A DNA stretch of 35,574 bases from Promicromonosporaceae bacterium (lineage in GTDB: Bacteria; Actinomycetota; Actinomycetes; Actinomycetales; Cellulomonadaceae), in the NCBI GenBank assembly GCA_009783295.1, contig WRHK01000040.1, positions 1-35,574 of the forward strand, written 5' to 3'. Position 1 is the stretch's first letter, and the number at the start of each line of letters is the position of its first letter. The notes beneath the pieces are model-generated. The model was not told the DNA's origin. It searched no databases and saw only the letters and a program-made list of their open reading frames with translations. The position numbers and the translations under genes are program-made. This document shows, one piece after another, positions 1 to 35,574 of this stretch.

Positions 1-557
1 TCGCCACCGCGCTGCGGGAGACCGACCGACGGGACTTCCCCCCCCGGGCCCGCCGCCCCTGGGCCCACGAGGACCGCCCGCTGGAGATCGGCCACGGCCA
101 GACGTGCTCGCAGCCGTCGACGGTGGCCGCCATGCTGCGTCTCCTGGACGTGCCGCAGGGCGCCCGGGTGCTCGACCTGGGCGCGGGCTCGGGCTGGACG
201 ACGGCGCTGCTCGCCCGTCTGGTCGGCCCCGGCGGGGCGGTGCTGGGCGTGGAGCGGCGGGCCGACCTGGCCGCGTGGGGCGGCGCCAACGTGGCTCGCG
301 CGGGCATGGGCTGGGCGCACGAGGTGCTCGCCCACCGGGGCGTGCTCGGCTGGCCGCGCGACGGCGGGTGGGACCGGATCCTCGTCTCGGCCGCTGCGGC
401 GGCGCTCCCCGACGCCCTCGTGGACCAGCTCGCGCCGGGCGGCAGGATGGTGGTCCCGGTCCGGCACGTGATGGTGCTCGTCACGCGCGGCGTGGACGGG
501 ACGGTGCACGTGAGCGAGCACGGGACGTACTCGTTCGTGCCGCTGGTCGAGGACTGA
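1..557 (+). CDS. Protein-L-isoaspartate O-methyltransferase-like protein (5' partial)
   Basis: The reading frame is already open at the left edge (first complete codon at base 3), so the N-terminus lies outside the window. The visible part has the PCMT family motif GQTCSQPSTV, matching the GQT-IS-P segment of the family, followed by the SAM-binding glycine-rich loop VLDLGAGSGWTT. Family members methylate isoaspartyl residues in aged proteins using S-adenosylmethionine; close relatives are also used in RiPP maturation, but no such context is visible here. The product ends at a TGA at 555-557. An internal ATG at 132 would give a shorter protein lacking the GQT motif, so it is not the true start. 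The family call is firm; the exact substrate is not known. Confidence 0.8.
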   Translation, partial: ATALRETDRRDFPPRARRPWAHEDRPLEIGHGQTCSQPSTVAAMLRLLDVPQGARVLDLGAGSGWTTALLARLVGPGGAVLGVERRADLAAWGGANVARAGMGWAHEVLAHRGVLGWPRDGGWDRILVSAAAAALPDALVDQLAPGGRMVVPVRHVMVLVTRGVDGTVHVSEHGTYSFVPLVED

Positions 558-599
558 AACCTTCGCAGGGTGCGCACATCTGGACCTTCGCGACCAACC

Positions 600-611
600 T
601 ACGGTCCCGTA
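600..611. promoter_or_regulatory. Palindrome TACGG-TC-CCGTA upstream of the desaturase
   Basis: A perfect 5-bp inverted repeat with a 2-bp spacer lies between the methyltransferase and the preferred desaturase start at 687. Actinobacterial acyl-CoA desaturase genes are often preceded by TACGG/CCGTA-type palindromes that look like TetR-family operators. Assigning it to a regulator is inference. Confidence 0.4.
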
Positions 612-686
612 ACCTGGAGCCATCCGTACGACGGGCACCCGCTCACCGACGACTGGGAAGTCGACACCGACCCCTCCGAGGCCCAC

Positions 687-1763
687 GTGCCCACCGTCGC
701 TCCGCCGGCCGCCCTGCGGCCCGTCTCGACCAGCAGCTACACCGAGCTGTCGCGCACCGTGCGCGAGGCCGGTCTGCTGCACCGCGCCCCCGGCTACTAC
801 GCCGTCACCCTCGGGGTGCTCGCCCTGGCGCTCGGGGGGATCGCCACCGGGTTCGTGCTCCTGGGCGACTCGTGGCTGCAGCTCCTGATGGCCGGCGCCC
901 TGGGGCTCGTGCTCACGCAGCTCGCCTTCGTCGCGCACGAGGCCGCGCACAGGCAGGTGCTCGACTCCGGACCGCACAACGACCGGCTGGGGCGGTTCCT
1001 GGCCAACGCCCTCGTCGGGATCAGCTACTCGTGGTGGATGTCGAAGCACTCGCGCCACCACGCCAACCCCAACCGCGTCGGCAAGGACCCCGACATCGAG
1101 AACGACACCGTCGCGTTCACCCCGGACGGCGCCCGCGCCCAGCACCGCTGGTTGCGGCCCCTCACGCGGGTCCAGGGCTGGGCGTTCTTCCCGCTGCTGA
1201 CGCTCGAAGGACTCAACCTGCACGCGACGTCGATCAGGTCGCTCCTGCGCGGCACCGCCGCGGACCGCCCGACGCGTCTCCGGGAGCTGGCGACCATCGG
1301 CGTGCGGCTCGGCGTCTACGTCGCCGTCGTGGTCTGGGCGCTGCCGCCCGGTCTCACGGCGGCGTTCCTGGGGACGCAGCTCGCCGTCTTCGGGATCTAC
1401 ATGGGCGCGTCGTTCGCACCCAACCACAAGGGCATGGCGATCATCCCCGCCGACTCCCGTCTCGACTTCTTCTCCAAGCAGGTCCTGACCTCGCGCAACA
1501 TCCGCGGCGGGCCCCTGATGAGCGCGCTCATGGGCGGGCTCAATCACCAGATCGAGCACCACCTGTTCCCGAGCATGCCCCGCCCGCACCTGCGCCGGGC
1601 CCGCGCCCTGGTGCGGGCGCACTGCGCCGACCTCGGCGTGCCGTACACCGAGACGTCCTTGGTGCGCTCGTACGCCATCGTCGTCCGCTACCTCAACCGT
1701 GTCGGGCTGTCCGCGCGCGACCCGTTCGACTGCCCGGCCTACCACCGGCTGCGCGGGGTGTGA
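687..1763 (+). CDS. Membrane fatty acid desaturase (acyl-CoA/acyl-lipid type)
   Basis: This is a di-iron integral-membrane desaturase of the FA_desaturase family (COG3239), which introduces a double bond into fatty acyl chains and so adjusts membrane fluidity. All three histidine boxes are present: HEAAH near residues 84-88, HSRHH near 121-125, and HQIEHH near 287-292, the last followed by LFPSMPRPHL. Hydrophobic stretches follow residue 38, precede box two, and lie between boxes two and three. GTG at 687 is preferred because GAGG lies five bases upstream and the usual desaturase N-terminus (YTELSRTVREAGLL) follows. A GTG at 570 would add 39 residues of unusual sequence and put the palindrome at 600-611 inside the gene. 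The 3' end overlaps convergent tdk by 25 bp. It could be a DesA3-like acyl-CoA desaturase; electron donors are not in the window. Confidence 0.88.
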   Translation: MPTVAPPAALRPVSTSSYTELSRTVREAGLLHRAPGYYAVTLGVLALALGGIATGFVLLGDSWLQLLMAGALGLVLTQLAFVAHEAAHRQVLDSGPHNDRLGRFLANALVGISYSWWMSKHSRHHANPNRVGKDPDIENDTVAFTPDGARAQHRWLRPLTRVQGWAFFPLLTLEGLNLHATSIRSLLRGTAADRPTRLRELATIGVRLGVYVAVVVWALPPGLTAAFLGTQLAVFGIYMGASFAPNHKGMAIIPADSRLDFFSKQVLTSRNIRGGPLMSALMGGLNHQIEHHLFPSMPRPHLRRARALVRAHCADLGVPYTETSLVRSYAIVVRYLNRVGLSARDPFDCPAYHRLRGV

Positions 1764-2329
1764 CCGGGCGAGGCTCGGTGCAGGCGGCAGCGGGCCTGGT
1801 AGGTCTCCCGCCCGCCCACGTGCGCGGCGACCGCCGCCTGCGCGTCCGCGGCCTCCGGCGTCAGGCGCACGTGATAGGCGGCGTCCCGCCCGCAGACCGT
1901 GCAGACCGCGGTCAGCTTGAGCACGCTCTCCGCGACCGCCATGAGCGTCGGCAGCGGCTCGAACGGCCGCCCGTCGAAGGTGACGCACAGCCCCGCGACG
2001 GCGACCACGAGGCCGTCGTCGGCAAGCCGTAGCACCACGTCCACGAGGTCGGTGCCGAAGAACTGCGCCTCGTCGATGGCGACCAGGGCCGTGCCGGGCT
2101 CGACGAGCGCGGGGATCTGCGCGGCGTCGGACGCCGTGGCCGACGGGATCTCGAGGCCGGAGTGCGAGGCGATCTTGCCGCCGCCGGCGCGCACGTCGAG
2201 CGCGTGGTTGACCACCACGACGCCGCGGCCCGCGAGCTGCGCCCGGCGCACGCGCCGCACCAGCTCCTCGGACTTGCCGGCGAACATCGGCCCGGCCACC
2301 ACCTCGACCCGCCCCACGCGCTCGTCCAT
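1739..2329 (-). CDS. tdk: Thymidine kinase (type II)
   Basis: The enzyme phosphorylates thymidine to dTMP in the pyrimidine salvage pathway, in the cytoplasm. The 196-residue product has the P-loop GPMFAGKS near residues 13-20, the Mg-binding DEAQFF near 85-90, and paired cysteines CTVC and a later CRLH that form the structural zinc lasso of type II kinases. Its length is that of the family. The start is the ATG at 2329, with GGTGG a few bases upstream. It faces the desaturase tail to tail with a 25-bp coding overlap and lies downstream of rne, from which it is separated by a hairpin at 2369-2399. Identification is secure. Confidence 0.95.
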   Translation of the reverse strand: MDERVGRVEVVAGPMFAGKSEELVRRVRRAQLAGRGVVVVNHALDVRAGGGKIASHSGLEIPSATASDAAQIPALVEPGTALVAIDEAQFFGTDLVDVVLRLADDGLVVAVAGLCVTFDGRPFEPLPTLMAVAESVLKLTAVCTVCGRDAAYHVRLTPEAADAQAAVAAHVGGRETYQARCRLHRASPGHTPRSRW

Positions 2330-2368
2330 GGGGCCACCGTGCCACGGGCCCCTGACGCGGACATGCCG

Positions 2369-2399
2369 GTGGCCCGGTCCCTGGTCGGGACCGGGCCAC
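2369..2399 (-). terminator. 13-bp perfect hairpin after rne
   Basis: Arms at 2369-2381 and 2387-2399 pair perfectly (13 bp) around a 5-base loop, 13 bases past the rne stop. No U-tract follows on the minus strand, as is common for actinobacterial terminators. It may end rne transcription or shield its 3' end ahead of tdk. Confidence 0.65.
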
Positions 2400-2411
2400 G
2401 GGTGACGAGCG

Positions 2412-5400
2412 TCAGGCGTCGGCCGGTGCGGCGTCGTCCCGGTGGTCGTGCGCGTGCGCGGCCGCAGCGGCGATGGTCGCCAGGGTCGCCTTCACGGCCT
2501 CGCGGGCCTCGGAGTCGGCCTCGGGGAGCTTGGGCATCTCCGCCGCCGGCTCGGCCGGCTTGGTCGCGCGCTTGCGGCGCGACGAGCGCTTCGTCTCGCC
2601 GGCCGCCGGAGCCTCGGCGGGCTCCACGTGGACGTGGTTGCCCTTCTCGATCGGCTCGGTGTGCACGATGAACCCGCGGCCCTTGCAGTGCTCGCAGGTC
2701 TCGCTGAACGCCTCGACCAGGCCCTGGCCCACGCGCTTGCGCGTCATCTGGACCAGGCCCAGCGAGGTGACCTCGGCGACCTGGTGCTTGGTGCGGTCGC
2801 GGCCCAGGCACTCGACCAGGCGGCGCAGCACCAGGTCACGGTTCGACTCGAGCACCATGTCGATGAAGTCGATGACGATGATGCCGCCGATGTCGCGCAG
2901 CCGGAGCTGGCGGACGATCTCCTCCGCCGCCTCCAGGTTGTTGCGCGTCACGGTCTCCTCGAGCGTGCCGCCCGCACCCGTGAACTTGCCGGTGTTGACG
3001 TCGATGACCGTCATGGCCTCGGTGCGGTCGATCACCAGCGAGCCACCCGAGGGCAGCCAGACCTTGCGGTCCATGCCCTTGGCGAGCTGCTCGTCGACAC
3101 GGTGCACGCCGAACACGTCGGTGCTCTCGGTCCACTTGGTCACGCGCTCGCGCAGGTCGGGTGCGAGCTCCTCGACGTACGTCGAGACCTCCTGCCACGC
3201 CCCGTCGCCCTGGACGATCAGCGACGAGAAGTCGTCGTTGAAGATGTCGCGGACCACGCGGATGGCCAGGTCGGGCTCGCCCTGCAGCAGCGCCGGGGCG
3301 CTCGTGGTGCTGCGGCCGGCCTTGGTCTGGATGGCGTTCCACTGGTTCTGCAGGCGCTCGACGTCGGCCTTCAGCTCGTCCTCGCTGGCGCCCTCGGCGG
3401 CGGTGCGCACGATCACGCCGGCGCCGTCCGGGACCACCTCGCGGAGGATCTTCTTGAGGCGGTTGCGCTCGACGTCGGGCAGCTTGCGGCTGATGCCCGT
3501 CATGCCGCCGCCCGGCACGAGCACCAGGTAGCGGCCCGCGAGCGTGACCTGCGACGTCAGGCGGGCGCCCTTGTGGCCGATCGGGTCCTTGGTGACCTGC
3601 ACCAGCACCGAGTCGCCCGACTTCAGGGCCTGCTCGATGCGGCGCGGCTGGCCGCCCTCGAGACCCGCGGCGTCCCAGTTGACCTCGCCGGCGTACAGGA
3701 CGGCGTTGCGGCCCTTGCCGACGTCGACGAACGCGGCCTCCATGGACGGCAGCACGTTCTGCACGCGGCCCAGGTACACGTTGCCCACCATCGACGACTG
3801 CGACTGCTGCGAGACGTAGTGCTCGACGAGCACGCCGTCCTCGAGCACGGCGATCTGCGTGCGGCCGTTGGTCTCGCGGACCACCATCGAGCGGCTGACC
3901 GACTCGCGGCGCGCGAGGAACTCGGCCTCGGTGATGATCTGGCGGCGGCGGCCCGCGTCGCGACCCTCGCGGCGGCGCTGGCGCTTGGCCTCGAGGCGCG
4001 TGGAGCCCTTGAGGGCCGTGACCTCGTCGGTCTGCCGGCCGCGCTGAGCCTCGGCGCGCTCGATGCGCGATCCGCGGCGACGACGACGGCGGCGGCTGGA
4101 GCTGCGCGCCCCCTCCTCGCCCGGCTCGGCGTCCTCGCCCTCGGCGGGCTCGCCCTCGGCGTCGGCGTCCGCGGGGACGTCCTGCTCGTCGCCGGGCTCC
4201 TCGTCCTCGTCGTGCTCGTCCTCGTCGTCGCCCTCGGACTCCTCGCCCGGGCGGCGGCCACCGCGGCGGCCACGGCCACCCCGGCGACGACGACGGCGGG
4301 GGCGGTCGTCGCCGGACTCGAGCTCGACGTCCTCCTCGTCGGCGACCAGGTCCTCGGGGCCCAGGTCGACCAGCTCGACGCCGTCGGCGGCGAGCTCGGC
4401 CTCGATCGCGGCGACCTCCTCGGCCGCAGCGACCTCCTCGGCGGTCAGCTCGACCGGCGCGGGGGCCGGCTGGGGCTCGGGCGCGGCCTCGGGCGCCTGC
4501 GCGGCGGGCTTCTCGACAGCCTCCGTCTTCGCCGCGGGCTCCGCCTTCTCGACGGCGTGCTGCGGCGGGCCGGCGGGCGCCTGGGCGCGGCGCGGGCGGC
4601 GCGGAGCGGCCAGGTCGGGCGCCTGGAACAGCAGAGCGGTGGTGGCCAGGCGAGGCGTCGTCGACCCCGGGGCGATCCCGGCGGTCGGCGCGGGCTCGGC
4701 CGCGGGGGCCTCGGTCTGGGGGGCCTCGGCGGGCGCCTCGGCCTTGGCGGTGGCCGCGGACGTCGCGCGGCGCGAGCGGCGGGCCGGCGGGGCGGTCTCC
4801 GCGGCGGGGGCCTCCTCGGCCGGCTGCGCGGGGGCGGCGGGCGCGGACTTGGCGCGGCGCGAGCGCGTGGCGCGCGGCGCCTCGGGCTCGGCGGCGGGCT
4901 TCTCCGCGGGTGCGTCGGCGGGGGCCTCGGACTTGGCGGCGGCCTCGGACTTGGCGGGCGCCTCGGACTTGGCCGCCGCGGGGCCCTGCGGCAGCTGGAT
5001 GTCGTCGAGCGACCGGACGGCCCGGCGCGAGCCCGTGCCGCGCGAGCGGCCCGAGGTCACCTCGGCGCGCGGCTCGGTCGGCGCCTCGGGCTTCTGCTCG
5101 TCCTCGCGGGCGGGCAGCACGATGTCGGCGAGCGTGAGCTCGGGGGCGGTGGGCGCCGTCGCGGGGGTCGCCGTCGGGCGGGACGCACGGCGCGAGCGGC
5201 GGGCGGGCGCGGCGGCGGGCTCGGTCGCGGCGGCCTCGGTCGGCTGCGCGGCCGGGGCCTCGACGGGAGCCTGCTCGGCAGGCGCCGCGTCGCGGGTGGG
5301 GAGGGTGATGCCGAGGTCCGGGGTGGTCTGCCCCGCGACGGGACCGCCGGCCGCTCGCGTCACGCGGCGCCGCGCGGGCTTGCGGGGGGTGCTCTCGGTG

Positions 5401-5414
5401 CTGTCAGAGGTCAC
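2412..5414 (-). CDS. rne: Ribonuclease E/G
   Basis: This endoribonuclease, central to mRNA decay and rRNA/tRNA processing, is predicted at 1000 residues. Residues 1-500 are low-complexity Ala/Pro/Glu sequence with repeated RSRRA motifs, a strongly acidic block near 390-435 and arginine-rich blocks near 371-388 and 438-450. An S1 domain starts near 540 (NVYLGRVQNVLPSMEAAFVD). The catalytic DNase I-like domain carries VIDVNTG (Asp805) and VIDFIDM (Asp849), the Mg-binding aspartates. The zinc link is CEHC at 907-910. A short basic and acidic tail closes the protein. The GTG at 5414 has AGGAG eight bases upstream and is preferred over an ATG at 5750 that would add 112 unlikely residues. A candidate promoter about 250 bp upstream would give a long leader, which matters because RNase E in other bacteria controls its own leader. 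Confidence 0.95.
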   Translation of the reverse strand: MTSDSTESTPRKPARRRVTRAAGGPVAGQTTPDLGITLPTRDAAPAEQAPVEAPAAQPTEAAATEPAAAPARRSRRASRPTATPATAPTAPELTLADIVLPAREDEQKPEAPTEPRAEVTSGRSRGTGSRRAVRSLDDIQLPQGPAAAKSEAPAKSEAAAKSEAPADAPAEKPAAEPEAPRATRSRRAKSAPAAPAQPAEEAPAAETAPPARRSRRATSAATAKAEAPAEAPQTEAPAAEPAPTAGIAPGSTTPRLATTALLFQAPDLAAPRRPRRAQAPAGPPQHAVEKAEPAAKTEAVEKPAAQAPEAAPEPQPAPAPVELTAEEVAAAEEVAAIEAELAADGVELVDLGPEDLVADEEDVELESGDDRPRRRRRRGGRGRRGGRRPGEESEGDDEDEHDEDEEPGDEQDVPADADAEGEPAEGEDAEPGEEGARSSSRRRRRRRGSRIERAEAQRGRQTDEVTALKGSTRLEAKRQRRREGRDAGRRRQIITEAEFLARRESVSRSMVVRETNGRTQIAVLEDGVLVEHYVSQQSQSSMVGNVYLGRVQNVLPSMEAAFVDVGKGRNAVLYAGEVNWDAAGLEGGQPRRIEQALKSGDSVLVQVTKDPIGHKGARLTSQVTLAGRYLVLVPGGGMTGISRKLPDVERNRLKKILREVVPDGAGVIVRTAAEGASEDELKADVERLQNQWNAIQTKAGRSTTSAPALLQGEPDLAIRVVRDIFNDDFSSLIVQGDGAWQEVSTYVEELAPDLRERVTKWTESTDVFGVHRVDEQLAKGMDRKVWLPSGGSLVIDRTEAMTVIDVNTGKFTGAGGTLEETVTRNNLEAAEEIVRQLRLRDIGGIIVIDFIDMVLESNRDLVLRRLVECLGRDRTKHQVAEVTSLGLVQMTRKRVGQGLVEAFSETCEHCKGRGFIVHTEPIEKGNHVHVEPAEAPAAGETKRSSRRKRATKPAEPAAEMPKLPEADSEAREAVKATLATIAAAAAHAHDHRDDAAPADA

Positions 5415-5661
5415 GTGGTGTGCTCCTGCTGCCCTGCGGACCACCCCACATCTGTGGACCGCCGGGCGGTCGTCGTCCGTGCCGCGCTGCGTGGCGCGGT
5501 CACCGGACGGAAGTCTCGGTGACGGCCGGCCGCTGCCTCGTCTTCGCGGACGCCGGGCGACCGGGGCTCCCTTCGTGGCCTCGGCCGCGGCACCGCGTGC
5601 GGACGCGGAAGCTGCGGGCTCGTCGCCCTCGGGGGGATGTGGCCCCCTCGGGCTGCGTCCC

Positions 5662-5667
5662 AGTATC
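5662..5667 (-). promoter_or_regulatory. Candidate -10 box (GATACT) for rne
   Basis: Reading toward rne, GATACT resembles an actinobacterial sigma-70 -10 box about 250 bp upstream of the rne start. No convincing -35 sits at the right distance, so this is tentative. Confidence 0.3.
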
Positions 5668-5800
5668 GCACCGTCGTGACCGTCTCGTGACGAAAACCAG
5701 TCATGTGTCCACGTCTTTTCTTTGCAGTGCAGGTCAACGAGCGCCGCCACGCGACGCGCGCCCGCTGCGCTGAGAGGATGGTCACACCGTGTCGTATTGA

Positions 5801-5820
5801 CTCGTGAAGAACTTCACGAG
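5801..5820. promoter_or_regulatory. Rex-like (or CRP-like) operator upstream of cydA
   Basis: Nine-bp arms CTCGTGAAG and CTTCACGAG flank a 2-bp AA spacer. The core GTGAA-N4-TTCAC matches the actinobacterial Rex consensus (TGTGAA-N4-TTCACA). Rex senses NADH/NAD+ and represses cydABDC in Streptomyces. The same bases also fit a CRP-type GTGA-N6-TCAC site, and CRP homologues control cydAB in other actinobacteria. The operator overlaps a possible TTGACT -35 hexamer at 5797-5802, so binding there would affect cydA transcription. Which regulator binds is inference. Confidence 0.7.
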
Positions 5821-5907
5821 CAGGCTGCGCAGAGGCCCCGACGTGCGAGAACCCCGCCGTGGCGCCATTGCAGAGCACCCGCATTTCCCGAGCACAGGAG
5901 ACGCACC

Positions 5908-7413
5908 GTGGACGCCTTGGCACTGGCCAGGTGGCAGTTCGCCATCACCACCGTCTACCACTTCATCCTCGTCCCGCTCACGATCGGCCTGGCGCCGCTC
6001 GTGGCCGGCATGCAGACCGCGTGGGTGGTGACCAAGAACGAACGATGGCTGCGCCTGACCAAGTTCTTCGGCAAGCTCCTGCTGATCAACTTCGCGCTGG
6101 GCGTCGCCACCGGCCTGCTGCAGGAGTTCCAGTTCGGCATGAACTGGAGCGAGTACTCGCGGTTCGTGGGCGACATCTTCGGCGCGCCGCTGGCGATGGA
6201 GTCGCTCGCCGCGTTCTTCGTCGAGTCCACGTTCCTCGGCCTGTGGATCTTCGGCTGGGACCGCCTCAACAAGAAGGTGCACCTCGCGTGCGCCTGGGCG
6301 TTCTCGCTCGCCACCATCGTGTCCGCGTTCTTCATCCTCGCGGCCAACTCCTGGATGCAGCACCCGGTCGGCGCGACGTACAACGCGACGACGGGCCGCG
6401 CGGAGATGGTGTCGATCGGCAAGATCCTCACCAACAACACCCTGTGGGCCGCGTTCCCGCACACCGTCACCGCCGCGTTCCTGGTGGCCGGCACGTTCGT
6501 GTGCGGCGTCGCCACCTGGTGGATGGTGCGGCTGGTGCGCACCAAGAAGCCCCACCTGGTGGAGCTCGCCCGCAGCACCTACCGGCCCGCGGTGATCCTG
6601 GGCGCCTGCGTGATGCTCGTGGCCGGCGTCGGCGTGATCCTCTCCGGCGACGCGCAGGGCAAGATCATGTACCAGCAGCAGCCCGGCAAGATGTCCGCCG
6701 CCGAGTCGCTGTGCGAGGGGCAGGAGAACGCGTCGTTCTCGATCCTCACGATCGGTCCCTGGAACCCCACCTGTGACGAGCTCACGCGCGTCATCGAGGT
6801 GCCGGGCGTCGCGAGCTTCCTCGGCACGGGCCACTTCTCCGGGCCGGACTCGTTCCTGCCGGGCGTCAACGACGTCCAGAAGGAGATGTCGGCCAAGTTC
6901 GGCGCCACCGACTCCGCCGGGAACCCCATCCAGTACACGCCGCCGCTGGCCGTCAGCTACTGGGCGTTCCGCCTCATGATCGGCCTCGCCGTCTTCTCCG
7001 CCGCGCTCGCGCTCTGGGCGCTGTGGGCCACCCGCCGGGGCCGCATGTCCGACAACACGTGGCTGTCGCGGCTCGGCATCCTCGCCATCCCCATGCCGTT
7101 CCTCGCCTGCAGCTTCGGGTGGATATTCACGGAGGTGGGGCGCCAGCCCTGGGTCGTGGCCCCCAACCCGACAGGCATCGACGAGGTGCGGCTGCTGACC
7201 GAGCGGGGCGTGTCCACCGCCGTCCCCGCCGGCGTGATGCTCGCGTCGATGATCGTGTTCACCCTCCTTTACCTGGTGCTCGGCGTCATCTGGTACCGCC
7301 TCATCCACCGCTACGCGATCGAGGGCGTGCCCGAGGTGCACGACGAGTCGCCCGAGGCGCGCGCCGCCTCCGGTGAGGACGACTCCGACCGCCCCCTGTC
7401 GTTCGCCTACTGA
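5908..7413 (+). CDS. cydA: Cytochrome bd ubiquinol/menaquinol oxidase subunit I
   Basis: CydA carries the quinol site and the haems of the bd oxidase, a high-affinity terminal oxidase in the membrane that reduces oxygen to water without pumping protons. The 501-residue product has His18 in TTVYHFILVPLTIG (haem b595 ligand), a conserved region EFQFGMNWSEYSRFVGDIFG, AFPHTVTAAF carrying the second haem ligand, the quinol-loop segment AQGKIMYQQQPGKM, and EVGRQPWVV before the final helices. The Q-loop looks short. GTG at 5908 has AGGAG with 7-base spacing; earlier in-frame starts would add an unrelated extension. It leads a cydA-cydB-cydD-cydC operon, with cydB 22 bases downstream, and the operator at 5801-5820 suggests redox or cAMP-type control. 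Confidence 0.95.
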   Translation: MDALALARWQFAITTVYHFILVPLTIGLAPLVAGMQTAWVVTKNERWLRLTKFFGKLLLINFALGVATGLLQEFQFGMNWSEYSRFVGDIFGAPLAMESLAAFFVESTFLGLWIFGWDRLNKKVHLACAWAFSLATIVSAFFILAANSWMQHPVGATYNATTGRAEMVSIGKILTNNTLWAAFPHTVTAAFLVAGTFVCGVATWWMVRLVRTKKPHLVELARSTYRPAVILGACVMLVAGVGVILSGDAQGKIMYQQQPGKMSAAESLCEGQENASFSILTIGPWNPTCDELTRVIEVPGVASFLGTGHFSGPDSFLPGVNDVQKEMSAKFGATDSAGNPIQYTPPLAVSYWAFRLMIGLAVFSAALALWALWATRRGRMSDNTWLSRLGILAIPMPFLACSFGWIFTEVGRQPWVVAPNPTGIDEVRLLTERGVSTAVPAGVMLASMIVFTLLYLVLGVIWYRLIHRYAIEGVPEVHDESPEARAASGEDDSDRPLSFAY

Positions 7414-7435
7414 GCCCGAGTCGAGGAGACCTGAG

Positions 7436-8524
7436 ATGGACCTGTCGATCCTGTGGTTCGTGCTCGTCGCGCTGCTGTGGACGGGGTACCTCGTGCTCGA
7501 GGGCTTCGACTTCGGCGTCGGGATGCTGCTCTCCCTGTTCCCCCGCGGTGACCGCGAGCAGCGCGCCACCGAGCGCCGCGTGCTCATCAACACCATCGGT
7601 CCCGTCTGGGACGGCAACGAGGTGTGGCTGATCACCGCCGGCGGCGCCACCTTCGCCGCCTTCCCGGAGTGGTACGCCACCCTGTTCTCCGGGTTCTACA
7701 TCCCGCTGGCGCTCATCCTGTTCGCGCTCATCGTGCGCGTGGTCGCGTTCGAGTACCGCGGCAAGATCGCCTCGACGGCGTGGGCGCGGCGGTTCGACGT
7801 CGTCCTCACCGCCAGCTCGTGGGTGCCGTCCGTGCTCTGGGGCGTCGCGTTCGCGAACCTGGTGCGCGGCGTGCTGCTCGACGAGCACCACCAGTACATC
7901 GGTGGGTTCTGGGCGCTGCTCAACCCGTTCGCCCTGCTCGGCGGCCTGACCACGCTCGTGCTGTTCCTGCTGCACGGGTCGCTGTTCCTCGCGCTCAAGA
8001 CCGACGGGGAGCTGCGCCACCGCGCCCGCCGGTTCGCCGGGTGGTTCGGGCTCGCCGCCATCGTGGTGGCCGGCGGCTGGGCCGTGTGGGCCCAGGTCGC
8101 GTTCTCCGTGGGCTGGACGTGGGCGGCCGTCGCCGTCGCCGCGCTGGGCCTGGTGGGCGTGGTGCTCACCAACGCCCGAGGGCGCGAGGGGCTCGCGTTC
8201 ATCCTCTCGGCCGTGACCCTCGTGGCCGCCGTCGTGCTGATCTTCGGGTCCATGTACCCGGACGTCATGCCGGGGCTGCACGGCGGGCCGTCGCTCAGCA
8301 TCCACGCCGCCTCGTCGACGCACTACACGCTCACCGTCATGACCTGGGTCGCGGTGTTCCTCACGCCCGTCGTCATCGTCTACCAGAGCTGGACGTACTG
8401 GGTGTTCCGGCGCCGCCTCACGACGTCGGACATGCCGGCGCCCGCCGGGCTCGCCTGGAAGAAGGTCAAGGACGCCCTCGGCGGCCACGAGACCCCCGCC
8501 GTCGACCCGTCCGAGCTCGCGTGA
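7436..8524 (+). CDS. cydB: Cytochrome bd oxidase subunit II
   Basis: CydB is the second membrane subunit of the bd oxidase and stabilises the haem-bearing CydA. The 362-residue protein begins MDLSILWFVLVALLWTGYLV, runs into EGFDFGVGML, and contains NTIGPVWDGNEVWLI, both conserved in the family; about eight or nine hydrophobic segments are visible. The ATG at 7436 is preceded by GAGGAG at 7423-7428. It sits 22 bases after cydA and 25 bases before cydD, consistent with one transcript. Confidence 0.95.
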   Translation: MDLSILWFVLVALLWTGYLVLEGFDFGVGMLLSLFPRGDREQRATERRVLINTIGPVWDGNEVWLITAGGATFAAFPEWYATLFSGFYIPLALILFALIVRVVAFEYRGKIASTAWARRFDVVLTASSWVPSVLWGVAFANLVRGVLLDEHHQYIGGFWALLNPFALLGGLTTLVLFLLHGSLFLALKTDGELRHRARRFAGWFGLAAIVVAGGWAVWAQVAFSVGWTWAAVAVAALGLVGVVLTNARGREGLAFILSAVTLVAAVVLIFGSMYPDVMPGLHGGPSLSIHAASSTHYTLTVMTWVAVFLTPVVIVYQSWTYWVFRRRLTTSDMPAPAGLAWKKVKDALGGHETPAVDPSELA

Positions 8525-8549
8525 CGGTCCGCACCGTGGACGTCGCCCC

Positions 8550-10277
8550 GTGGTGAGGCCGCTCGACCCCCGCCTGCTGCAGCGAGCCCGCGCCGCCCGG
8601 CGGTACGTGGTGCTCACCGCGGGGCTGGGCCTCGCGTCGGCACTGGCGATCGTCGCCCAGGCGCTGCTCGTGGCCTGGCTGCTGGGCGGCCTGGTCACGC
8701 ACGGGTCCGTCCCGGGCACGACGGCGGTCCGCGCGCTCGGCGGGCTGGGCGTCGTCGTCGCCGTCCGTGCGGTCGTGGCGTGGGCGCAGGAGCGGTACGC
8801 GCAGAAGGCCGCCGCGCAGACCGTCGCCGAGCTGCGCTCGCAGGTGGTGACGCACGCCGTCGCGCTCGGTCCGCGCTGGGCGACCGGCGCCCGGCAGGCC
8901 GAGGTCGCCACGCTCGCCACGCGCGGGCTCGACGACCTCGAGCCCTACCTGGTGCGCTACCTGCCGTCGTTGCTGCTCACGGCCCTGGTCACGCCCGCCG
9001 TGCTGGTGGTGCTGCTGGGGCTCGACTGGGTCTCGTTCGTCGTCTGCCTGGTCACGCTGCCCCTGGTGCCGCTGTTCATGTGGCTCGTCGGGGTGATGAC
9101 GCAGGGGACGTCCGAACGGCGGCTCGGCGTCGTGCAACGGCTCGGCGCGCAGGTGCTCGACCTGCTCGCGGGGCTGCCCACGCTGCGCGCCTTCGGGCGC
9201 GAGAGCGGGCCCGGCGCTCGCGTGCGGGCTCTGGGCGAGGCCTCGAAGAAGGCGACCGTGTCGACGCTGCGCGTGGCGTTCCTGTCGGGCATGGTGCTGG
9301 AGCTGCTGACCACGCTCTCTGTCGCGGTCGTGGCCGTGGCCGTCGGGCTGAGGCTCGTCGACGGGGGGATGTCGCTCACCACGGGGCTGGCCGTGATCAT
9401 GCTGGCGCCCGAGGTGTACCTGCCGCTGCGGGCGGTGGGGGCGCAGTTCCACGCCTCGACGGACGGGTTGGCTGCGGCTTCTTCTGCTTTCGCCGTGCTC
9501 GAGACCCCTGCGGGCTCGGACGCGGAGGGGGTGCTGGCCCCTGACTCCTCCGTCCGGGCGCTTGTGCTCGACGGCGTGAGCGTCCGGGCCGGGGAACGCG
9601 GGATCGATGCTCCCTCGTCGCTGTCGGCTCGGATCGTCTTCGGGAGCGGGGTCGCTGGTGCGGGGCGGGTCGTCGTGCTGCGCGGGCCCTCCGGGAGCGG
9701 GAAGTCGACGGCGGTGCAGGTGATGCTGGGGCTGCTGCGGCCCGACGCCGGGCAGGTCTTCCTCGAGGTCTCTGGACCTGGGGGCTCCGGCGCGGATCGG
9801 GTGGCGCTCCAGGACCTGGACATCTCGTGGTGGTGGCGGCAGGTGGCCTGGGTGCCGCAGCGGCCCGCGATCGCGCCCGGGCGCCTGCGCGACGTCGTCA
9901 CCGGCGGGCTCGACGTCGACGACGCCGCGCTCGACGCGGCTGCCTCGACCACGGGGCTCGACTCCGTCGTGCGGACGCTGGCCGACGGGTGGGGCACGCG
10001 GGTCGGGCTGGGCGGCGTCGGGCTGTCCGTCGGGCAGCGACAGCGCGTGGCCCTGACGGCCGCGCTGCTCGCCGGCGCGGACCGGCCCGTCGTGGTGCTC
10101 GACGAGCCGACCGCCCACCTCGACGCCGCGGGCGAGCAGGTGGTGCTCGACACCGTCCGGGCCTGGCGCGACGCCGGGCTGACCGTCGTCGTCGTCGCGC
10201 ACCGCGAGTCGCTCGTCGCGCTCGCCGACCAGGTGGTCGACGTCGCCGCCCGCTCGCTCGAGGGGGTGGGCGCATGA
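8550..10277 (+). CDS. cydD: Thiol reductant ABC exporter subunit CydD
   Basis: CydD pairs with CydC as a heterodimeric ABC transporter linked to cysteine/glutathione export and haem handling, needed to assemble cytochrome bd. The N-terminal half is a six-helix transmembrane domain. The nucleotide-binding half has Walker A RGPSGSGKST, signature LSVGQRQRVAL and Walker B VVVLDEPTAHLD. Two inserts are unusual: about 25 residues between the first NBD strand and Walker A, and a Gly-rich stretch before the Q-loop. Codons between about 9460 and 9680 use T-ending triplets more than the neighbouring sequence. Starts GTG 8550 and GTG 8553 are adjacent. The TGA overlaps the cydC ATG in an ATGA, implying translational coupling. 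Confidence 0.93.
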   Translation: MVRPLDPRLLQRARAARRYVVLTAGLGLASALAIVAQALLVAWLLGGLVTHGSVPGTTAVRALGGLGVVVAVRAVVAWAQERYAQKAAAQTVAELRSQVVTHAVALGPRWATGARQAEVATLATRGLDDLEPYLVRYLPSLLLTALVTPAVLVVLLGLDWVSFVVCLVTLPLVPLFMWLVGVMTQGTSERRLGVVQRLGAQVLDLLAGLPTLRAFGRESGPGARVRALGEASKKATVSTLRVAFLSGMVLELLTTLSVAVVAVAVGLRLVDGGMSLTTGLAVIMLAPEVYLPLRAVGAQFHASTDGLAAASSAFAVLETPAGSDAEGVLAPDSSVRALVLDGVSVRAGERGIDAPSSLSARIVFGSGVAGAGRVVVLRGPSGSGKSTAVQVMLGLLRPDAGQVFLEVSGPGGSGADRVALQDLDISWWWRQVAWVPQRPAIAPGRLRDVVTGGLDVDDAALDAAASTTGLDSVVRTLADGWGTRVGLGGVGLSVGQRQRVALTAALLAGADRPVVVLDEPTAHLDAAGEQVVLDTVRAWRDAGLTVVVVAHRESLVALADQVVDVAARSLEGVGA

Positions 10278-11998
10278 GCCGCGACCCGCTGCGGGACGTG
10301 CTGCCGCTGCTCGAGGTGCGCCCCGCGCGCGTGGTGCGGGCCGTGGTGCTGGGCGCCCTGGCGCTCGGCTGCTCGGTCGGTCTCGCGGCGGTGTCCGCGT
10401 GGCTCATCGCGCGGGCCTCCCAGATGCCGCCCGTGCTGACCCTGTCGATCGCCGTCGTCACGGTGCGGGCCTGCGGCGTCGGCCGCGGGGTGCTGCGCTA
10501 CCTGGAGCGGCTGGCCTCGCACGACGTCGCCCTCGGCGGCATGGCCGCCCTGCGGGCCAACCTCTACGACGCGCTGGCGCGCGGCCCCGTCACCGGGGTG
10601 GTCGGGCTGCGGCGCGGCGACCTGCTCGCGCGCGTGGGCGCCGACGTCGACGCGGTGGGCGACGTCGTGGTGCGCTCGATCGTGCCCGCCGGGGTCGCCG
10701 TGGTGGTGGGGCTCGGCTCGGTGGCTCTCGTCGGGGCGTTCCTGCCGACGGCGGCCCTCGCGCTGCTGGGCTGCCTGCTGCTCACCGGCGTGCTCGCGCC
10801 GTGGCTGGCCGCCCGGGCGTCCGCCACCACGGAGGCGGCCGGCGCCGAGGCCCGGGCCGAGGTGACCGCCCGCACCCTGGGCCTGCTCGAGGAGGGCCAG
10901 CAGCTGCGCGTGGCCGGCCGCCTCGACGCCGAGGTCGCCGCGCTCCGCGCCGCCGACGCCCGCCTCACCCAGGCCGGCGACGACGGCGCCCGCACCGCCG
11001 GGGTGTCCGCGGCGATCGGAGCCGGCGCCCAGACGTTGTCGGTGGTCGCCGCGCTCGCGCTGGGCATGGTGGCGCTGCATGCGGGCGGGTCGCTCGCGCC
11101 GGTCGAGCTCGCCGTCGTCGTGCTGACGCCGCTCGCGGTGTTCGAGGTGACGTCCGTGCTGCCCGGCGCGGCGGTGCAGCTGCGCCGCTCGCGGGAGGCC
11201 GCGGCGCGCCTCGCGGCTCTCCTGCCGGCGTCGTCCGTGCCGGAGCGGCCCCTCTCCCGCCCTGCCACGGACGCGGCGGGAGACGTGGTGCTCGACGGCG
11301 TCGCCGCCGGGTGGCCCGGCCGGGACGGCGAGGCCGCTCCGCCCGCCGTCACCGGGGTCGACCTCATGCTCGCGCCCGGGTCGGTGCACGCCCTCGTCGG
11401 GCCGTCCGGCGTCGGCAAGACGACGCTGCTCATGACCGCCGCCGGGCTGCTGCCCCCGCGGTCGGGCTCGGTGTCGGGCGACGCGAGCACGCTCTTCCTC
11501 GCCGAGGACGGGCACGTCTTCGACACGACCGTCCTGGAGAACCTGCGGGTCGCGCGGGGCGACGTCACGCCCGCGCAGGCCCGCGCGGTGCTCGCCACGG
11601 TGGGCCTCACGGCCTGGCTGGACGCCCTGCCCGACGGGCTCGACACGATGCTCGGCGGCGGGGCCACGACGGTCTCGGGCGGCGAGCGGCGGCGTCTGCT
11701 CGTGGCCCGGGGGCTGCTCAGCCCGGCGCGCGTGCTGCTGGTCGACGAGCCCGCCGAGCACCTCGACCCCGAGGCGGCCGACGCCGTCGTCGGTGCCCTC
11801 GTGCAGCACGCGCGGACGAGCGGCCGCGCCGTCGTCCTCGCGACGCACCGGCTCGCCGCGGCCCAGGACGCCGACGAGGTGCTGCTGCTCGGCACGCCCG
11901 ACGGCGGCGGCCCGGCCGGCGTCGTCGCGCGCGGGCGGCACGCCGAGCTGATGCGCGACGTGCCCGCCTACGCCTGGGCGGCAGGCCAGGAACGCTAG
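10274..11998 (+). CDS. cydC: Thiol reductant ABC exporter subunit CydC
   Basis: This is the partner of CydD in the cytochrome bd assembly transporter. The 574-residue product has a transmembrane domain (residues about 15-300) and a nucleotide-binding domain with Walker A VGPSGVGKTTLL, signature VSGGERRRLLVARGLL and Walker B VLLVDEPAEHLD. The ATG at 10274 overlaps the cydD stop by four bases. The Q-loop region (LFLAEDGHVFDTTVLENLR) is typical of CydC. The gene ends in a TAG at 11996-11998 that shares a CTAG tetramer with the stop of the convergent gene, leaving no room for an intrinsic terminator between them. Confidence 0.94.
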   Translation: MSRDPLRDVLPLLEVRPARVVRAVVLGALALGCSVGLAAVSAWLIARASQMPPVLTLSIAVVTVRACGVGRGVLRYLERLASHDVALGGMAALRANLYDALARGPVTGVVGLRRGDLLARVGADVDAVGDVVVRSIVPAGVAVVVGLGSVALVGAFLPTAALALLGCLLLTGVLAPWLAARASATTEAAGAEARAEVTARTLGLLEEGQQLRVAGRLDAEVAALRAADARLTQAGDDGARTAGVSAAIGAGAQTLSVVAALALGMVALHAGGSLAPVELAVVVLTPLAVFEVTSVLPGAAVQLRRSREAAARLAALLPASSVPERPLSRPATDAAGDVVLDGVAAGWPGRDGEAAPPAVTGVDLMLAPGSVHALVGPSGVGKTTLLMTAAGLLPPRSGSVSGDASTLFLAEDGHVFDTTVLENLRVARGDVTPAQARAVLATVGLTAWLDALPDGLDTMLGGGATTVSGGERRRLLVARGLLSPARVLLVDEPAEHLDPEAADAVVGALVQHARTSGRAVVLATHRLAAAQDADEVLLLGTPDGGGPAGVVARGRHAELMRDVPAYAWAAGQER

Positions 11999-12564
11999 CC
12001 GCGGAGGAACTCGTTGGGCGCAGGGTCGCCAGGAAGCACGGGCACGTCGAGCGGGCGCGCCCAGTACGTCCACCAGCCCCACCCGGAGCCGATGGTGCGC
12101 CACCCCTCGCCGAACGGCACCACGCCCACCTTGGTGCGGGCGTGCTCCCACTGCACCTCGTCACGCTCGACCACGTGGTGCAGCAGCCCGTAGCCCACGG
12201 AGTGCCACCCGTACCGGCCGGCGCGGTTCAGCGCGGCGATCTCGTTGAACGCCGTCAGGCCGTTGAACACGGCCTGCTGGCGCCCCGCGAACGCCGGGCG
12301 CCGCCGCAGGCTGGGGCCGTACCGCTGCTGGGCGGCCTGGCGCGTCATGCCCAGCACGGCACCGATCTGCTCCCACGTGCAGCCCGCGTGCCGGGCGGAG
12401 CCGATCGCCGTCGACAGGAGGGCGGCGGCCTCGACCGTCGCGGCCTGGTGGAGCGCGACCAGGTCGAGGTGCGCGGCGGGGTCGTCGGTGAGGCGGTCCG
12501 CGAGGTCGGGCTGGGCCCCCTCGACGGCGCGCGCGATGCGTGTCCTCAGGTCGTCGTCGTCCAT
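11995..12564 (-). CDS. Helix-turn-helix protein with Trp-rich C-terminal region
   Basis: I do not recognise a named family. The 189-residue product has an Ala-rich helical N-terminus, then a clear helix-turn-helix at about residues 61-83 (GCTWEQIGAVLGMTRQAAQQ), of the kind found in small actinobacterial DNA-binding proteins related to sigma region 4. The C-terminal half is unusual: tryptophans near 120, 139, 155, 162, 164, 165 and 168 in a WRTIGSGWGWWTYW stretch, suggesting an aromatic ligand pocket or dimer surface. The ATG at 12564 lies six bases after a TATCGT -10 box, so the mRNA is probably leaderless. That box is at the centre of a perfect palindrome, which argues for autoregulation. 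It is convergent with cydC and divergent from the dehydrogenase. Its target is unknown. Confidence 0.7.
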   Translation of the reverse strand: MDDDDLRTRIARAVEGAQPDLADRLTDDPAAHLDLVALHQAATVEAAALLSTAIGSARHAGCTWEQIGAVLGMTRQAAQQRYGPSLRRRPAFAGRQQAVFNGLTAFNEIAALNRAGRYGWHSVGYGLLHHVVERDEVQWEHARTKVGVVPFGEGWRTIGSGWGWWTYWARPLDVPVLPGDPAPNEFLRG

Positions 12565-12565
12565 G

Positions 12566-12584
12566 TGTCAACGATACGTTGACA
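12566..12584. promoter_or_regulatory. Operator TGTCAACG-N3-CGTTGACA over the promoter of the HTH gene
   Basis: Perfect 8-bp arms with a 3-bp spacer lie one base upstream of the ATG at 12564. On the minus strand the central TATCGT (12576-12571) is a -10 box six bases from the ATG, so a bound protein would cover the promoter. On the plus strand TACGTT at 12575-12580 could also serve as a -10. The symmetry suits a dimeric repressor, most simply the adjacent HTH protein. Confidence 0.6.
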
Positions 12585-12633
12585 GGTTTCGCCAGGCTCG
12601 GCCGGGGGCGCGCCGCGATCGGCGCCCCGGCGG

Positions 12634-12639
12634 TAGCGT
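12634..12639 (+). promoter_or_regulatory. Leaderless-type -10 box (TAGCGT) for the dehydrogenase
   Basis: TAGCGT is followed seven bases later by the GTG at 12647. This TANNNT-N6/7-start pattern is typical of leaderless actinobacterial transcripts. It fixes the start codon, since no ribosome binding site is visible. Confidence 0.5.
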
Positions 12640-12646
12640 GCGCGGC

Positions 12647-13597
12647 GTGAAGATCCTGGTGCCCGGCAACGTTCCGTTCGACTCCGCCCCGCAGCTCGAC
12701 GACGCCGCCGACGTCGTGGTCCCGTACGTGATGCGCCACCCGATCCCCGACGAGCACCTCGACGCCGACGTGCTGGTCACGTGGGCCTCCCCCGCGCGCG
12801 TGCTCACCGACGCCGCACGCCGCCTCACCCGCCTCCGCTGGGTCCAGACGCTCACGGCCGGGCCCGACGCCGTGCTCGCCGCGGGGTTCGCGCCCGACGT
12901 CGTCATCAGCTCCGGCCGCGGCCTGCACGACGGCACCGTCGCCGAGCACACCCTCGCGCTCGTGCTCGCGACCGTGCGCCGGATCGACGCCTCGCTCGCC
13001 GCGCAGCGCGAGCACGTGTGGGACCGCGGGCTGGGCAAGGAGCAGGCCTCGGCCGAGACGGGGTCCACGTTCACGCTCGACGGCGCCCGCGTGACCATCT
13101 GGGGCTTCGGCTCGATCGCCGCCCGCCTGGCCCCGCTGCTCGCCGCGCTGGGCGCCCGGGTCACGGGCGTGGCGAGCACCGCCGGCGAGCGGCACGGCTT
13201 CCCCGTCGTCGCCGAGCCCGACCTGTCGGCGCTGCTCCCCGCGACCGACGTGCTGATCTCGCTGCTGCCGGCCACCCCCGCGACCCGCCACGCCCTCGAC
13301 GCGGCGACGCTCGCCCTGCTGCCGCCGCACGCGCGGTTCGTCAACGTGGGCCGCGGGGCGACCGTGGACGAGGAGGCACTCGTCGCCGCCCTGCGCTCGG
13401 ACGCGCTCGCGGGCGCCGCCCTCGACGTCACGGAGACGGAGCCGCTCCCGGAGGCGTCCCCGCTCTGGGACGCCCCGCACCTGATCATCACGCCGCACGT
13501 CGCGGGAGGCCGCCCACAGGGGGCCGCGGAGTTCCTGACGGCACAGGTGCGGGCGTGGAGGGCCGGGACGGGGCTGCGAAACCTGGTGGTGCGGTGA
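12647..13597 (+). CDS. D-2-hydroxyacid dehydrogenase (phosphoglycerate dehydrogenase-like)
   Basis: The 316-residue product belongs to the NAD(P)-dependent D-isomer 2-hydroxyacid dehydrogenase family, which interconverts 2-oxo acids and D-2-hydroxyacids. The cofactor fold shows WGFGSIAARLAPLLAALG, a variant of the GxGxxG loop. The catalytic triad is visible as the Arg in VNVGRGATVDEEAL, the Glu in DVTETEPLPEASPLW and the His in ITPHVAGG. It lacks the ACT domain and the length of SerA, so it is not the serine-pathway enzyme; a glyoxylate/hydroxypyruvate reductase-like role is possible. The likely start is the leaderless GTG at 12647. The gene ends just before the repeat region at 13601, beyond which mutM is convergent. 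Confidence 0.88.
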   Translation: MKILVPGNVPFDSAPQLDDAADVVVPYVMRHPIPDEHLDADVLVTWASPARVLTDAARRLTRLRWVQTLTAGPDAVLAAGFAPDVVISSGRGLHDGTVAEHTLALVLATVRRIDASLAAQREHVWDRGLGKEQASAETGSTFTLDGARVTIWGFGSIAARLAPLLAALGARVTGVASTAGERHGFPVVAEPDLSALLPATDVLISLLPATPATRHALDAATLALLPPHARFVNVGRGATVDEEALVAALRSDALAGAALDVTETEPLPEASPLWDAPHLIITPHVAGGRPQGAAEFLTAQVRAWRAGTGLRNLVVR

Positions 13598-13600
13598 CGG

Positions 13601-13759
13601 GCGCTATCTCACAGGCTTGTGCGCTAACTCGCGGGCTTGTGCGCTAACTCGCGGGCTTGTGCGCTAACTCGCGGGCTCGTGCGCTAACTCGCGGGCTCGT
13701 GCGCTAACTCGCGAGATAGAGCGGGCGGGCGCGAGATAGCGCACGGGGGCCCGAGATAG
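13601..13759. repeat. 20-bp tandem repeat array with inverted partial copies
   Basis: Between two convergent genes, a 20-bp unit of the form GCGCTAACTC followed by GCGGGCTTGT recurs head to tail at 13621, 13641, 13661 and 13681. A diverged first copy lies at 13601 (CTATCTC in place of CTAACTC) and a truncated copy at 13701. The last two full copies have TCGT instead of TTGT at the end. Downstream, inverted pieces with GAGATAG cores occur at about 13713, 13733 and 13753. GCGCTATCTC (13601-13610) is a perfect complement of 13733-13742, so the whole block can fold back. The period of two helical turns would place each copy on the same DNA face. It may act as a bidirectional terminator or a protein-binding array; its role is unknown. 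Confidence 0.85.
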
Positions 13760-13771
13760 AAGGCCGCACCC

Positions 13772-14674
13772 TCACGGGTGGGCGTTGGCTCCTCGCGGGG
13801 CCGGTTGGCAGACGGGGCACCAGTAGGCGCTGCGGTTCATGAACGGCGAGCGGCGGATCGGCGTGCCGCAACGGCGGCACGGCTCGCCCTCGCGGCCGTA
13901 GACCTCCAGGCCGCGGGAGAAGTACCCCGACTCCCCGTTCACGTTGACGTAGAGGGCGTCGAAGCTGGTGCCGCCGACGGCGAGCGCCTCGCGCATCACG
14001 GCCTCCGCCGCGTCGAGCAGCCGCGCCACCTCGACGGGACGCAGCCGGTCCGTGGCCCGCGCGTGGTGCAGGCGGGCGTGCCAGAGCGCCTCGTCGGCAT
14101 AGATGTTGCCGACGCCGCTCACCACGGTCTGGTCGAGCAGCGCGCGTTTGATCCCGGTGCGACGACGTCGGACCGCCGCGACGACGGCCGCCCGCCCCGG
14201 CGTGCCCGGCGCAAGCAGCGGGTCGAGCAGGTCGCGGGCCACGTGTGCCACGGGCGCGGGGACGTCGTCGCCGTCGGGCGTGGGCAGCAGGTCGGCGACG
14301 GCGAGGTACCCGAAGGTGCGCTGGTCGACGAAGTCGAGCGCCGTCGCCCCCGACGGCGAAGCGTCGAGGTGCAGCCGGACGCGCAGGTGCGGGTGCACCC
14401 ACGGGTCGGCGCCGTCGCGCACCAGCAGCTGGCCGGACATGCCCAGGTGGGCGAGCAGGGCGGACGCGTCGTCGAGCGGGAGCCACAGGAACTTGCCGCG
14501 GCGGGCAGCGCCGGTGAGCGTACGCCCGCGGAGCTGGTCGGCGAACGACTCGGGGCCGCCGTCGTGCCGGCGCACGCTGTAGCCGCGCAGCACCTCGACG
14601 TCGCGCACGCGCGCGCCGACCACCAGGCGTTCGAGCCCGTCGCGGACGGTCTCGACCTCGGGGAGCTCAGGCAC
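13772..14674 (-). CDS. mutM: Formamidopyrimidine-DNA glycosylase
   Basis: This bifunctional glycosylase/AP lyase removes 8-oxoguanine and ring-opened purines in base-excision repair. After the initiator, the 300-residue product reads [13 protein letters not shown], where the N-terminal proline is the catalytic nucleophile and the next Glu is essential. [12 protein letters not shown] carries the conserved lysine, and the C-terminal zinc finger is CRRC-x16-CPVC with MNRSAYW between. The start is GTG at 14674, which overlaps the end of rnc by 8 bp, so the two are probably translationally coupled. mutM is the last gene of the DUF177-rpmF-rnc-mutM run and ends next to the 20-bp repeat array. Confidence 0.95.
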
Positions 14675-15395
14675 CCGGGTCGGGGGTGGCGGCAGGCGCG
14701 GCCGGCAGGTCGTCCAGCGCCCGGTACGCCCGCTCGGCGGCCTGCTGCTCCGCGTGCTTCTTCGCCGTGCCGTCGCCGAGCCCCATCACGGGCCCGACGG
14801 TCACCTGGGCGTGGAACACGCGCGCGTGCTCGGGGCCTTCGGCGTCGACGTGGTAGACGGGCGCGGCGTAGCCCCGCTCGGCGGCGGCCTCCTGCAGCGA
14901 CGTCTTCCAGTCCAGGCCGGCGCCGAGGTCGGCGGCGGCGTCCAGCGTCGTGTCGACCAGGCGGTGCACCAGCGCGCGCGTGGGCTCGAGCCCGTGCGAG
15001 ATGTAGGTGGCCCCGATGAGCGCCTCGACGGTGTCAGACAGGATCGAGTCCTTGTCGAACCCGCGCGTGCGCTTCTCGCCCTTGCCCAGCAGCACGTACG
15101 ACCCGAGGTCCAGCGAGCGGGCGACCGCGGCGAGCGAGCGCTGCGACACGGTGGCGGCGCGCATCTTGGCGAGCTCGCCCTCGGGCAGGTCGGGGTGGCG
15201 GCGGTACAGCGCCTCCGTCACGACCACGCCCAGCACCGAGTCGCCCAGGAACTCCAGCCGCTCGTTGTGCGGGATGCCGCCGGCCTCGTGCGCGAACGAC
15301 CGGTGGGTCAGGGCAAGCACGAGAAGCTCGGGGTCCAGATGGACCCCGAGCTTCTCGAGAAGAGCGGTCGGCGCCGGGATAGCGGAGCCGGTCAC
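14667..15395 (-). CDS. rnc: Ribonuclease III
   Basis: RNase III cleaves double-stranded RNA, including rRNA precursors and structured mRNAs. The 242-residue product has the signature [14 protein letters not shown] (residues 43-56) with catalytic Glu and Asp, DTVEALIGA near 121-129 with the second pair of acidic ligands, and a C-terminal dsRNA-binding domain from about 162 ([14 protein letters not shown]) to 231. GTG at 15395 lies seven bases after the rpmF stop and fits the usual family length; the upstream in-frame ATG at 15557 would overlap rpmF. Codons 13-26 contain a perfect 17-bp inverted repeat (15320-15357), a plausible substrate for the enzyme itself. In Streptomyces, RNase III (AbsB) is known to cleave its own operon mRNA. 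Confidence 0.95.
15320..15357 (-). promoter_or_regulatory. 17-bp perfect RNA hairpin inside rnc
   Basis: Arms at 15320-15336 and 15341-15357 are exact complements around a 4-base loop, within codons 13-26 of rnc. A perfect stem of this length is near the size RNase III recognises, so it may be an autoregulatory cleavage site. The structure is seen in the sequence; the regulatory role is inference. Confidence 0.6.
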
Positions 15396-15402
15396 GGGCG
15401 GA

Positions 15403-15597
15403 TCAGCCCGCGTGCTCGGTGCGCAGCGCCTCGGCGTACTGGCGGCCCTTGTAGGTGCCACAGGTGGGGCACGCGGTGTGGGACAGCTTCTGCCCCTTGC
15501 AGTTCGGGCACGTCGTGAGGGCGGTCGCGGTGGTCTTCCACTGCGAGCGGCGCGCACGGGTGTTGCTGCGCGACATCTTGCGCTTCGGAACAGCCAC
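15403..15597 (-). CDS. rpmF: 50S ribosomal protein L32
   Basis: This small protein of the large ribosomal subunit has 64 residues, starting MAVPKRKMSRSNTRARRSQW, the family N-terminus. It carries two CxxC pairs, CPNC and CPTC, so it is the zinc-binding C+ form. The start is GTG at 15597, right after the DUF177 stop, and rnc follows seven bases after its own stop. The DUF177-rpmF-rnc order is conserved in bacteria. Confidence 0.96.
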   Translation of the reverse strand: MAVPKRKMSRSNTRARRSQWKTTATALTTCPNCKGQKLSHTACPTCGTYKGRQYAEALRTEHAG

Positions 15598-15599
15598 GG

Positions 15600-16154
15600 C
15601 TAGCTCTCTTTCGTCTCGTCGGCCGTGCTCGTCTGCTCGAGCACAGCCTGCAACGCCGACCAGCGAGGGTCGACGACGTCATGGGTGTGGTCCGGGTCGT
15701 CCGCGAGGCGTGCTCCACAGATGGAGCACAGGCCGGGGCAGTCCGGACGGCACAGCGGTTGAAATGGTAGTGCAGTCACGACGGAATCCCGAACCGCAGG
15801 CTCGAGGTCCGCCAGGTCCCCGTCGAGAACCGCTTCCTCGTCCTCCAGTTCGTCGTCGCCGGCCTCCTGGGCCGCGTGCACGCGCTCGGCGTACCCGAAC
15901 AGCTCCTGGACCCGCACGGTGACCTCCTCGGACACCGGGTCCAGGCACCGCACGCACTCGCCGACGGCCGTGCCGCGCACGACGCCGGAGATCAGGACGC
16001 CCTCCATGACCGCCTCGAGGCGCAGACCCACGGTGAGGTCCGACCCCTCGGGGATGCCGATGACCGCCGTGCCGAGGTCCGCGGGCGCGGGCACGACGCG
16101 AGCGAACTCGCGCATGGTGCCGGGACGCCGCGAGAGCTCGTGCGTGTCGAGCAC
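15600..16154 (-). CDS. DUF177 / YceD family protein
   Basis: This family lies upstream of rpmF in most bacteria and is linked to 23S rRNA accumulation and ribosome assembly. The product shows ECVRCLDPVSEEVTV in the middle and a C-terminal PLCRPDCPGLCSICGARLADDPDH cysteine cluster, together the conserved metal-binding-like cysteines. The canonical start listed is GTG at 16154, but the in-frame codons just upstream encode RSPL, which belongs to the conserved SPLV-DTHELGRRPG N-terminus. The only near-cognate start before the upstream stop (16194-16196) is ATC at 16181, with GGAG six bases before it. The true protein therefore probably begins nine residues earlier at an ATC. A good promoter lies at 16248-16276. 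Confidence 0.9.
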   Translation of the reverse strand: MLDTHELSRRPGTMREFARVVPAPADLGTAVIGIPEGSDLTVGLRLEAVMEGVLISGVVRGTAVGECVRCLDPVSEEVTVRVQELFGYAERVHAAQEAGDDELEDEEAVLDGDLADLEPAVRDSVVTALPFQPLCRPDCPGLCSICGARLADDPDHTHDVVDPRWSALQAVLEQTSTADETKES

Positions 16155-16247
16155 GAGCGGCGAGCGCGGTTCGGTGCTGATGGCAGGCTCCGGTCAGGAT
16201 GGGTGGTGCTGGGGAGAGGAAAGCGGCCCGTCGAGGGCCAGCGCACG

Positions 16248-16276
16248 AGTCTATGCCATCGGGAGGCGTCGGCCAA
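16248..16276 (-). promoter_or_regulatory. Promoter TTGGCC-N17-TAGACT for DUF177-rpmF-rnc-mutM
   Basis: On the minus strand a -35 TTGGCC (16276-16271) and a -10 TAGACT (16253-16248) are exactly 17 bp apart. The expected start near 16241 gives a leader of about 60 bases to the ATC at 16181. This gives the ribosome/RNase III block a promoter of its own, separate from coaD-sepIVA. Confidence 0.6.
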
Positions 16277-16329
16277 CGCGGTGGGGCGGTGACGCCCGCC
16301 ACGCGCGACTGCGCCCCGCGCGCGCCGCG

Positions 16330-16878
16330 TCAGTCCTCGCGGTCCTCCGGCCAGTCGGGCTGGCGCACCTGCTCCCAGCGCAGCCGCCCGACCTCCGGGC
16401 CGAGCCGCTCCGCGAGGCGGGCGCGCCCGGCGCGCACCTGCCCCATGAGGCCCTCCAGGTCCTGCTCGAAGCTCTCCAGGCGCCCGTCGCAGTACTTGTC
16501 GGCGTTCGAGCGCAGGGTCTGGGCCTCGCGCTCCGCCTCCGCGACGATGTCGGCCGCACGGGCCGTCGCCTGGGCCACCACCTGCTCGTGCTCGACGAGC
16601 TCGAGGGCCCGTTGGCGGGCCGCGGCGAGCACCTCCTCACCCTGGCGGCGCGCGTCCTCGAGCTCGGTGCGCGCGTCGCGCAGGGCGTCGTCGGCCCGCT
16701 CGACGGCGCTGGGCAGCCCGTGGCGCAGCTCGTCGACGAGGCCGGTGAGCGTCTGGCGGTCCAGGCGGACGTCGCTCGACATGAACACGGGCTTCGCGTT
16801 CTCGACGAGCGCCGTCAGCTCCTCGAGCACGTCGAGGAGCGCCGACGGGGACAGGGTGCCGATCTCCTGCTGGGACAT
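16330..16878 (-). CDS. sepIVA: SepIVA-like coiled-coil cell-division protein
   Basis: The 182-residue product is a long, nearly unbroken helical protein, rich in Glu, Arg and Ala from about residue 55 to 165, and related to DivIVA. Its short N-terminal segment (SPSALLDVLEELTALVENAKPVFMSSDVRLDR) precedes the coiled coil. Position between coaD and the DUF177-rpmF-rnc block matches mycobacterial SepIVA (Rv2927c), which is needed for septum formation and cell-wall growth. The ATG at 16878 has AGGAGG just upstream. The gene starts 18 bases after coaD ends. The gene name rests on context and fold as much as on sequence. Confidence 0.75.
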   Translation of the reverse strand: MSQQEIGTLSPSALLDVLEELTALVENAKPVFMSSDVRLDRQTLTGLVDELRHGLPSAVERADDALRDARTELEDARRQGEEVLAAARQRALELVEHEQVVAQATARAADIVAEAEREAQTLRSNADKYCDGRLESFEQDLEGLMGQVRAGRARLAERLGPEVGRLRWEQVRQPDWPEDRED

Positions 16879-16896
16879 GGTGGTTCCTCCTGCTCG

Positions 16897-17391
16897 CTAC
16901 TGCTGCTGGGCCGCCAGCGCCGCGCGGACTGCCGCCGCGACGCCGTCGGGCACCAGGTCGTCGATCGCTCCGCCGTGCCGTGCGACGTCCTTGACCAGCG
17001 ACGACGCGACGTACGACAGGGCGGGGTCGCCCGTGACGTACACCGTCTCGACGCCGGACAGGTGCCGGTTCATGAGCGCCATGGGGGCCTCGGCGTCGAG
17101 GTCCGCTCCCCCGCGCAGGCCCCGCACGATCGCCGCGGCCCCCAGGTCGCGGCAGAAGTCGACGACCAGCCCGGGCACCACCTCGGCGCGCACGTCGGCC
17201 GTCGCGGGGTCGGCGGCCAGGGCCGCCCGGACCAGCTCCACGCGGGTGTCGAGCGGGAGCAGGGCCGTCTTGCCGGCGTTCTTCGCCACGCCCACGACGA
17301 CGACGTCGAACAGCCGGCGTGCGCGCCGCACGACGTCGAGGTGGCCGAGGGTGAACGGGTCGAACGACCCGGGGCAGACGGCGATGGTCAC
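16897..17391 (-). CDS. coaD: Phosphopantetheine adenylyltransferase
   Basis: This enzyme performs the fourth step of coenzyme A synthesis, transferring AMP from ATP to 4'-phosphopantetheine. The 164-residue product has the nucleotidyltransferase motif GSFDPFTLGH at residues 8-17, including the His of the T/HxGH element, and a C-terminal SSLVKDVARHGG segment characteristic of the family. The start is GTG at 17391. A TAGCGT box six bases upstream (17398-17403) suggests a leaderless transcript. sepIVA follows after an 18-base gap. The coaD-rsmD pair is conserved in actinobacteria, with rsmD upstream here. Confidence 0.96.
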   Translation of the reverse strand: MTIAVCPGSFDPFTLGHLDVVRRARRLFDVVVVGVAKNAGKTALLPLDTRVELVRAALAADPATADVRAEVVPGLVVDFCRDLGAAAIVRGLRGGADLDAEAPMALMNRHLSGVETVYVTGDPALSYVASSLVKDVARHGGAIDDLVPDGVAAAVRAALAAQQQ

Positions 17392-17397
17392 GCCACG

Positions 17398-17403
17398 ACG
17401 CTA
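17398..17403 (-). promoter_or_regulatory. Leaderless-type -10 box (TAGCGT) for coaD
   Basis: On the minus strand TAGCGT is six bases from the GTG at 17391. coaD could thus be transcribed separately from rsmD, which ends at 17462. Confidence 0.45.
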
Positions 17404-17461
17404 CGCACGCGCGCGCCGCGAACCGCGGAGGCGGGGCCGGTCGGGCCGGTTTCGGCGGGGT

Positions 17462-18040
17462 TCAGCGGGCCGCAGGAACCGGCTCCGCGTAGTACACCGC
17501 CGTCTCGCCGTAGTCCTTCCGGGCCATCGGCTCCATCCCTGCGGGCCAGGCCGGCTCGGGGCTTCGCGTGGACCGCTCCACCACGACGACGGCCCCCACC
17601 GCCAGCACCCCGGGCGTCACCAGGTGGGCGAGCACGGTCGCGAGCGCCGCCTCGGACAGGTCGTAGGGCGGGTCGAGGAACACCAGGTCGAGGGGCTCCC
17701 CCGGCGCGGCGGCCAGCCCGGCGGCGAACCGCCCGGCGTCGTCCCCGACGACGCGCACCACGGAGCCGAGCCCGAGCGCGGCCACGTTGCGCCGGGCGAC
17801 GTCGACTGCCCCGCGCGCGGTGTCGACGAGCGTGACGGACGCGGCCCCGCGCGACGCGGCCTCGAGCCCGAGCGCCCCGGACCCGGCGTAGAGGTCGAGC
17901 ACGCGGGCGTCCTCGAGCACGTCGTAGTGGGCCAGACGGCTGAAGATCGCCTCGCGGGTGCGCTCGCTCGTGGGCCGGGTGCCCTTGGGGGGCACCTGGA
18001 GGGTGCGCCCGCCGACGGTGCCGGCCACGATCCTGGTCAT
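17462..18040 (-). CDS. rsmD: 16S rRNA (guanine966-N2)-methyltransferase RsmD
   Basis: The enzyme methylates G966 of 16S rRNA during 30S assembly, using SAM. The 192-residue product starts MTRIVAGTVGGRTLQVPPKG and continues TRPTSERTREAIFSRL, which is characteristic of RsmD. The SAM loop is LDLYAGSGALGLEA, and the catalytic motif LVFLDPPYDL is of the DPPY type. The start at ATG 18040 is preferred over an in-frame start at 18088. It precedes coaD and is divergent from the protease gene, with a 77-bp gap. Confidence 0.94.
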   Translation of the reverse strand: MTRIVAGTVGGRTLQVPPKGTRPTSERTREAIFSRLAHYDVLEDARVLDLYAGSGALGLEAASRGAASVTLVDTARGAVDVARRNVAALGLGSVVRVVGDDAGRFAAGLAAAPGEPLDLVFLDPPYDLSEAALATVLAHLVTPGVLAVGAVVVVERSTRSPEPAWPAGMEPMARKDYGETAVYYAEPVPAAR

Positions 18041-18117
18041 GTGGGCGAGCCTGCCACGGACGCTGCGCCGACGGCGAACACCGGGCACAACGGGACCGTC
18101 CGGGACGCTCTCCTGAC

Positions 18118-19050
18118 ATGGCCCTGGAACCCGAGGACGACGCGGACCTGCTCGACGCGTACTCGCGCGCGGTGGTGGCCGTCGCCGACGCCGTGCTGCC
18201 GAGCGTGGCCAGCCTGGCCGTGACGCTGCCCCGCGGGGCGGGCGCGGGCTCGGCGAGCGTGGTCACCGCCGACGGGTTCCTGCTGACGTCCGCGCACGTG
18301 GTGGCCGGCGCCGAGGTCGCGGACGCCACGTTCAGCGACGGCACCCACGTGCGCGCCGACGTCGTCGGGCGGGACCCGCTGTCCGACCTCGCCGTGCTGC
18401 ACGCGCGCGGGGAGGTGCCGTCTCCCGTGACGCTGGGCGACGCGGCGCGGCTGCGCGTGGGGCAGCTGGTCGTGGCGCTCGGCAACCCCCTGGGGCTCGC
18501 GGGCAGCGTCACGGCCGGGATCGTCTCGGCGCTGGGCCGGTCGCTGCCCACGGGCAACGGCCGGGTGGTGGACGAGGTGATCCAGACCGACGCCGCGCTC
18601 AACCCCGGCAACTCCGGGGGCGTGCTGGCCGACAGCGCCGGGCGCATGGTGGGCGTCAACACCGCCGTGGCGGGCATCGGCGTCGGGCTCGCGGTGCCGA
18701 TCAACGCGACCACGCGCGGCATCGTCACGCAGCTCATGACCACCGGGCGGGTGCGCCGGGCGTTCCTCGGGATCGTCGGCGCGCAGGTGCCGCTCGCGCC
18801 GCCTGTCGCGGCGAAGGTCGGCGCGCCGACCGGCCTCCAGGTGGCCGACGTCACCGGGGGCAGCCCCGCCGCGGAGGCGGGGCTGCGCCGCGGTGACGTC
18901 GTGATCTCGCTCGACGGGCAGCCCGTCGCGTCGGTCACCGCCCTGCAGCGGGCCATGGTCGAGGCCGCCATCGGACGACGCGCCGAGGTCACGGTGTGGC
19001 GCAACGGCGCGCTCGTCGACGTCGTCGTCTACCCGCGCGAGCTCGCCTGA
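18118..19050 (+). CDS. HtrA/DegP-like trypsin-type serine protease with PDZ domain
   Basis: The 310-residue product has a complete trypsin-like triad: His60 in LLTSAHVV, Asp90 in DPLSDLAVLH and Ser166 in NPGNSGGVL. A single PDZ domain covers about residues 215-305 (GLQVADVTGGSPAAEAGLRRGDVV). HtrA-type proteases normally act outside the cytoplasm on misfolded proteins, but this one begins MALEPEDDADLLDAYSRAV, with no signal peptide or transmembrane helix. It may be cytoplasmic or the upstream sequence may be missing; I see no in-frame signal sequence. It is divergent from rsmD. Its last 22 bases overlap the end of the convergent reductase gene. Confidence 0.88.
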   Translation: MALEPEDDADLLDAYSRAVVAVADAVLPSVASLAVTLPRGAGAGSASVVTADGFLLTSAHVVAGAEVADATFSDGTHVRADVVGRDPLSDLAVLHARGEVPSPVTLGDAARLRVGQLVVALGNPLGLAGSVTAGIVSALGRSLPTGNGRVVDEVIQTDAALNPGNSGGVLADSAGRMVGVNTAVAGIGVGLAVPINATTRGIVTQLMTTGRVRRAFLGIVGAQVPLAPPVAAKVGAPTGLQVADVTGGSPAAEAGLRRGDVVISLDGQPVASVTALQRAMVEAAIGRRAEVTVWRNGALVDVVVYPRELA

Positions 19051-19610
19051 GGCGTGCGGTCGACCCGGTAGCAGCTGAGCACCGCCGCGATGCCGTTCAT
19101 CTCGGACGAGACCGTGGTCAGGTAGGTGCGCGGGAAGCCGTCCGGGAACAGGCGCTCGCCCGCCCCCAGCACCGTGGGGAGCACCAGCAGGCGGTACTCG
19201 TCCACGAGGTCGGCCGCCTGCAGGGCCCGCACCACGCCCAGGCTCCCGGCCACGATGACGTCGCCCGGCTCGCGGCGCACCGCGTCGACGACGTCGCCCT
19301 TGACCAGGGTGGACGGCGCCCACGCCGAGACGTCCGTCAGGGTGTGCGAGGCGACCAGCTTCGGCACGGCGTTCATGCGGCGCGAGAACGCGTCGTCGCG
19401 CGAGGGCCAGAGCTCCGCGAAGTGCTGCCAGGTGCGGCGGCCGAGCAGCAGGGTCCCCTCGTCGAGGGTGGCGCCCAGCCGGAACTTGTCGTTCTCGACC
19501 TCCTCGCGGCCGTGGCGGAACGCCCAGCCGCCGCCGGGGGTGCCTTCGGACCCGTCCGGGTCGCTGACGAACCCGTCGAGGCTGACGAACTGGATGACGA
19601 TGACGCTCAT
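19029..19610 (-). CDS. Dihydrofolate reductase-like (RibD C-terminal type) protein
   Basis: The 193-residue product belongs to the DHFR / RibD-C superfamily that binds NADPH, a group of unassigned reductases common in actinobacteria (YyaP/YwjB-like). Seen features are the N-terminal strand MSVIVIQFVSLDGFVSDPDG, the GTLLLGRRTWQHFAELWPSRDD region and DVIVAGSLGVVRALQAADLVDEYRLLVLPTVLGAGERLF, which fits the family C-terminal half. The ATG at 19610 has AAGGAG five bases upstream. It lies 57 bases after the sigma factor stop, on the same strand, so it may be that sigma factor's target or co-transcribed partner. It is not the folate-pathway FolA. Confidence 0.82.
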   Translation of the reverse strand: MSVIVIQFVSLDGFVSDPDGSEGTPGGGWAFRHGREEVENDKFRLGATLDEGTLLLGRRTWQHFAELWPSRDDAFSRRMNAVPKLVASHTLTDVSAWAPSTLVKGDVVDAVRREPGDVIVAGSLGVVRALQAADLVDEYRLLVLPTVLGAGERLFPDGFPRTYLTTVSSEMNGIAAVLSCYRVDRTPQASSRG

Positions 19611-19667
19611 GGTGACTCCTTGGTGGTAGGGAGGTTCACCCGTACGTACCGGCGAGCGCGCCCGAAC

Positions 19668-20579
19668 TCATCGCGGCAGGAACAACCCGACCACGGAGGG
19701 GTCCGCGAACACGGCGTTGCGGGCCACCAGGCCGTCGCGCACGGTGAGCACCTGCACCGAGTGGGGCTGCGGCCCGTCGGGCCCCGGTCGGAAGGCCATG
19801 AACGCCGGCTGCCCGTTCGCCTCGACCACGCGCGTGGTCCACTCCCGCCCGCGGTCGCGGAAGATCCGCTCCAGGAACAGCCCGTAGTCGCCGGTGCCGC
19901 GGTACCAGAGGTCGACGGGCGGCATCTCCATGACGACGTCGTCGGTCAGCAGCCGGACGATCGCCGGCACGTCGGCCGCCTCGAACGCGGCGACGTACCG
20001 CTCGACGGCGGCCCGGGCCTGCGGGTCGCCCGGCTCGGCGACGGCGGTCGTGTCGTCGTGGCCCGCGAGGGCAGCCCGGGCGCGCTGGAGCGCGCTGTTC
20101 ACGGCCGCGACGCTGGTGCCGAGCTGCTCGGCCACCTCGGCGGCGCTGAGGTCGAGCACGTCGCGCAGCACCAGGGCGGCGCGCTGCTTGGCCGGGAGCA
20201 GCTGGAGCGCGGCCACGAGGGCCAGCCGGACGTCGCCGCGCACGTCGGCGTCGTACCGGGCGTCGGGGAAGGGCTCGAGCCAGGGGATGTCGGGGGCGGG
20301 CACCAGGGGCGTCTCGGTGTCCGTGCTGGGGGCCCCGAGGCCCGAGGGCAGCGGACGGCGCGCCCTCTGCTGGAGCGCGGTGAGGCAGACGTTCGTGGCG
20401 ATCCGGTACAGCCACGTGCGCACGCTCGCGCGGGCCGGGTCGTAGTTGTCGCGAGCCCGCCAGGCGCGCAGCAGGGTGTCCTGCACCAGGTCCTCGGCGT
20501 CGTGGACGCTGCCCAGCATCCGGTAGCAGTACGCCACCAGCTCGCCGCGGTGCACCTCGAGGTCCAGGTCTACGCTCAT
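19668..20579 (-). CDS. ECF sigma factor with C-terminal SnoaL-like domain
   Basis: The 303-residue sigma factor has region 2 at about residues 8-75 (YCYRMLGSVHDAEDLVQDTLLRAW, then RTWLYRIATNVCL), a linker with PWLEPFPD, region 4 at about 118-172 (LPAKQRAALVLRDVLDLSAAEVAEQLG), and a SnoaL-type extension at about 185-303 containing NGQPAFMAFRPG. These match ECF41/ECF56-like sigmas, whose extension takes the place of a separate anti-sigma factor; no anti-sigma gene is adjacent. The ATG overlaps the recG TGA as ATGA (20576-20579), so expression is tied to recG translation. I found no ECF41-type promoter immediately upstream. The downstream reductase is a candidate target. Confidence 0.88.
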   Translation of the reverse strand: MSVDLDLEVHRGELVAYCYRMLGSVHDAEDLVQDTLLRAWRARDNYDPARASVRTWLYRIATNVCLTALQQRARRPLPSGLGAPSTDTETPLVPAPDIPWLEPFPDARYDADVRGDVRLALVAALQLLPAKQRAALVLRDVLDLSAAEVAEQLGTSVAAVNSALQRARAALAGHDDTTAVAEPGDPQARAAVERYVAAFEAADVPAIVRLLTDDVVMEMPPVDLWYRGTGDYGLFLERIFRDRGREWTTRVVEANGQPAFMAFRPGPDGPQPHSVQVLTVRDGLVARNAVFADPSVVGLFLPR

Positions 20580-22813
20580 GCCCGCTCCAAGAACTCCTCC
20601 TGGCCGGCGTCGAGCTGCGCCGCGATCGCGTCGGCGAGCGCCGGGTGGTCCGTTAGGTCAGGGTCGGCGGCGACGACGTCGGCGGACTCCCGGCGCGCCT
20701 CCTCGATCAGGTCGGCGTCCTTGACGACGCGGAGCAGCCGCAGCCCGCTGGTGCGGCCCGACTGGGCGGCGCCGAGCACGTCGCCCTCGGCACGCAGCTC
20801 GAGGTCGAGCTGGGCCAGGCGGAACCCGTCCGTCGTCTCGGCGAGCGCCTCGACGCGGGCGGCAGCGGGCGTGGCAGGCTCGGCGGCGGAGATCAGCAGG
20901 CACAGGCCCGCCGCCGAGCCGCGGCCCACGCGCCCGCGGAGCTGGTGCAGCTGGGACAGGCCGAACCGGTCGGCGTCGTAGACCACCATGACGGTCGCCT
21001 CGGGCACGTCGACGCCCACCTCGATCACGGTGGTCGAGACGAGCACCTGCGAGGTGCCCTCGGCGAAGCGGGCCATCACGGCGTCCTTCTCCGCGGGGGG
21101 CAGTTGGCCGTGCAGCACGTCGACCTCGAGGCCCGCGAGCGCCGGGGTGGCGCGCAGCGCCTCGGCGACCTCGAGCACGGCCCGCAGGGGCGCGTTCCCG
21201 CCCTCCTCGCCGGGACCGCCGGGGCCGACCAGGTCGGCGTCGTCGGACTCGGCGATGGCCGTGGGGGCCTCCGGGGACCCCGGGGAGTCGGGGTGGATGC
21301 GTGGGCAGACGACGTAGGCGCGGTGCCCGGCGTCGACCTCCTCGCGGACCCGCTGCCACGTGCGCTCCAGCCAACGAGGGTTGCCGGCGGGCACGACGAC
21401 GGTCTGGATGCCGGAGCGCCCGGCCGGGATCTGCGTCAGCGACGACACCTCGAGGTCGCCGAACACCGTCATGGCGACCGTGCGCGGGATCGGGGTGGCG
21501 GTCATGACCAGCAGGTGCGGCGACACGCGGCCCTTGGCGCGCAGGGCGTCGCGCTGCTCGACGCCGAATCGGTGCTGCTCGTCGACGACCACGAGCCCCA
21601 GGTCGGCGAACTGGACGTGCTCGCCCAGCAGGGCGTGCGTGCCGACCACGATCCCCGCCTCCCCCGAGGCCGCCTGGAGCAGCGCCTCCTTGCGGGCGGC
21701 GGCCCCGAGCGACCCGGTCAGCAGCGCGACACGCGTGCCGTCGGCGTCGCCCCCGAGCAGCCCGCCCTCGGCGAGCGGCCCGAGCATCGCGCGCAGCGTG
21801 CGGGCGTGCTGCGCGGCGAGCACCTCGGTGGGGGCGAGCAGCGCGGCCTGGCCGCCGGCGTCGATCACCTGGAGCATCGCGCGGAGCGCCACGACCGTCT
21901 TGCCCGAGCCGACCTCGCCCTGCAGCAGCCGCTGCATGGGCCGGGCCTGCGCGAGGTCGTCGGCGACCTCCTTGCCGACGGCGACCTGCCCGTCGGTGAG
22001 CGTGAACGGCAGGGCGGCGTCGAACCGGTCGAGCAGGCCGCCGGGGCGGGCGGGCCGCGCCGTGGCGTCCTCGGCCGCGGTGCGCGCCCGCCGCTGGGCG
22101 AGCGCGGCCTGCAGCACGAACGCCTCCTCGAACCGCAGCCGGTGGCGGCCCTGGTGCGCGTCGGCGCTGGTGGCGGGCCGGTGCACCAGGCGCAGGGCGT
22201 CGAGCCTTCCGGGCAGGTGGGCACGGTCGCGCACGGCGGCAGGCACCGGGTCGGGCACGTCGTCCTCGGAGAGGGTGTCGAGCACGGTGCGCACGCAGCG
22301 CTGGATCTTCCACGTCTGCATCGACGCCGTGGCCGGGTACATGGGGATGGGGCGGCTGGCCTCGTACAGCGCGGTCTCGTCGTCCTCGACCTCGGCGCCG
22401 ATCATCAGGTAGTCGGGGTGCGTGAGCTGCCGCTTGCCGCGGTACTCGCCCACGGTGCCGCTGAACACGCCTGACGCCCCCGGCGTGAGCCGCTGCTCGT
22501 GGTAGCGCAGGGCGCCGGCGCTCTTGCCGAAGAACGTGAGCGTGAGCTGGTGCTGCCCGTCGGTCACCACCGCCTCCAGGCGGGCGCCGCCGCGGCTGGC
22601 GAACGAGGCGACCCGGGCGTGGACCACGTGCGCGAGCACCGAGACGTGCTCGCCCAGCTGGAGCGAGCCGATGTCGGTGGGCTGGCCGGGGTCGGCGTAG
22701 CGGCGCGGGTAGTGACGCAGCAGGTCGTCGACCGTCACGAGCCCCAGCTTGGCCAGCGCGTTCGCGGTGCGCGTGCCCAGCAGCCGGGCCAGCGGCTCCG
22801 CGAGTCGGCTCAT
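20576..22813 (-). CDS. recG: ATP-dependent DNA helicase RecG
   Basis: RecG remodels stalled replication forks and branch-migrates Holliday junctions. The 745-residue product has an N-terminal wedge/OB domain (LGEHVSVLAHVVHARVASF), Walker A LLQGEVGSGKTVVAL near residue 300, the DEQH box VVDEQHRFGVEQR, VMTATPIPRT, and the C-terminal QLHQLRGRVGRG motif of the helicase core. The ATG at 22813 overlaps the TGA of the upstream DAK2-type gene (ATGA), and its own TGA overlaps the sigma start in the same way. The size and motifs are as expected for the family. Confidence 0.96.
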   Translation of the reverse strand: MSRLAEPLARLLGTRTANALAKLGLVTVDDLLRHYPRRYADPGQPTDIGSLQLGEHVSVLAHVVHARVASFASRGGARLEAVVTDGQHQLTLTFFGKSAGALRYHEQRLTPGASGVFSGTVGEYRGKRQLTHPDYLMIGAEVEDDETALYEASRPIPMYPATASMQTWKIQRCVRTVLDTLSEDDVPDPVPAAVRDRAHLPGRLDALRLVHRPATSADAHQGRHRLRFEEAFVLQAALAQRRARTAAEDATARPARPGGLLDRFDAALPFTLTDGQVAVGKEVADDLAQARPMQRLLQGEVGSGKTVVALRAMLQVIDAGGQAALLAPTEVLAAQHARTLRAMLGPLAEGGLLGGDADGTRVALLTGSLGAAARKEALLQAASGEAGIVVGTHALLGEHVQFADLGLVVVDEQHRFGVEQRDALRAKGRVSPHLLVMTATPIPRTVAMTVFGDLEVSSLTQIPAGRSGIQTVVVPAGNPRWLERTWQRVREEVDAGHRAYVVCPRIHPDSPGSPEAPTAIAESDDADLVGPGGPGEEGGNAPLRAVLEVAEALRATPALAGLEVDVLHGQLPPAEKDAVMARFAEGTSQVLVSTTVIEVGVDVPEATVMVVYDADRFGLSQLHQLRGRVGRGSAAGLCLLISAAEPATPAAARVEALAETTDGFRLAQLDLELRAEGDVLGAAQSGRTSGLRLLRVVKDADLIEEARRESADVVAADPDLTDHPALADAIAAQLDAGQEEFLERA

Positions 22814-24492
22814 CCCTCGACCCCGATCGCCACGCCCGTCCCCGCGCGGCCGGTACGCAACACCACGCACTCCGCGCCCGCAGCCGTGGCGGCGTCCTCG
22901 AGCGCGTCCGTGGAGCCCACGCCGTCGTCGGCGAGCAGCGTGACCACCTCGCCGCCGCCGGCCAGCAGCGCGCCGAGCGCGGCCGGGGCGTCCGCGGCGT
23001 CCGTGGTGGCGGTCCGCAGGCCCCGCAGGGCGTCGCGGACTGCGTCGACGGCGTCGGTGCCCGGGTCGTCTGCGGCCGCGGCCAGCGCCGCCACGACCAC
23101 GGCGGCGTGCACGTCCGTCGGGGCGGGCAGCGCGACGACGTCGGACGGCAGCGCGCCGTCCTCGTGCTCGGCCGCGAGCCGCGCGACGGCGGCGCCGACG
23201 GCCTCCACGGCGGGCCCGAGCACCAGCGCGGTGCGCGGCCCCGACCCGAGCGCGGCGAGCGCGAGGTCCCGCGCGGCGACCCCGACGGGCGGCACGGGCA
23301 CCAGCACGACGGCGCCCGCCCGCGCGAGCTCGGCGGCGAGCACCGGTGCGGCCGTCGCCGCCACGACCGTGAGGCTGCCGTCGGGGACCGCCAGGTGCCG
23401 CACGTGCACGGGCTCGACCCGCCCGCGTACGGCCCAGTGCCGCGCCACGGCGAGGGCGGCGGCCAGGTCGGGCGTGTGGACGTGGGCCTGCCACGCGGAG
23501 TCGCCGTCGGCGTCCCCCAGGTCGCTGCCGCCGACGACCACGACCGAGCCGCCCACCGCCGCGAGGTCCGCCCGCAGCGCCCCGGCCACGCCGCCCTCCG
23601 CGAACTCGTGCGCGCCGGCGGGGCGCCGCAGCACGAACATGACCTCGAGCTCGTCGGCGTCGGAGTGCTCGTGGTCCTCGTGCGCCGGGAACGGCTGCCC
23701 GGCCGGCGGCGCGGCGGTGTGGCCGGTCAGGTCCAGGCCGAGGGTCACGGGCATCACGGCCAGCATCGTCGTCGTCGCCACCGACACGGCCCCTCCGGCG
23801 GCCGCGTGCGGGGTGTCGACGATGTCGGCCACCTCGAGCGGCTCGGCCTCCAGGGGCGGCGCCACCGTGAGGTGCCGCGCCACCCGGAGCGCGTCCAGCA
23901 CCAGCACGAGCCCGCAGGCCCCGGCGTCGAGCACCCCGGCCTGCGCGAGCGGGGCGAGCGTCGCGACGGACGACAGCGCCGCCTCGCGCGCACCCCGGAC
24001 GGCGGCCTCGAGCACCTCGTCGCCCCCGGCCCCCGGCCTGGCGGCGACGTCGCGCGCGGCCGCGGCGGCGACGTCGGCGGCCGTGAGGATGGTGCCCGAG
24101 GCGGGGTGCGCGACGGCCGAGCGCGCGCAGCCCGCGGCGACGTCGAGAGCCCGGGCCAGCGCGTCGCCGCGCGTGGCGGCCACGGCGAGGCCGCGCAGCC
24201 ACTCGGAAAGGATGACCCCGGAGTTGCCGCGGGCCCCCAGCAGCGCGCCCCGGGCGAAGCGGCGCAGCAGGGCGGCGGCCCCGGCGTCGTCCGGCGCCCC
24301 GGCCACGGCCCGGGCGCCCTCGCGCGCGGTGAGGTGCAGGTTGGTGCCCGTGTCGCCGTCGGGGACGGGGAACACGTTCACCTGGTCGATGGCGGCCCGC
24401 TCCCGGCCCAGCGCGCCGGCGGCGAGCCGCGCCCAGGCACGGACCACCGCGGCGTCGACGACGTCTGTCACGCGCGCGTCGGCGTCCGGCAC
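22810..24492 (-). CDS. DAK2 (DhaL) domain protein, FakA/YloV-type
   Basis: The 560-residue product combines an N-terminal DhaL/DAK2 domain with a long C-terminal region, as in FakA-type fatty acid kinase proteins. The metal/ATP motif is PVPDGDTGTN at residues 42-51, with the three aspartates of the active site, followed by GARGNSGVILSEWLRG. In firmicutes FakA phosphorylates FakB-bound fatty acids; a substrate here is not proven and no FakB is in the window. The GTG at 24492 has AAGGAG eight bases upstream. It is the first gene of a tightly overlapped dak2-recG-sigma run and is divergent from rpmB. The dak2-recG arrangement is conserved in actinobacteria. Confidence 0.85.
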   Translation of the reverse strand: MPDADARVTDVVDAAVVRAWARLAAGALGRERAAIDQVNVFPVPDGDTGTNLHLTAREGARAVAGAPDDAGAAALLRRFARGALLGARGNSGVILSEWLRGLAVAATRGDALARALDVAAGCARSAVAHPASGTILTAADVAAAAARDVAARPGAGGDEVLEAAVRGAREAALSSVATLAPLAQAGVLDAGACGLVLVLDALRVARHLTVAPPLEAEPLEVADIVDTPHAAAGGAVSVATTTMLAVMPVTLGLDLTGHTAAPPAGQPFPAHEDHEHSDADELEVMFVLRRPAGAHEFAEGGVAGALRADLAAVGGSVVVVGGSDLGDADGDSAWQAHVHTPDLAAALAVARHWAVRGRVEPVHVRHLAVPDGSLTVVAATAAPVLAAELARAGAVVLVPVPPVGVAARDLALAALGSGPRTALVLGPAVEAVGAAVARLAAEHEDGALPSDVVALPAPTDVHAAVVVAALAAAADDPGTDAVDAVRDALRGLRTATTDAADAPAALGALLAGGGEVVTLLADDGVGSTDALEDAATAAGAECVVLRTGRAGTGVAIGVEG

Positions 24493-24594
24493 GTTGTGCT
24501 CCTTCGTGGGCGGATGGGGTCGGTGCCCACGGTAGCCTTGTCCGCCGGGACCCACGGCGCGGCCTGTGCACGGCGTCAGGTGACCGAACCCACG

Positions 24595-24624
24595 TTGGAA
24601 CCGAGCCTCGGCGTCGGGTATCCT
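24595..24624 (+). promoter_or_regulatory. Promoter TTGGAA-N18-TATCCT for rpmB
   Basis: A -35 TTGGAA at 24595-24600 and a -10 TATCCT at 24619-24624 are 18 bp apart. The expected start near 24631 leaves a leader of about 99 bases, with weak pairing between GCGCGG near 24688 and CCGCGT near 24708. Ribosomal-protein leaders can be regulatory, but I see no known fold. Confidence 0.6.
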
Positions 24625-24729
24625 GTCGTGGTTGTCCGGCGCCTGCTGGACCCAAAACCTTTTCCAACACCACGTCGGTGCTGCGCGGAACCGCTCAGCT
24701 GACCGCGTGCACGACACTCAGGAGACTCC

Positions 24730-24921
24730 GTGGCTGCCAACTGCGACGTCTGCGGCAAGGGCCCGGGCTTCGGGCACTCGATCTCGCACTCCCACATCCG
24801 CACCAAGCGCCGCTGGAACCCGAACATCCAGCGCGTGCGCGCCGTTGTCGCGGGCACGCCCAAGCGCGTGAACGTGTGCACCTCGTGCCTCAAGGCCGGC
24901 AAGGTCACCCGCGCCGTCTGA
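24730..24921 (+). CDS. rpmB: 50S ribosomal protein L28
   Basis: This large-subunit ribosomal protein has 63 residues, starting MAANCDVCGKGPGFGHSISH, with the zinc-type pairs CDVC and CTSC, so it is the C+ form, and the conserved SHIRTKRRWNPNIQRV. The start is GTG at 24730, with GGAGA five bases upstream. It is divergent from the DAK2-type gene and is followed by a strong terminator at 24936-24965. Confidence 0.97.
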   Translation: MAANCDVCGKGPGFGHSISHSHIRTKRRWNPNIQRVRAVVAGTPKRVNVCTSCLKAGKVTRAV

Positions 24922-24935
24922 GCATCACGTGAAAG

Positions 24936-24965
24936 AGCCCGTCGGGTCGCCCCGGCGGGCTTTTT
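24936..24965 (+). terminator. Rho-independent terminator after rpmB
   Basis: An 11-bp stem (one G-U pair) from AGCCCGTCGGG at 24936-24946 and its partner at 24951-24961 encloses a 4-base loop and ends in a run of five Ts (24961-24965), 15 bases past the rpmB stop. This is the most canonical intrinsic terminator in the window. Confidence 0.9.
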
Positions 24966-25021
24966 CCTTGCCCTGATGCTGGGCGTTTGCCAAGAATTCG
25001 TGAAGAAAACCCCAAAAGGGG

Positions 25022-25051
25022 TTGAGCACCTGGCATGGTCTGGCGCAGTCT
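25022..25051 (+). promoter_or_regulatory. Candidate promoter for the GNAT gene
   Basis: TTGAGC at 25022-25027 and CAGTCT at 25046-25051 are 18 bp apart, and the ATG at 25059 follows seven bases later, a leaderless arrangement. The -10 is weak. Confidence 0.35.
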
Positions 25052-25058
25052 GTTCCGC

Positions 25059-25583
25059 ATGACGGTGGATCTCGACGGCGTGACCATCCGGGCGGCCACA
25101 CCCGACGACGCGCCGCGCATCGCGCAGGTGGACGTCACGTCGTGGCAGGGCGCCTATGCGGGACTGCTCCCTGACGACTATCTTGCGGAGCTCGACCCCC
25201 AGGTGCGCGCGCAGCGCTGGCTCTCGGCGCTGTCCCCCGGTGCGCGGAGCACCGTCCTGGTCGCGGAGCAGGGCGGCACGACGCTCGGCTTCGCCAGCTT
25301 CGGCCCCTCCTCGGACGAGGACGCGGACCCGGGCACCCATGAGCTCTACGCCATGTACCTGGTCCCGGGGGCGTGGGGCCGGGGCGTCGCCCGCGAGCTC
25401 ATGCGCACGGTGCTGCTGCAGGTTCCCGCCAGCGCCACCATGACCCTCTGGGTGCTCGACGGCAACGAGCGCGCCCAGCACTTCTACCGCCGCCACGGCT
25501 TCCACCCGGACGGCGTCGAGCGCATCGACGAGTTCGGCGGCACCCCGCTCACGGAGCTGCGGTACCGTCGCGCCGCCTCCTGA
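25059..25583 (+). CDS. GNAT family N-acetyltransferase
   Basis: The 174-residue product transfers an acetyl group from acetyl-CoA to an unknown amine. The fold runs from VTIRAATPDDAPRIAQVDVTSWQGAYAGLLP, typical of one GNAT subgroup, to MYLVPGAWGRGVARELM, the pyrophosphate-binding motif A (R/Q-x-x-G-x-G/A), then the C-terminal VLDGNERAQHFYRRHGFHPDG. ATG at 25059 is chosen for its leaderless promoter; ATG at 25035 would add eight residues. No ribosome binding site is obvious for either. The gene overlaps the convergent ECF42-type gene by 35 bp. Its substrate is not apparent. Confidence 0.82.
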   Translation: MTVDLDGVTIRAATPDDAPRIAQVDVTSWQGAYAGLLPDDYLAELDPQVRAQRWLSALSPGARSTVLVAEQGGTTLGFASFGPSSDEDADPGTHELYAMYLVPGAWGRGVARELMRTVLLQVPASATMTLWVLDGNERAQHFYRRHGFHPDGVERIDEFGGTPLTELRYRRAAS

Positions 25584-26763
25584 GCGCCTCGCGCTCGGCG
25601 TCGTTGCCGCACAGCGCGATCGCGGTGTCGAACTGGTCGCGCGCCAGGTCGGTCCGCCCGGCGCGGGCCAGCAGCTCGGCGCGCACCGCGGGCAGCCGGT
25701 GGCCGCGCAGCACCACGCCGTCGAGCGCGGCCAGGCCGGCCTCGGGCCCGTCGCGCTGGGCCACGGCCACGGCGCGGTTGAGCCGCACCACCGGTGAGTC
25801 GCCCAGCGCGAGCAGCTCGTCGTAGCGGGCCACGATGCGGTCCCAGGCCGTCGCGGCCGACGACGGCACCGTCGCGTGCTCGGCGGCGATCAGGGCCTGC
25901 AGCAGGTAGGGGGCGGGCGGCGCCCCGACCAGCGGGGACAGCACCTGCAGGGCCTCGCGGATCTCGTCGGCGTGCCACAGGGCGCGGTCCTGGTCGGGCA
26001 GCAGCACGAGCTCGCCGGCGCGCACGCGGGCGTCGCGGCGCGAGTGCTGGAGCAGCATGAGCGCGAGCAGCGCGTCGAGCTCGGCGTCGGGGGCGACGAG
26101 CCCGCGCAGCACCCGCACCAGGCGCACGGCCTCGCCGGCCAGCTCCGTGCGCACGACGTCGGGGCCCGAGCCCGGCGCGTACCCGGCGGTGAACGCGAGG
26201 TAGGCGACGTCGGCCACGCGCCCCACCCGGCCCGGCAGCTCGGCCGGCCCCGGAACCTCGAACCGCTCCCCCGCCAGGCGCTGCTTGGCGCGCGTGAGCC
26301 GGGCCGCCATCGTCGTGGTCTGCTGGAGGAACAGCCGCGCGACGTCCTCGGTGCTCACGCCCAGCACGAGCCGCAGCGTGAGCGCGGCCGCCGCCTCGCG
26401 CGAGAGCGCCGGGTGGGCGCACAGCAGCACGAGGCGCAGCCGCTCGTCGGTGACGGCCTCACCGGCGTCGGCCATGACGCGCTGGGCGTCCTCGGCGACG
26501 CGCGCGTCCACCTCCAGGAGCGGCGTGCGGCGCGCGAGCGTGGCCTCGCGCCGGCGGGCGTCGAGGATGCGTCGTCGCGCCGCCGTCAGCAGCCACGCGG
26601 GCCTGTTGTCGGGCACGCCCGTCTCGGGCCACGTGCGCGCCGCCGCCTCGAAGGCGTCCGCCAGCCCGTCCTCGGCGAGGTCCAGGCGGCGGAACTGCGC
26701 GACGAGCAGGGCCAGGAGGCGGCCCCAGTCGTCGCGCAGCGCGGCCTCGAGCGGTGTGGTCAC
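25549..26763 (-). CDS. ECF42-type sigma factor with long C-terminal extension
   Basis: The 404-residue product has sigma region 2 at about residues 15-75 (LAEDGLADAFEAAARTWPETGVPDNRPAWLLTAARRRILD), region 4 at about 108-165 (HPALSREAAAALTLRLVLGVSTEDVARLF) and a roughly 230-residue helical extension (about 175-404) of the TPR-like type seen in ECF42/SigJ-like factors, with a stretch around YLLQALIAAEHA. ECF42 factors are usually beside DGPF (YCII-type) genes and lack an anti-sigma factor; both are true here. GTG at 26763 overlaps the upstream YCII stop as GTGA, so the pair is translationally coupled. The two divergent promoters at 27153-27209 match the reported ECF42 motif. Confidence 0.9.
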   Translation of the reverse strand: MTTPLEAALRDDWGRLLALLVAQFRRLDLAEDGLADAFEAAARTWPETGVPDNRPAWLLTAARRRILDARRREATLARRTPLLEVDARVAEDAQRVMADAGEAVTDERLRLVLLCAHPALSREAAAALTLRLVLGVSTEDVARLFLQQTTTMAARLTRAKQRLAGERFEVPGPAELPGRVGRVADVAYLAFTAGYAPGSGPDVVRTELAGEAVRLVRVLRGLVAPDAELDALLALMLLQHSRRDARVRAGELVLLPDQDRALWHADEIREALQVLSPLVGAPPAPYLLQALIAAEHATVPSSAATAWDRIVARYDELLALGDSPVVRLNRAVAVAQRDGPEAGLAALDGVVLRGHRLPAVRAELLARAGRTDLARDQFDTAIALCGNDAEREALRRRRDGTAAP

Positions 26764-27113
26764 TGCTGGTCCGGGTCCCCTGTGCGCCGCACCTCGACGC
26801 CGGTCTCGACGTCGGCGATCGTGCGGGCGCAGTCGACCAGGTCGTCGACGTCGTCGGACTCGACGACGTAGAGGCCGGCGACCTGCTCGGCCGACTCGGC
26901 GAACGGCCCGTCGGTGACGACGACGCCGCCCGGCGTGCGGCGCAGCGAGCGTGCGGTGCTCGAGTGCTCGAGCGGGTATGTGAGCGTGATCGTGTGCCCG
27001 CGCTCGGCGAGCTTCTTGGCGAACACCGCGTGCGCGGCGAACAGCTCCGACATCTCGGCCGGGGTCTTGTGCTCCCAGGCTTCGCCCTTGATGAGGACGA
27101 CGTACGTGGTCAT
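26760..27113 (-). CDS. YCII-type DGPF protein (upstream of the ECF42 gene)
   Basis: The 117-residue product is a small YCII-superfamily alpha/beta barrel protein. It carries VTDGPFAES, the DGPF motif at about residues 68-71 that names the ECF42-associated proteins. Their biochemical role is not established; relatives bind or process small molecules. The ATG at 27113 has GGGAG eight bases upstream. Its TGA overlaps the sigma GTG. A matching promoter at 27153-27179 starts transcription about 33 bases before the ATG, and a second, divergent DGPF-type gene lies at 27249. Confidence 0.88.
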   Translation of the reverse strand: MTTYVVLIKGEAWEHKTPAEMSELFAAHAVFAKKLAERGHTITLTYPLEHSSTARSLRRTPGGVVVTDGPFAESAEQVAGLYVVESDDVDDLVDCARTIADVETGVEVRRTGDPDQQ

Positions 27114-27152
27114 GGTGTGCTCCCTCGTCGGTGGTGAGTCTTGCACCGGGGT

Positions 27153-27179
27153 GACGGGCGGCGGCGTCCCGGATCGACA
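27153..27179 (-). promoter_or_regulatory. ECF42-type promoter (TGTCGA-N17-CGTC) toward the sigma operon
   Basis: On the minus strand TGTCGA (27179-27174) and CGTC (27156-27153) are 17 bp apart, matching the -35/-10 motif reported for ECF42. The gap from the CGTC to the ATG at 27113 is 39 bp, the same as for the divergent promoter. It would make the sigma operon self-activating. Confidence 0.7.
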
Positions 27180-27182
27180 GCG

Positions 27183-27209
27183 TGTCGAAACCGGGCCAGC
27201 GTGTGCGTC
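27183..27209 (+). promoter_or_regulatory. ECF42-type promoter (TGTCGA-N17-CGTC) toward the second DGPF gene
   Basis: TGTCGA at 27183-27188 and CGTC at 27206-27209 are 17 bp apart on the plus strand. The gap to the ATG at 27249 is 39 bp, identical to the divergent promoter. The two -35 elements lie back to back (3 bp between them), so both directions could be driven by the same sigma factor. Confidence 0.7.
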
Positions 27210-27248
27210 ATCCAGGTGTCAAGCCCGACCGACCTCTCGGAGGACGTC

Positions 27249-27638
27249 ATGAAGTACGTCGTGCTCATCCACTCCAACCCCCAGCCGTGGGGCCACCCCA
27301 CGATCGACTTCACCGACGCGGGGCGTGCCGTGCCGCCCGAGCGCCGGGCCGCCGACGGCGCCGCGTTCGACGCGTTCCTGGCCGACCTGTCGGCGCGCGG
27401 CGAGCTCGTCGCGGCGGAGGCGCTGGCCGCCCCCGAGTCGGCGACGGTGCTGCGGGGCTCCCTCGACGGCGACCCGGTCGCGACCGACGGGCCGTACGCG
27501 GAGGCCGCCGAGCACCTCGCAGGGTTCTTCCTGGTCGACGTCGCGAGCCCCGAGCGCGCGCGCGAGGTGGCCGACCACTTCGCGGGGCCGGGTGACACGA
27601 TCGAGCTGCGGCCGGCGTACGTGTGGGCGCAGGGGTAG
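27249..27638 (+). CDS. YCII-type DGPY protein (divergent from the ECF42 operon)
   Basis: The 129-residue product is a second YCII-superfamily protein, related to the one at 26760 but distinct (VVLIHSNPQPWG start; VATDGPYAEAAEHLAGF contains DGPY near residues 80-83 instead of DGPF). The ATG at 27249 has GGAGG five bases upstream; earlier in-frame starts would run through the promoter. Its divergent placement and the matched promoter at 27183-27209 suggest the pair is a single ECF42 regulon. Biochemical function is unknown. A large inverted repeat follows the gene at 27677. Confidence 0.87.
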   Translation: MKYVVLIHSNPQPWGHPTIDFTDAGRAVPPERRAADGAAFDAFLADLSARGELVAAEALAAPESATVLRGSLDGDPVATDGPYAEAAEHLAGFFLVDVASPERAREVADHFAGPGDTIELRPAYVWAQG

Positions 27639-27676
27639 TCGCTTCCCTGTGTCCCACTCCGGCGCGCGCTCGCGCC

Positions 27677-27764
27677 GGGGAGGCATGCCCGCGTTCCGCT
27701 TCCACAGCACCAGGCTGTGATCACCACACCGTGCTGTGGAAACGGGACGCGGGCATGCCTCCCC
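27677..27764. repeat. 34-bp-arm imperfect inverted repeat
   Basis: Arms at 27677-27710 and 27731-27764 are complementary with two mismatches, around a 20-base loop that itself contains the palindrome GTGATCAC. Immediately left, CCGGCGCG-N4-CGCGCCGG (27659-27678) makes a second stem. It sits between the DGPY gene and DUF6191, which are on the same strand. It could be a terminator, a REP-like element or a MITE; no clear target-site duplication or transposase is seen. No second copy is in the window. Confidence 0.85.
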
Positions 27765-27824
27765 ACGGCCCCGAACGGCGCGGCGTCGCCGAGACGGCCT
27801 CTGGTCGACGCGAACGTCGCGCCC

Positions 27825-27830
27825 TACCCT
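27825..27830 (+). promoter_or_regulatory. Leaderless-type -10 box (TACCCT) for DUF6191
   Basis: TACCCT lies seven bases before the GTG at 27838, which supports that start. The inverted repeat at 27677-27764 ends 60 bases upstream. Confidence 0.45.
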
Positions 27831-27837
27831 CGAAAGC

Positions 27838-28065
27838 GTGGCCTCGCACAAGCGCTCGCACGACGACCGCCGGACCGGCACCGGCGGGTTCGCCGGCGCG
27901 CTCGGCGAGCTCATGGACGTGTTCCAGCCCAGCCGCGAGCACCTCGTGACCGAGCTCGAGCGCCAGCGCCACGACCTGCACCAGACGCCCAGCGGCGCGC
28001 CGGACTGGGACGTCGACCTGGAGAGCGGGCGCGTCGTCCTGCGGCGGCCCAGCGAGGACGGCTAG
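27838..28065 (+). CDS. DUF6191 family small protein
   Basis: The 75-residue product matches a small family common in Micrococcales and named DUF6191: LGELMDVFQPSREHLVTELERQRHD, then TPSGAPDWDVDLESGRVVLRR. It is charged, without a signal peptide or transmembrane helix, and its role is unknown. GTG at 27838 is leaderless-type. It shares its last bases (CTAG at 28062-28065) with the end of the convergent thiL, each using the tetramer as its stop. Confidence 0.7.
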   Translation: MASHKRSHDDRRTGTGGFAGALGELMDVFQPSREHLVTELERQRHDLHQTPSGAPDWDVDLESGRVVLRRPSEDG

Positions 28066-29051
28066 CCGCGGAAGTGGTCCCACCCGGGCCCGCCGGTCGG
28101 CGCGCGGCCGTCCACCGTGACGCTGCCCGGGGCGCCGTCCGCCGCCCACACGGTGCCGATGCGGACGAACCCGTCCGGCAGGGTCGCGCCCGCGGTGAAC
28201 GTGGCCAGCAGGCCGTGGTCCTCGCCGCCCGAGAGCACCCAGGCGAGCGCGGCGTCGTCGTCCAGCCCCAGCGCCTGCGCGGCGGGGGCCAGCGCGGCGG
28301 CGTACGGCGCCAGCGCCGCGGCCGACAGGTCGACGGCGACGCCGCTCGCCCGGGCGATGCGCCCGGCGTCGCGCAGCAGGCCGTCGGAGACGTCGAGCAT
28401 CGCCGTCGCGCCCGCCTGGGCCGCGGCGGGCCCGGCGGCGAGCGGCGGCGAGGGCCGCAGGAACCCGTCGACGAACGGCGCGAGCGGCCCGCCGTCGCGC
28501 GGTGACGCGGCGCCGGCCTCCAGCAGCGCGAGGCCCGCGGCCGAGACGCCCCGCACCCCGGCGTGCGCGACCACGTCGCCCGGGCGGGCCCCCGAGCGCA
28601 GCACGGGCGGCAGGCCGCCCAGGTCGCCGTGCACCGCGACGGAGACGAGCACGACGGGCCCGCCCGACAGGTCGCCGCCGACCACGGCAGCCCCCGCGGG
28701 CGAGCACGCGTCGGCCAGCCCCTGCGCGAGCCCCTCGACCCATGCGACCTCGAGGTCGCCCGGGATAGCCAGCGCGACGACCAGCGCCGTCGGGCGGGCG
28801 CCCATCGCGGCGACGTCCGCGAGGTTCTGCGCGGCGGCCCGCACGCCGACGTCGTACCCGGTGGACCAGCGGCGGCGGAAGTGGAAGTCCTCGACGAGCA
28901 CGTCCGTGGACACCACGTAGCGCCCGTCGGGCGCGGCGACCACCGCTGCGTCGTCGCCCGGACCCACCAGCGTGGCCTCGCCGGCGGGCAGGAGCGGGAA
29001 GATGCGGGCCAGGAGGGCCGTCTCGTCGAGGTCGCGCACCAGGTCAGTCAC
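28062..29051 (-). CDS. thiL: Thiamine-monophosphate kinase
   Basis: ThiL phosphorylates thiamine monophosphate to thiamine diphosphate, the last step of thiamine cofactor synthesis. The 329-residue product has the ATP/Mg motif VGPGDDAAVV near residues 29-38, STDVLVEDFHFRRRW and MLDVSDGLLRDAGRIA, all characteristic. The GTG at 29051 lies six bases after a TAGGGT -10 box (29058-29063), so transcription is likely leaderless and divergent from DUF3515. No thiamine riboswitch is visible in the 43-bp gap. The 3' end shares a CTAG stop with DUF6191. Confidence 0.94.
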   Translation of the reverse strand: MTDLVRDLDETALLARIFPLLPAGEATLVGPGDDAAVVAAPDGRYVVSTDVLVEDFHFRRRWSTGYDVGVRAAAQNLADVAAMGARPTALVVALAIPGDLEVAWVEGLAQGLADACSPAGAAVVGGDLSGGPVVLVSVAVHGDLGGLPPVLRSGARPGDVVAHAGVRGVSAAGLALLEAGAASPRDGGPLAPFVDGFLRPSPPLAAGPAAAQAGATAMLDVSDGLLRDAGRIARASGVAVDLSAAALAPYAAALAPAAQALGLDDDAALAWVLSGGEDHGLLATFTAGATLPDGFVRIGTVWAADGAPGSVTVDGRAPTGGPGWDHFRG

Positions 29052-29057
29052 GCCCTG

Positions 29058-29088
29058 ACCCTAACGGTGCAGGCGGCGCGGGTACGGT
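29058..29088. promoter_or_regulatory. Divergent leaderless -10 boxes for thiL and DUF3515
   Basis: The minus-strand box TAGGGT (29063-29058) is six bases from the thiL GTG at 29051. The plus-strand box TACGGT (29083-29088) is six bases from the DUF3515 GTG at 29095. The two boxes are about 20 bp apart, so the divergent promoters overlap and may compete for polymerase. Confidence 0.5.
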
Positions 29089-29094
29089 GTGGGC

Positions 29095-29565
29095 GTGCTC
29101 CGCCGCGTCGTCCCCCTGCTCGCGATCCTTGCCCTCGGCCTCCCCGCGCTCGCCGCGTGCACGCCCACCATCGACGTGACGGCGGCCCCGGACGCCGCGA
29201 ACCCGCAGTGCGCCGCCGTGATGCTCGCGCTGCCGGACGTCATCGCCGGCGACCTCAAGCAGGCACGCACGGCCGCGCAGGGCACGACGGCGTGGGGCGC
29301 AGGCGGAGCCGCCGTGACGCTGCGCTGCGGCGTGACGCCGCCCGGGCCGTCGGCGGACTGCCAGCAGGTGGAGTCGAGCGCCGGGACGGTCGACTGGATC
29401 GTCCAGGAGGGCTCCGACGACACGTGGCGCTTCACGACGTTCGGCCGCAACCCGGCCGTCGAGGTGACCGTGCCGCCGTCGATCGCGAAGGACCACTCGA
29501 CGTCGTTCATCTCCGACCTCGCCCAGGCCGTGCTGCACGTCGAGGCGACGAAGACCTGTTCCTGA
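29095..29565 (+). CDS. DUF3515 lipoprotein
   Basis: The 156-residue product begins with a lipoprotein signal peptide: VLRR, a hydrophobic core, and the lipobox LAAC, so Cys22 is probably lipidated on the outer face of the membrane. The rest (CAAVMLALPDVIAGDLKQ near the start) matches DUF3515, an actinobacterial family found between thiL and ddl. Its role is unknown; its position suggests envelope biology. The GTG at 29095 follows a leaderless box; a GTG six bases upstream (29089) is a less likely alternative. Confidence 0.83.
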   Translation: MLRRVVPLLAILALGLPALAACTPTIDVTAAPDAANPQCAAVMLALPDVIAGDLKQARTAAQGTTAWGAGGAAVTLRCGVTPPGPSADCQQVESSAGTVDWIVQEGSDDTWRFTTFGRNPAVEVTVPPSIAKDHSTSFISDLAQAVLHVEATKTCS

Positions 29566-29579
29566 CCCAGACTGGCCGC

Positions 29580-29987
29580 ATGGACCAACACCTCTCGCTG
29601 GTGACGCTCGTCGCCGCAGACCTGGCCGCGTCCCGCCGCTTCTACGTCGACGGCCTCGGCTGGACGCCGCAGTTCGAGGAGGACGGCGAGGTTCTGATGT
29701 TCCGGGTGGGCCCGCACACGCTGCTGTCCCTGTGGGACGAGGCGCACGCGACCGAGGAGATCGGCCCGGTCACCCGCGGCGGCACCCCGCCGGTCACGCT
29801 CGCCCACAACCTGCGCACGCCGGAGGCGGTCGACACGGTGCTCGCCCTCGCCCGGACGGCGGGGGCGACGTCGGTGACGCCGGCCGTGGAGCGCAGCTGG
29901 GGCGGCTACTCGGGCTACTTCGCCGACCCTGACGGGTTCCGCTGGGAGGTCGCGGTCAACCCCTTCAACCCCGAGCTGGTGCCCTGA
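29580..29987 (+). CDS. VOC (glyoxalase/bleomycin-resistance) family protein
   Basis: The 135-residue product has the vicinal-oxygen-chelate fold, seen as LVTLVAADLAASRRFYVDGLGW near the N-terminus and GYSGYFADPDGFRWEVAVNP at the end. The metal ligands of classical glyoxalase I are not clear, so substrate and even metal use are open. The ATG at 29580 is six bases after CAGACT (29568-29573), a weak leaderless box. It lies between DUF3515 and ddl on the same strand as DUF3515, but not with a tight spacing. It ends one base from the convergent ddl. Confidence 0.75.
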   Translation: MDQHLSLVTLVAADLAASRRFYVDGLGWTPQFEEDGEVLMFRVGPHTLLSLWDEAHATEEIGPVTRGGTPPVTLAHNLRTPEAVDTVLALARTAGATSVTPAVERSWGGYSGYFADPDGFRWEVAVNPFNPELVP

Positions 29988-29988
29988 C

Positions 29989-31122
29989 TCAGCGCAGGCC
30001 GAGCGGGCGCTCGAGCGCGAGCTGGATCAGCTCGTCCACCAGGTCCGGGTAGGCGATGCCGGTCGCGGCCCACATGCGCGGGTACATCGAGAACGGCGTG
30101 AACCCGGGCATGGTGTTGATCTCGTTGACGACGACGGACTCGTCGGGCGTGACGAACACGTCCACGCGCGACAGCCCCTCGGCGCCGACGGCGTCGAACG
30201 TGCGCACGGCGAGAGAGCGCACCTGCGACACGACCTTGTCGGGCAGGTCGGCGGGGCAGCTGAGCTGCACGGCCGACTCGTCGAGGTACTTGGCCTCGAA
30301 GTCGTAGAAGGTGTGCGCGCCGTGGTCCACCACGATCTCGCCCGGCAGCGACGCCCGCGCGGGCCCGCCGTGGCGGCCTCCCAGCACGGCGCACTCGATC
30401 TCGCGGCCCTCGATGCCCTGCTCGACGACGACCTTCGGGTCGTGCCGCTGCGCCTCGGCGATCGCGGCGGGCAGCCCGGCGAGGTCGTCGACGCGGCTGA
30501 TCCCCAGCGACGACCCGGCACGCGCCGGCTTGACGAACACGGGCAGCCCCAGGCGGGCGACGGCGGCCGTCGCCTCCTCGGGGTGGTGCTCCCAGTCGCG
30601 CGCCTGGATCACGGTGTACGGGCCGACGGGGATGCCCTGGCCCTCCAGGACGAGCTTCATGAAGTGCTTGTCCATGCCCACGGCGGAGGCGAGCACGCCC
30701 GGTCCCACGTAGCGCACGTCGGCGAGCTCGAGCAGCCCCTGGAGCGTGCCGTCCTCGCCGAACGGCCCGTGCAGCAGCGGGAAGACGACGTCGACCTCGC
30801 CGAGCAGCGACGGCACCTGGCCGGGCTCCAGCACCCGCAGGGTGCGCTCCCCCGCCGTGAGCGACAGCACCACCTCGGCGCCGTCCTCGGACGTCACCTC
30901 GGGCAGGCGCCCGGGCGCCAGCTCCCAGCGCTCGGGCTCGTCCGCGGCGACCACCCAGCGACCCTCGCGCGTGATCCCCACGGGAACCACGTCGTACTTG
31001 GAGCGGTCGATGGCACGCAGCACGCCCGCCGCGGTGGCGGCAGAGATGGCGTGCTCGCCGGAGCGGCCGCCGAACAGGACGGCGACGCGGGTCTTGCGGG
31101 CGGGGGCGGGCTGCTCGGACAT
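29989..31122 (-). CDS. ddl: D-alanine-D-alanine ligase
   Basis: Ddl joins two D-alanines with ATP to supply the end of the peptidoglycan stem peptide. The 377-residue product has VAVLFGGRSGEHAISAATAAGVL (an N-terminal motif, residues about 12-34), HGPFGEDGTLQGLLELADVRYVGPG, ATP-grasp elements, and VNEINTMPGFTPFSMYPRMW, the C-terminal motif. ATG at 31122 is preceded by TAGGGT (31131-31136), eight bases upstream, so expression may be leaderless and independent of the upstream synthetase gene. It is convergent with the VOC gene. Confidence 0.95.
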   Translation of the reverse strand: MSEQPAPARKTRVAVLFGGRSGEHAISAATAAGVLRAIDRSKYDVVPVGITREGRWVVAADEPERWELAPGRLPEVTSEDGAEVVLSLTAGERTLRVLEPGQVPSLLGEVDVVFPLLHGPFGEDGTLQGLLELADVRYVGPGVLASAVGMDKHFMKLVLEGQGIPVGPYTVIQARDWEHHPEEATAAVARLGLPVFVKPARAGSSLGISRVDDLAGLPAAIAEAQRHDPKVVVEQGIEGREIECAVLGGRHGGPARASLPGEIVVDHGAHTFYDFEAKYLDESAVQLSCPADLPDKVVSQVRSLAVRTFDAVGAEGLSRVDVFVTPDESVVVNEINTMPGFTPFSMYPRMWAATGIAYPDLVDELIQLALERPLGLR

Positions 31123-31130
31123 CGGGTGCG

Positions 31131-31136
31131 ACCCTA
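31131..31136 (-). promoter_or_regulatory. Leaderless-type -10 box (TAGGGT) for ddl
   Basis: On the minus strand TAGGGT lies eight bases before the ddl ATG at 31122. The same box precedes thiL at 29058-29063. Confidence 0.4.
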
Positions 31137-31163
31137 CCCGGCTTTCGACGGGCCGAACCACCG

Positions 31164-32735
31164 TCACAGCAGGCGCCGCGCGGCCTCCCGTGCCCGGAGC
31201 TCCTTGCGCAGGATCTTGCCCGACGACGACTTCGGCACCGACTCGACGATCTCCACGGCCCGCACCTTCTTGTAGGGCGCGACGCGTGCGGCCACGTAGG
31301 CGGCGACCGAGTCCTCGGTGAGCGACGTGGCCCCGGGCGCCGGCACCACGTACGCCTTCGGCACCTCGCCTGCCTCGGCGTCGGGCAGGCCGATCACCGC
31401 CGCGTCGGCGATCTGCGGGTTGCGCAGCAGCAGCGCCTCGAGCTCGGCCGGGGCCACCTGGTAGCCCTTGTACTTGATGAGCTCCTTGAGCCGGTCCACC
31501 ACGGTGAACACGCCGCGGGCGTCCACGCTCACGATGTCGCCGGTGTGCAGGAAACCCTCGTCGTCGATGGTGTCGCGGGTGGCGCCGTCGTCGCCGAGAT
31601 AGCCCACCATGACGTTCGGGCCGCGGCACAGCAGCTCGCCCTCGGTGGACTCCTCGCCCGTCGCCGGGTCGACCACGCGCGCCACCATGTTGGGGATCAG
31701 CAGCCCGATCGACCCGGACGAGATGTCGGGGCGGCCCACGGGCACGACGTGCGACACGGGGCTCATCTCGCTCATCCCGTAGCCCTGCACCACGCGCGCG
31801 CCCAGCCGGGTCGCGACGGCGTCGGCCAGCGAGCCGTCCAGCGGCGCGGCGCCGCTCAGCACCACGCGCACCGACGACAGGTCGCGCGACCCGACCAGCG
31901 GGTGCTTGGCCAGGGCGAGCATCATCGGCGGCGCCACGAACAGGTAGGTGGCGCGCTCCCGTTCGCACACCTCGAGGTACTGCGCCAGGTCGAAGCGCGG
32001 AAGCGTGACCAGCCGGGCCCGCACGTGCAGGGCCATGTTGAGCAGCACCGTCATGCCGTAGATGTGGAAGAACGGCAGCACGGCCGGGATCACGTCGTCG
32101 GCGTTCGCCTCGATGAGCGGCAGCGACTGCAGCACGTTCGCCACGAGGTTGCGGTGCGTGAGCATCACGCCCTTGGGCAGCCCGACCGTGCCCGAGGAGT
32201 ACGGCAGCACCGCCAGGTGCGTGGCCGGGTCCAGCGAGACCTCCGGCGGCGGCGACCCGGCGGCGAGCAGGTCCGCGAGCGCCGGGTACCCCTCGGCGCC
32301 GTCGAGCACGACGACGTCGCCCACACCGGCCGCGGACGCCCCGGCGGTGGCGGCGGCGAGCAGCGGGGGGACCGTGACAAGCGTGCGGGCGCCCGAGGCG
32401 CGCAGCTGGCGGGCGATCTCCTCCCCGGTGGACAGCGCGTTGACCGTGGTGACGGTCGCGCCCGCCCGCATCAGCCCGTGGAACACCGGCACGAACGCGG
32501 GCACGTTGGGGCTGTGCAGCGCGACGACGTCGCCGGGGCGCACCCCGCGGGCGGCGAACGCGCCGGCCACGGCGTCGACCTGGGCGCGGAGCTCGCCGTA
32601 GGTGGTGGTCGCCCCGGAGGGCCCGTCGACCACGGCGACGCGGGCGAGGTCGTCGGCGTCCAGGGACGCGAACAGGAAGTCGTACAGCGTGACGTCGGGG
32701 ACGACGACGTCCGGGTACTGGCTGCGGACGAGCAT
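31164..32735 (-). CDS. Acyl-CoA synthetase (4-coumarate-CoA ligase-like)
   Basis: The 523-residue product is an AMP-forming adenylate-forming enzyme that activates a carboxylic acid to its acyl-CoA. The ATP-binding loop is YSSGTVGLPKG at residues 179-189, followed by GYGMSEMSP, LHTGDI, VDRLKELIKYKGYQV and the C-terminal lysine motif PKSSSGKILRK. These fit the 4CL / long-chain ligase clade, though the substrate could be an aromatic or medium- to long-chain acid. The ATG at 32735 has AAGGAG six bases upstream. It is divergent from an acyl-CoA dehydrogenase, and both may serve a shared acid-degradation or lipid-remodelling pathway. An inverted repeat lies between them. Confidence 0.9.
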   Translation of the reverse strand: MLVRSQYPDVVVPDVTLYDFLFASLDADDLARVAVVDGPSGATTTYGELRAQVDAVAGAFAARGVRPGDVVALHSPNVPAFVPVFHGLMRAGATVTTVNALSTGEEIARQLRASGARTLVTVPPLLAAATAGASAAGVGDVVVLDGAEGYPALADLLAAGSPPPEVSLDPATHLAVLPYSSGTVGLPKGVMLTHRNLVANVLQSLPLIEANADDVIPAVLPFFHIYGMTVLLNMALHVRARLVTLPRFDLAQYLEVCERERATYLFVAPPMMLALAKHPLVGSRDLSSVRVVLSGAAPLDGSLADAVATRLGARVVQGYGMSEMSPVSHVVPVGRPDISSGSIGLLIPNMVARVVDPATGEESTEGELLCRGPNVMVGYLGDDGATRDTIDDEGFLHTGDIVSVDARGVFTVVDRLKELIKYKGYQVAPAELEALLLRNPQIADAAVIGLPDAEAGEVPKAYVVPAPGATSLTEDSVAAYVAARVAPYKKVRAVEIVESVPKSSSGKILRKELRAREAARRLL

Positions 32736-32759
32736 GACGCACTCCTTCTCCGAGCAGCG

Positions 32760-32785
32760 CCGTTGCCGCTCGTGCGTGGCAACGG
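32760..32785. promoter_or_regulatory. Inverted repeat CCGTTGCC-N10-GGCAACGG between divergent genes
   Basis: Perfect 8-bp arms separated by 10 bp lie in the 68-bp gap between the acyl-CoA synthetase and the acyl-CoA dehydrogenase. The size suits a dimeric TetR- or LysR-type operator for both genes. The regulator is not in the window. Confidence 0.45.
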
Positions 32786-32803
32786 TAGTGATAGGAAAGC
32801 CTC

Positions 32804-33955
32804 ATGCCAACGCGGATCTTGGATGATGATCTCCTGCTCACGATCCGGGGTCGCGCGGCGCTGCACGACCGCGCCAACGACTACTTCCACGACGACCTCG
32901 CCGACCTCGAGGCCGCGGGCTACCTCGCGGCCCTCGTGCCCGCCGACCTGGGCGGCCCGGGGCTGGGCCTGCGCGAGCTGGCCCGCGAGCAGGGACGTCT
33001 GGCGGGCGCCGCCCCGGCCACCGCGCTGGCGGTCAACATGCACCACGTGTGGACCGGCGTCGCGCGGTTCCTGCACGACCGCGGCGACTCCTCCATGGAC
33101 TGGCTGCTGCAGGAGGCGCTCGCGGGCGAGGTGTTCGGGTTCGGCTACTCGGAGGCGGGCAACGACCTGGTGCTGCTGGGCTCGCGCACGCGCGCGGTGC
33201 CCGACGCCGACGGCGGGTACGCGTTCCACGGCCGGAAGATCTTCACGTCCAACTCCCCCGGCTGGACGCGCCTGGGCGTCATGGGCCTGGACGACACCAC
33301 CGACCCGGACAGCCCGGTCATCGTGCACGCGTTCGTCACGCGCGCCGGCGGCGGGTTCGAGATCCTGGACGACTGGGACACGATCGGCATGCGGGCCTCG
33401 CAGTCGCGCACCACGGTGCTCGACGGCGCCCACGCCCCGGCCGACCGCGTGATGCGCAAGGTGGCCCCGGGGCCGTCGCTGGACCCGTACGTGCTGGGCA
33501 TCTTCACGTCGTTCGAGCTGCTGCTCGCCTCGGTGTACGCCGGGATCGCCGACCGCGCGCTCGAGCTGGCCGTCGAGACGGTGCGCAAGCGCCAGTCCAT
33601 GAAGACGGGCAAGGCGTACTCGCAGGACCCCGACATCCGCTGGCGCCTGGCCTCGGCGGCGCTCGCGCAGGACGGCATCTGGCCGCAGGTCGAGCAGGCG
33701 GCCGCCGCCATCGACGCGGGCGAGAACCTGGGCGCCGCGTGGTTCCGCCAGACGGCAGGCATCAAGGTGCGCGCCACCGAGACGGCCCGCTACGTGGTCG
33801 ACGAGGCGATCCGCTCCTCCGGCGGCTCCACGTACTTCAACCGGTCCGAGCTGGGCCGCCTGTACCGCGACGTGCTCGCGGGGATCTTCCACCCGTCCGA
33901 CGACGAGTCGGCGCACTCCACGGTCGCCCAGTCGCTGCTGGGGCCGCTCGAGTGA
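32804..33955 (+). CDS. Acyl-CoA dehydrogenase family flavoprotein
   Basis: The 383-residue product is an FAD-dependent acyl-CoA dehydrogenase-type enzyme. The N-terminal helical domain (ALHDRANDYFHDDLADLEAAGYLAALVPADLGG) precedes the beta domain with FGFGYSEAGNDLVLLG, a divergent form of the family TEP-x-GSD loop. A C-terminal four-helix domain includes GIADRALELAVETVRKRQSMKTG. The divergence leaves the substrate open; relatives include DszC-type monooxygenases. ATG at 32804 has AGGA seven bases upstream. Its TGA overlaps the GTG of tsaC as GTGA, so the two are coupled. The divergent acyl-CoA synthetase may supply its substrate. Confidence 0.85.
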   Translation: MPTRILDDDLLLTIRGRAALHDRANDYFHDDLADLEAAGYLAALVPADLGGPGLGLRELAREQGRLAGAAPATALAVNMHHVWTGVARFLHDRGDSSMDWLLQEALAGEVFGFGYSEAGNDLVLLGSRTRAVPDADGGYAFHGRKIFTSNSPGWTRLGVMGLDDTTDPDSPVIVHAFVTRAGGGFEILDDWDTIGMRASQSRTTVLDGAHAPADRVMRKVAPGPSLDPYVLGIFTSFELLLASVYAGIADRALELAVETVRKRQSMKTGKAYSQDPDIRWRLASAALAQDGIWPQVEQAAAAIDAGENLGAAWFRQTAGIKVRATETARYVVDEAIRSSGGSTYFNRSELGRLYRDVLAGIFHPSDDESAHSTVAQSLLGPLE

Positions 33956-34980
33956 CCCGCCTGCTCCACGCCGACGACCCGGCCGACATCGAGGCGGTCG
34001 CCGCGGTCCTGCGCGACGGCGGCATCGCCGCCCTGCCCACCGAGACCGTCTACGGCCTGGCCGGCAACGCGCTCGACGCCGACGTCGTCGGGGCGATCTA
34101 CGCGGCCAAGGGCCGCCCCAGCGACAACCCGCTCATCGTGCACGTCGCGTCGGTGGACGACCTGCCGCGGGTGGTGCGGTCCGTGCCCGACCAGGCCCGG
34201 GCGCTGGCGGCGGCGTTCTGGCCGGGGCCGCTCACGATCGTGCTGCCGCGCCGCGACGTGATCCCCGACCGCGTGACCGCGGGCCGCGACAGCGTGGCGG
34301 TGCGCGTCCCAGCCCACGAGGCGTTCCGGGCCGTGCTGCGCGCCGCGGGCGTGCCGCTGGCCGCGCCGTCGGCCAACCGGGCCGGCTCCCCCAGCCCGAC
34401 CACGGCGCAGCACGTGCTGCACGACCTGGACGGGCGGATCCCGGCGGTGCTCGACGGCGGCCCCTGCGAGGTGGGCGTGGAGTCCACGGTCGTGGACCTC
34501 ACCAGGACGCCGCCGCGGCTGCTGCGCCCGGGCGGGGTGTCGCTGGAGCAGCTGCGCGCGGTGCTCGGCGACGTGCAGGTGGACCCCGCCGTGGTGGGCG
34601 AGATGGCGGCCGACCAGGCGCCCGGCGCGCCCGGGATGAAGTACCGGCACTACGCGCCGGCGGCGCCCGTCGTCGTCGTGGACGGGGACGCCGCCCAGGC
34701 CGCGGCGTACGTGCGTGCGCAGGGGCTCGACCACGCGGCCGTGCTGTGCTTCGACGAGGAGGCTTCCGCGTTCGCCGGCACGGGCGAGGTGGTCACCTAC
34801 GGCTCCGCGGACGACCCCGAGGCGCTGGCCCGCGGGATCTTCGACGCGCTGCGCACGCTGGACCGCCCGGGCGTGGAGAGCATCTTCGCGCGCTGCCCTA
34901 CCCGAGACGACGGCCTCTACCGGGCGGTGCGCAACCGGCTGCTCAAGGCGGCGGCGTTCCGGGTCGTGAGCGCGTCGTAG
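33952..34980 (+). CDS. L-threonylcarbamoyladenylate synthase (Sua5-type)
   Basis: The enzyme makes L-threonylcarbamoyladenylate from threonine, bicarbonate and ATP for the universal t6A tRNA modification at position 37. The 342-residue product is the long Sua5 form: a YrdC domain with ALPTETVYGLAGNA (residues 27-40), KGRPSDNPLIVH (53-64) and LAAPSANRAGSPSPT, then a linker with PGAPGMKYRHYAP, then a C-terminal Sua5 domain. The GTG at 33952 overlaps the dehydrogenase stop. Its own TAG forms part of the -10 box of the next gene. This is usually a housekeeping gene; here it is translationally coupled to a catabolic-type dehydrogenase. Confidence 0.93.
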   Translation: MTRLLHADDPADIEAVAAVLRDGGIAALPTETVYGLAGNALDADVVGAIYAAKGRPSDNPLIVHVASVDDLPRVVRSVPDQARALAAAFWPGPLTIVLPRRDVIPDRVTAGRDSVAVRVPAHEAFRAVLRAAGVPLAAPSANRAGSPSPTTAQHVLHDLDGRIPAVLDGGPCEVGVESTVVDLTRTPPRLLRPGGVSLEQLRAVLGDVQVDPAVVGEMAADQAPGAPGMKYRHYAPAAPVVVVDGDAAQAAAYVRAQGLDHAAVLCFDEEASAFAGTGEVVTYGSADDPEALARGIFDALRTLDRPGVESIFARCPTRDDGLYRAVRNRLLKAAAFRVVSAS

Positions 34981-34983
34981 GCT
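34978..34983 (+). promoter_or_regulatory. Leaderless-type -10 box (TAGGCT) overlapping the Sua5 stop
   Basis: TAGGCT begins with the Sua5 TAG and lies six bases before the ATG at 34990. The same bases therefore serve as stop codon and promoter. No ribosome binding site is visible, in line with a leaderless mRNA. Confidence 0.45.
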
Positions 34984-34989
34984 GCGGCC

Positions 34990-35574
34990 ATGCCGTCGCA
35001 CGAGGAGCTCAGCCCTGCCACCACCGCCGTCACCGCAGGCCGCCCGCCGCGCATCCAGGGCGGTCCGGTCAACCCGCCGGTGGTGCTGAGCTCGACGTAC
35101 GTGTCGCAGGGCGTCCCGGGCCCGGAGCTGCTCTACACGCGCGGCGGCACGGAGACGTGGGTGCCGTTCGAGGAGGCCCTCGGCCGCCTCGAGGGGGCCG
35201 CCCACCCGGCGATCGTCTTCGGGTCCGGTATGGCGGCCGTCGCCGCGGCGCTGTCGCTCGTGCCCGACCACGGCGTGCTGGTGGTCCCCCGCCACGCGTA
35301 CCAGGTCAGCCTCGGGTTCGCGGACGACCTCGCCGCGCGCCACGGCGTCGAGGTGCGCCGCGTCGACATCGCCGAGACCGACCAGGTGGTCGCGGCGCTC
35401 GACGGCGCCGACGTCGCCCTGCTCGAGTCGCCCACCAACCCGATGCTCGAGGTGGCCGACCTGCCCGCCCTGCTCGCCGCCGCCCGCGAGCGCGGGGTGC
35501 GCACCGTGGTCGACAACACGTTCGCCACGCCGCTGCTGCAGAACCCGCTCGCGCCGGGCGCCGACGTCGTGCTG
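34990..35574 (+). CDS. Cys/Met-metabolism PLP-dependent enzyme (cystathionine gamma-synthase-like, 3' partial)
   Basis: The reading frame runs open to the window edge for 195 codons. The product starts MPSHEELSPATTAVTAGRPP, then NPPVVLSSTYVSQG and YTRGGTETWVPFEEALGRLEG, then the PLP phosphate loop FGSGMAAVAAAL and VDNTFATPLLQNPL. These match fold-type I trans-sulfuration enzymes such as cystathionine gamma-synthase or methionine gamma-lyase. The PLP lysine (expected at about residue 200) is beyond the window. The RGGTETW at the usual Tyr-x-Arg site is a variant, so the reaction should be treated as open. The start is set by the leaderless box at 34978. Confidence 0.85.
   Translation, partial: MPSHEELSPATTAVTAGRPPRIQGGPVNPPVVLSSTYVSQGVPGPELLYTRGGTETWVPFEEALGRLEGAAHPAIVFGSGMAAVAAALSLVPDHGVLVVPRHAYQVSLGFADDLAARHGVEVRRVDIAETDQVVAALDGADVALLESPTNPMLEVADLPALLAAARERGVRTVVDNTFATPLLQNPLAPGADVVL

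Follow-up and report, generated by a model that had tools for sequence, protein, structure and literature searches.

Predicted back-to-back ECF42-type promoters between two divergent YCII genes in a Promicromonosporaceae bacterium

Results

Two YCII genes and a sigma factor gene flank the gap

The window, i.e. the whole stretch of 35,574 nucleotides analysed here, comes from a Promicromonosporaceae bacterium. It contains two divergent genes for YCII-domain proteins, one of them adjoined by a sigma factor gene, and a gap of 135 bp between the two. The features are as follows:

25549..26763, minus strand: ECF42-type sigma factor, 404 aa, with DUF6596 and a TPR-like C-terminal extension
26760..27113, minus strand: YCII-domain protein with DGPF signature, 117 aa (Pfam YCII 9.5e-12, translation)
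27144..27146, minus strand: GTG starting 7 bases past CGTC, predicted transcription start (ATG/GTG there in 7/7 orthologs)
27153..27156, minus strand: −10 CGTC of the putative DGPF–sigma operon promoter, N17 from the −35 (identical in 7/7 orthologs)
27174..27179, minus strand: −35 TGTCGA of the same promoter (identical in 7/7 orthologs)
27180..27182, no strand: GCG, the 3-bp gap separating the two −35 elements
27183..27188, plus strand: −35 TGTCGA of the putative DGPY promoter (identical in G004, another genome of the genus)
27206..27209, plus strand: −10 CGTC of the same promoter, N17 from the −35 (identical in G004)
27216..27218, plus strand: GTG starting 7 bases past CGTC, predicted transcription start (kept in G004, row L048)
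27249..27638, plus strand: YCII-domain protein with DGPY signature, 129 aa (Pfam YCII 8.7e-11, translation)

The sigma factor scores slightly under the Pfam cut-offs for regions r2 and r4_2 (22.0 versus 24 and 23.7 versus 25.7 bits respectively) and under that of the NCBIfam sigma70-ECF model (30.5 versus 42.9). A profile of 14 relatives matches solved ECF sigma factors over positions 10–168 (best E 9.9e-10), and both regions 2 and 4, as expected of the ECF42 group, were found. DUF6596 is matched with 93.3 bits (Pfam). The AlphaFold model (mean pLDDT 86) has helices across residues 176–399, mostly with pLDDT > 80, and its top Foldseek matches are TPR proteins, all of them weak (none at E ≤ 0.001); on this basis the C-terminal extension is predicted to be TPR-rich and to span about 200 residues. 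An extension of this kind and length, together with a conserved YCII gene nearby, is described as a feature of ECF42 (PMC8999054), and the protein also agrees with the account of the group in PMC6180224. Here the YCII/DGPF gene adjoins the sigma gene, and a YCII match was present in 137 of the 139 loci of the spacer test described below. An earlier note on this DNA had taken both sites in the gap to be ECF42-type promoters, a reading that is supported here; DUF6596, the TPR-like extension and the YCII neighbour mark the sigma factor as ECF42-like.

The two neighbours of the sigma locus that were scanned with Pfam are GNAT and AIRS-domain proteins; a short ORF also lies at 27736–28065. A second ECF sigma gene (19671–20579, minus strand), presumably ECF41-like, encodes a SnoaL_2 extension and stands beside a recG-like gene. 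Following the DGPY gene is a 34-nt inverted repeat (27677–27764, 94% complementary). Related copies of it lie on three further contigs of the source genome, whereas a search of ten others of the genus gave no match at E ≤ 0.001.

The gap carries the same motif in both directions

Both strands of the gap carry TGTCGA-N17-CGTC, which is the consensus of ECF42 target promoters, and the two hexamers form a perfect 6-bp palindrome with 3 bp at its centre (TCGACA-GCG-TGTCGA). The earlier note had described the two motifs, the back-to-back −35 elements and the equal distances from CGTC to ATG. A motif search confirmed the first exactly to the base, only GCG stands between the hexamers, and the coordinates agree on 39 bp for each arm (27210–27248 on the plus and 27152–27114 on the minus strand). 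A 2018 J. Bacteriol. study of ECF42 reportedly gave the boxes as TGTCGA and CGTC, with control focused on DGPF genes.

A lone match means little, as TGTCGA-N15..18-CGTC occurs four times in the window compared with a shuffle mean of 1.00. Across 200,000 dinucleotide shuffles of the gap, single N17 sites arose 475 times on the plus and 96 times on the minus strand, and the mirror pair never arose. A simple scan of 26950–27800 revealed neither a sigma-70 promoter nor an intrinsic terminator. We considered, and rejected, a designed symmetry behind the equal arms, because the distance is largely inherited: the arm of the minus operon measures 39–42 bp in all seven sigma orthologs, and that of the plus gene is also 39 bp in G004. 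Equal distances were seen in 7% of random promoter pairs from a 96-promoter set.

The boxes of both sites are conserved in relatives

From 220 family genomes we took the seven sigma orthologs that come closest outside the genus (68–75% identity; two of them, L250 and L251, with one TGA within the matched stretch). In all seven, promoter, DGPF gene and sigma gene follow in one direction, and the minus boxes are identical at 10/10 positions, with spacers matching at 6–11 of 17. The plus boxes are likewise identical (10/10; spacer 6/17) in G004, which holds the sole close DGPY ortholog. Judged by these sequence comparisons, both sites in the gap are almost certainly ECF42-type promoters.

More distant DGPY homologs (29 fetched, 53–66% identity) stand beside a 35–42%-identical sigma gene in 19 cases and have no sigma match in their stretch in nine, with L245 ambiguous. 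The motif precedes 16 of the 29, including six of the nine without a sigma match, and these six look like targets in trans.

Among ten other genomes of the genus, only G004 has both a close sigma (83%) and a close DGPY protein (85%). There, the two genes are divergent, DGPF is absent between them and the plus promoter is the only one; on the minus strand of the G004 gap, no match with spacer 17 exceeds 7/10 box bases. The mirror is therefore not conserved even within the genus. Family-wide, an exact mirror was found in two of 221 genomes, i.e. the window and G108, and the fetched 3 kb around the latter gave no YCII or sigma match. In the simplest history, a second ECF42 target gene would have come to adjoin an older DGPF–sigma operon, giving the present layout, and G004 would then have lost DGPF together with the minus promoter.

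An ATG or GTG marks the predicted start site

We surveyed 137 loci: 130 from the family, six from the genus and the window itself. The family loci were drawn from the best DUF6596 matches listed, with some listed places left out; among the matches listed, DUF6596 is found in at least 113 of 150 family genomes. Dropping second tandem YCII copies and regions shorter than 200 bp left 146 YCII upstream regions. Among the matches listed, 97 of these contain TGTC-NN-N17-CG-N-C (compared with 3 for the reversed control and 10 for the opposite strand), 26 contain the strict TGTCGA-N17-CGTC (0 and 2 respectively) and 49 contain neither; the commonest relaxed forms are TGTCGA with CGAC (51) and TGTCGA with CGTC (26). 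A spacer test, in which the window locus is present twice (via L213), placed 28 of 31 N17 matches upstream of YCII genes, compared with 3/12 for N13, 2/20 for N15, 2/14 for N16, 1/10 for N18 and 1/10 for N19, again among the matches listed; exceptions in this list are N14 (8/8) and N20 (3/3). The N14 matches are eight near-identical sequences; inspection by eye places CGAC at a distance of 18 bp from TGTCGA in them.

The survey also contained several two-way arrangements. Relaxed matches on both strands at L131 and L144 each come from one promoter that reads in either direction, and L171 has a pair with a 3-bp gap whose plus member is TGTCGC-N17-CGAC. The CGAC-type ECF42 promoters of L287 (1789–1816; TGTCGAT...ATCGACA) and L221 (1438–1465) are near-palindromic, so that their boxes read as a promoter either way. 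At L248 (1390–1459), a DGPY homolog and a divergent gene, DinB-like by eye, share a CGAC-type mirror pair with a 16-bp gap.

When promoters repeating an identical stretch were dropped, 80 family promoters remained, window included, and in 64 of them (among the matches listed) the −10 box is followed, at an offset of exactly 7 bases, by ATG or GTG. Both window promoters have GTG at this position, and we infer that the purine of this triplet would be the transcription start. Each window GTG is in frame with the ATG of its gene, and the frame is open. Among the matches listed, only 29 of the 64 promoters have their +7 triplet in the reading frame of the gene, and the frame from the +7 GTG of G004 meets a stop after 7 codons; the triplet thus seems to signal the site where transcription begins and not the start of a protein. 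Leaderless translation from a GTG at +1 is doubtful on the same two counts.

The source genome encodes three ECF42-type sigma factors

A genome-wide search, which the earlier note had asked for, returned 61 matches with N16 or N17 in the 3.98-Mb source genome. Sites with N17 and CGWC number 12 (10 CGTC, 2 CGAC), compared with 6 in a backwards control. As these counts are weak alone, the case rests on position, orthologs and the GTG at +7. Only three of the 12 exact TGTCGA-N17-CGWC sites have an RTG at +7: the two in the gap and C8:39212–39238, a TGTCGA-N17-CGTC site with GTG that precedes another YCII–ECF42 sigma operon. The nine remaining sites have no RTG; seven overlap a coding-like frame, and L218 and L219 are not clearly placed.

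ECF42-type sigma factors are encoded at three places in this genome: in the window, at C8 and at C13, where the operon promoter reads, by eye, TGTCAA-N17-CGAC-N6-GTG. The identical promoter and GTG of the C8 operon make cross-talk possible in both directions; as predicted from sequence, the sigma factor most likely to use the gap promoters is the local one (25549–26763).

Mirror pairs recur near YCII genes in other genomes

Among ∼85,000 genomes, exact mirror pairs with gaps of 0–30 bp were found in 30 stretches. Seventeen of these lie near YCII genes, and for 15 of the 17 the fetched stretch includes an ECF42-like sigma as well, which marks the mirror as a recurrent variant of a known unit. 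The gap is a rare layout of the known ECF42–YCII control unit that recurs elsewhere. The 17 loci belong to Actinomycetota and Pseudomonadota, plus one Gemmatimonadaceae bin; because some are closely related (four Pseudonocardia, two Actinomycetospora, two Streptomyces), they represent fewer than 17 independent origins. Their hexamers are 3 to 30 bp apart. Opposite genes were scanned in 13 of the 17 (L059, L071 and L074 were left out), and none of the scanned loci showed a second YCII gene in this position. Eleven of the 13 gave a Pfam match (MFS, glyoxalase, MDMPI_N/DinB, AHSA1, RibD_C, DUF998 or DUF6069); the opposite genes of L054 and L067 gave none, that of L067 being cut by a contig end.

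Three further loci (L058, L073 and L079), grouped by judgement, have ECF42-like gene types in the pairs MatE + DUF1428, S51 + glyoxalase, and AHSA1 + MatE; an ECF42-like sigma is present in the genomes of L058 and L079, and none was found in that of L073. The ten remaining pairs showed no ECF42 context. An RTG at +7 accompanies 16 of 34 half-sites in the 17 YCII loci (leaving 18 without), 1 of 6 in the three ECF42-like loci and 0 of 20 in the ten others. Two divergent YCII genes with an ECF42-like sigma close by were also found in a Luteimonas record (G583:C1:62638–64883; L274, L278, L288); just one side there has an exact N17 promoter, so that this layout has no mirror.

Discussion

We conclude with good confidence that the gap holds two ECF42-type promoters placed back to back, as predicted from their motifs and conservation, one directed leftwards to DGPF–sigma and one rightwards to DGPY. 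RNA polymerase carrying an ECF42-type sigma, most probably the 25549–26763 product, would transcribe DGPF and the sigma gene on the left, which would amount to positive feedback on the latter; the same holoenzyme would read rightwards into the second YCII gene. Transcripts would be expected to start at ∼27146 on the minus and ∼27216 on the plus strand, a separation of 70 bp. The sigma factor may be restrained via its own TPR-like extension instead of an anti-sigma factor, as has been described for ECF42.

The earlier note had seen here a self-activating, closed unit lacking an anti-sigma factor. The minus promoter predicted ahead of the operon speaks for self-activation, and a precedent in another species speaks against it: in S. 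meliloti, overexpression of the ECF42 sigma RpoE10 failed to raise its own YCII–rpoE10 operon (PMC6180224), which calls for caution in assuming the loop. An apparent lack of an anti-sigma gene would be the normal state of ECF42 sigmas (PMC6180224) and thus not distinctive of this locus. The idea of a closed unit is unsupported in a genome with three ECF42-type sigmas, one of whose other operons (C8) has the same promoter.

A shared regulon, in which both sites are ECF42-type promoters driven mainly by the C8 or C13 sigma and the locus is not self-contained, would fit this count of sigma factors, the TGTCGA-N17-CGTC and +7 GTG of the C8 operon, and the motif at six of nine DGPY homologs without a sigma match. 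However, the TGTCAA-N17-CGAC of the C13 operon indicates that at least this sigma differs, and promoter, DGPF and sigma stay together in 7/7 orthologs; we regard main control by C8 or C13 as rather unlikely. It is less probable still that one site is an active promoter and the other a relic or chance match. Single sites did turn up in the gap shuffles (475 plus, 96 minus, of 200,000) and G004 retains the plus site only, yet each side is conserved separately while the spacers drift, and each has its GTG at +7. That TCGACA-GCG-TGTCGA is instead the operator of a dimeric repressor is suggested by the perfect 6-bp palindrome around 3 bp, but we reject this reading as very improbable: TGTCGA-N17-CGTC is kept in 7/7 orthologs, six of which have no divergent TGTC-NN-N15..19-CG-N-C in the 200 bases upstream (L254 has a loose one), throughout the family (among the matches listed) CGWC accompanies the hexamer at a spacing of 17 bp, and the hexamer gap of YCII mirror loci varies between 3 and 30 bp. 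A chance arrangement in G+C-rich DNA, as 10 of the 30 mirror pairs (those with no visible ECF42 context) appear to be, is scarcely credible for a pair that arose in 0 of 200,000 shuffles and is conserved on both sides, each with its +7 GTG.

Taking the gap, then, as two ECF42-type promoters, little room is left for two polymerases: the usual footprint of the enzyme, including upstream contacts, is large relative to a 70-bp spacing of starts. With the −35 boxes abutting as well, competition of two polymerases at the 3-bp gap is likely. The stronger proposal, that the gap acts as a single-occupancy two-way switch at which polymerase takes one direction at a time, is conceivable and we offer it tentatively.

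The locus resembles described ECF42–DGPF/YCII units, e.g. Sven_0747, Sven_4377 and Sven_7131 of S. venezuelae and ECF-10 of P. putida, in its TPR-extended sigma and YCII neighbour (PMC8999054), and differs from those units, as far as the consulted portion describes them, in its back-to-back promoters and the second, divergent YCII gene. In S. meliloti, three promoters of RpoE10 genes read TGTCGG-N17-CGTC by our count of the spacers (PMC6180224, Table 1), the spacer length being that of both window promoters, and the motif of the YCII–rpoE10 operon overlaps the start site. As in the window, this operon is accompanied by a further target, the SMc01149–SMc01148 operon, adjacent by gene number; the RpoE10 targets in the sections available have ligand-binding and glyoxalase-like domains, and none is described there as a second YCII gene (PMC6180224). 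Those parts of the literature on ECF42, DGPF/YCII–sigma units and divergent or bidirectional promoters that were accessible, the main ECF42 papers not among them, describe no mirror ECF42 promoters. A close counterpart is L081 of Microbacterium salsuginis, an exact mirror near a YCII gene with the same 3-bp gap, in which the opposite gene is the sigma gene itself and not a second YCII gene. The 16 other YCII mirror loci share the exact mirror with the window, and their opposite genes differ where Pfam matched them.

ECF42 is a large sigma group for which, to our knowledge, neither the signal nor the function of the YCII targets is known. The ECF42 promoter model gains precision from the ATG/GTG at +7, which in the source genome sets three YCII-upstream sites apart from nine others. 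The mirror loci also name genes seemingly co-controlled with YCII, such as those for MFS transporters, glyoxalases, MDMPI_N/DinB and AHSA1 proteins. The mirror promoter itself offers a clean two-reporter system for self-activation and for competition between back-to-back ECF promoters. If the switch proved true, each start toward sigma and DGPF would cost one toward DGPY; amplification and output would then be in a fixed split, of which the gaps of 3–30 bp may represent natural settings.
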